Source of the DNA: Bacteroidota bacterium
GTDB taxonomy: Bacteria > Bacteroidota > Bacteroidia > Bacteroidales > VadinHA17
Length of the DNA: 35,528 bases
Assembly (NCBI GenBank): GCA_029564935.1
Contig: JAKQPD010000291.1
Coordinates: 1 to 35,528 of the forward strand
Direction of reading: 5' to 3'
A model generated the notes under the pieces. That model was not told the origin of the DNA. It did no database searches and was given only the letters and a program-made list of their open reading frames with translations. The position numbers and the translations under genes were made by a program. This document shows positions 1 through 35,528 of the stretch, piece after piece; the stretch's first letter is position 1, and the number at the start of each line of letters is the position of its first letter.

Positions 1-140
1 TTATACTTGAACAAACAAGAAAAGCTGTAAATGAAAAGATACCTGAATTTATGGCAGTGCATAAATTCAGACTTCATCCTGAAGAATTTGAGAAAACTCC
101 GAAAAGGAGCATTAAAAGGTTTTTGTATATGAATGTGTAA
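1..140 (+). CDS. Acyl-CoA ligase (AMP-forming), C-terminal end only
   Basis: The frame is open from the left edge to the TAA at 138-140 and gives about 45 residues. It ends with EEFEKTPKRSIKRFLY, which resembles the extreme C terminus of Bacteroidota long-chain fatty acid-CoA ligases. There the lysine-rich tail belongs to the small, mobile C-terminal domain of the adenylate-forming fold. The family activates fatty acids to acyl-CoA with ATP. The rest of the gene lies outside the window, so chain-length preference cannot be judged. A 12-bp palindrome follows at 182-209, and the next gene is a TetR-type regulator that could control fatty-acid genes (inference). Confidence 0.6.
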   Translation, partial: ILEQTRKAVNEKIPEFMAVHKFRLHPEEFEKTPKRSIKRFLYMNV

Positions 141-181
141 CCTTTAAAGAATCTTATTGAAATTCATATTTATATGTTTAA

Positions 182-209
182 ATTAAGAATGAATTTTTTC
201 ATTCTTAAT
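182..209. terminator. Perfect 12-bp inverted repeat with TTTT loop
   Basis: ATTAAGAATGAA (182-193) and TTCATTCTTAAT (198-209) are perfect reverse complements around a TTTT loop. The stem is almost pure A/T, so it would be a weak intrinsic terminator for the acyl-CoA ligase. It could equally be an operator for the TetR regulator that starts 124 bp downstream. The sequence does not decide between these. Confidence 0.4.
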
Positions 210-332
210 CGCGCTGCAATTAAATTATTCCTTTTATAAAAACCGCAAACATATAATACGTTTAAATCCCAAAATCAAAGTAAAAAGGAAGTAAAGGTTA
301 TAGTTTGCCTGCTAAAAGAAATATTGTTTTGA

Positions 333-905
333 ATGAACACCCGTAAAATCAAATATGAGCTGCAAAGACAATTAATTCTGGATAAATCCCTTGAGTTATT
401 CAGCCAGAAGGGATTTGCACAAACCTCTATTGTTGATATTGCAAAAGAGTCAAACATATCAAAAGGTCTCTTATACCATTATTTTTTAAGTAAGGAACAA
501 CTTTTTGAAGAAATTCTGGTCAGTAGTTTCAACTCCATTTTTAAATATTTTAATGTCAGTGATGATGATATTATAAAATCCGGAGAATTTGAAAATTTTA
601 TTTTAGAAGTATTCAAATCACTTGAACAAAATTATCTGAACTGGAAGCTGGTTTTTCAATTATTTACCCAACCCGAGCTATCCAGGAGGGCTAACTTTAT
701 ATTGAATAAAAATGACTTGGCAATAAAATTCAGAAACACTATTTCGGCCTTCTTCGAAATGAAGAATAAAATGCATCCGGAGATCAGGACTACTTATTTT
801 GTCTCTATGATGTTAGGCATTGCTGTTACTTATCTCCAAAATCCCTCCGAATATCCCCTTAATCAGATAGCTGAAATTATAATTGAGGAATTTATAAAAA
901 ATTAA
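333..905 (+). CDS. TetR/AcrR family transcriptional regulator
   Basis: A 190-aa protein with the typical TetR layout. The N-terminal helix-turn-helix spans roughly residues 10-56, with the family signature FSQKGFAQTSIVDIAKESN followed by ISKGLLYHYFLSKEQLF. A poorly conserved helical ligand-binding domain follows (about 60-190). Such proteins are dimeric repressors released from their operator by a small ligand. The ligand cannot be read from sequence. Neighbours are an acyl-CoA ligase end upstream and a broken permease downstream, so regulation of lipid or export genes is only a guess. The gene is AT-rich compared with the genes after 2500. The ATG at 333 gives the usual short N-terminal tail before the DNA-binding domain. 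Confidence 0.88.
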   Translation: MNTRKIKYELQRQLILDKSLELFSQKGFAQTSIVDIAKESNISKGLLYHYFLSKEQLFEEILVSSFNSIFKYFNVSDDDIIKSGEFENFILEVFKSLEQNYLNWKLVFQLFTQPELSRRANFILNKNDLAIKFRNTISAFFEMKNKMHPEIRTTYFVSMMLGIAVTYLQNPSEYPLNQIAEIIIEEFIKN

Positions 906-969
906 AAAAACATATATTCTGCTAATTATGTTTAAACAATACTGATCATGGATTATGTGACGTGGAGAA

Positions 970-1446
970 ATGAAAATCAGTCTTATAATTGAAATGATCC
1001 TGATAGGGGCATTTACCGGCGTTATAACCGGTTTGACCGGCGCATCGGGTAATATGGTTATTGTTCCTCTGGTTAATTTACTTCTGGGATTCTCAATTCA
1101 TGAGGCTATTGGTACAAGTCTGATGATTACGGTACTTTCTTCCTTAGCTATATCGGTAGTTTATTTCAGACATGATAATATAGATATAAAAGCTGGTATA
1201 TGGATAGCAGCAGGATCAGTCGTCGGAGCCCAGGCGGGAACAAAATATGCCATTAACATGTCAGAAATAAGCCTGGGTGGCGGATTTGGAATTTTTATGG
1301 CAATTATAGGCATAGTGATATGGAATAGAGGGATAAATCACAAATCATTCGCAAAATTCATCGAAAAACCTGTGCCTTTTAAATCACACTCTACTGCGGA
1401 ATTAAATAAACGATCACATTTACATAGAATGATCTTACATATATAG
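970..1446 (+). pseudogene. TauE/SafE (TSUP) family permease, truncated after the first half
   Basis: The 158-aa frame begins like a sulfite exporter TauE/SafE (TSUP) protein. Hydrophobic helices occur at about residues 5-25, 28-45, 50-66, 75-92 and 100-118, and the first carries the family's GVITGLTGASGNMVIVPL-type motif. Full-length members are about 250 aa with two homologous halves. Here the membrane part stops near residue 118, and a charged tail unlike the family (KSHSTAELNKRSHLHRM) runs to a stop. No second half is visible downstream. I read this as a C-terminally truncated, probably non-functional copy. A short variant that works as a dimer is possible but less likely, because other broken genes follow. 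Confidence 0.7.
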
Positions 1447-1577
1447 TAAATCTAACATATGCAGCATCTGATAAAAATAAACTACCGGTCAAAGCACATT
1501 CATGCCCACTACCTTCAAGCTAACTGCCAGGCAAGTGTTTGTAGAAAAATCTCTATCCTCTCCAGGCGTCCCAATTT

Positions 1578-1805
1578 ATGACCGATTGGGCTGCATTAAA
1601 ATGGTATCAGGTTGGGTATTACAGATCAAGAGCAATAACAAAAGAAGATTTGCAAGACGATGTTGATCTACTGAAATACTTTATTAAAGCCAGTGGTAAG
1701 AAAATTCAAGTGCCAAAAGATTTCATGGGATTTGAAGCCTATGGAGGAGGTAAAGGGGAGTCAATTATTGAACTGAACCCGGACGAATTAATATATTTCG
1801 ATTAA
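1578..1805 (+). CDS. Short hypothetical ORF, 75 aa, possibly a gene remnant
   Basis: An open frame of 75 codons, mildly acidic, with no transmembrane segment and no motif I recognise. It starts MTDWAALKWYQVGYYRSR and ends in an ELNPDELIYFD tail. It sits between the truncated TSUP permease and the DUF2400 tail, in a stretch where nothing else is intact, so it may be a surviving piece of a larger gene. No clear ribosome-binding site precedes it. Function unknown, and I am unsure it is expressed. Confidence 0.35.
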   Translation: MTDWAALKWYQVGYYRSRAITKEDLQDDVDLLKYFIKASGKKIQVPKDFMGFEAYGGGKGESIIELNPDELIYFD

Positions 1806-2092
1806 ATGCTACCTTAATTATCCGAAGGAATATATATCTGAGATGGATGATCCGGAAAGATAACAAGGGTGTGGATTTCGGAATATGGGATTCAATATCT
1901 CCTTCTATCCTGTCCTGCCCCCTTGATGTTCATTCGGGAAACATAGCCAGGAAGCTTGGAATTTTAAAGCGCAAACAAAACGATGCAAAGGCAGTTGCCG
2001 AACTTGATGGAGTTTTAAGGGATTTCGACCCGGAAGATCCTGTTAAGTATGATTTTGCATTATTTGGCCTGGGGATTTTCGAAAAATTCTGA
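1802..2092 (+). pseudogene. TIGR02757/DUF2400 family protein, C-terminal fragment
   Basis: From about 1838 the frame reads LRWMIRKDNKGVDFGIW and continues through CPLDVHSGNIARKLG and PVKYDFALFGLGIFEKF. This closely follows the conserved C-terminal third of the TIGR02757 (DUF2400) family of Bacteroidota, whose members are about 250 aa. The characteristic RKD-GVDFG and CPLDVH blocks are present, but the N-terminal two thirds are not found upstream in any frame. The ATG at 1847 lies inside the conserved block, so it is not a natural start. This is the 3' remnant of a deleted gene. The family has no established biochemical role that I can state. Confidence 0.75.
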
Positions 2093-2332
2093 CATTTCGT
2101 TGTTTTTCTAATTTTCTGTATACATCTCTTCTGCTCATTTGTTTAGAGTGTATTCAATTCCCTTACACCACTTAATTTAAACATTTGAAATTCATATTTG
2201 GTTTAATTCTACTTCTGCCTTTCCCTGTGTTAAGGCAGAGGATAAAAACTAAGATATGCTTTAAACATTTTGCGGCAATAATTTGTTTATTGTTGAGAGA
2301 AGTAATGTTAACATTAAATTAGGAAGTAAACC
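2093..2332. other. AT-rich intergenic stretch before the terpenoid operon
   Basis: No gene is visible on either strand. The only structure I see is an 8-bp stem, TCTGCCTT (2214-2221) with AAGGCAGA (2232-2239), around a 10-nt loop. It could be a weak hairpin. No convincing TAnnTTTG promoter element was found, although the promoter of the operon starting at 2523 is expected in or after this stretch. Confidence 0.4.
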
Positions 2333-2500
2333 ATGAAAAGACCAAGCCGGGATTTAATGCAGGAGCATGAAGCAATTCTGATTGCCATATTGCAGACGGT
2401 GGTCCGGCAGGAATCGGATTATAAGGAGCATCATGAACCGTTTAGTAACAAAAAGATTATATTTTTGCAAATGTTATTATTGATAGCTGAGAAAAATTAA
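2333..2500 (+). pseudogene. Hemerythrin-like (HHE domain) stub, 55 aa
   Basis: A 55-codon frame beginning MKRPSRDLMQEHEAILIAI. This matches the start of Bacteroidota hemerythrin HHE-domain proteins, in which the His of the EHEAI block is the first iron ligand. Full-length members are about 150-190 aa. After residue 19 the sequence departs from the family (an LQTVVRQESDYKEHHE stretch) and stops, so the remaining helices and iron ligands are missing. I interpret it as a decayed copy. It ends 22 bp before the Fe-S protein gene at 2523 and may lie in that operon's leader. Confidence 0.5.
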
Positions 2501-2522
2501 ATCTGCCTCAACTACCGCAGAC

Positions 2523-3314
2523 ATGGATCAGATAAACAGACATATACTTTTCTGCAACTGCAAAGGTGACCGGATCAGTGCTGACAAACTGAATGATATC
2601 CGCGAATATCTTGAAAAAGTCCCTTTCAGGGTGACAATACTTTCGGATCTGTGCGGCCTGGCTGCAATAAAAAGAGATCAGCTTAAGAAATTAACCGGAG
2701 AATCAGCAGAGATCCTGATGATCGGTTGTTACCCGCGAACAATGAATCTGCTGTTTGGACAGGCTTCAGGCTCAGGAGTAACGGGAAAGTCACTCAGTTA
2801 TCTGAACATGATTGAGTCAACTGCCGGGGAAGTGATAAAAGAAGTGAATCTATTTTGTAGTACAGGTCCTGGAAATAAATTAATAAATGAAATAAATGAA
2901 GATTCAGGCTGGCCGTCATGGTATCCGGTAATCGATTATGAGCGCTGTACAGGTTGTGGTCAGTGTGCAGACTTCTGCCTTTTCGGGGTTTATGAAAAAA
3001 CACATAAGAGAGTAATTGTTATTAACCCCGGGGGATGTAAGAACCAATGCCCCGCATGTGCGAGGATCTGCCCTTCAACAGCTATCATATTTCCGAAATA
3101 TAAAAATGGAGGAGCTATCGGCGGATCGGAAAAAATTGATGAGATGGCTGAACTTAAGAGACAGGAACAGGATATAGAGTCGTTTCTCGGTAATGATATC
3201 TATCACTCACTTCAGGAAAGAAAGTTGAAAAGGCAATCCATTATAAAGGAAGAGGCGATGAAAAAAGCTTACAGGGAAAGGGAAGAATATTTGAATCAAA
3301 ACAGAAAGGACTGA
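2523..3314 (+). CDS. Fe-S protein: HdrA-like N-terminal module plus two 4Fe-4S cluster motifs
   Basis: A soluble 263-aa protein. The N-terminal half (about 1-115) has paired cysteines in FCNC (C11, C13), a conserved CGLAAIKRD block (C44) and an IGCYPRTMN block (C69). The last recalls the ACSPR-type segment near the N terminus of heterodisulfide reductase subunit A. The C-terminal half carries a ferredoxin region with C142-x2-C145-x2-C148-x3-C152 and C172-x3-C176-x2-C179-x3-C183, followed by a long charged helical tail (205-263). The first set is canonical for 4Fe-4S. The second has a wider first spacing and may bind another cluster. It is the first gene of a five-gene operon, ending 7 bp before the radical SAM gene. 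It plausibly supplies low-potential electrons to that enzyme (inference). No flavin-binding glycine motif is present, so it is not a full HdrA. Confidence 0.72.
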   Translation: MDQINRHILFCNCKGDRISADKLNDIREYLEKVPFRVTILSDLCGLAAIKRDQLKKLTGESAEILMIGCYPRTMNLLFGQASGSGVTGKSLSYLNMIESTAGEVIKEVNLFCSTGPGNKLINEINEDSGWPSWYPVIDYERCTGCGQCADFCLFGVYEKTHKRVIVINPGGCKNQCPACARICPSTAIIFPKYKNGGAIGGSEKIDEMAELKRQEQDIESFLGNDIYHSLQERKLKRQSIIKEEAMKKAYREREEYLNQNRKD

Positions 3315-3321
3315 ACGGGGA

Positions 3322-4500
3322 ATGTCAATTATCAGTAACTTCATAAAAACAAACGGATACTGCCGCAGAAAATTCCTTGTGAATATGGGATTAAAAGGGG
3401 TGGCAGGATTTATGAAATTCAGGAAGAGAAGCAGAGATGGCAGGGTCTTTCCGGCGTTTCAGTTCATCTCAGTTACCAATGACTGCAATCTTCATTGTCA
3501 GGGCTGCTGGGTTGAGAATAGCGACCGGAAAATTTATATGGATATTGAAAAAATCAATTTGATCATTGAAGCCGGGAAAAGACAGGGCTCATATTTTTTC
3601 GGAATTTTGGGAGGCGAGCCATTGATGTATAAACGGTTACCGGAGATATTTGAAAATCACCGTGATTCGTATTTCCAGCTTTTTACTAACGGTACTCTTT
3701 TTACCAAAGCTCTTGCTGAACGATTGCGACGGGCAGGAAATGTTACGCCTCTTATCAGTCTGGAGGGAGATGAAAAGGTGGCTGATATCCGGCGTGGTGG
3801 TCACGGAATTTATAATCGTACACTTGAGGCTGTAGTAACTTCCACATCGGCTGGCCTCATAACAGGCGTGGCGATAAGTGTTTGTAAATCGAATATCGAA
3901 ATGGCCTTATCCGACGAGTTTGTAAAGATGCTTCACGATCTTGGAGTTCTGTATATCTGGTATTACATTTATCGTCCTGCCGGGAGGAATCCAAAGTATG
4001 AACTCTCACTAAGCAGTGAAGATATAACAAGGCTGAGAAGATTCCTGGTTGACGGGCGGACAAGACTGCCGATGGTACTTATCGATTCATACTGGAGCGC
4101 TGAAGGAGTACCCTTCTGCCCTGCTGCCGACGGTCTGAGCCACCACATAAATGCTTCAGGAGATATTGAACCATGTCCTGTAATTCAGCTGGCGCGGGAA
4201 AATATTAGCCAGGGGGAACTGGAAAATACTTATGAAAGCTCAGCATTCCTGAGAGATTTTAAAAACCAGATTCATCAAAAGACCAACGGGTGTGTGCTAA
4301 TGGAGGATCCTGCATGGCTGGTATCATTTTCAGGAAAACATAATGCAAAAAATTCCTCAAACCGGGAGAGTTATCTGAATGATCTTGCACATGCTCCTGC
4401 GGTAACAAGTCATGGCTCATCCCCGGTCATTCCGGAAAAGAGCATTCTTTATCGTCTGGCCAAGAAAACTGCGTTTTTCGGGATGGGGGCTTATGGTTGA
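3322..4500 (+). CDS. Radical SAM protein with SPASM-like C-terminal cysteines
   Basis: A 392-aa protein. The radical SAM cluster motif is C55-x3-C59-x2-C62 (NDCNLHCQGCWV), followed by the SAM-binding GGEP at 97-100 and beta-strand blocks FQLFTNG and PLISLEGDE typical of the TIM-barrel core. In the C-terminal third, cysteines in PFCPAAD, EPCPVIQ and NGCVLM suggest an auxiliary Fe-S site of the SPASM/twitch type. Radical SAM enzymes reductively cleave S-adenosylmethionine to start a radical reaction. The substrate is not evident. The gene sits 7 bp after the Fe-S protein and 15 bp before the polyprenyl synthase fusion, so an isoprenoid-derived substrate is the natural hypothesis. It is not clearly the hopanoid enzyme HpnH: I see the generic motif but no specific HpnH signature. 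Confidence 0.85.
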   Translation: MSIISNFIKTNGYCRRKFLVNMGLKGVAGFMKFRKRSRDGRVFPAFQFISVTNDCNLHCQGCWVENSDRKIYMDIEKINLIIEAGKRQGSYFFGILGGEPLMYKRLPEIFENHRDSYFQLFTNGTLFTKALAERLRRAGNVTPLISLEGDEKVADIRRGGHGIYNRTLEAVVTSTSAGLITGVAISVCKSNIEMALSDEFVKMLHDLGVLYIWYYIYRPAGRNPKYELSLSSEDITRLRRFLVDGRTRLPMVLIDSYWSAEGVPFCPAADGLSHHINASGDIEPCPVIQLARENISQGELENTYESSAFLRDFKNQIHQKTNGCVLMEDPAWLVSFSGKHNAKNSSNRESYLNDLAHAPAVTSHGSSPVIPEKSILYRLAKKTAFFGMGAYG

Positions 4501-4515
4501 TTTAAACTGCAAAAA

Positions 4516-6099
4516 ATGTCAGAAAATATATTATCACTTGTTGTACCGGTCGACAGCCAGCTTCGCGAAGAGATCCGCCAGGAAACGGATCTGTATTACT
4601 CTTTGTATGAGATTGTTCCGCCTGTTTCTTATGACAGGCTCGAAGAAATGGCCGACGAACTGCTGGCAATAAAAGGCTGGGATAAAAGTTTAAAAGCTTT
4701 TGTCATGGTATGCTGTGGTAATTCCATCTGGCGTCCGGTTGTTGGGGCCATACCATTTAACAGAAGGATGCTCCTGCTTCCTCAATGCTTGAAAAACAGT
4801 AATATGTGCAACGCTCAGCAGGATGAGCTGGGATTATTATGCAGCGAATGCGGTAACTGTAATATTTCCGGTTTTCTAAGGGAAGCTGAAGACCTGGGTT
4901 ATTTAACCATCGTCGCCGAAGGGACTACCATTGCCTCCCGCTTAGTCGAAAGCGGCAAAGTTGATGCAATCATAGGCGTCGGCTGTATGGAAGTCCTGCA
5001 GAAAATATTCCAGGCTGTTAATAAATATTCAATACCGGCAATAGGAGTACCTCTTCTTTCATGCGGATGCGTCGATACAAAAGCAGATGAGGAATGGATA
5101 AAAGAAGAAATACGTCATTTTAACGAAACCGGTGAAATCCAAATCCTTAACCTGAATGATCTTAAAGAAATAACTGATTCCTTATTTACGGAGGATCAGA
5201 TCGATAAGTTATTAAACCTTTCCCGGAACCCGACCGGTGATATACTGAGGGAGATTTTACTCGCGGGTGGGAAAAGGATCCGGCCTCTTCTTACTGTTCT
5301 TAGTTATAAAGCATACTGCCCGGAGCCTGATATTGAAGTCATGAAGCGCCTTGCCTTGTCCATTGAGTGTTTTCATAAAGCTTCACTTGTACACGACGAC
5401 ATCGAAGATGGCGATGACCTTCGATATGGAAAGGAGACAATACATTCAAAATATGGCATTCCGGTTGCAATAAATGCCGGCGATATGCTTATTGGAGAAG
5501 GATACAGGTTAATTGCTGAATGCAACCGTGACTTTCATGAAACAGCAGAATGCTTAAGGATTATATCAGACGGGCACAGAAACATGTCGGCAGGCCAGGG
5601 GAATGAGTTACTGGCAAGAAGAAATAAAAGCATTCCTTCAGTAAAAGAAATACTAAAGATATTTGAAGACAAAACAGGGGAGGCATTTAAAGTATCTCTG
5701 CTGGCAGGAGCTGTTGCCGGAGGCGCAGACAGGGACTCCATAACACTGCTGGGGAAGTTCAGCTCCCTCATCGGCGTAGCCTATCAGTTAAAGGACGATC
5801 TTGAAGATATTACAGGTGACCCGGGGAAATCTGTTCTTAGGAATCCCTCGGCAATAATCTCTTTACTTTATGAAAGATCAGGGGAAGAAACCAGGAAATA
5901 CATATTTGATTCAATCACAGGAAATGACAGTAATCTTCTCCCTGAGTTTATAAAGGATCACCGGATCACAGAAAAAATCGAGGAAATGATCGGAGACTAT
6001 CTGGGAATGACAGACAGATGTCTTGCAGGGTTGAAAAATTTACCCCTGAAACTTGCACTTTATGAGATCATCGGAAAGACTTTCAGCAAATATCTTTAG
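4516..6099 (+). CDS. Fusion of DUF116 domain and polyprenyl diphosphate synthase
   Basis: A 527-aa two-domain protein. Residues 1 to about 215 are a DUF116 domain with clustered cysteines (C91, C98, C109, C112, C115, later C157, C183, C185) in LPQCLKNS, LLCSECGNCNI and IIGVGCMEVL, probably a metal or Fe-S binding module. Residues about 225-527 are a trans-polyprenyl synthase. They have GGKRIRP (251-257), the first aspartate-rich motif DDIED (294-298), GQG-type residues near 360, and the second aspartate-rich motif DDLED (427-431) followed by GDPGKS. Both Mg-binding motifs are intact, so condensation of isopentenyl diphosphate with an allylic diphosphate is expected. Chain length cannot be assigned. 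The next gene starts inside its 3' end. No frameshift separates the domains, so the fusion looks genuine. I do not know of a described function for this architecture. Confidence 0.85.
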   Translation: MSENILSLVVPVDSQLREEIRQETDLYYSLYEIVPPVSYDRLEEMADELLAIKGWDKSLKAFVMVCCGNSIWRPVVGAIPFNRRMLLLPQCLKNSNMCNAQQDELGLLCSECGNCNISGFLREAEDLGYLTIVAEGTTIASRLVESGKVDAIIGVGCMEVLQKIFQAVNKYSIPAIGVPLLSCGCVDTKADEEWIKEEIRHFNETGEIQILNLNDLKEITDSLFTEDQIDKLLNLSRNPTGDILREILLAGGKRIRPLLTVLSYKAYCPEPDIEVMKRLALSIECFHKASLVHDDIEDGDDLRYGKETIHSKYGIPVAINAGDMLIGEGYRLIAECNRDFHETAECLRIISDGHRNMSAGQGNELLARRNKSIPSVKEILKIFEDKTGEAFKVSLLAGAVAGGADRDSITLLGKFSSLIGVAYQLKDDLEDITGDPGKSVLRNPSAIISLLYERSGEETRKYIFDSITGNDSNLLPEFIKDHRITEKIEEMIGDYLGMTDRCLAGLKNLPLKLALYEIIGKTFSKYL

Positions 6100-6940
6100 T
6101 ATCATATTAAGACCATTTCTGAAGAAATTTATTGATGGAAGTCCATCAGTATATCTGAAGAAATCGCTGACCCTGCTCCACGATGATTCGATAAGTGATC
6201 TGCAGAAGTTTGTCCGGAGCAGACAGCATTCGTCAGGAGGATTCGTCGACAGGGCCGGTAATCCAGATCTTTATTATACCCTGTTCGGATTTTATCTTGC
6301 AAAGGCTCTCGGATTAAACGAATTATTGATAGCCTCAGGTAATTATGCAAAGAATGTGTGCAGAAACAATACCCCGGACGGTGTTCACCTTCAGTGTGCA
6401 GCCATCATTATCTCTGAATTATCTGAAGACAAAAGACCAATTAAAGCACTCCGGAAAGAGATCCGCAGGAACCTTGCCGGACGGATGAACAAACAACCTG
6501 AATACAGTGCATTTGTCACTCTCCTGACCTGCTTGCACACCGGAGATTATCTTGCAGTTCTTAAAGTTATGAGACATCTTAAACAGCTGGAAGAGAATGA
6601 CAAACTGCCATCAACCGTTATTGCTGCGCTTGTTGTGATTAACAGCAGCTTTAACAGGCCGGTTGAAAATCTTATAAAGAAGCTGCTTGATTACTACGAT
6701 ACTAACGGTGGATTCAAAGCTGTCAAGGCAGCGCCGGTCACAGACATGCTTTCCACTGCAGTATCATTATATGCTCTCCGGTATGCCGGATATGATCTGA
6801 TAAAGATAAAACCTGAATGTATGGGCTTCATTGATTCACATTTCATTGATGACGGATTTTTCAGCAATATACTTGACAGGGATCCGGATATTGAATATAC
6901 ATTTTATGGATTACTTGCACTGGGATCACTTGCAGACTGA
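6062..6940 (+). CDS. Prenyltransferase/squalene-oxidase repeat protein (single alpha-alpha barrel)
   Basis: A soluble protein of about 292 aa with the repeat pattern of prenyltransferase beta subunits and terpene cyclases. It has SSGGFVDRAGNPDLYYTLFGFY-type blocks near the N terminus, a DTNGGFKAV block in the middle, and DIEYTFYGLLALGSLAD at the C terminus. The length fits one alpha/alpha toroid, as in protein prenyltransferase beta subunits. The Asp/Cys/His zinc triad of farnesyl- or geranylgeranyltransferases is not clearly recognisable, and no DXDD motif is present. It may be a non-catalytic or differently catalytic partner of the cyclase that starts 2 bp after it. The ATG at 6062 overlaps the upstream gene by 38 bp, suggesting translational coupling. 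A TTG at 6053 is an alternative start, and no other in-frame ATG occurs for more than 100 codons. Confidence 0.72.
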   Translation: MRSSERLSANIFSIILRPFLKKFIDGSPSVYLKKSLTLLHDDSISDLQKFVRSRQHSSGGFVDRAGNPDLYYTLFGFYLAKALGLNELLIASGNYAKNVCRNNTPDGVHLQCAAIIISELSEDKRPIKALRKEIRRNLAGRMNKQPEYSAFVTLLTCLHTGDYLAVLKVMRHLKQLEENDKLPSTVIAALVVINSSFNRPVENLIKKLLDYYDTNGGFKAVKAAPVTDMLSTAVSLYALRYAGYDLIKIKPECMGFIDSHFIDDGFFSNILDRDPDIEYTFYGLLALGSLAD

Positions 6941-6942
6941 TT

Positions 6943-8775
6943 ATGGAATACGAAAGTGAAGAAAAAAGATACCTCGCCCTTTGTTCACAGCTGAAGGATG
7001 AAATGAATCCTCAGGGTTTCTGGACAGGAAGATTATCGACCAGCGCTCTGGCTACAGCCGTAGCTGTTGTGGCGCTAAAAATAAATAATAATAATGACGA
7101 TAAATCCCGGATACTCCAGGGATACGAATGGTTACTGGCTAATATAAATACTGATGGCGGTTATGGAGATACAGCAGATTCTGTCAGTAATGTAAGTACG
7201 ACACTCCTGGTCTATGCGGCTATAAAATATTGCCAGGTCGAAGGAGCCGGTACTGAAACACTTTCAAGGATGGAGGAATGGCTGGCGGGGAAAGGGATCG
7301 AATTTGATCCTGAAACAATTACCAGGTCCATTCTGCGGTTCTATGGAAGCGATTATACATTTTCGGTCCCGATCCTGTCAATGCTTATAGTTTGCGGGGT
7401 AATTCCAACATCATTTGCCAGACAAATCCCCGGTTTACCGTTTGAACTTACACTTCTGCCTCCTGCCGTGTACAGATTTTTTAACCTGCGGGTTGTGAGT
7501 TATGCTCTGCCTGCCTTAATAGGAGTAGGTATTTGTCTTCATCTGATGCGCGGAAATAAGGTCAGTCCGATCAGGACTTTAAGAGACCTGTTTATAAAAC
7601 CGGCTTTAGAAAAGCTTAAAAACCTTGTTCCCGAAAGCGGAGGCTTTCTTGAGGCCATCCCTCTTACGGGATTTGTATCAATGTGTCTGATCAGGAGCGG
7701 AGAATCAGACAACATTACAGTAATGAAGGGACTGGAGTTCCTCCGCAGGCAGCAACGCGAAGATGGCGGTTGGCCTATCGATACTGATCTCTCGACCTGG
7801 GTAACTACTCTCTCGGTAAAAGCACTTGGCAGTGACATTAAGCGCCGGCTTGATACAGGACAAATCACCAATTTGAAAAAGCATCTTCTGGCTCTTCAAT
7901 ATAAAGAACCGCATCCTTTTAACGGTGCGAAACCCGGAGGATGGGGTTGGACAAGCTATTCAGGGTCAGTTCCTGATGCAGATGATACACCAGGAGCAAT
8001 TCTGACTTTGCTTGAACTTTATTCCGGGGCGGCAGAGGAAAATGATGCAATTATCAACGGATGCAGATGGCTGGTTGATCTGCAGAATTCAGATGGTGGG
8101 TTCCCTACCTTTTGTAAAGGCTGGGGACGTCTGCCATTTGATAAAAGCTGCGCCGATCTGACCGGTCACGGACTTCTCGCTCTTAATAAAGCCGGAGAAA
8201 AGCTCAATAAGGTAATTCCGGTGAAACTTAGAAACAGAATGAAGCAGAGTATCCTGAGAGCTGCCGGGTATCTTGAGAAACATCAATTGCCTGACGGAGC
8301 ATGGTTACCGTTATGGTTTGGCAACCAAAGGACCGCTGATCAGACCAACCCCGTCTATGGTACTTCCAAAGTCTGCACCTACCTTTCTGACTGCCTCAGA
8401 TCGGAAGTACCTGATAAATCATTAAGAAACCTTCTTAGTAAAATGTCCGAAAAAGCCCGCAAATACCTAATAGATAATCAGAGCGATGACGGAAGCTGGA
8501 GTGGAAAAACCGGGATTCCCGGAACTGTGGAAGAAACCTCATTAGCAATATGCGCCCTGGCAGAGACAAACAGAGAAGCCTGCCTTAAGGGAATAAGGTG
8601 GATTGAAAAACAGGATCAGGTTAAGGCTTCACCGATCGGCCTGTATTTTGCCCTTCTGTGGTATGACGAAAAGATGTATCCGCTTATCTTTCAGATTGAA
8701 GGACTGAGACGTTTCCTGGAAAAGAATGATTACGAAAGTAAACAGAGCTGTCCGGAAGCTAATTCAGACATTTGA
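6943..8775 (+). CDS. Class II terpene cyclase, squalene-hopene cyclase-like, with DXDD motif
   Basis: A 610-aa protein. The acid motif DADD at 345-348 sits in GGWGWTSYSGSVPDADDTPG, the counterpart of the DXDD proton donor of squalene-hopene cyclases and class II diterpene cyclases. QW-type repeats occur at about 270-277 (QQREDGGW), 380-387 (LQNSDGGF), 452-462 (GAWLPLWFGNQ) and 511-519 (DNQSDDGSW). The N terminus carries a WTGRLSTSALATAV block found in a branch of squalene-cyclase-like proteins. It is somewhat shorter than typical hopene cyclases (about 630-720 aa). A moderately hydrophobic stretch at 170-200 could be the monotopic membrane-contact region. Protonation-initiated cyclization of a polyprenyl substrate is expected. 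No squalene synthase lies in the window, so the substrate may instead be a diphosphate made by the upstream synthase (inference). It is the last gene of the operon. Confidence 0.8.
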   Translation: MEYESEEKRYLALCSQLKDEMNPQGFWTGRLSTSALATAVAVVALKINNNNDDKSRILQGYEWLLANINTDGGYGDTADSVSNVSTTLLVYAAIKYCQVEGAGTETLSRMEEWLAGKGIEFDPETITRSILRFYGSDYTFSVPILSMLIVCGVIPTSFARQIPGLPFELTLLPPAVYRFFNLRVVSYALPALIGVGICLHLMRGNKVSPIRTLRDLFIKPALEKLKNLVPESGGFLEAIPLTGFVSMCLIRSGESDNITVMKGLEFLRRQQREDGGWPIDTDLSTWVTTLSVKALGSDIKRRLDTGQITNLKKHLLALQYKEPHPFNGAKPGGWGWTSYSGSVPDADDTPGAILTLLELYSGAAEENDAIINGCRWLVDLQNSDGGFPTFCKGWGRLPFDKSCADLTGHGLLALNKAGEKLNKVIPVKLRNRMKQSILRAAGYLEKHQLPDGAWLPLWFGNQRTADQTNPVYGTSKVCTYLSDCLRSEVPDKSLRNLLSKMSEKARKYLIDNQSDDGSWSGKTGIPGTVEETSLAICALAETNREACLKGIRWIEKQDQVKASPIGLYFALLWYDEKMYPLIFQIEGLRRFLEKNDYESKQSCPEANSDI

Positions 8776-8842
8776 AATTTCCTCTCCTAAAGCTCTCAGA
8801 TTTTAATGTCAGCAAACTCCGGGAGACAAGATTGGCATATTT

Positions 8843-8875
8843 TTTGAAAACAATTTTCATAGCAGATTACTTTAG
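8843..8875 (+). promoter_or_regulatory. Possible Bacteroidota-type promoter of the large exported protein gene
   Basis: TTTG (8843-8846) is followed after 21 bp by TACTTTAG (8868-8875), which matches five of six fixed bases of the TAnnTTTG -7 element. It lies about 50 bp upstream of the ATG at 8924, in the 148-bp gap after the terpenoid operon. Low confidence, since such matches occur by chance in AT-rich DNA. Confidence 0.3.
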
Positions 8876-8923
8876 AATTTTGAGATACTTGTTTAGTGAT
8901 GTCAGGAATTAAAAATATTATTT

Positions 8924-11900
8924 ATGGCAACATTAAAAAGTCATATCAGATCCGGAGGACAGAGCAGAGCCCTGTCAGTAATTCTGATCCTGTCAGGATA
9001 TCTCTTTTTTGGCATAAATGCTGATGCCCAGTATTTCGGGAGGAACAAACCAGGCTACAGATCTTTTAAATTTGATGTGATCCAAACTCCCTATTTTGAA
9101 ATATATCATTACCTGAAGAACGATTCCCTTTTAAATACTCTGACATCCTGGTCGGAGCAGTGGTATTTAAACCACCAGAAGATATTCAGGGATACTTTCA
9201 AAACCAGGAATCCCGTGATCTTTTATAACAACCATCCCGATTTTCAGCAGACAAATACTATTAACAGTCTTATAGGGACAGGAACGGGAGGCGTTACGGA
9301 GTCACTTAAGAACAGGGTAATAATGCCTGTTGCACCGTCTCTGTCGCAGACGGATCATACACTGGGCCATGAGCTGGTCCATGCATTCCAGTATAATATG
9401 TTCATTAAAGAGGATACAACCGTAAGGATGTCAATAAATAATATCCCTCTCTGGATGGTTGAAGGTATGGCTGAATATTTTTCGATCGGAAGTGTCGATC
9501 CTAATACGGCTATGTGGATCAGAGATGCTCTTCTCAATAACAGGTTCCCCACTCTGAAGAAGCTGTCGGACCAGTCGGAATATTTTCCTTACCGTTACGG
9601 ACAATCCTTCTGGGCAATGGTCGGAAAGACCTGGGGAGATAATGTCATTATTCCGCTTTTTCAAAAGACCGCACAATATGGTATCGAAATGGCACTTGAT
9701 ACAATATTAAAAGTTAATCAGGATGTTCTTTCAGGAATGTGGAAAAGCGCCAATGAAGTTTATTTCCGCCAGTATCTTAAAGATAGTGCTGATAATATTG
9801 CAGGAAAGGTTATTGTATCTGATAAAAATGGAGGCAGGATAAATATCTCACCATCATTGAGCCCTGACGGAAAATATGTTGCATTTTTTTCGGAAAGGGA
9901 CCTTTTCACTCTCGACTTATTTCTTGCCGGTACTGAAAACGGAAAAATAATCAGACGTCTCGCAAGTGTGGCGAGAAACAATTCAATTGACGACTTTGAT
10001 TATGTCGAATCAACCGGATCATGGTCTCCGGACGGAGAGAAATATGTGATAGTCATATTCGAAAAAGGAGTAAACAAGCTTGCCATAATAGATGTTTCCA
10101 GGGGAAAGATCATAAGAGAAATAGCTATTCCGGGAGTCCCGTCATTTTCAAATCCTGCCTGGTCACCGGATGGTAATAAAATAGTTGTTTCGGGCCTGGT
10201 AAACGGAACCAGCGATCTTTATTTGTATTATCTGGATACCGGCGATGTTCTTAAGCTGACATCAGATCTTATGGCAAACCTTCACCCCTCATGGTCATCA
10301 GATGGTAATTATATTGTTTTCTCACAGGAGAAGTTAAATACCGGGAGTTATGGAAGGAAATACAGCTTCGATCTGGCTTTATATGATCTCAAAACAGGTA
10401 AGATAAAAGAGATAGATGTTTTTAAGGGAGCTTTTAATATGGATCCGTGTTTTTCATCTGATAATAAATCGGTCTTTTTCCTTTCGGATGCCGACGGAAT
10501 GAGGAACCTCTACGAATATGATCTTACAACGGACCGTGTACTCAGACTTACGGACTATATGACGGGAATCAGCGGGATAACTCCTTATTCACCTGCATTA
10601 AGCACTGCTACAGAAAACGGTCTGATCACCTATAATTATTACTTTAACAACGGATACAGGATCGTTGCAGCAAACAGGAACGATTTTAAGAATACTGAGG
10701 TAAACAGGAATTTTGTGAATTTTGATGCGGGAACATTACCTCCGTTTAAGAACATCTCTGTGAACATAATTGATTCAACCCTTTACACAAGGCAAACAGG
10801 ACCGGTACTGACTTCCGAAAGGATAACCCGGGTACCCTATAAGTCGAAGTTCAAACTCGACTATATTTCAAACAGTGCTGATATAGGCCTTTCAACCGGT
10901 GTTCACCGCAATAATATGGGAGGAAGTGTAAATATGTTATTCAGTGATATGGTTGGAAATAATCAGCTCTATTCATCTCTTGCATTGAATGGAGAAATTT
11001 ATGATTTCGGCGGACAGGTTGCTTATCTGAATCAAAAAGGTAAAGTCAAATGGGGTGCATCATTATCCCATATTCCCTATCTCTACGGAGATATGTCAGT
11101 ATCTGATGATACAATAATGCTTGATGATGAACCTGTTCCGGTAATCAATCTCGGAATTGATTATATGAGGATGTTTGAGGATAATATTTCATTTTTTGCA
11201 TCCTATCCCTTATCGCAGACACGGAGATTTGAAGCGAACCTCTCCTCATCATGGTATTATTACAGGATCGACAGATATACATATTACTATCTTCTTGATG
11301 GCTATAACATAGGGGGAAAAAGGGAAAAGCTCGATGCCCCGGCAGGCGATGACTATCAGCAGGTGTCTGTTGCTTTTGTGAGCGATAACTCTTATTTCGG
11401 GATGACTGCCCCGATGCAGGGCAGCAGATCGAGACTCCAGGCAGAGAAATATTTCGGATCACTGGATGTAATAACAACTCTGATCGACTTCAGGCAATAT
11501 TTCAAACTAAGACCTGTAAGCCTTGCATTCCGGTTCTACAATTACAGTATGTACGGTAAGGATGCCAAAAATGGTAAAATACCTCCGCTTTACCTTGGTT
11601 ATCCATGGCTGATAAGAGGTTATGAAAACATTTCATATTCAGGCAACGATTTCCTTACAGGTGGGACTTTCAATGTTTCGAGATTGAGCGGAACAAGGAT
11701 CATGGTAGCCAATGCTGAAGTACGCTTGCCATTCACTGGTCCGGAAAGGCTGGCACTTATAAAATCAAAATGGCTCTTTACTGACTTTAACCTGTTCGTC
11801 GATGCGGGAATGGCGTGGAACAATGAAAGTAAAATGACATTTGTCCAGGATCTTTCGAAAGGTGTCGATGGTAGTTACAGATTTCCTGTTGTGAGTACGG

Positions 11901-12022
11901 GAGCCTCGCTGAGGATAAATCTTTTTGGTTACCTTGTTCTGGAACCTTATTATGCATTTCCGCTTCAGAACGGAGGTTTCAGGAATGGTCAGTTTGGTCT
12001 GAACTTCGTACCGGGGTGGTAG
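8924..12022 (+). CDS. Exported metalloprotease-like / TolB-type propeller / beta-barrel outer-membrane protein
   Basis: A 1032-aa protein with a hydrophobic N-terminal signal (about residues 16-35). Residues about 40-270 form a peptidase_MA-like domain with the zinc motif HELVH (149-153) and the downstream glutamate in WMVEGMAEYFS (E180 or E184), as in gluzincins. Residues about 300-580 contain PD40/TolB beta-propeller repeats (SPSLSPDGKYVAF, SWSPDGEKYVI, NPAWSPDGNKIVV, HPSWSSDGNYIVF, DPCFSSDNKSVFF). The last 400 residues are rich in alternating amphipathic strands with many Tyr/Phe and end in an aromatic residue, as expected for an outer-membrane barrel of the BamA/surface-antigen type. Such three-part proteins occur in Bacteroidota. 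Their substrates are unknown to me. The start is supported by the signal peptide. It is probably transcribed separately from the terpenoid operon. Confidence 0.75.
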   Translation: MATLKSHIRSGGQSRALSVILILSGYLFFGINADAQYFGRNKPGYRSFKFDVIQTPYFEIYHYLKNDSLLNTLTSWSEQWYLNHQKIFRDTFKTRNPVIFYNNHPDFQQTNTINSLIGTGTGGVTESLKNRVIMPVAPSLSQTDHTLGHELVHAFQYNMFIKEDTTVRMSINNIPLWMVEGMAEYFSIGSVDPNTAMWIRDALLNNRFPTLKKLSDQSEYFPYRYGQSFWAMVGKTWGDNVIIPLFQKTAQYGIEMALDTILKVNQDVLSGMWKSANEVYFRQYLKDSADNIAGKVIVSDKNGGRINISPSLSPDGKYVAFFSERDLFTLDLFLAGTENGKIIRRLASVARNNSIDDFDYVESTGSWSPDGEKYVIVIFEKGVNKLAIIDVSRGKIIREIAIPGVPSFSNPAWSPDGNKIVVSGLVNGTSDLYLYYLDTGDVLKLTSDLMANLHPSWSSDGNYIVFSQEKLNTGSYGRKYSFDLALYDLKTGKIKEIDVFKGAFNMDPCFSSDNKSVFFLSDADGMRNLYEYDLTTDRVLRLTDYMTGISGITPYSPALSTATENGLITYNYYFNNGYRIVAANRNDFKNTEVNRNFVNFDAGTLPPFKNISVNIIDSTLYTRQTGPVLTSERITRVPYKSKFKLDYISNSADIGLSTGVHRNNMGGSVNMLFSDMVGNNQLYSSLALNGEIYDFGGQVAYLNQKGKVKWGASLSHIPYLYGDMSVSDDTIMLDDEPVPVINLGIDYMRMFEDNISFFASYPLSQTRRFEANLSSSWYYYRIDRYTYYYLLDGYNIGGKREKLDAPAGDDYQQVSVAFVSDNSYFGMTAPMQGSRSRLQAEKYFGSLDVITTLIDFRQYFKLRPVSLAFRFYNYSMYGKDAKNGKIPPLYLGYPWLIRGYENISYSGNDFLTGGTFNVSRLSGTRIMVANAEVRLPFTGPERLALIKSKWLFTDFNLFVDAGMAWNNESKMTFVQDLSKGVDGSYRFPVVSTGASLRINLFGYLVLEPYYAFPLQNGGFRNGQFGLNFVPGW

Positions 12023-12033
12023 ATGTGAATGGC

Positions 12034-12060
12034 ACAACGGTACAACGGCACAACGGCACA
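12034..12060. repeat. Octamer tandem repeat ACAACGGC, about 3.4 copies
   Basis: ACAACGGT, ACAACGGC, ACAACGGC and a partial ACA(G) run head to tail directly before the palindromic element at 12064 and 12 bp after the stop of the large exported protein gene. Short GC-containing tandem runs like this are common intergenic debris in Bacteroidota. Confidence 0.75.
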
Positions 12061-12063
12061 GGG

Positions 12064-12456
12064 CATAGCCGTCAACTTAAGGAATATTTTAATGGCAAAA
12101 ATTGCTGTAATTATCAGGAATATAACTATATAAGTTTCCCCTCCTTTTAAAGGAGGGGTGGCCAGACGCAGATATATTCGGACTTGCAGAAATATAAATT
12201 GTCTGGCCGGGGTGGTTGATTCAATTTTTTCATTCCTTTTTTTTAATGAATTACAGACATATATTTAACCGAAAAAGTCTTGAATCTCTCAGATCATATC
12301 TGAGAAATAACTATACTACAGTTGGATCTGTTTTTAACCACCCCGGCCGGGAAAGCAGAATTGTAAACATTTCAAAATCTGTAATCCCGGCCACCCCTCC
12401 TTAAAAAAAGGAGGGGAAACTTTTACTCACAAAACTCCGTTTGGTTGACGACTATG
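12064..12456. repeat. Palindromic MITE-like element, copy 1 (393 bp)
   Basis: The ends are inverted repeats: CATAGCCGTCAAC (12064-12076) against GTTGACGACTATG (12444-12456), one mismatch. Inside is a nested fold. AAGTTTCCCCTCC (from 12132) pairs with GGAGGGGAAACTT near 12410-12422. GGCCGGGGTGGTT pairs with AACCACCCCGGCC around a central loop of about 125 bp. Each arm has its own hairpin (GGCCAGAC/GTCTGGCC on the left, GGCCGGG/CCCGGCC on the right). An extra hairpin TCTCAGAT/ATCTGAGA lies at 12287-12305. No transposase is encoded. The 62-codon open frame inside is a by-product of the palindrome. The same element occurs inverted at 31158-31474. Confidence 0.85.
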
Positions 12457-12646
12457 GGGCGCAGGGGCTCAAAGGCTTAGAAGCGCAATGCAACACAGAT
12501 CAGTTAAGCAGTTTTATTATTCTGTTTAATCCATAGCACGGAATTCCTGTTAATTATTTTTATAAAAAATCATTATATCTCCCTCTAAATCTGCGGTGAA
12601 ATAAATTATCTTTAGCGGGATTGTCATTGATTTCCTGAAGGATCAT
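12457..12646. other. Intergenic region upstream of the CPA2 antiporter gene
   Basis: No gene is seen. TATCTTTA at 12607-12614 matches five of six fixed bases of the Bacteroidota -7 element and could be part of the promoter for the antiporter gene at 12647, but no partner TTTG at suitable distance is evident. The first 35 bp, just outside the palindromic element, are GC-richer than the rest. Confidence 0.3.
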
Positions 12647-14458
12647 ATGGAATTAGCAATATTAAAGGACATCGTTATAATCTTTGCCTTATCCACTCTG
12701 GTGAATCTTGTCTTTACCCGTTTCAGGATACCCACTGTGGTAGGATATCTTCTTACAGGTATAATTGCAGGTCCGCATTTATTATCACTTATTGAAGCCA
12801 GGCACGAAATAGAGCTTATGGCTGAGATTGGCGTTGTTCTTCTTCTGTTTACAATCGGGCTTGAGTTTTCGTTATCTCATCTGCTGAAGATCCGCAGGAT
12901 AGTGTTTTTGGGTGGACTGATCCAGGTTATGTTTACAGCCGTTATTTTCACAGGCATCTCTCATTTCTACGGATTGAACTGGCAGGGTGCACTGCTGATG
13001 GGATTCCTGGCTGCTTTGAGCAGCTCGGCGCTTGTGCTGAAACTTCTGCAGGAACGTTCCGAGCTGACTTCCAATTACGGACGTACTGTTCTGGGGATTC
13101 TCATTTTTCAGGATCTGCTTCTTGCCCCACTCCTGCTTTTTACTGATATACTGGCTGATTCATCTGCCCTGCTGACCTCAAAACTGGGAATGTCGCTTGC
13201 ATTCGGTGCATTTCTTGCGGGACTGATGATCTCTGAATCTGAATACAGTTATAATGTTTTCGGAAATTTTCTGCCGGTAAAGGATGTTTTTGCCAGTTTC
13301 TTTTTTGTGTCGGTAGGAATGCTTCTTGATCTGAAATTCGTTACCGATAATTTCCAGCTGGTCATTATCACGGTTTTGCTCCTGATCCTTATAAAGACCA
13401 TTATTGCAGGCGGAACGGGTTTTATACTCGAACATACATTTCAGGGAACAATTCTGATAGGACTTGCCTTAAGCCAGGTGGGGGAATTCTCATTTGTGCT
13501 GGCAAAGATAGGATTTGACAATTCAATATTTCCGGAGTTCTATTATCATCTTTTTATATCAGTTGCCGTTATTACAATTGCCTTTACACCTTTATTGTTT
13601 TACCTTTCACCTTTCCTGGTCAGGACACTTCTCAGATTGCCTATTCCCGGATTCCTTATAAATGGGTTGTTCCCTCTGAAAGAAACGGAGATACCGGAAT
13701 TTGATAATCATCTGGTAATTATTGGAAGGGATGCCAGTGCCCTGAAGCTTTCCCAGATGGCAAAATACAATAATATCAGACATATATCCATCGTGTTTGA
13801 TCCGTCGCTGGCCCGTGAAAAGATGAACAAGGGAGATCTTGTGGTTTACGGGGATGCGGTGAATGAACCGATACTCAGGAAAGCACGTGTGGATACAGCT
13901 GATATAGTTGTTGTATCAGTAGGCAGCATTGTCCCATCAATGGCAATAATTGAGAAAGTTCGAAGGATGAACAAAAGCGTCTATATCCTTGTCCGTTCAA
14001 CTCTCATCAGGAATGTTGAGGCGCTCTATCAGGTGGGAGCAGATCAGGTTTTAGCTGAAAAGCTGGAGATTGCGATCGACCTTTTGAACAGGATCCTTAT
14101 TAAAAGACTGATCCCGCAGAGGGAAGTAAACCGTATCATGACGCGGATCCGCAGCATGAACCTGGGTGCTTTTACCGCAAAAGACCCTGTGAACCAGCCA
14201 TCAATTCTGGATGAATTCTCAAATATAAATATTACTGCCGTAAAGGTCGGGACAGGCTCTGAAGCAGAAGGTAAATCCCTTATTGACATTGATCTCCGGA
14301 AAAAAACAGGAGTAACAGTTCTGGCAATAAGAAGAGGAGGCGATGTTATCGAACATCCTGTACCAAAAACCGTATTTCACAGTGAAGATATTGCCTACCT
14401 GCTTGGTAACCCCGAACAGATTAATTTTGCTGCCGAGCTCCTTCACTTCAAAACTTAA
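12647..14458 (+). CDS. CPA2-family monovalent cation:proton antiporter (KefB-like) with RCK domains, apparent internal deletion
   Basis: A 603-aa protein with an N-terminal Na+/H+ exchanger domain (about 1-340), a TrkA-N domain (about 350-480) and a TrkA-C domain (about 525-603). The family exchanges K+ or Na+ for H+ across the inner membrane. Two oddities. First, the sequence passes from LLLFTDILADSSALL (162-176) straight into TSKLGMSLAFGAFLAG (177-192). In relatives, roughly 60-70 residues with two or three membrane helices lie between these blocks, which fits the total being shorter than the usual 650-670 aa. Second, the nucleotide-binding glycine motif of TrkA-N is changed to IIGRDASALKL, lacking GxGxxG. 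The frame is intact throughout. The protein may be inactive or structurally unusual. The next gene starts 5 bp after its stop. Confidence 0.85.
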   Translation: MELAILKDIVIIFALSTLVNLVFTRFRIPTVVGYLLTGIIAGPHLLSLIEARHEIELMAEIGVVLLLFTIGLEFSLSHLLKIRRIVFLGGLIQVMFTAVIFTGISHFYGLNWQGALLMGFLAALSSSALVLKLLQERSELTSNYGRTVLGILIFQDLLLAPLLLFTDILADSSALLTSKLGMSLAFGAFLAGLMISESEYSYNVFGNFLPVKDVFASFFFVSVGMLLDLKFVTDNFQLVIITVLLLILIKTIIAGGTGFILEHTFQGTILIGLALSQVGEFSFVLAKIGFDNSIFPEFYYHLFISVAVITIAFTPLLFYLSPFLVRTLLRLPIPGFLINGLFPLKETEIPEFDNHLVIIGRDASALKLSQMAKYNNIRHISIVFDPSLAREKMNKGDLVVYGDAVNEPILRKARVDTADIVVVSVGSIVPSMAIIEKVRRMNKSVYILVRSTLIRNVEALYQVGADQVLAEKLEIAIDLLNRILIKRLIPQREVNRIMTRIRSMNLGAFTAKDPVNQPSILDEFSNINITAVKVGTGSEAEGKSLIDIDLRKKTGVTVLAIRRGGDVIEHPVPKTVFHSEDIAYLLGNPEQINFAAELLHFKT

Positions 14459-14463
14459 GTGCA

Positions 14464-15174
14464 ATGCCATCCGGTTCTTTCAGTTTTAAGCAGTTTACAA
14501 TTCACCAGGACAGATGTGTATTCAAGGTTGGCACTGATGGAGTATTGCTCGGGGCATATGCCGATGTTACCGGGGTTAAAACCATTCTGGATATCGGAAC
14601 AGGAACTGGGCTGATCGCCCTGATGCTCGCGCAAAGGAGCGAAGCTGAAATAACTGCCATCGAGCCTGACCCGGAATCATTTGGCCAGGCATGCAGCAAC
14701 GTCAGCAGAAGCAGGTGGTCTGACAGAATCAGGGTAATCAATACAAGCCTGCAGAATTTTCTGCCGGAAGCACATAAGTTTGATCTTGTTGTATCCAATC
14801 CTCCATTTTTCAGTAACTCCCTGAAAAATCCGGATCCGGTGAAAGCTGCCGCAAGACATAATGTCACTCTGAATAATAAAGATCTCCTCCTTGGTATGTC
14901 GGAGTTGCTCACAGAAGATGGCCGGGCTCAGGTTATAATGCCCTATCCGGAAGGGAATGTTTTTATTGCTGAAGCAAATGAATCCGGACTTTACTGTAAT
15001 GATATCCTGAAGATCAGACCTCTGCCGACCATTGAAGTAAGGAGACTGATAATTGAATTTTCAAGAAAAAGGAATAAGGCCACTGAAAAATTCCTCACAA
15101 TCGAACACGGCAAAAGACATGAATTCACTCAGGAATATATTGATCTTACAAAGGATTTCTACCTGAAGTTTTAA
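14464..15174 (+). CDS. trmN6: tRNA1(Val) (adenine(37)-N6)-methyltransferase
   Basis: A 236-aa class I SAM-dependent methyltransferase. The opening block FSFKQFTIHQDRCVFKVGTD, with VGTDGVLLG at 22-30, is characteristic of the YfiC/TrmN6 family. The SAM-binding loop is DIGTGTG (43-49), the acidic residue follows in AIEPDP (65-70), and the N6-adenine signature NPPF is at 112-115. It modifies A37 of tRNA-Val in the cytoplasm. Length is normal for the family. It starts 5 bp after the antiporter gene, so the two are probably co-transcribed. The ATG at 14464 gives the usual N terminus. Confidence 0.88.
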   Translation: MPSGSFSFKQFTIHQDRCVFKVGTDGVLLGAYADVTGVKTILDIGTGTGLIALMLAQRSEAEITAIEPDPESFGQACSNVSRSRWSDRIRVINTSLQNFLPEAHKFDLVVSNPPFFSNSLKNPDPVKAAARHNVTLNNKDLLLGMSELLTEDGRAQVIMPYPEGNVFIAEANESGLYCNDILKIRPLPTIEVRRLIIEFSRKRNKATEKFLTIEHGKRHEFTQEYIDLTKDFYLKF

Positions 15175-15218
15175 GTTTTAATTTCGATCCTCAAATAATT
15201 AATAACTCCATATATTAA

Positions 15219-15256
15219 ACTTTAAGTACTCCAAACTTTAGCTCACTTTAAGTACT
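15219..15256. repeat. Direct repeats ACTTTAAGTACT upstream of mutS
   Basis: The 12-mer ACTTTAAGTACT occurs at 15219-15230 and 15245-15256. Starts are 26 bp apart, about two and a half helical turns, with a partial copy (AACTTTA) between. The second copy lies within the palindrome TAAGTACTTA (15249-15258). The location, just upstream of the putative -7 element of mutS, suggests a regulator-binding array, but no regulator is identified. Confidence 0.5.
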
Positions 15257-15266
15257 TATAATAATG

Positions 15267-15274
15267 TATCTTTG
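15267..15274 (+). promoter_or_regulatory. Bacteroidota -7 element (TATCTTTG) of mutS
   Basis: TATCTTTG matches all six fixed bases of the Bacteroidota -7 consensus TAnnTTTG. It lies 40 bp upstream of the mutS start and would place the transcript start near 15281. A clear -33 TTTG is not visible at the expected distance, so activator dependence through the upstream direct repeats is possible. Confidence 0.5.
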
Positions 15275-15281
15275 TTTAGGA

Positions 15282-15296
15282 TGAGAATTATTATCA
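15282..15296. promoter_or_regulatory. Fur-type box between the mutS promoter and start codon
   Basis: TGAGAATTATTATCA matches 13 of 14 fixed positions of the 7-1-7 Fur-family inverted repeat TGATAATnATTATCA. It lies 8 bp downstream of the -7 element, over the predicted transcript start, where binding would block transcription. No Fur protein is encoded in the window. Whether a Fur, Zur, PerR or unrelated factor binds is unknown. AT-rich sequence raises the chance of a random match. Confidence 0.45.
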
Positions 15297-15314
15297 TTTT
15301 CCTAAGGTACTAAC

Positions 15315-17927
15315 ATGGTGTCTGATAACCAGAAATATGTTGAAACACCTTTGATGAAGCAGTATTACAGCGTCAAGTCAAAACATCCTGACGCTATACT
15401 TCTTTTCAGGGTTGGTGATTTTTATGAGACCTTCGGGGAGGATGCAATTAAGGCGTCTGAGATACTCGGTATTACACTTACACGTCGTGCTAACGGCTCG
15501 GCATCATTTGTGGAACTCGCAGGATTTCCATATCACGCCCTGGATACATATCTTCCCAGGCTGGTAAGGGCAGGTCAGAGAGTGGCGATATGTGAACAGC
15601 TTGAAGATCCGAAGCTTGCCAAAAAAATAGTAAAGCGGGGGATTACAGAGCTCATTACTCCCGGAGTTTCCCTGAATGATAATGTCCTGAATCATAAGGA
15701 AAATAATTTTCTGGCAGCCGTTCATATCGACAGGAAAATAGCAGGCGTCTCGTTCCTCGATATATCAACAGGCGAATTTCTTGCGACAGAAGGAACACCT
15801 GAATATATCGACCAGATGCTGAATAATTTTCAGCCAAAGGAAGTACTTTATGAAAACAGGAAAAAAGAACTGTTCATCGAGAATTTCGGTGTGAAATTCT
15901 ATACAAACAAGCTGGATGACTGGATATTTACATCTGAAGCTGCAAATGACAGGCTTCTGAAACAGTTTGAGACAAGTTCACTTAAAGGCTTTGGCGTTCA
16001 GAACATGACTTACGGCATCATAGCTGCCGGGGCAATTCTCTATTATCTCGATATAACACAGCATGAACAGCTTGGACATATTACCAGCCTTTCAAGGATA
16101 GATGAAGAACGATATGTATGGCTCGACAAATTCACTGTAAGGAACCTCGAGCTTTTCCATTCACCGTATGAAGGAGCAAAAACACTGATTGATGTTCTGG
16201 ACCGGACAATTTCTCCTATGGGAGGAAGATTGATAAAGAGATGGCTATCGCTGCCTCTGAAGGATATTCAGCCCATAAATGAAAGGCTCGATATTGTTCA
16301 GCATCTTGCCGGGAAGAGTCTTTTCAGGGAAGAACTGGCGGCATTGATAAAACAGGTGGGTGACCTGGAAAGACTTTTGTCGAAGGTAGCGGTAAACAGG
16401 ATCAATCCACGGGAAGTGGTTCAGCTTAAAAGAGCCCTTAAGGCGGTTGATCCGTTAAAGTCACTTTGTCTGAACAGTGGTTGCCAGCCAATGGCAATGC
16501 TCGCCGAACAGCTGAATCCCTGTAAAGCACTTGCCGACAGGATCGGTCGTGAGCTGAATAATGATCCACCGGTACAGTTGATCAGGGGTAATGTAATAGC
16601 AGGCAATGTATCACCCGAGCTTGACGAACTGCGGAAGATACTTTACAGCGGGAAAGACTATCTCAATGAACTACAGAACAGGGAAAGCCTTCGTACCGGG
16701 ATCAATTCGCTTAAAGTAAGCTATAATAATGTTTTCGGGTATTATATCGAGGTCAGGAATACTCATAAAGATAAAGTGCCTCCGGAATGGATCAGAAAGC
16801 AGACACTCGTCAGTGCCGAACGCTATATAACAGAAGAGCTTAAGGAATATGAGGAGAAGATACTGGGTGCCGAAGAGAAAATCATTGATCTTGAAACCCG
16901 TCTTTTCAATGACCTTGTTCTGGCAATACTCAATTTCATCCCGCCCATACAGCTCGATTCGGTCCTGATTGCACGGCTGGATTGCCTGCAGTCCTTTGCT
17001 GTCGTATCCTCGGAAAATAATTATGTAAGACCTGTTCTTGACGACTCCGACAGAATAGAAATCAGCGATGGCCGCCATCCGGTAATTGAAAAACAGCTTC
17101 CTGTGGGTGAATCATACGTCCCGAACGACCTGGCTCTTGATACAGAGGATCAACAGATCATAATACTAACAGGGCCAAATATGTCGGGAAAATCAGCCCT
17201 TCTGCGCCAGACGGCTCTCATTGTCCTGATGGCACAGACAGGCTGTTTTGTACCTGCCAGGGCTGCCAGGATAGGCATAGTGGACAAGATATTTACGAGG
17301 GTTGGCGCTTCAGACAATATAAGCCTGGGAGAGTCAACTTTCATGGTTGAAATGAATGAGACTGCCAGTATCCTGAATAACCTGTCAGACAGAAGTCTTG
17401 TACTTCTTGACGAAATAGGCAGGGGAACAAGCACTTATGATGGCATTTCAATTGCATGGGCAATGATCGAATATCTTCATGAGAGCAAAATGAGAGCCAA
17501 AACATTGTTTGCCACTCATTATCATGAATTGAACGAGATGGAGAATTCTTTTCCGAGGGTAAGGAATTATAATGTCTCAATCAAAGAACTTAACAATAAA
17601 GTGATCTTCCTCAGGAAATTAAAGAGGGGGGGGAGTGAGCACAGCTTCGGGATCCATGTTGCCAGGATGGCCGGTATGCCAAGAAGTGTTGTCAGCCGGG
17701 CTAATGAGATACTTAAGGAACTGGAGCAGGGTCACCAGAAACAGGAGCTTGCCAAACCTGTGGCAGGCCTGGCAGATCACAGGGAAGGCCTTCAACTAAG
17801 CATCTTCCAGCTCGACGATCCTGTACTGAAACAAATACGTGATGAGATCCTTGAGATAGATATAAATAATCTTACCCCGGTCGAAGCATTAAATAAGCTT
17901 TATAATATTAAGAAACTTCTTAAATAA
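15315..17927 (+). CDS. mutS: DNA mismatch repair protein MutS
   Basis: An 870-aa protein with the full MutS1 layout. The mismatch-recognition domain has RVGDFYETF near residue 36, with the Phe-x-Glu that stacks on the mispair. Connector, lever and clamp domains follow, and then the ATPase with Walker A GPNMSGKS (620-627), Walker B VLLDE (696-700) and the GRGTSTYDG signature. It recognises base mismatches and recruits MutL. One oddity is a run of eight G at 17626-17633, encoding the conserved R771-G772-G773 just before [10 protein letters not shown]; slippage there would truncate the protein. The gene is preceded by a good -7 element and a Fur-like box. It ends 47 bp before the opine-dehydrogenase-like gene, without an evident terminator. 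Confidence 0.97.
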
Positions 17928-17974
17928 TTCCCGTAAAAAAGCTATATTGTCAGATCAATAAAAATATCCAGCAA

Positions 17975-19084
17975 ATGGAAATTACGAATTCCGGCAACAG
18001 ATACAGGATAGCCGTTCTCGGAGCCGGTCACGGCGGTCTCGCTATGGCCGGACATCTGTCACTCATGGGCCATAAAGTCAATCTCTTCAACAGGGGTGAG
18101 GAAAGATTGTGGGGTGTAAAATCTTCCGGATCAATAGAGATTACCGGGGAAGTGGAAGGTTTTGGCAAGATAAACATGGCAACCACTTCGATAGGGGATG
18201 CAATAAAAGGAGTAGAACTTATAATGGTCGTTGTTCCGGCAAACGGTCACAGGTGGATTGCAGAACAAATGGCTCCCTTCCTGGTTGATGACCAGATCAT
18301 TGTCCTGCATCCGGGAAGAACCTTCGGCGCTCTGGAGTTTAAACAGGTACTGGTGAGACAAAAAGTAACAGCGAATGTTATAATCGCCGAGGCTCAGACG
18401 TTCATATATGCTTCAAGGGCAACAGGGCCCTCCCAGGTGCATATTTTCAGGATCAAGAATTCCATCCCGGTGGCATCCATCCGCGCCCACCTTATTCCCC
18501 ATGTCATCACTAAACTCCGTCAGTTTTACCCGCAATTTGTTCCGGGCGATAATGTTTTCAAGACAAGTCTTGAGAATATCGGAAGTGTATTCCATCCGGC
18601 ATTGTGTGTACTGAATGCCGGCTGGATAGAACATGATACAGATTTCCAGTTTTACCATGAAGGAGTTACTCCGGCAGTGGCAAAGATCCTTGAAAAGATA
18701 GATGATGAAAGGGTCAAAGTCGCGGAAGCCATTGGTATCAGGGCCATTTCTGCAAGACAATGGTTATATATGGCCTACAGCTCAGCTGGGAATACTCTTT
18801 TTGAAGCAATGATGAAGAATGTCGGATACGCAGGGATCCTTGCTCCACGATCGCTGAGAGTAAGATATATAGAAGAAGACGTTCCCTTCAGCCTTGTACC
18901 AATTGCATCAACAGGCAGAATGCTCAATGTTCCTACACCTACAATAGACTCTGTGATCCAGCTCGCCTGTGGCTTGAATGAGACCGATTACCGGGAAAAT
19001 GGTAGAACAGTGGAAAACCTTGGCATAGCCGGTATGAGCGTACGTGATCTCCGGCTTCTTGCTATCGGAGAGACTGTCAGATGA
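17975..19084 (+). CDS. NAD/NADP octopine/nopaline (opine) dehydrogenase family protein
   Basis: A 369-aa protein. The N-terminal Rossmann fold opens with AVLGAGHGGLAMAGHLSLMGH (GxGxxG, residues 15-20) and runs to about residue 180. The C-terminal opine-dehydrogenase domain holds HPALCVLNAGWIEH, the block that carries the catalytic histidine in this family, and later an AYSSAGNTLFEAM helix. Opine dehydrogenases reductively condense a 2-oxoacid with the amino group of an amino acid, making secondary-amine products such as octopine or the metallophore staphylopine. The specific substrates cannot be read here. It is the first of three adjacent same-strand genes with amino-acid-related enzymology (followed by a B12 mutase-like enzyme and an Asn-synthetase-like enzyme). 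This suggests a biosynthetic set, although 71 bp separates it from the next gene. Confidence 0.82.
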   Translation: MEITNSGNRYRIAVLGAGHGGLAMAGHLSLMGHKVNLFNRGEERLWGVKSSGSIEITGEVEGFGKINMATTSIGDAIKGVELIMVVVPANGHRWIAEQMAPFLVDDQIIVLHPGRTFGALEFKQVLVRQKVTANVIIAEAQTFIYASRATGPSQVHIFRIKNSIPVASIRAHLIPHVITKLRQFYPQFVPGDNVFKTSLENIGSVFHPALCVLNAGWIEHDTDFQFYHEGVTPAVAKILEKIDDERVKVAEAIGIRAISARQWLYMAYSSAGNTLFEAMMKNVGYAGILAPRSLRVRYIEEDVPFSLVPIASTGRMLNVPTPTIDSVIQLACGLNETDYRENGRTVENLGIAGMSVRDLRLLAIGETVR

Positions 19085-19093
19085 CCTGCCGGC

Positions 19094-19122
19094 CTTCCTG
19101 CAGGATTCCGTCTGACAGGAAG
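19094..19122. other. Weak hairpin between opine dehydrogenase and B12-enzyme genes
   Basis: CTTCCTG (19094-19100) and CAGGAAG (19116-19122) form a 7-bp stem with a 15-nt loop. No T-run follows, so it is not a convincing terminator. It may be an RNA processing or attenuation element, or chance. Confidence 0.25.
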
Positions 19123-19155
19123 AGGGATAGGAGATAATTATTAAAAATCATAATA

Positions 19156-20787
19156 ATGAAAACTATTATTGGCGCTGCCATTGGCAGCTGTGTTCATGTT
19201 GGAGGGCTTCACCATTTTCTCAAGCTTGCGGAAACGGAGGGTTACCGGACTATTTCGTACGGGCCGGCAGTTTCCGTTAAAAGGATTGTGAAGATTATCA
19301 GGGAAGAAAAGCCGGACATAATGGCAATAAGTTACAGGCTTACACCTGAATCTGCTTCAGAGCTTTTCTCGGAACTGAAAGCTGAAATTTCAAAAGGAGG
19401 ACCATCAAATATCAGAATGATTTTTGGGGGCACACCCCCGGTGGCCCGCGTAGCACGTGATTCAGGTCTTTTTGATATTGCTTTCGACGGTACTGAATCT
19501 GCTGAACACATTAAGCGATATCTCAGAGGCGATACCGGGAAGAGTTCCGAAAGCACTCTCCCTGATAATCTTGTCGACCGGATAAATAAAAAGTATCCTT
19601 ATCCCCTTATCCGGCATCATTTCGGAAGACCTTCTTTACATGAAACTATTGAAGGAGTTGTTAAGATCGCTGAATCAGGGGTACTTGATATACTCTCAAT
19701 CGGTCCGGATCAGAATGCACAGGAGCATTTTTTCCGTCCTGAAGAAATGGACCACAGCCAGGATGGAGCAGGAGGTGTTCCATTACGTAAGCCTGAAGAC
19801 CTGGAGGCAATTTATAAAAGTACCAGATGCGGAAATTTCCCGCTTGTCAGGTGCTATGCAGGTACCCGGGATCTTTTAAAGTGGGCTGAAATGAGTGTCA
19901 GAACGATAAGAAATGCCTGGGCGGCAATTCCATTGTGCTGGTACAGCGTAATTGACGGACGCTCCGGCCGGCTTATTTCAGATGCGATAAAAGAACATCA
20001 GGAAGTTATGCATTGGTATGCCTTGAAAAATATTCCCGTTGAAGTAAATGAATCCCACCAGTGGAGTTTGCGTGATGCACATGATTCCCTTGCAGTGGCA
20101 ATGGCATTCCTGGCTGCCTGGAATGCAAAAAAATCAGGTGTAAGGCATTATGTCTCCCAGTATATGTTCAACAATCCCCCTGGTACTTCCGCAGAAATGG
20201 ATATTGCAAAAATGCTTGCCAAAAACGAAATGATAGAAGAACTTTCTGATGAATCATTCACTGTGTTCCGTCAGGTAAGGGCAGGCCTGGCCCATTTCTC
20301 TTCCGATCCTTCTTTTGCCCAGGGTCAGCTGGCTGCTTCCGCAGTAATTAGCATGGCACTCAAACCACATATTCTTCATGTTGTGGGTTTCAGCGAAGGA
20401 GACCATGCTATTTTCCCCGATGAGCTGATCCAGAGTTGTAATATTGCTCATGGTGTCCTTCATAATACCCTTTACGGGATGCCGGATATGTCTGAAGATA
20501 AAAGGGTTATTGCCCGGAAAAATGAATTGAAATCGGAAGCCCGTATATTACTTGAAGAATTATCGGACAGGGGAAAGAATCAAAGTGAAGATCCATGGTC
20601 AGATCCGGTTGTCATCTCTGATGCGATAAGGACAGGACTTCTGGATACTCCACATTTCCAGGGTAATCCGCACCTGTGCGGTCAGATAATAACCAGACTG
20701 ATAGATGGGGCATGGTATGCAATCGACAGGGAAACGGGCGAAAAGATGGGAGAGCCGGAAAGAATCAGATTGCTTAACGCAGAATAA
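19156..20787 (+). CDS. Cobalamin-binding protein resembling glutamate mutase epsilon / B12-dependent mutases
   Basis: A 543-aa protein. Residues 1 to about 125 look like a B12-binding Rossmann domain: SCVHVGG (11-17) in place of DxHxxG, with His14 as the likely cobalt ligand and Cys12 replacing the usual Asp, then ISYRL (58-62) near the SxL position, and GGTPP (91-95) as the GG motif. Residues about 145-430 resemble the catalytic barrel of methylaspartate (glutamate) mutase E, with VRCYAGTRD, IPVEVNESHQWSLRDAHDSLAVA and the QYMFNNPPGTSAEMDIAKMLA stretch. The fused arrangement differs from clostridial glutamate mutase, where the B12 subunit is separate. A carbon-skeleton rearrangement or an aminomutase reaction on an amino acid is plausible. 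It lies between opine-dehydrogenase-like and Asn-synthetase-like genes. Family assignment is from motif memory, so moderate confidence. Confidence 0.6.
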   Translation: MKTIIGAAIGSCVHVGGLHHFLKLAETEGYRTISYGPAVSVKRIVKIIREEKPDIMAISYRLTPESASELFSELKAEISKGGPSNIRMIFGGTPPVARVARDSGLFDIAFDGTESAEHIKRYLRGDTGKSSESTLPDNLVDRINKKYPYPLIRHHFGRPSLHETIEGVVKIAESGVLDILSIGPDQNAQEHFFRPEEMDHSQDGAGGVPLRKPEDLEAIYKSTRCGNFPLVRCYAGTRDLLKWAEMSVRTIRNAWAAIPLCWYSVIDGRSGRLISDAIKEHQEVMHWYALKNIPVEVNESHQWSLRDAHDSLAVAMAFLAAWNAKKSGVRHYVSQYMFNNPPGTSAEMDIAKMLAKNEMIEELSDESFTVFRQVRAGLAHFSSDPSFAQGQLAASAVISMALKPHILHVVGFSEGDHAIFPDELIQSCNIAHGVLHNTLYGMPDMSEDKRVIARKNELKSEARILLEELSDRGKNQSEDPWSDPVVISDAIRTGLLDTPHFQGNPHLCGQIITRLIDGAWYAIDRETGEKMGEPERIRLLNAE

Positions 20788-20826
20788 CATAGAATAAATC
20801 AGTTTAATGAAAATAAAAAAAGAAGA

Positions 20827-22161
20827 ATGGCAGGTATAGCAGGAATAGCAGCAGATAATACGACGGAAGAGGTTTCAGAGATGCTTGGCACTTTCCGTTA
20901 CAGAGGGAATGCAGGTATTTCAGTATTTGAAAAAGGGGGAACAACAATAGGAATAATCTGGAACGAAACGGAAAAGGAAACTGTAAAGAAATGCCTGGAA
21001 GCCGGTGATGCCGGTTATATAAGCAGTCCCGGCAATTATGTCATAGTGAAACCCGGTAAAAGTAGTTTCATAATGACAAGAGATGAACTGGGAGCAGCTC
21101 CTCTTTATTACGGAAATGACAAGAATGGCAACATGTGTTTTGCATCAGAGATAAAAGCACTTCTGCCTTTTACAAAGGAGATCCGCGAAATGGCTCCAGG
21201 GCACATTCTTGAAGGTGAAAAACTCAGGCCGTTCTTCAGTATATCTGCAGGAAAAAAAGCTACCGGGACTCCCGGCCAGATTGCAGAAAAACTATATAAA
21301 CTTCTTGATAAAGCAATTTCGGAATGTATCAGAACGGAGAACACCGGATCGTGGCTTTCGGGCGGACTGGATTCCAGTGTCATATGTGCCCTGGCTACCA
21401 GGCATCTGAAAAAGCTTAGAACTTTTGCAGCAGGAATGAAAGGTGCACCTGATCTTGAATATGCCCGTGAAGTGGCACGATACATAAAATCTGAACATCA
21501 TGAGAAAGTGGTCTCTCCGGAAGAGATGACGGCGATTTTACCCGAGGTAATATATCATCTGGAATCTTTTGACGCACTACTCGTAAGATCATCATTAATG
21601 AATTATCTTATTGCCCGTCTTGCATCGGAATACGTCGATGAAGTATTTTCCGGGGAAGGCGGTGATGAATTGTTCGCAGGATACGGATACCTTAAATCCA
21701 TTCCGGCCGTGGACCTTGAAAAAGAACTATTGAGGATAACAGGTGCCCTTCACAACACAGCACTTCAGCGGGTTGACAGGTGTGCTTTTGCTCATGGTAT
21801 GATCGCTCACATGATTTTTACCAACCCTGAGATTGTTAAATTTGCCTTTACGATCCCCGTCGGATATAAAATTCATGGAAAAACAGAAAAGTGGATACTC
21901 AGAAAATCCATGGAGGGTATGCTCCCGGATAAAATACTAAGAAGACCAAAAGCAAAATTCTGGGAGGGAGCAGGTGTTAAGGAATTGCTAGCTGATTATG
22001 CCGGGAACAATATTTCGGATAATGACTTCAGGATCGAGCGGAATCTAAGTAACGGGCAGATTATCAATTCAAAGGAAGAGTTATTGTATTACAGGATCTT
22101 CAGGGAACATTTCGGATCGGATATTGATCTGTCGTGGATGGGAAGGACAAAGGTCACATAA
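20827..22161 (+). CDS. Asparagine-synthetase-like amide-forming enzyme without the glutaminase nucleophile
   Basis: A 444-aa protein, shorter than typical AsnB (about 550 or more). It starts MAGIAGI, so the N-terminal cysteine of class II glutamine amidotransferases is replaced by Ala. The RGPDG motif is altered to RGNAG (26-30), and the NGEIYN-type segment is missing. The C-terminal synthetase domain is intact: PP-loop SGGLDSS (178-184) for ATP and GEGGDELFAGY (276-286). It should still adenylate a carboxylate and form an amide, with free ammonia or an amine as nitrogen donor. Beta-lactam and carbapenam synthetases are known members that lost the same cysteine and close an internal amide. 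Its position after the opine-dehydrogenase-like and B12-mutase-like genes makes modification of an amino-acid-derived product attractive (inference). It ends 15 bp from the convergent transporter gene. Confidence 0.78.
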   Translation: MAGIAGIAADNTTEEVSEMLGTFRYRGNAGISVFEKGGTTIGIIWNETEKETVKKCLEAGDAGYISSPGNYVIVKPGKSSFIMTRDELGAAPLYYGNDKNGNMCFASEIKALLPFTKEIREMAPGHILEGEKLRPFFSISAGKKATGTPGQIAEKLYKLLDKAISECIRTENTGSWLSGGLDSSVICALATRHLKKLRTFAAGMKGAPDLEYAREVARYIKSEHHEKVVSPEEMTAILPEVIYHLESFDALLVRSSLMNYLIARLASEYVDEVFSGEGGDELFAGYGYLKSIPAVDLEKELLRITGALHNTALQRVDRCAFAHGMIAHMIFTNPEIVKFAFTIPVGYKIHGKTEKWILRKSMEGMLPDKILRRPKAKFWEGAGVKELLADYAGNNISDNDFRIERNLSNGQIINSKEELLYYRIFREHFGSDIDLSWMGRTKVT

Positions 22162-22176
22162 TGAATATATTACATT

Positions 22177-24423
22177 TCAGACTATTTCTTTCTGGTTGTG
22201 TGAATTCACGAACAGAATAGTCCCTACACCCTCATAACCGTTTAAAAGAGATTCTCCAAGTCGCTTCAGAGTCTGCTCATTAAAACCGATCATAGTAAGA
22301 GCGGCATGAGATGATTTTTCATTTATAATATTCTTCAGGGTCTTTCCGGGCTCCTCGTGAACGATTTCAATATTTTTCTCAGTTATCGGCAGTCTGCCTG
22401 ACCTGACCAGATCAGTCAGATTCTGTCTGGTCTCCTCATCTTTTCCTTCCCTGCAGGTCCCGAAAAGTTTTATGTTCGCTCTTTTCCAGTCGGGATGCCC
22501 CGATATTATGAAGCTGAGGAGTATGAGAAGACTTGAATTCTCAGGGTAATGAAAATCGAGCCAGACATGGATCCCATTCCTGAAATTCATCTCTTTCCTG
22601 CTTGATGCAAGAAGACAGATATCAAAATCACCGGCAGCGATCAGACCCGTATTTTCAATTATCTCCTTCAGATTTTCAGGATTCTCCTTGTCATATTCGA
22701 ATATCACCATATTATTTTCCATACCTGAAATACCAGGTAACTGTATAGCCTGGGCCAGGGCTGAGGTATATGAAGGAGATATCAGAGTGTCAACAAATAC
22801 ATGGTTGTTGGTCGTATCATATATCTCGATTAGTTTTGAAAGTTCTTCCATAGCTTTCCGTGATGTTGCCCGGGAATAATATCCATCTATCCTGTGGAGG
22901 TAGGTTCCGAATCCGTAACGGTAAGAGATCCAGTTAAGCAGATGAAATGCTTTTGACCGTACAAAGGAATCTTTTGAAATGCAGATTGCACTTGGTCTCC
23001 ATTCTTTCTTTTTCTTCTTGCTCCCCGATTTCTGGAGGTAGACCTGGATGTTACGGTTTATCTGGAAGAGTGCATTTGCAAATAAAGATTCAAGGCCATC
23101 CCTTTCACGGTTGTAAACCTTTATGTAGGAGTAGACGGCGGTCATAAGGATCAGAGAAGCCAGGGCATAAGGAGCATTTATTTTGAACATTACCCAGACG
23201 GCGATAAGGAATCCGGTAAGGCTCAGGTACCATCTTGATCTGAAAGAGGGACGGTATGAGGGTGAGGAGCCGAAATGATTCAGGAAGGAGATCAGGCATA
23301 ACGACCCGTAAGTGACAAGAAAAAACATTGAGATAATTTCCGCAACGGCGTTAACGCTTCCGAGAGTAACAAAAACCATCGCAATAATGATTGTGACAAG
23401 AGTGGCGTTTGCAGGTTCATTATCTGATTTTCTTCCCAGTGAAAGCCATTTGTTTATTTTTGCGGAAGGGAAGGAACCGTCAAGTGCCAGGGCTTGTAAT
23501 GTTCTGGGCGCCACCATAATTGATCCTATCGCGGAAGACAGGGTTGATGCTGCCAGTCCAACAGGTACAATAACCACCCCCAGCACAGCTATCTTCGACA
23601 TTAAAAGCTGATCGGCCAGCATATCTTCAGGACTGGCAGATATGGCAAACTTGTATATCACTCCGGTGTAGATGATCATTCCCGTGATTGTGGCGATAAT
23701 TGTACCTCGGGGTATCGATTTCGAAGGATCCTTAAGTTCTCCTGAGAGGCCCACTCCTGCTGTCATTCCTGTAAATGCAGGGAATGCAATGGCAAATACC
23801 ATGAAAAAATCCTTCATGTTCCTGATGTCACCTGCCGGCAGCCGGGAACCCATATTTATGCCATACTCCGTTTTCCCGAAGAAGAAAAGTAAAAGCGAGA
23901 GGAAGAGTATTGCTGCAACTATATAAAGCATCTTAACTCCGAGATTTGACCCTCTTTTGAGGATAATATAGCCCAGCGCAAGCATTGAAGGTATACTTAT
24001 GGCCTGCCGCGGAAGATTTATTCCCAGTGATCCGGAGAAAAAATCGAAAATAAACCCGAAGGCTTCAGTGAAGGCTATTATATAAAAAGCGGTACTTATG
24101 GCCTGTGACATAAACAAAGCTATTCCTATTGTGGCCCCGATATTCAGTCCGAACGACCTGGATATTATGAAATATTCACCTCCACCTTCAACTCTCTTAT
24201 TTGTTGCTAGTTCCGAGATCGCAAATGCCGTAGGAATGGTAAGCGAATGGCCGAGGATGATAAGCAGGAATGCTCCCCAGAATCCCAGTGTCCCCACGGC
24301 AAAACCGAATCTGAGGAAAAGTATTGCACCCAGAATGGTGGATATGGCTGTAAAGAAAACCGGAATTGTCCCAAATCGCCTTACATTAGGTCCTGTTTCC
24401 ATTAATTCCGGTTTTATTCTCAT
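22177..24423 (-). CDS. SLC12-like (cation-chloride cotransporter type) APC-superfamily permease
   Basis: A protein of about 748 aa. Residues about 12-440 contain some 12 hydrophobic helices beginning FGTIPVFFTAISTILGAILFLRFG, with the broken first helix typical of the amino acid/polyamine/organocation fold. A basic linker with KKKKK follows, and then a soluble C-terminal region (about 470-748) resembling the cytosolic domain of cation-chloride cotransporters (WLDFHYPENSSLLILLSF and a late universal-stress-like section). Transport of ions with chloride or of amino acids across the inner membrane is expected, but the substrate is not certain. I chose the ATG at 24423 over an upstream in-frame ATG at 24474. 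It fits family N termini better and has an AAAGAG sequence before it. The gene still overlaps the mscS-like gene by 38 bp, so the two are probably translationally coupled. Confidence 0.78.
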   Translation of the reverse strand: MRIKPELMETGPNVRRFGTIPVFFTAISTILGAILFLRFGFAVGTLGFWGAFLLIILGHSLTIPTAFAISELATNKRVEGGGEYFIISRSFGLNIGATIGIALFMSQAISTAFYIIAFTEAFGFIFDFFSGSLGINLPRQAISIPSMLALGYIILKRGSNLGVKMLYIVAAILFLSLLLFFFGKTEYGINMGSRLPAGDIRNMKDFFMVFAIAFPAFTGMTAGVGLSGELKDPSKSIPRGTIIATITGMIIYTGVIYKFAISASPEDMLADQLLMSKIAVLGVVIVPVGLAASTLSSAIGSIMVAPRTLQALALDGSFPSAKINKWLSLGRKSDNEPANATLVTIIIAMVFVTLGSVNAVAEIISMFFLVTYGSLCLISFLNHFGSSPSYRPSFRSRWYLSLTGFLIAVWVMFKINAPYALASLILMTAVYSYIKVYNRERDGLESLFANALFQINRNIQVYLQKSGSKKKKKEWRPSAICISKDSFVRSKAFHLLNWISYRYGFGTYLHRIDGYYSRATSRKAMEELSKLIEIYDTTNNHVFVDTLISPSYTSALAQAIQLPGISGMENNMVIFEYDKENPENLKEIIENTGLIAAGDFDICLLASSRKEMNFRNGIHVWLDFHYPENSSLLILLSFIISGHPDWKRANIKLFGTCREGKDEETRQNLTDLVRSGRLPITEKNIEIVHEEPGKTLKNIINEKSSHAALTMIGFNEQTLKRLGESLLNGYEGVGTILFVNSHNQKEIV

Positions 24424-25264
24424 GTATAACTCTTTGTGGGAAAGGAATCTCAATACCTTCCCTGTCAAAAGCAATTTTCAGCCGTTTCCGCATTTCCCCG
24501 GTTACTTCCCATTGCTTTAAAGGTTTTGTGTCGCCAAGTATCTTAAGGATTACTGCTGAATCGGCAAAATCATTTACCCTCAGAAACTGAGGAGGAGATA
24601 TAATTGAATCACTAAAAGCAGGATCCTCTGCAAGTTCTTTGCCGGTCCTGTTGATCACACTAATCGCATGGTCAAGATCTGTATTGTAGGATATCCCGAT
24701 ATCAAGGTTGACACGGGCATAGTTCTTGGAAAGATTCGATACCAGCTTTATTTCTCCATGGGGAATGTGATGAACTGTCCCGTTAATATCCCGCAGAGTT
24801 GTTTTCCTTAAGCTTATATCTTCCACGAGTCCGCTGACCCCGTTTATATCTATACTGTCGCCGATCCTGTATTGATTTTCAAGTATAAGGAACAAGCCGG
24901 AAATAATATCCCGGATCAGGTACTGGCCACCGAATCCTACTGCCAGACCTACAATACCGGCTCCTGCAATAAGCGGACCAATCTTCAGCCCCAGTTCCTG
25001 CAGGATCATCAATATTGCAAGAATTAAAATCACTATCCTTAAAGCACCATTAAAAATCCTTATAAGGGTATCTTCCCTTTTTTTCTCTCCTTCTTTCGAC
25101 ATATTCTCGTTTGCCACAATGGCAACCCTGACAGTCCTGATAATTATTCTGCTCAGGATCTTGTTAAGTAACCAGGCAGCAACCGCGATAAATACTATTT
25201 TCAGCCCATGATCAAGAAGCCAGGGAAGAATCGATTCAGTCCACTTTTTGATAGTATCTGCCAT
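24386..25264 (-). CDS. MscS-family small-conductance mechanosensitive channel
   Basis: A 292-aa protein with hydrophobic helices at about 20-38 and 74-92, then the conserved pore helix PLIAGAGIVGLAVGFGGQYLIRD (97-119). After it comes the beta domain block YRIGDSIDINGVSGLVEDISLRKTTLRDINGTVHHIPHGEI. These are the defining features of MscS, which opens under membrane tension to release solutes on osmotic downshock. Size matches the family. It precedes the SLC12-like transporter in the same operon with a 38-bp overlap, suggesting joint control of cell volume or ion content. It is divergent from the GH2 gene with 148 bp between them. Confidence 0.92.
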   Translation of the reverse strand: MADTIKKWTESILPWLLDHGLKIVFIAVAAWLLNKILSRIIIRTVRVAIVANENMSKEGEKKREDTLIRIFNGALRIVILILAILMILQELGLKIGPLIAGAGIVGLAVGFGGQYLIRDIISGLFLILENQYRIGDSIDINGVSGLVEDISLRKTTLRDINGTVHHIPHGEIKLVSNLSKNYARVNLDIGISYNTDLDHAISVINRTGKELAEDPAFSDSIISPPQFLRVNDFADSAVILKILGDTKPLKQWEVTGEMRKRLKIAFDREGIEIPFPQRVIHENKTGINGNRT

Positions 25265-25359
25265 CTCTGTTAATCTCTAATGAAGTCATTACAAAATAAC
25301 TGTTTTTTCCTAAACTTCGGTAATATAAACCTTCGTTAAAAACTAATTCTTTCGGCAGA

Positions 25360-25367
25360 TATATTTA
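25360..25367 (+). promoter_or_regulatory. Possible -7 element of the sugar operon
   Basis: TATATTTA matches five of six fixed bases of TAnnTTTG and lies 45 bp upstream of the GH2 start in the divergent intergenic region. No TTTG is found at the right distance upstream. Low confidence. Confidence 0.22.
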
Positions 25368-25412
25368 AATTAGCGGGAAATGTAGAAAAAAACATATCTA
25401 AATACCGGGACC

Positions 25413-28193
25413 ATGACCAGAATATTATTGAGAATCAGTAGTCTTGTACTTGTGTCTGCCATAACTACGGGCTTATTTTCACAGGGTGCAAAGCAGGTAA
25501 AGCTTGTTAATTTTGAACTTCAGTCTTCTGCGCTTATAAAGGAAGCCGGGGAGAAAATATCAGTCCCGGGATATAAATCAAATGTTTATTGGTTCCCGGT
25601 GAAGGTTCCCTCAACGGTTCTGACGGGACTGGTAGCAAATAAAGTATATCCCGATCCGTATTCAGGATTGAATAATATGCTTATTCCTGATGCATCAGAT
25701 GAATTCAACAAAACATATGATCTGGGTAAATTCAGCCATCTTCCCGGATATTCCAATCCATGGAAGAAACCCTACTGGTACCGGACGCTTTTCAGTATCC
25801 CGGGAACAGACAGGGGGAGACATTTTCAGCTTGTTTTTAAGGGGATTAATTACAGGGCAGCGGTATGGATCAATGGGAAACAGATCGCTGATTCCACGGA
25901 TATGGCGGGAATGTTCGCTCAGTATAGCTTCGATATTTCAGAGTATATCAAACCCGGAGAGGAAAATGCTCTGGCAGTTAAGATTTATCCTCTTGATTAT
26001 CCCGGTTTGCCGGCTCCGGAACAACTTGAAGCACTTGGAGATTTTTATCTTAATGGTGGTCCGACAGGCGATATCGGGAAAAATGTCACAATGTTATGTT
26101 CTGTCGGCTGGGACTGGATGCCTCCTGTAAGGGACAGGAATATGGGTATCTGGCTGCCTGTTTACCTGCGCACTTCAGGTGCCGTTACATTCAGCAATCC
26201 GAAACTTGTTACAGAGCTGCCTAATCTTCCCGACACCGGACTGGCAAAGATATCGCTTAGTCTTTCTCTTATTAATCATAGTAAGGTCAGTGAAAAGGGC
26301 AGTCTCATAGTTACAATTGCACCTGAGAACTTCAGGGGCAAACCGGTAAAGTTCACAAAATCAGTTACGATTGAGGCAAATGATAATGTGACTGTTGATC
26401 TGAACGGGACCAATACCAGTGAACTGAACATTTTAAAACCGGCTTTATGGTGGCCGAATGGTTATGGGCAGGCTAATCTCTACAAAATAAGGCTTCAATA
26501 TTTGAATGCTTCAGGCATATGTAATGATACTTCATTCATTTTTGGTATAAGAACTGTTTCAACAAAAGCGGTAAATGTCAATGGCAGCTGGCGCCGCGAT
26601 TTTTATGTGAACGGTAAAAGGATACATCTGACGGGTGGTGCATGGGTTCCGGATATGATGCTTAACCGCGATTCACTCCGGTATGATTATGAGATGCGTC
26701 TGTGCCGCAATGCAAACATAAATCTTGTAAGGATATGGGGCGGAGGAGTTACTCCATGCGATGAATTCTTTGATGCAGCCGATCGCTACGGACTTCTTGT
26801 CTGGTCGGATTTCTGGATAACAGGTGATACCCAGGGTGAATTCAAGGGATCTCCCGACTGGCCTCTCGAAAGTGATGTCTTTAAGAAGAATGTTCATAGT
26901 ACAATACTCAGGATCAGGAACCACCCGGGCCTTTTGGTATGGACAGGCGGGAATGAAGGACACGCAAGACGGGAACTTTATGATTTCATGCGTAACAGCA
27001 TCATTGAACTTGATGGTACAAGACCATTCATTCCAAGCTCATCCGGATTTGCAAAACTTCCTGAAGGATGGCCGGGATCATGGCCGGATGGCCTCCCTAC
27101 TGGCGTTTACAGCGGTGGGCCATATACCTGGCAGGATCCGAAAAGCTATTATACAAGGGCAATTGATGCCAAAGACTGGGTATTTAAGGACGAGACAGGG
27201 ATCCCTTCCATGGTGACATGGGATATCCTGCCAAAGGTGATCCCAAACCTTGTATGGGACAAAACCCTGCCTTTCCCCCTGAATCATTCGTGGGGATATC
27301 ATGATGCTGCAACAGGTAACGGCCGGTGGGACCTGTACTATAAAGAAATGGTCTCAAGATACGGCGAGCCGGAAAGCATGGAAGATTTCTGCAATAAGAT
27401 GCAGATGATGAATGCAAAAGGTTATCAGGGTATCTTCGAAGCAGCCGGACATAAACTTAATGATATCGGCGGGGTGATGCTCTGGAAGATCAATGCTGCT
27501 TTCCCCAGCGTTGTCTGGCAGGTCTATGACTGGTTCCTCCAGACCAACGCCGGATATTATTTCATGCAGAATGCATGTGAGCCCTTACATATTCAGCTGA
27601 ATCTTAATGATCTGAAAGTTACGGTTCTTAACAGGAAATATAAACCGGCACCTAATCTTACAGCCCGTGTTGAAGTCTTTGATTTTGAGTCAAAATCTGT
27701 TTTCAGCGAAGAAGCATATTTCAGCCTCGGTCCTTCCGAAGTAAAAGTGACAGAATCTCTAGCCCGCATAAGGGAAAATAACCGCGGGATTCTCTTTGTC
27801 GTTCTTAACCTGAAAGATCAGGGAGGCAGGATAGTCTCCCATAATGTTTACTGGCTCTCATCCGACGGCACTTACAAAGAACTGAACAACCTTTCTGAAA
27901 CATCTGTCGCCGTGAGCATACAAAATGCAACAAACGATAAAACCGGGAATAAATACTCTGTCAGGATAGTAAATAATTCCTCCGGAATAGCATTCTTCCT
28001 CCGTCCCCGGCTTACTGTCGATGGCGAAGAAATACTGCCTTCTTACTGGTCAGCCGGTTATATCACTCTTGCACCATCTGAAAGCACCACACTTACGGTC
28101 AGCTGTCCGGCTGATAAAATCAGTGGGAAGCTCCCTGTTCTAAAATTGTCGGGATGGAATGTACCGGAGCAGACAGCCAGGATAGTAAAGTAA
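25413..28193 (+). CDS. Secreted GH2 glycosidase (beta-mannosidase / exo-beta-glucosaminidase type)
   Basis: A 926-aa protein with a signal peptide (about 1-24, ending near LFSQG). Residues about 90-220 form the GH2 sugar-binding jelly roll (YWYRTLFSIPG, FKGINYRAAVWINGKQI), followed by an immunoglobulin-like sandwich and the catalytic barrel from about 390 (FYVNGKRIHLTGGAWVPDM). The acid/base glutamate is E515 in WTGGNEG, and the probable nucleophile is E594 in FKDETGIPS. The overall pattern is closer to exo-beta-D-glucosaminidases and beta-mannosidases than to beta-galactosidase. C-terminal beta domains follow (about 730-926). It would release terminal sugars in the periplasm. A ROK kinase, an MFS transporter and a SIS-domain protein follow on the same strand, consistent with uptake and metabolism of the released (amino) sugar. 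Substrate specificity is inference. Confidence 0.82.
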   Translation: MTRILLRISSLVLVSAITTGLFSQGAKQVKLVNFELQSSALIKEAGEKISVPGYKSNVYWFPVKVPSTVLTGLVANKVYPDPYSGLNNMLIPDASDEFNKTYDLGKFSHLPGYSNPWKKPYWYRTLFSIPGTDRGRHFQLVFKGINYRAAVWINGKQIADSTDMAGMFAQYSFDISEYIKPGEENALAVKIYPLDYPGLPAPEQLEALGDFYLNGGPTGDIGKNVTMLCSVGWDWMPPVRDRNMGIWLPVYLRTSGAVTFSNPKLVTELPNLPDTGLAKISLSLSLINHSKVSEKGSLIVTIAPENFRGKPVKFTKSVTIEANDNVTVDLNGTNTSELNILKPALWWPNGYGQANLYKIRLQYLNASGICNDTSFIFGIRTVSTKAVNVNGSWRRDFYVNGKRIHLTGGAWVPDMMLNRDSLRYDYEMRLCRNANINLVRIWGGGVTPCDEFFDAADRYGLLVWSDFWITGDTQGEFKGSPDWPLESDVFKKNVHSTILRIRNHPGLLVWTGGNEGHARRELYDFMRNSIIELDGTRPFIPSSSGFAKLPEGWPGSWPDGLPTGVYSGGPYTWQDPKSYYTRAIDAKDWVFKDETGIPSMVTWDILPKVIPNLVWDKTLPFPLNHSWGYHDAATGNGRWDLYYKEMVSRYGEPESMEDFCNKMQMMNAKGYQGIFEAAGHKLNDIGGVMLWKINAAFPSVVWQVYDWFLQTNAGYYFMQNACEPLHIQLNLNDLKVTVLNRKYKPAPNLTARVEVFDFESKSVFSEEAYFSLGPSEVKVTESLARIRENNRGILFVVLNLKDQGGRIVSHNVYWLSSDGTYKELNNLSETSVAVSIQNATNDKTGNKYSVRIVNNSSGIAFFLRPRLTVDGEEILPSYWSAGYITLAPSESTTLTVSCPADKISGKLPVLKLSGWNVPEQTARIVK

Positions 28194-28205
28194 ATTGATC
28201 TTACA

Positions 28206-28211
28206 GGAGGT
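28206..28211 (+). promoter_or_regulatory. Strong Shine-Dalgarno sequence (AGGAGG) of the ROK kinase gene
   Basis: AGGAGG sits 6 bp before the ATG at 28218. Such a perfect site is unusual in this window, where most genes lack one, and it fixes the start of the ROK gene 24 bp after the GH2 stop. Confidence 0.6.
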
Positions 28212-28217
28212 AGTAAC

Positions 28218-29171
28218 ATGGCTGTACTGGGAATGGATCTCGGCGGTACAAAACTGGCATATGCTGTTTTTACAGAAGATGGAACTCTGATCAGAAAAAA
28301 CACCTTATCACTTGATAAGAGGAAAGGTACGGAGGTAGGGCGACTGATAAGTACTAACATTTCTGACATTATCAGTTCCTCATCCGGTGAAGGGTTTAAG
28401 ATCGGATCAATTGGCATTTCCGTTCCGGGAATAAGCCATGCCGGTACAGGTAAAGTATGGGCTCCCAATATACCCGGATGGGAGGATTATCCTCTCCTTG
28501 AAGAAGCCGTTTCGGTCAGTGGCGGGATTCCTGTAGTCATTGAAAGCGACAGGGCCTGCTATATAATGGGAGAAGTGTGGCAGGGCAATGCGAAAAACTG
28601 CAAAGATGCTATATTCCTGTCGGTAGGGACCGGCATCGGGGCAGGCATACTTGTTAATGGAGAAATACTGAGGGGAAGTCATGATGTTGCAGGCTCAATC
28701 GGATGGATGGCATTAAACAGACCCTTCATTGATGATTATATTGCCTGCGGCTGCTTCGAGTATTATGCTTCGGGAGCAGGAATTGCATCGAATGCAAAAA
28801 GAATGATTAAACAAGGCAGAGGATATAACGGGGTGCTTAAGAATATTTTATCGGAGAATATTACATCTTACGAAGTTTTTTCTGCATATGATAATGGCGA
28901 TCCTGTAGCTTCGGCCGTTATCTCACAATGTATTGAGTTCTGGGCGATGGCGGTGGCAAATCTCATAAGTCTTTTCAATCCTCAGAAGATAATCATGGGG
29001 GGAGGGGTGTTTGGTCCGGCTGTATCCCTGATCCCCCGGATCAGAGAAGAGGCTTCACGGTGGGCACAGCCGGTCAGTATTAACCAGGTAAGTATTGAGC
29101 AGTCAGCCCTTGCAGGTGATGCGGGAGTTATCGGGGCAGCTTATATGGCGCTGAAAAAGATAATAATTTAA
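28218..29171 (+). CDS. ROK family sugar kinase
   Basis: A 317-aa protein with the ATP-binding DLGGTK (7-12), the presumed catalytic Asp in IESDRACYIMGE (D111), and the GTGIGAGILVNGEILRG block (137-153). ROK kinases phosphorylate glucose, mannose, glucosamine or N-acetylated sugars in the cytoplasm. The usual zinc site is altered: the GH dipeptide is replaced in AGSIGWM, and the CxCGxxGC cluster is reduced to ACGCFEYYASG with only C177 and C179. So it may not bind zinc, or may be a divergent specificity group. It follows the GH2 gene by 24 bp and precedes the MFS transporter by 10 bp, fitting phosphorylation of the imported sugar. Confidence 0.88.
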   Translation: MAVLGMDLGGTKLAYAVFTEDGTLIRKNTLSLDKRKGTEVGRLISTNISDIISSSSGEGFKIGSIGISVPGISHAGTGKVWAPNIPGWEDYPLLEEAVSVSGGIPVVIESDRACYIMGEVWQGNAKNCKDAIFLSVGTGIGAGILVNGEILRGSHDVAGSIGWMALNRPFIDDYIACGCFEYYASGAGIASNAKRMIKQGRGYNGVLKNILSENITSYEVFSAYDNGDPVASAVISQCIEFWAMAVANLISLFNPQKIIMGGGVFGPAVSLIPRIREEASRWAQPVSINQVSIEQSALAGDAGVIGAAYMALKKIII

Positions 29172-29181
29172 TTCATTTCAG

Positions 29182-30348
29182 ATGAGCACAGCATTTAATA
29201 ATAAACTATTGTTCAGGGCATCGTGTGCAGGAATGCTGATGTTCGGCATTGTGGTATTGATCCTCGGATCGGTGGCATCTGATCTGAGGGTGAAGCTTTC
29301 TCTTGATGAGGTATCTGCAGGATCCCTGTTCTCAGTACTGCCTTTCGGAATGCTTACCGGATCACTTTTTTTCGGACCGGTGGTCGATAAATACGGATAC
29401 CGGATACTATTATCCGCTTCATGTTTGCTGTTGTTTGCAGGTTTCGAAGGGATTGCCTTCAGCGGCAACGCAGATATGCTGAAGCTGTTCATCTTTCTGA
29501 CGGGAGCGGGAGGCGGAGCTGTCAACGGCGCTACAAATGCCCTGGTTGCCGACATAAGCGAAACAGATAAAGGAGCCGACCTGAGCCTCCTCGGATCTTT
29601 TTTCGGTTTCGGCGCCCTGGGCATACCCCTTATACTTGGAGTTCTCCGGAATACTTTCACTTTCGAAACAATAGTTGCGGCAGTCGGTTCCCTGGCATTA
29701 CTGACAGGCCTTCTTTTTCTTTTTATAGGTTATCCTCCTCCAAAACAGGCACACGGCTTCCCGCTCAGGGGATTATCTGCTCTGGTCAGGGATAAAGTAT
29801 TGATAATGATCGCATTCTTTCTATTCCTTCAGAGCAGCTTTGAAGGTATCATTAATAACTGGACAACTACATGGCTTACAGATCATCTGTCCGTTAATCC
29901 CGGTTCTGCACTATTTGCCCTCTCATCATTTGTCGCAGGAATGACAGTAATGAGATTATTACTGGGAAGGTTGCTGAGAACCGTCTCTGTCAGGAATACA
30001 ATGATCCTGTCTTTTGTTATGCTTTTTATTAGTCTTGTATTACTGAGAAGCGCGGGATCCTTATCCTCTGCAATTCCGGGACTGGTAATTCTGGGTGCCG
30101 GACTGGCAGCCGGATTTCCGGTTATGCTGGGTATTACAGGCGAACGGTTTAAGGAACTGTCAGGTACTGCCTTTAGTTTTGTCATGTCTGTGGCACTTAC
30201 CGGTAATATGATTGTCAATTACCTGATGGGACTGATTGCAGGGAAATTCGGGATCAGCTCACTTACAATAGTTGCATTTATTGAAATGTCGCTTCAAATA
30301 GCTTTATTTGTGGTCATAATTGGTAGTTTAAAGAAAAACCTTAAATAG
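29182..30348 (+). CDS. Major facilitator superfamily transporter, probable sugar permease
   Basis: A 388-aa protein with about 12 hydrophobic helices in two halves joined near residues 185-205 (PPPKQAHGFPLRG loop). The A-like MFS motif between helices 2 and 3 is FGPVVDKYGYRI. Helix 4 carries the small-residue block GAGGGAVNGATNALVAD, as in FucP/NagP-type sugar symporters. Its place between the ROK kinase (10 bp before) and the SIS-domain gene (21 bp after) points to import of the sugar released by the GH2 enzyme. The substrate is not determined by sequence. Confidence 0.85.
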   Translation: MSTAFNNKLLFRASCAGMLMFGIVVLILGSVASDLRVKLSLDEVSAGSLFSVLPFGMLTGSLFFGPVVDKYGYRILLSASCLLLFAGFEGIAFSGNADMLKLFIFLTGAGGGAVNGATNALVADISETDKGADLSLLGSFFGFGALGIPLILGVLRNTFTFETIVAAVGSLALLTGLLFLFIGYPPPKQAHGFPLRGLSALVRDKVLIMIAFFLFLQSSFEGIINNWTTTWLTDHLSVNPGSALFALSSFVAGMTVMRLLLGRLLRTVSVRNTMILSFVMLFISLVLLRSAGSLSSAIPGLVILGAGLAAGFPVMLGITGERFKELSGTAFSFVMSVALTGNMIVNYLMGLIAGKFGISSLTIVAFIEMSLQIALFVVIIGSLKKNLK

Positions 30349-30369
30349 TTACATTAAAATCAAATTCTT

Positions 30370-31131
30370 ATGTTAGCGAAACAGTGGCTGGAGAATACCA
30401 GGGGTATAATGACAAAAATTGAAGAGACCCAGATGGATAATATCAGAAGAGCGGCAGAGATAATGGCTGATACAATTGAGTGTAAAAGATGGGTTCATAC
30501 TTTCGGATGCGGACACGCGACCCTTCCGATTGAGGAGATGTATCCGAGGATTGGAGGATTCGTCGGATTTCATCCTATGATCGAGCTGCCTCTTACGTTT
30601 TTTACAAGGATAACAGGTGAAATGGGAGTACGTCAGTTCGTTTTCCTTGAGCGGGTTGAAGGTTATGGTGTTGAGATAATGAAAGGATATGATTTTGACA
30701 GACGCGATGTAATGTGGCTTTTCTCACATTCCGGGATAAATAATGTCAATATCGATGTTGCACTTGAAGCCAGAAAAAAGGGTATGAAAGTAATCGTCTT
30801 CGGATCTGCATCTTCTGCTTCAGAAAGGAAATCGAGACATTCCAGCGGCAAGACTATTTTTGACCTTGCTGATGTAGTCGTTGATACCTGCGCACCTCTC
30901 GAGGATGCATCTGTGTCTCTCAAAAATCATCCTGATAAGATCGGCCCGGTGTCAACAATGGCATTCATTACCTGTGTCTGGATGACAATAACAACTGTAG
31001 CCGAAATACTTGCAGACAGGGGAGTTAAGCTTTATATACATCCTTCACACAATGTACCCGGTAATGTTGGAGCGCGGGAAAGACTCGATGAAGCTCTTGA
31101 CGAATATAAGAGAAGAATAGCAGGAGTATAG
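30370..31131 (+). CDS. SIS-domain sugar isomerase-like protein (UPF0309 type)
   Basis: A 253-aa cytosolic protein with a SIS (phosphosugar-binding) fold. HTFGCGHATLPIEEMYPRIGG lies in the first strand/loop region and LFSHSGINNVNIDVALEARKKG holds the SxSG-type phosphosugar loop. An HPDKIGPVSTMAF segment and an IHPSHNVPGN tail follow. It resembles the UPF0309 / sugar-isomerase-domain group found next to amino-sugar kinases. It is the last gene of the GH2-ROK-MFS-SIS operon and probably acts on the phosphorylated sugar, though no isomerase reaction is proven for this group as far as I know. Confidence 0.78.
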   Translation: MLAKQWLENTRGIMTKIEETQMDNIRRAAEIMADTIECKRWVHTFGCGHATLPIEEMYPRIGGFVGFHPMIELPLTFFTRITGEMGVRQFVFLERVEGYGVEIMKGYDFDRRDVMWLFSHSGINNVNIDVALEARKKGMKVIVFGSASSASERKSRHSSGKTIFDLADVVVDTCAPLEDASVSLKNHPDKIGPVSTMAFITCVWMTITTVAEILADRGVKLYIHPSHNVPGNVGARERLDEALDEYKRRIAGV

Positions 31132-31157
31132 CAATGAGTCGGAAGTCGGAAGACGGG

Positions 31158-31474
31158 CATAGCCGTCATTCTAAGGAATTGTTTATTAACATTAACTCCT
31201 ATAATTAAATGGTTTATACATAAATAAGTTTCCCCTCCTTTTCAAGGAGGGGTGGCCGGGATTTCTGATTTTGACATATTTACAATTTTGCTTTCCCGGC
31301 CGGGGTGGTTAATGAGGACTTATAAAAGTGAACTTATTTCTCAGAATTAAATAAACCACCCCGGCCAGACAATATAAATTTCTGCAAGTCCGACGATTTC
31401 TGCATCTGGCCACCCCTCCTTAAAAAAAGGAGGGGAAACTTTTCCCCCTAAAAGCCCTTAGGTTGACGGCTATG
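31158..31474. repeat. Palindromic MITE-like element, copy 2 (317 bp), inverted relative to copy 1
   Basis: Terminal repeats are CATAGCCGTCATTCTAAGG (31158-31176) against CCTTAGGTTGACGGCTATG (31456-31474), 17 of 19 pairs. The left arm (31228 to about 31310) is the reverse complement of the right arm of copy 1, and the right arm is the reverse complement of copy 1's left arm. The central GGCCGGGGTGGTT/AACCACCCCGGCC stem is kept, but the loop is only about 45 bp against about 125 bp in copy 1. No coding capacity. It lies between convergent genes, where the hairpins could also act as a bidirectional terminator. The two short flanks (31132-31157 and 31475-31528) hold no gene; a GTCGGAA dimer is at 31138-31151. 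Confidence 0.85.
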
Positions 31475-31528
31475 GTAAGACGGGAGGCTGAATCACTTAG
31501 CCGGGAACCTCTCGCCGGTAGTCGTAGA

Positions 31529-32728
31529 TCAGCTTATCTTCTTTAAAAGATCCATCCCAAACCCCGGCTTTGAAGATGGTATTAGTTTCCCTTTACGGAG
31601 CTCGTAATCTGTCAGATCGACGTCATCGGATGTGCATGTTACACCTTCGATGGTTGCTGTTGTCCCGAATGCCCCGGCAAGGTGTGATATGTAATTTGTC
31701 TTAATGGCTGAACCCCATGCATGAGGTGAAGACAGGATACCCATCTGCTTAATCTCCTTGATGAAACTTATCCATTTAGTAAATCCCAGGCTTGAAATAT
31801 CCTGTAAAAAGACTGTGATTATCTTTTGTGCTCCGAGATGGCGTAATACTTTTTCATCAGGGTTTGCTTCACCGTCTGCCAGCAGCGGGAGATGGTCATG
31901 CATCTTCAGCCAGGAATAAAGCTTTGCATAATCTTCAACAGTCTCATGAAAAGGCTCCTCGATCCAGAATAGCTTAATCCCTTCTATGCCCTCCAGATAT
32001 CGGATGAACTCTTCTATTGTGAATCCGTTATTCCCGTCAACAAGGATATCACAATCCGGGAAATTCCGGTGAACAAGCTTTGTAATCTCTATATCCCTTC
32101 TAAGGCCCTCTTCCTTTGTCATCCATTTGTAACCTCGGCCTATCTTAAGCTTGAACTGACGGTAACCGTAATTATAATCCCACCGGCACTCTTCCAGAAC
32201 TTTTTCGGGACCTGCTGGCTTGTCAGCCGGTTCGAGATCATCGAAGTAGATCATACCGCTGTAACAGGGGAAAGTTAAGGGTTTCCTTTTTCCCAGAAGC
32301 CTGTAAACGGGTTTGTCCAGAATTTTACCTGCAAGGTCATATAGTGAAAAATCAAATCCTTCAATATCGGGAGATATCACACCAATTTCAGGATCAATGA
32401 GTTCAGCGACTGTTTTTCCCCTGATCAGCCCGGATTTTTCGATCAGTGCTTTTTCTGAACCCCTGTTTAATCCCCAGCCCGAAGCTCCCCGGTCAGTATA
32501 AAGAACGTGTATGCCGGAGACCGGACCAAAACCATGGATATCCAGCCGGGAATTCTTTCCCACCTGCCGGGGATAATTCAGCTTAACTGTTGAGAACTTA
32601 ATATCGCTTACCCTGTGATATTCAAGTTCACCATTTCCCCCGGATGATGAAAAACCTGTCCCGGGGAACATAAAAAAGCCTGCAGCAGCTCCTGCTCCGG
32701 CATGTTTAATAAATTTCCTCCTTTCCAT
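31529..32728 (-). CDS. Tat-exported enolase-superfamily (mandelate racemase/muconate lactonizing type) enzyme
   Basis: A protein of 399 aa when started at the ATG at 32728, giving MERRKFIKHAGAGAAAGF, a twin-arginine signal. The enolase-superfamily barrel shows the base KLKIG (K193/K195), metal ligands D231 in LVDGNNG, E257/E258 in WIEEP, and ADGE (284-287), and His336 in SPHAWG. That lysine plus histidine pair suits racemases or acid-sugar dehydratases acting on the carbon next to a carboxylate. A longer frame from an ATG at 32812 would read through a 7-bp tandem repeat and is unlikely to be the real start. Neighbouring heparinase-like and glycosidase genes make a sugar-acid substrate plausible (inference). 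Confidence 0.82.
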   Translation of the reverse strand: MERRKFIKHAGAGAAAGFFMFPGTGFSSSGGNGELEYHRVSDIKFSTVKLNYPRQVGKNSRLDIHGFGPVSGIHVLYTDRGASGWGLNRGSEKALIEKSGLIRGKTVAELIDPEIGVISPDIEGFDFSLYDLAGKILDKPVYRLLGKRKPLTFPCYSGMIYFDDLEPADKPAGPEKVLEECRWDYNYGYRQFKLKIGRGYKWMTKEEGLRRDIEITKLVHRNFPDCDILVDGNNGFTIEEFIRYLEGIEGIKLFWIEEPFHETVEDYAKLYSWLKMHDHLPLLADGEANPDEKVLRHLGAQKIITVFLQDISSLGFTKWISFIKEIKQMGILSSPHAWGSAIKTNYISHLAGAFGTTATIEGVTCTSDDVDLTDYELRKGKLIPSSKPGFGMDLLKKIS

Positions 32729-32742
32729 AAGGTGGTGTATCA

Positions 32743-32788
32743 GTAATCGGTAATCGGTAATCGGTAATCGGTAATCGGTAATCGGTAT
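32743..32788. repeat. Heptanucleotide tandem repeat (GTAATCG)6 upstream of the enolase-family gene
   Basis: Six perfect head-to-tail copies of GTAATCG plus a partial copy lie 14 bp upstream (minus strand) of the enolase-superfamily start at 32728. The unit is not a multiple of three. Copy number could vary by slippage and alter promoter or leader spacing, or the frame from the alternative ATG at 32812. CAAC/AAGCAACCAGCAAC-type debris follows. Confidence 0.85.
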
Positions 32789-32830
32789 CAACAAGAAACA
32801 AGCAACCAGCAACTTAATGTATGTTCAGCA

Positions 32831-33235
32831 TCAAAAATACTTCTTGAATTTATCACCGACCTTGAAATAAGTATATCTTCCCGCGTCTTCTCCTTCTATA
32901 TGCACAGAATCACCCGTTGTTTCGTAGGTACTGTGCTCCCCTGCAATCTGTGAGAAGTAGACTGCATACATCTCGTCCTTTTCATCCTTCATAAGAACAA
33001 GTGCCAGATTATCATGAATATCTGATTTTAGTGAAGCGCCGCACAGGGGACAGTAAAAATCAAGGAATTCCCCCTTTTTTATATCAAAGGAAGGATGCTT
33101 CATACTGATGTAATTACCTATCTGCGGGCTCAAAAGAATGAGGGCACTTTTCTTCTCTTTATTTTTTACTTTGAAAATCAGATGATCACCTACCCTTAGA
33201 TGATCCTTGCATTTCGGGCATAAAAAATCATTCAT
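32831..33235 (-). CDS. Small protein with two zinc-ribbon CxxC knuckles, function unknown
   Basis: 134 aa when started at the ATG at 33235, which is preceded 4-5 bp upstream by a strong AAAGGAGG site; a longer in-frame ATG at 33262 lacks such a site. Two CxxC pairs, C6/C9 (CPKC) and C62/C65 (CPLC), would form a zinc ribbon split by a beta-rich insert. The C-terminal half is acidic then basic, ending KVGDKFKKYF, with no membrane segment. I do not recognise a characterised family. It is on the same strand as the enolase-family gene and lies upstream of it, with about 100 bp between them. Confidence 0.65.
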   Translation of the reverse strand: MNDFLCPKCKDHLRVGDHLIFKVKNKEKKSALILLSPQIGNYISMKHPSFDIKKGEFLDFYCPLCGASLKSDIHDNLALVLMKDEKDEMYAVYFSQIAGEHSTYETTGDSVHIEGEDAGRYTYFKVGDKFKKYF

Positions 33236-33314
33236 TTTTCCTCCTTTTCTTTCACGGTTCATGTTAACTTTATAAAGGTAGTAAATTAGAACAAATATGA
33301 GTTCTGTAGTTTTA

Positions 33315-33346
33315 TTTGTCTTTGGCAGGAGCTTTTAATACTTTTA
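33315..33346 (+). promoter_or_regulatory. Possible Bacteroidota promoter of the heparinase-like gene
   Basis: TTTG (33315-33318) followed after 20 bp by TACTTTTA (33339-33346), five of six fixed bases of TAnnTTTG, 21 bp before the ATG at 33368. Spacing fits the -33/-7 arrangement of Bacteroidota. Confidence 0.35.
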
Positions 33347-33367
33347 AAAAAAAATATACCTGAGATC

Positions 33368-35449
33368 ATGAAAAAATCAATCTTATTCATCCTTGCCTTT
33401 GTATTAATGTCTGTATATGAGGCAGGCGCTGCGGATATCACAAAAGCTGATGTGGATAATTCAATTAAAAAGAGCGGGCTTAAACATCCTTATCTGTATT
33501 TTGATGAAAATGATAAGCCGGCCATCCTTGAACGGATAAAGACTGATCCTGAGATCCGTGATATTATGAACAGGCTGACAGCAAGGGCAAACATGCTCTT
33601 ACATATGCCTGTTGACAGGGTAATACCTGTCCAGGGGAGAAATACCCGTGCCGGCTGGACAGAATATGATACTGACGGGAAATATGAAAATCACTATACT
33701 TCAAACCGTGATAATGCCGTTCTTCTGGCTTTTGTTTACCAGATGACTGGAGATAAGAAATATGCCGGTAAAGCTTTTGAGTTTGCAGATGTTTTCTGTG
33801 ATCTGCCATCATGGACAATGAGGCCTCATGAATTTCCTGTAATATACAGTCGCATAATGCCATGGAATGTACCTGATGATCAGGTGAATTTCAGCTTTGA
33901 TCATTATAATGGCGATTCGGGAAGACTGATGGCTGCCGTTTACGACTGGCTTTATCCGGCCCTTGATACTGCTCAGAGGGACAGGATAAGGGGAGCCCTT
34001 CTGGAGAAAGTGATTACACGCGTCCGGGGTAACTATGAGTATCACTGGTGGGCGACAGCTTATCGTTGTAACTGGTGCGGTGTTTGTAATTCAGGTATCG
34101 GTCTTGCCGGACTTGCTTTGCTAACTGAGGATCCTCAGCTTACCGATGTTGTGAGCGAATCCTTCAACAGGATAAATAAAATGCTGAACGAGCTTGGCGT
34201 TGACGGCGGATGGCAGGAGGGTGGCGGTTACTGGAACTATGGCGTCCATACATCTGCATTTTTTGCAGATGCTTTGAAAAGACTTACTGGCAGCAAACTG
34301 AATCTTTTTGAAAATGAGAAGCTGAAAAATAATCCTGTTACATTTCCTGTCTATATTTCCGTTCCGGGGAAAGGCTCTCTGAATTTTGAGGACTCGGGAG
34401 GCGGCAGACTTGGAAGTACCTGGTTCATAAACAAGCTTGCTGCCGAAACGAACAATGGAATGGCAGCGTGGTACCGTAATGAGTTTTTCAGTGAAGGACA
34501 GGATATGTTCGATATTATCTGGCCCAGATCTTCTGTAAAACCTGAACCTCCGGCAAAAAGTTCGATCCATTTCAGAACTATTGACTGGTGGGTGTTGAGA
34601 AATAATTTCACCGACGAATCAAAAATGCTCATTGCCGGAAAAGCAGGGATGAATGACGATCCGCATCACGGACATCTCGATATAGGCCAGTTCATCGTTT
34701 ATCAGGGTGGCGATTATTTCATTACTGATATCGGAAGCGGATCCTATGATGAAAAATATTTCGATGATGCAAGATGGAATTATCCTCAGGCATCCAGTAT
34801 CGGACATAATATTGTATTTGTAAATGGGGAAAAGCAGCTTCCCGGAAAAATGCGGAAACAGCCATGGAACTATGAAATAGGCGGAAAGGTATTGAAATTC
34901 AGCTCTTCGGATAAACTCGATTATGTTCTGATGGATCCTTCAAAGGCATACCCGGGAGTTGAACTGAAAAGCTGGCGCAGACATGTTACTTTTGAGAAAC
35001 CAGCAGTGGCTGTAATAGTTGATGAAGTAGAATCAGCTCCCGGGTCGGAAATCGAAGTAAGGTTTCATCCGGGGGTGACTTCCGAACTGAAGGGGAATTA
35101 TGTTCTGCTGACAGGAAACAAAGGCAAAATGGCTCTTATACCTGTAAGCGATCAGCAATTTACATTCAGGGAAGGAAGACATGCATGCCAGCCGGTTAAT
35201 GCCACCCGTTCCTTCTTCTGGGTTAATTACTTCGGAACGATAATTAATACAAAAAAGGAAAACAGTGTCATTGCAACTATCATCCTTCCGGTAAATGATG
35301 ATAATGAAGCTCGCAGGATAGCAGCTTCGGTGAAAAAAACGTACAGTTCAACCGGCAGTTTTACACTGTCATTTACAAAGGGCAGAAAAGAATTCAGGTA
35401 TATTTTCAGAAACACTAATGAAGGTCTGTTACTGGAAGGGATAAGATAA
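33368..35449 (+). CDS. Secreted heparinase II/III family protein (polysaccharide lyase-like)
   Basis: A 693-aa protein with a signal peptide (residues 1 to about 21, MKKSILFILAFVLMSVYEAG). The N-terminal part (about 40-370) is the alpha/alpha toroid of alginate-lyase/heparinase-type lyases (SNRDNAVLLAFVYQMTGDKKYA, YHWWATAYRCNWCGVCNSG, GGWQEGGGYWNYG). The C-terminal beta-sandwich carries the heparinase II/III signature with HHGHLD (433-438) and GGDYFITDIGSGSY, where His and Asp residues bind zinc in known members. Such enzymes cleave uronate-containing polysaccharides by beta-elimination in the periplasm. The exact polymer is not evident and no sulfatase is nearby. Length is normal. A plausible promoter is just upstream. 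It is divergent from the zinc-ribbon gene. Confidence 0.85.
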   Translation: MKKSILFILAFVLMSVYEAGAADITKADVDNSIKKSGLKHPYLYFDENDKPAILERIKTDPEIRDIMNRLTARANMLLHMPVDRVIPVQGRNTRAGWTEYDTDGKYENHYTSNRDNAVLLAFVYQMTGDKKYAGKAFEFADVFCDLPSWTMRPHEFPVIYSRIMPWNVPDDQVNFSFDHYNGDSGRLMAAVYDWLYPALDTAQRDRIRGALLEKVITRVRGNYEYHWWATAYRCNWCGVCNSGIGLAGLALLTEDPQLTDVVSESFNRINKMLNELGVDGGWQEGGGYWNYGVHTSAFFADALKRLTGSKLNLFENEKLKNNPVTFPVYISVPGKGSLNFEDSGGGRLGSTWFINKLAAETNNGMAAWYRNEFFSEGQDMFDIIWPRSSVKPEPPAKSSIHFRTIDWWVLRNNFTDESKMLIAGKAGMNDDPHHGHLDIGQFIVYQGGDYFITDIGSGSYDEKYFDDARWNYPQASSIGHNIVFVNGEKQLPGKMRKQPWNYEIGGKVLKFSSSDKLDYVLMDPSKAYPGVELKSWRRHVTFEKPAVAVIVDEVESAPGSEIEVRFHPGVTSELKGNYVLLTGNKGKMALIPVSDQQFTFREGRHACQPVNATRSFFWVNYFGTIINTKKENSVIATIILPVNDDNEARRIAASVKKTYSSTGSFTLSFTKGRKEFRYIFRNTNEGLLLEGIR

Positions 35450-35500
35450 TTTAATGCTCTGAATTTGTGATTCTTAGTGCCTTTGCGTCTATTATATAAC

Positions 35501-35528
35501 TCACCCCTAAATCCCCCTATCAAGGGGG
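35501..35528. repeat. Palindromic intergenic repeat cut by the window end
   Basis: CCCCCT (35513-35518) and AGGGGG (35523-35528) flank ATCA at the very end, preceded by CACCCCTAAAT. With the nearby TTAGTGCCTTTGCGT text this resembles common Bacteroidota intergenic repeats. It is distinct from the two MITE-like elements inside the window. Its full extent is not visible. Confidence 0.5.

Follow-up and report, generated by a model that had tools for sequence, protein, structure and literature searches.

A widespread five-gene bacterial cassette encoding a putative squalene-independent pathway to a cyclic polyprenoid

Background

The fusion of a DUF116 domain with a polyprenyl synthetase was noted in 2015 in a single sentence, with Psta_0175 of Pirellula staleyi as an example, and DUF116 itself was predicted to adopt a flavodoxin-like fold and to take part in electron transfer (Makarova et al. 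2015, PMC5898192). In the open-licence literature we found no paper on the pathway considered here, the fusion itself having been known since that year. In petroleum geochemistry, an account of tricyclic terpanes names tricyclohexaprenol as their presumed bacterial precursor and describes the precise sources as unknown (PMC9247107). Among published cyclase loci, a verrucomicrobial squalene-hopene cyclase (SHC) cluster is read as hopanoid in a passage of PMC8692599.

The window analysed here is the whole 35,528-nucleotide stretch of contig JAKQPD010000291.1, from a member of the Bacteroidales (VadinHA17), in which an earlier note, made from the sequence alone, had proposed a five-gene isoprenoid operon.

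Results

The five genes, here called A to E, are separated by gaps of 7, 15 and 2 bp and by one 38-bp overlap, which lies between C and D when the ATG is taken as the start of D (Table 1). ORF calling thus reproduced the previously proposed same-strand layout exactly to the base, and Pfam returned the families that had been named for the genes, namely ferredoxin, radical SAM, DUF116/polyprenyl synthase, Prenyltrans (marginal, for D) and SQHop_cyclase.

Table 1 Features of the A-E cassette, in positions of the window
Feature	Positions	Strand	Basis or remarks
A-E cassette	2523-8775	+	Five genes packed on one strand (ORF list)
Gene A, Fe-S protein	2523-3314	+	4Fe-4S ferredoxin domains (Pfam)
Gene B, radical SAM enzyme	3322-4500	+	PF04055, CxxxCxxC
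Gene C, DUF116-polyprenyl diphosphate synthase fusion	4516-6099	+	Pfam
DUF116 domain of C	4669-5109	+	Residues 52-198, PF01976
Polyprenyl synthase domain of C	5242-5826	+	Residues 243-437, Pfam match
First Asp-rich motif of C, DDIED	5395-5409	+	D294, D295, D298
Second Asp-rich motif of C, DDLED	5794-5808	+	Residues 427-431
Gene D, stand-alone alpha-alpha toroid	6062-6940	+	ATG 6062; ORF opens at TTG 6053
Gene E, two-domain class II (DXDD) terpene cyclase	6943-8775	+	SQHop_cyclase N + C
Catalytic DADD of E	7975-7986	+	D345-D348

A key question is whether this arrangement is peculiar to the window. Relatives of the fusion C are found in Bacteroidota, Verrucomicrobiota, Planctomycetota, Acidobacteriota and other groups (at least 80 records kept, two of them from one genome), and the A-E order recurs in relatives down to 30-47% identity. 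All five genes occur together in 36 of 86 loci, many of which are broken off at contig ends, and 29 of the 86 keep the window's order on one strand; C is the one member seen in 12 of 87 loci, and the 87 include a single duplicate that we found (L022 and L030). Within the window's order, 17 of 393 genomes carry C and the same 17 carry a full-scoring B, while E is present in 16 of these and in none of the remaining 376. Both thus associate with C (Fisher p = 1.5e-27 for E and 4e-30 for B), with the reservation that the genomes, which represent 11 genera, are not independent, and since presence was judged from the best 3-4 first-look candidates scored per genome, a few absences are perhaps misses. 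A phylum-wide sample contained the fusion in 1 of 395 genomes, that of the window alone; as this sample held six genomes of the window's order, prevalence is given from the order. The recurrence of the same order, the complete loci and the co-occurrence of B, C and E across genomes place the grouping above chance. Thus, the cassette is real and widespread, the families co-occur as the earlier note had expected, and its reading as a dedicated isoprenoid operon is supported. The accompanying proposal of an oxygen-independent pathway is conjectural: the cassette contains no oxygenase, but it is present in planctomycete and verrucomicrobial lineages as well, some of which are aerobes.

Gene C belongs to both families of its fusion, scoring 115.3 bits against DUF116 (PF01976, cut-off 25) and 154.3 bits against polyprenyl_synt (PF00348, cut-off 27). 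Its DUF116 half has seven cysteines (91, 98, 109, 112, 115, 157 and 185) that are invariant in 60 of 60 aligned rows, and in the synthase half D294, D295, D298 and D428 are equally invariant, with D427 kept in 55 rows and D431 in 56. All 50 matches listed by a fold search with C are polyprenyl synthases, with no neighbour of the DUF116 half among them. Upstream of the first Asp-rich motif, Ala at -5, Ser at -4 and Phe at -8 do not vary in the 60 rows, whereas, of the C20 synthases, 1wy0 carries Tyr at -5 and 5jfq carries Phe. By the published chain-length rule, the alanine suggests that C makes a polyprenyl chain longer than C20, the length of which Phe at -8 may cap.

D passes the Prenyltrans (PF00432) threshold narrowly, with 27.6 bits at a cut-off of 26.5. 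A fold search with the predicted structure places class II terpene cyclase domains nearest, with modest scores, and non-terpene toroids, such as the glycoside hydrolase 7qsj, also match. In sequence, D weakly resembles Rab GGTase beta (7e-8), but at what appear by eye to be the zinc-ligand positions of protein prenyltransferase beta subunits, Asp231 is conserved and Leu233 and Tyr282 stand at the apparent places of Cys and His (25 of 25 sequences). With class II cyclases ranked first, if with modest scores, and the apparent zinc ligands not kept, D is probably not a protein prenyltransferase.

One of D's fold neighbours is MstE, an enzyme that cyclises prenylated arenes, which would fit an alternative reading: the product might not be a structural lipid but a redox cofactor, prenylated or cyclised (a meroterpenoid or quinone-like compound), that serves an electron chain of respiration or of the periplasm. 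In several loci of Bacteroidota and in one of Riflebacteria, A-E lie beside genes for a membrane Fe-S protein resembling NapH, a Fer4 protein, PQQ_2 propellers and a NuoEF-like protein; a GltD-like oxidoreductase also lies on the contig of the duplicate pair L022/L030, and in one locus (L025) the Fer4 and propeller proteins have N-termini that look twin-Arg-like by eye. A NapH-like gene was present in 18 of 20 C-positive genomes as against 8 of 30 hand-picked C-negative ones (p = 1e-5, for genomes that are not phylogenetically independent). The NapH-like module is, however, present in C-negative genomes too, and neither NapH-like nor Fer4 genes are among the recurrent families of the Verrucomicrobiota and Planctomycetota loci, where CobW, GcvH-like and IscS-like genes are commoner and PQQ_2-labelled ORFs occur in a few. 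Moreover, no UbiA-type or aromatic-ring gene was present among 30 Pfam-scanned neighbour ORFs, which were drawn from 1089 clustered ORFs (283 of these being A-E matches). A cofactor of this kind seems unlikely to us.

The preferred reading, a squalene-independent pathway to a cyclic polyprenoid, would give A and B the redox and radical chemistry. The N-terminus of A carries a Cys-rich domain (C11xC13, C44, C69), presumably HdrA-N-like, in addition to 4Fe-4S ferredoxin motifs, and in many Verrucomicrobiota and Planctomycetota loci the two halves of A are separate adjoining genes. B scores 63.6 bits against Radical_SAM (PF04055, cut-off 29.5). The cysteines of its CxxxCxxC motif (C55, C59, C62) are kept in 33 of 33 aligned rows, as are three more (C266, C285, C324), which could be ligands of an auxiliary cluster. 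Three genomes (G838-G840) have no B at 1e-50 or no better match to it than one of 175 bits; the place of B is taken there by a radical SAM protein of the B12-binding type, so the chemistry of this step is perhaps not fixed. Identity with the adenosyl-hopene transferase HpnH was rejected on score (TIGR03470: 50 bits, cut-off 225.05).

Could B instead join two chains head to head, like the archaeal tetraether synthase, to give a membrane-spanning cyclic lipid? The profile of B does match the tetraether/macrocyclic archaeol synthase structure 7tol (2.1e-7), weakly and over profile positions 51-180, but ranks it behind SkfB (3.2e-21) and cytosylglucuronate decarboxylase (9e-16), so this match perhaps reflects just the radical SAM core, and we consider such coupling very unlikely.

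In another reading, the pathway ends in a specialised metabolite or a signal that the cell secretes. The patchy spread within the window's order, a HisK-LytTR regulatory pair in 6 of 87 loci, an MFS-family gene in two loci and an SSF transporter in three are consistent with this. The conserved gene order common to several phyla argues against it, as does the rarity of the transporter families identified among the 30 neighbour ORFs, each in at most 3 of the 87 loci, and we give it very little weight.

The last gene, E, would perform the cyclisation in the squalene-independent pathway. E scores 75.6 and 101.1 bits against the N- and C-terminal SQHop_cyclase domains (cut-offs 26.2 and 26.1), and the DXDD motif is present in 52 of 52 E sequences (51 distinct) and in 36 of 36 alignment rows, where SHC residues D374, D376, D377, W312, F365, W489 and H451 correspond to D, D, D, W, W, W and H in every row. 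Among solved structures, SHC is the closest in sequence. Against the curated SHC model TIGR01507, however, E reaches 84.9 bits at a cut-off of 431.1, and in the cyclase tree a 100/100 branch separates 53 E rows from nine SHC rows (the tree excludes four further E sequences, L048 and L104 because they repeat rows already in it, and L059 and L074 because their ORF bounds are doubtful). Neither a lack of co-occurrence elsewhere nor a clustering of E with characterised SHCs, the two outcomes that the earlier note had named as refuting, was thus observed. H409 of E aligns with the catalytic-pair His of 1gsz, but Arg occupies this position in eight compared SHCs, and H409 alone is therefore no marker of SHC-like chemistry. 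Comparison of E with SHCs revealed no conserved basic cluster of E's own of the kind that would mark a diphosphate-binding cyclase, but two conserved residues, R272 and H324, set E apart from them, so the substrate may be either a diphosphate or a neutral chain.

A separate true SHC above the cut-off is encoded in 8 of 23 cluster genomes checked, and 16 of 38 cluster genomes gave no match to squalene/phytoene synthase (PF00494), comprising 4 of 8 in the set of the window genome and seven relatives and 12 of 30 others. One host without a match is the cultured Draconibacterium aestuarii Z1-6, whose locus L035 has the complete set A-E. The other 22 have a match (the window genome and three of its seven relatives, and 18 of the 30). 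The annotated genes of the window include no such synthase, as the earlier note had observed, and no hpn gene was recognised among them either. The point is weakened by the rest of the genome, where a different contig carries a single PF00494 match (60 bits, cut-off 26); a link to squalene may thus exist in this and the other hosts with a match. On the SHC score, the tree, the co-resident SHC and the synthase missing in part of the hosts, a standard hopanoid locus is rejected, in agreement with the earlier note. That E is a divergent squalene cyclase in a variant hopanoid or sesquarterpene locus, despite its retained DXDD and SHC aromatics and the hosts that do have PF00494, is scarcely credible on the same evidence and with B so far under the HpnH cut-off.

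Discussion

We favour, with moderate confidence, the interpretation that the cassette is a dedicated pathway to a cyclic polyprenoid that does without squalene. In an order of steps that we infer, the synthase half of C would join IPP units head to tail, giving a polyprenyl diphosphate beyond C20 in length, and the DXDD acid of E would protonate one chain end and start polycyclisation, as SHC does with squalene, while D might assist E or perform a further cyclisation or isomerisation. Electrons from A would reach B and the DUF116 half of C, by which the chain would be reduced, modified by radical chemistry or both; the diphosphate might, for instance, be lost reductively, leaving a neutral polyene for E. 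The pathway probably ends in a membrane lipid.

If this is true, at least scores of bacterial species, including rumen-type Bacteroidales, planctomycetes and verrucomicrobia, have an undescribed cyclic-isoprenoid pathway beside or instead of hopanoids, with no need for squalene, and DUF116 gains a biochemical setting. A more specific version, which we consider speculative and rather improbable, is that the cassette cyclises regular polyprenols to lipids of the tricyclohexaprenol type, the postulated precursors of cheilanthanes: DUF116, fed by A, would strip the allylic diphosphate in an IspH-like manner, and E would receive a neutral regular polyene, not squalene. Tricyclic terpanes (cheilanthanes) are petroleum biomarkers, and the cassette would then be their missing biological source, providing named genes and cultured hosts for tracing these 'orphan' compounds.

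Comparison with known systems places the cassette near several of them. Psta_0175 has the two domains of C in a fusion of the same kind, and the sentence describing it names no five-gene operon, cyclase, radical SAM partner or terpenoid pathway (PMC5898192). With long-chain trans-polyprenyl diphosphate synthases (hexaprenyl, 3aqb) and C20 synthases (1wy0), C has both Asp-rich motifs and the fold in common; unlike them, it is fused to DUF116, and each position of its ECFHKASLxHDDI block is kept in 53-60 of 60 rows. The nearest predicted-fold neighbours of D, namely MstE (6sbb), 8pak/8paj and drimenyl diphosphate synthase (7xr7), share 10-14% identity with it at modest TM-scores of 0.44-0.63, and DXDD is absent from the D of the window, in which DxYYT, DxLST and DxEYT-type motifs occur. 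HpnH, like B, is a radical SAM enzyme and acts on a cyclic terpenoid, although B falls far below its cut-off. Finally, E differs from SHC (TIGR01507; 1gsz, 2sqc, 3sqc) in score and clade and occurs also in genomes without a detected squalene/phytoene synthase, while sharing with it both SQHop_cyclase domains, the DXDD motif, the His aligned with H451 and most of the active-site aromatics.

Layout of the cassette in the window

The window, contig C403 of the 4.18-Mb genome bin G000 (95% complete), carries genes for an Fe-S protein (A), a radical SAM enzyme (B), a DUF116-polyprenyl synthase fusion (C), a stand-alone single toroid (D) and a DXDD class II terpene cyclase (E). An earlier note had proposed an isoprenoid operon whose genes lie 7, 15 and 2 bp apart, with one 38-bp overlap, and the ORF calls reproduce this spacing. 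Matches to consensus promoters and terminators did not exceed their frequency in shuffles. The propeller/peptidase-like gene downstream is not counted as part of the cassette. The upstream permease looks truncated and ends well before the operon, and the distal gene group is a possible small-molecule operon.

Features of the window and their assignments
Feature	Position	Strand	Basis and remarks
TauE/SafE-like permease	970-1446		profile positions 129-235 of 237 only
A	2523-3314	+	ORF; ferredoxin domains (Pfam)
B	3322-4500	+	ORF; Radical_SAM (Pfam)
C	4516-6099	+	ORF; DUF116 plus polyprenyl_synt (Pfam)
D	6062-6940	+	ATG start (ORF opens at TTG 6053); marginal Prenyltrans toroid (Pfam)
E	6943-8775	+	ORF; both SQHop_cyclase domains (Pfam)
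Propeller/peptidase-like gene	8924-12022		next after E (Pfam)
Octopine-dehydrogenase-like, B12-binding-domain and asparagine-synthase-like genes	17975-22161		side by side on one strand

Co-occurrence and gene order

Do the cassette families occur together elsewhere, as the earlier note had suggested checking? Separate searches for C, E and B were run over one set of 393 genomes from the window's order, with the best three to four first-look candidates scored per genome. C was found in 17 genomes and E in 16, every one of them among the 17; the C genome without E, G814, is 85% complete. B reached the threshold in 21 genomes: 17 with 585-644 bits, which are exactly the C genomes, and four with 230-275 bits, which look like paralogues. 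The Fisher p values against C were 1.5e-27 (E) and 4e-30 (B), for genomes that are not independent, the 17 spanning 11 genera. A B paralogue of 230-275 bits was seen in five genomes (G029:C18:64768-65823, G499, G541, G631 and G756), four of them without the cassette.

Four congeneric species (G002, G007, G017 and G029) share the A-E order at 43-76% identity, as does G058, from a different family, at 30-47%; in G027 A-B-C is followed by the contig end. In L029, a locus of a Bacteroidales bacterium, C is 55% identical to that of the window, and G058, assigned to the window's order, pairs with a Parabacteroides record in a cyclase tree; relatives of this kind point to Bacteroidales as the order of the window. 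A scan with an alignment of C, one genome per species, returned at least 577 stretches encoding a relative, among which ordinary synthases may be present, as one of the pair of search patterns lacks specificity for the fusion. Examination was confined to the best 80, each of which matched both halves of C; by record title they come from Bacteroidota, Verrucomicrobiota, Planctomycetota, Lentisphaeria, Kiritimatiellae, Holophagae, Thermoanaerobaculia and Riflebacteria.

With six further loci, and with L022 omitted (same contig as L030, the sole duplicate found), the set comprised 86 loci, many of which end at contig ends. The full set of five was found in 36, of which 29 have A-B-C-D-E in this order on one strand; in the other seven, B precedes A, follows E or sits on the opposite strand. 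The co-occurrence that the earlier note had proposed to check was observed. C alone was visible in 12 of 87 loci. B is missing from the C locus yet present elsewhere in all four genomes G841-G844, as is E in G828; the cassette genes still travel together even outside the neighbourhood.

Recurrent neighbours

We read A-E as the core and the recurrent neighbour families as clade-specific partners. Among 87 loci, with L022 and L030 on a single contig, the most frequent were a CobW-type GTPase (21), PQQ_2 propellers (16) and a GcvH-like protein (13). Three families recur in 8 loci each: an IscS-like class V aminotransferase and, in Bacteroidota plus a single Riflebacteria locus, a NapH-like membrane Fe-S protein and a Fer4 protein; a HisK-LytTR pair recurs in 6. 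The GcvH-like lipoyl-domain protein (L039, L040, L041, L045, L047, L048, L059, L062, L067, L069, L075, L080 and L093) has Lys at the lipoyl-type site in 13/13, judged by eye, and its gene often adjoins the CobW or IscS-like gene. The NapH-like gene occurred in 18 of 20 C-positive versus 8 of 30 hand-picked C-negative genomes and is therefore linked to the cassette, but not exclusive to it. A module of PQQ_2 propellers, NapH-like, Fer4 and NuoEF-like genes adjoins the cassette in L022/L030, L079, L088 and L100, and without NuoEF-like genes in L025; its NapH-like gene is found without the cassette as well.

The cyclase is separate from squalene-hopene cyclases

DXDD was present in 52/52 E sequences. 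In the alignment with the squalene-hopene cyclase (SHC) 1gsz, D345, D347, D348 and H409 of E correspond to D374, D376, D377 and H451, and W286, W336 and W458 to W312, F365 and W489; all seven E residues, whose SHC counterparts are catalytic, are invariant in 36 rows. The H409 column, in contrast, is Arg in all eight SHCs from cluster (cassette-bearing) genomes, a position not common to every SHC. Among the conserved polar residues of E aligned with these eight, R272 and H324 are E-specific, and a basic cluster typical of diphosphate binding is absent.

As an SHC, E fails the curated test (84.9 bits versus a cut-off of 431.1). A separate protein above this cut-off was found in 8 of 23 cluster genomes, at nine places. 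These nine scored 95-141 on the E model, versus 738-839 for twenty E proteins, and the rebuilt cyclase tree split 9 SHC rows from 53 E rows with support of 100/100, in agreement with the earlier view that this is not a standard hopanoid locus.

For squalene/phytoene synthases (PF00494), 4 of 8 genomes (G007, G027, G029 and G051, among the window genome and seven relatives) gave no match, nor did 12 of 30 other cluster genomes, whose completeness is not given and which include the 23; all the rest matched (4/8 and 18/30). E is therefore unlikely to depend on squalene from a known synthase in part of its hosts. The window genome has one family member, G000:C312:3493-4269 (60 bits, cut-off 26).

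The fusion enzyme and its partners

C retains both Asp-rich motifs, and its structure, predicted with confidence (mean pLDDT 90.1), matched polyprenyl synthases in a fold search. At -5 before the first motif, Ala occupies 60/60 rows, versus Tyr and Phe in the C20 synthases 1wy0 and 5jfq; Phe is invariant at -8. Under the published chain-length rule, Ala at -5 would open the pocket beyond C20, and the Phe at -8 may close it again; from these residues, our guess for the product is C25-C35. Seven Cys are invariant in the DUF116 half. Makarova et al. 2015 (PMC5898192) describe DUF116 as a domain predicted to be flavodoxin-like, to bear CxxCxxC and to transfer electrons, and name its fusion to a polyprenyl synthetase, Psta_0175, in one sentence; the passages concerned anticipate the fusion but not the pathway.

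A combines a Cys-rich N-terminal domain with 4Fe-4S motifs, parts that are adjoining separate genes in many Verrucomicrobiota and Planctomycetota loci, an arrangement that suits a shared role in electron transfer. In B, the Cys triad of radical SAM enzymes is accompanied by three further invariant Cys; among solved structures, SkfB and cytosylglucuronate decarboxylase are its nearest relatives. Three Phycisphaerae/Sedimentisphaerales genomes (G838-G840) gave no B at 1e-50 or a match of 175 bits only, and a B12-binding radical SAM protein occupies its place. Such a protein was seen in six planctomycete loci (L052, L056, L065, L074, L076 and L087), in at least four at the spot expected for B between A and C. 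D is confidently predicted as a single toroid (mean pLDDT 91.8); the fold search gave drimenyl diphosphate synthase first (E 3.6e-4), followed by SHC-like single-toroid proteins and MstE, with modest TM-scores and non-terpene toroids among the matches.

Proposed pathway and known systems

Most likely, C would build the chain, E with D would polycyclise it, and A, DUF116 and B would contribute reduction or radical modification; more speculatively, DUF116 might reductively remove the diphosphate. With no oxygenase in the cassette, independence from oxygen is plausible. The families themselves are known, and the literature already mentions the fusion; in open-licence full-text papers, we found no description of the pathway as a unit. 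Cyclisation of regular polyprenols is chemistry long postulated for tricyclic terpanes, which makes the proposed pathway worth testing. A passage of a geochemistry paper repeats this postulate for tricyclic terpanes (PMC9247107).
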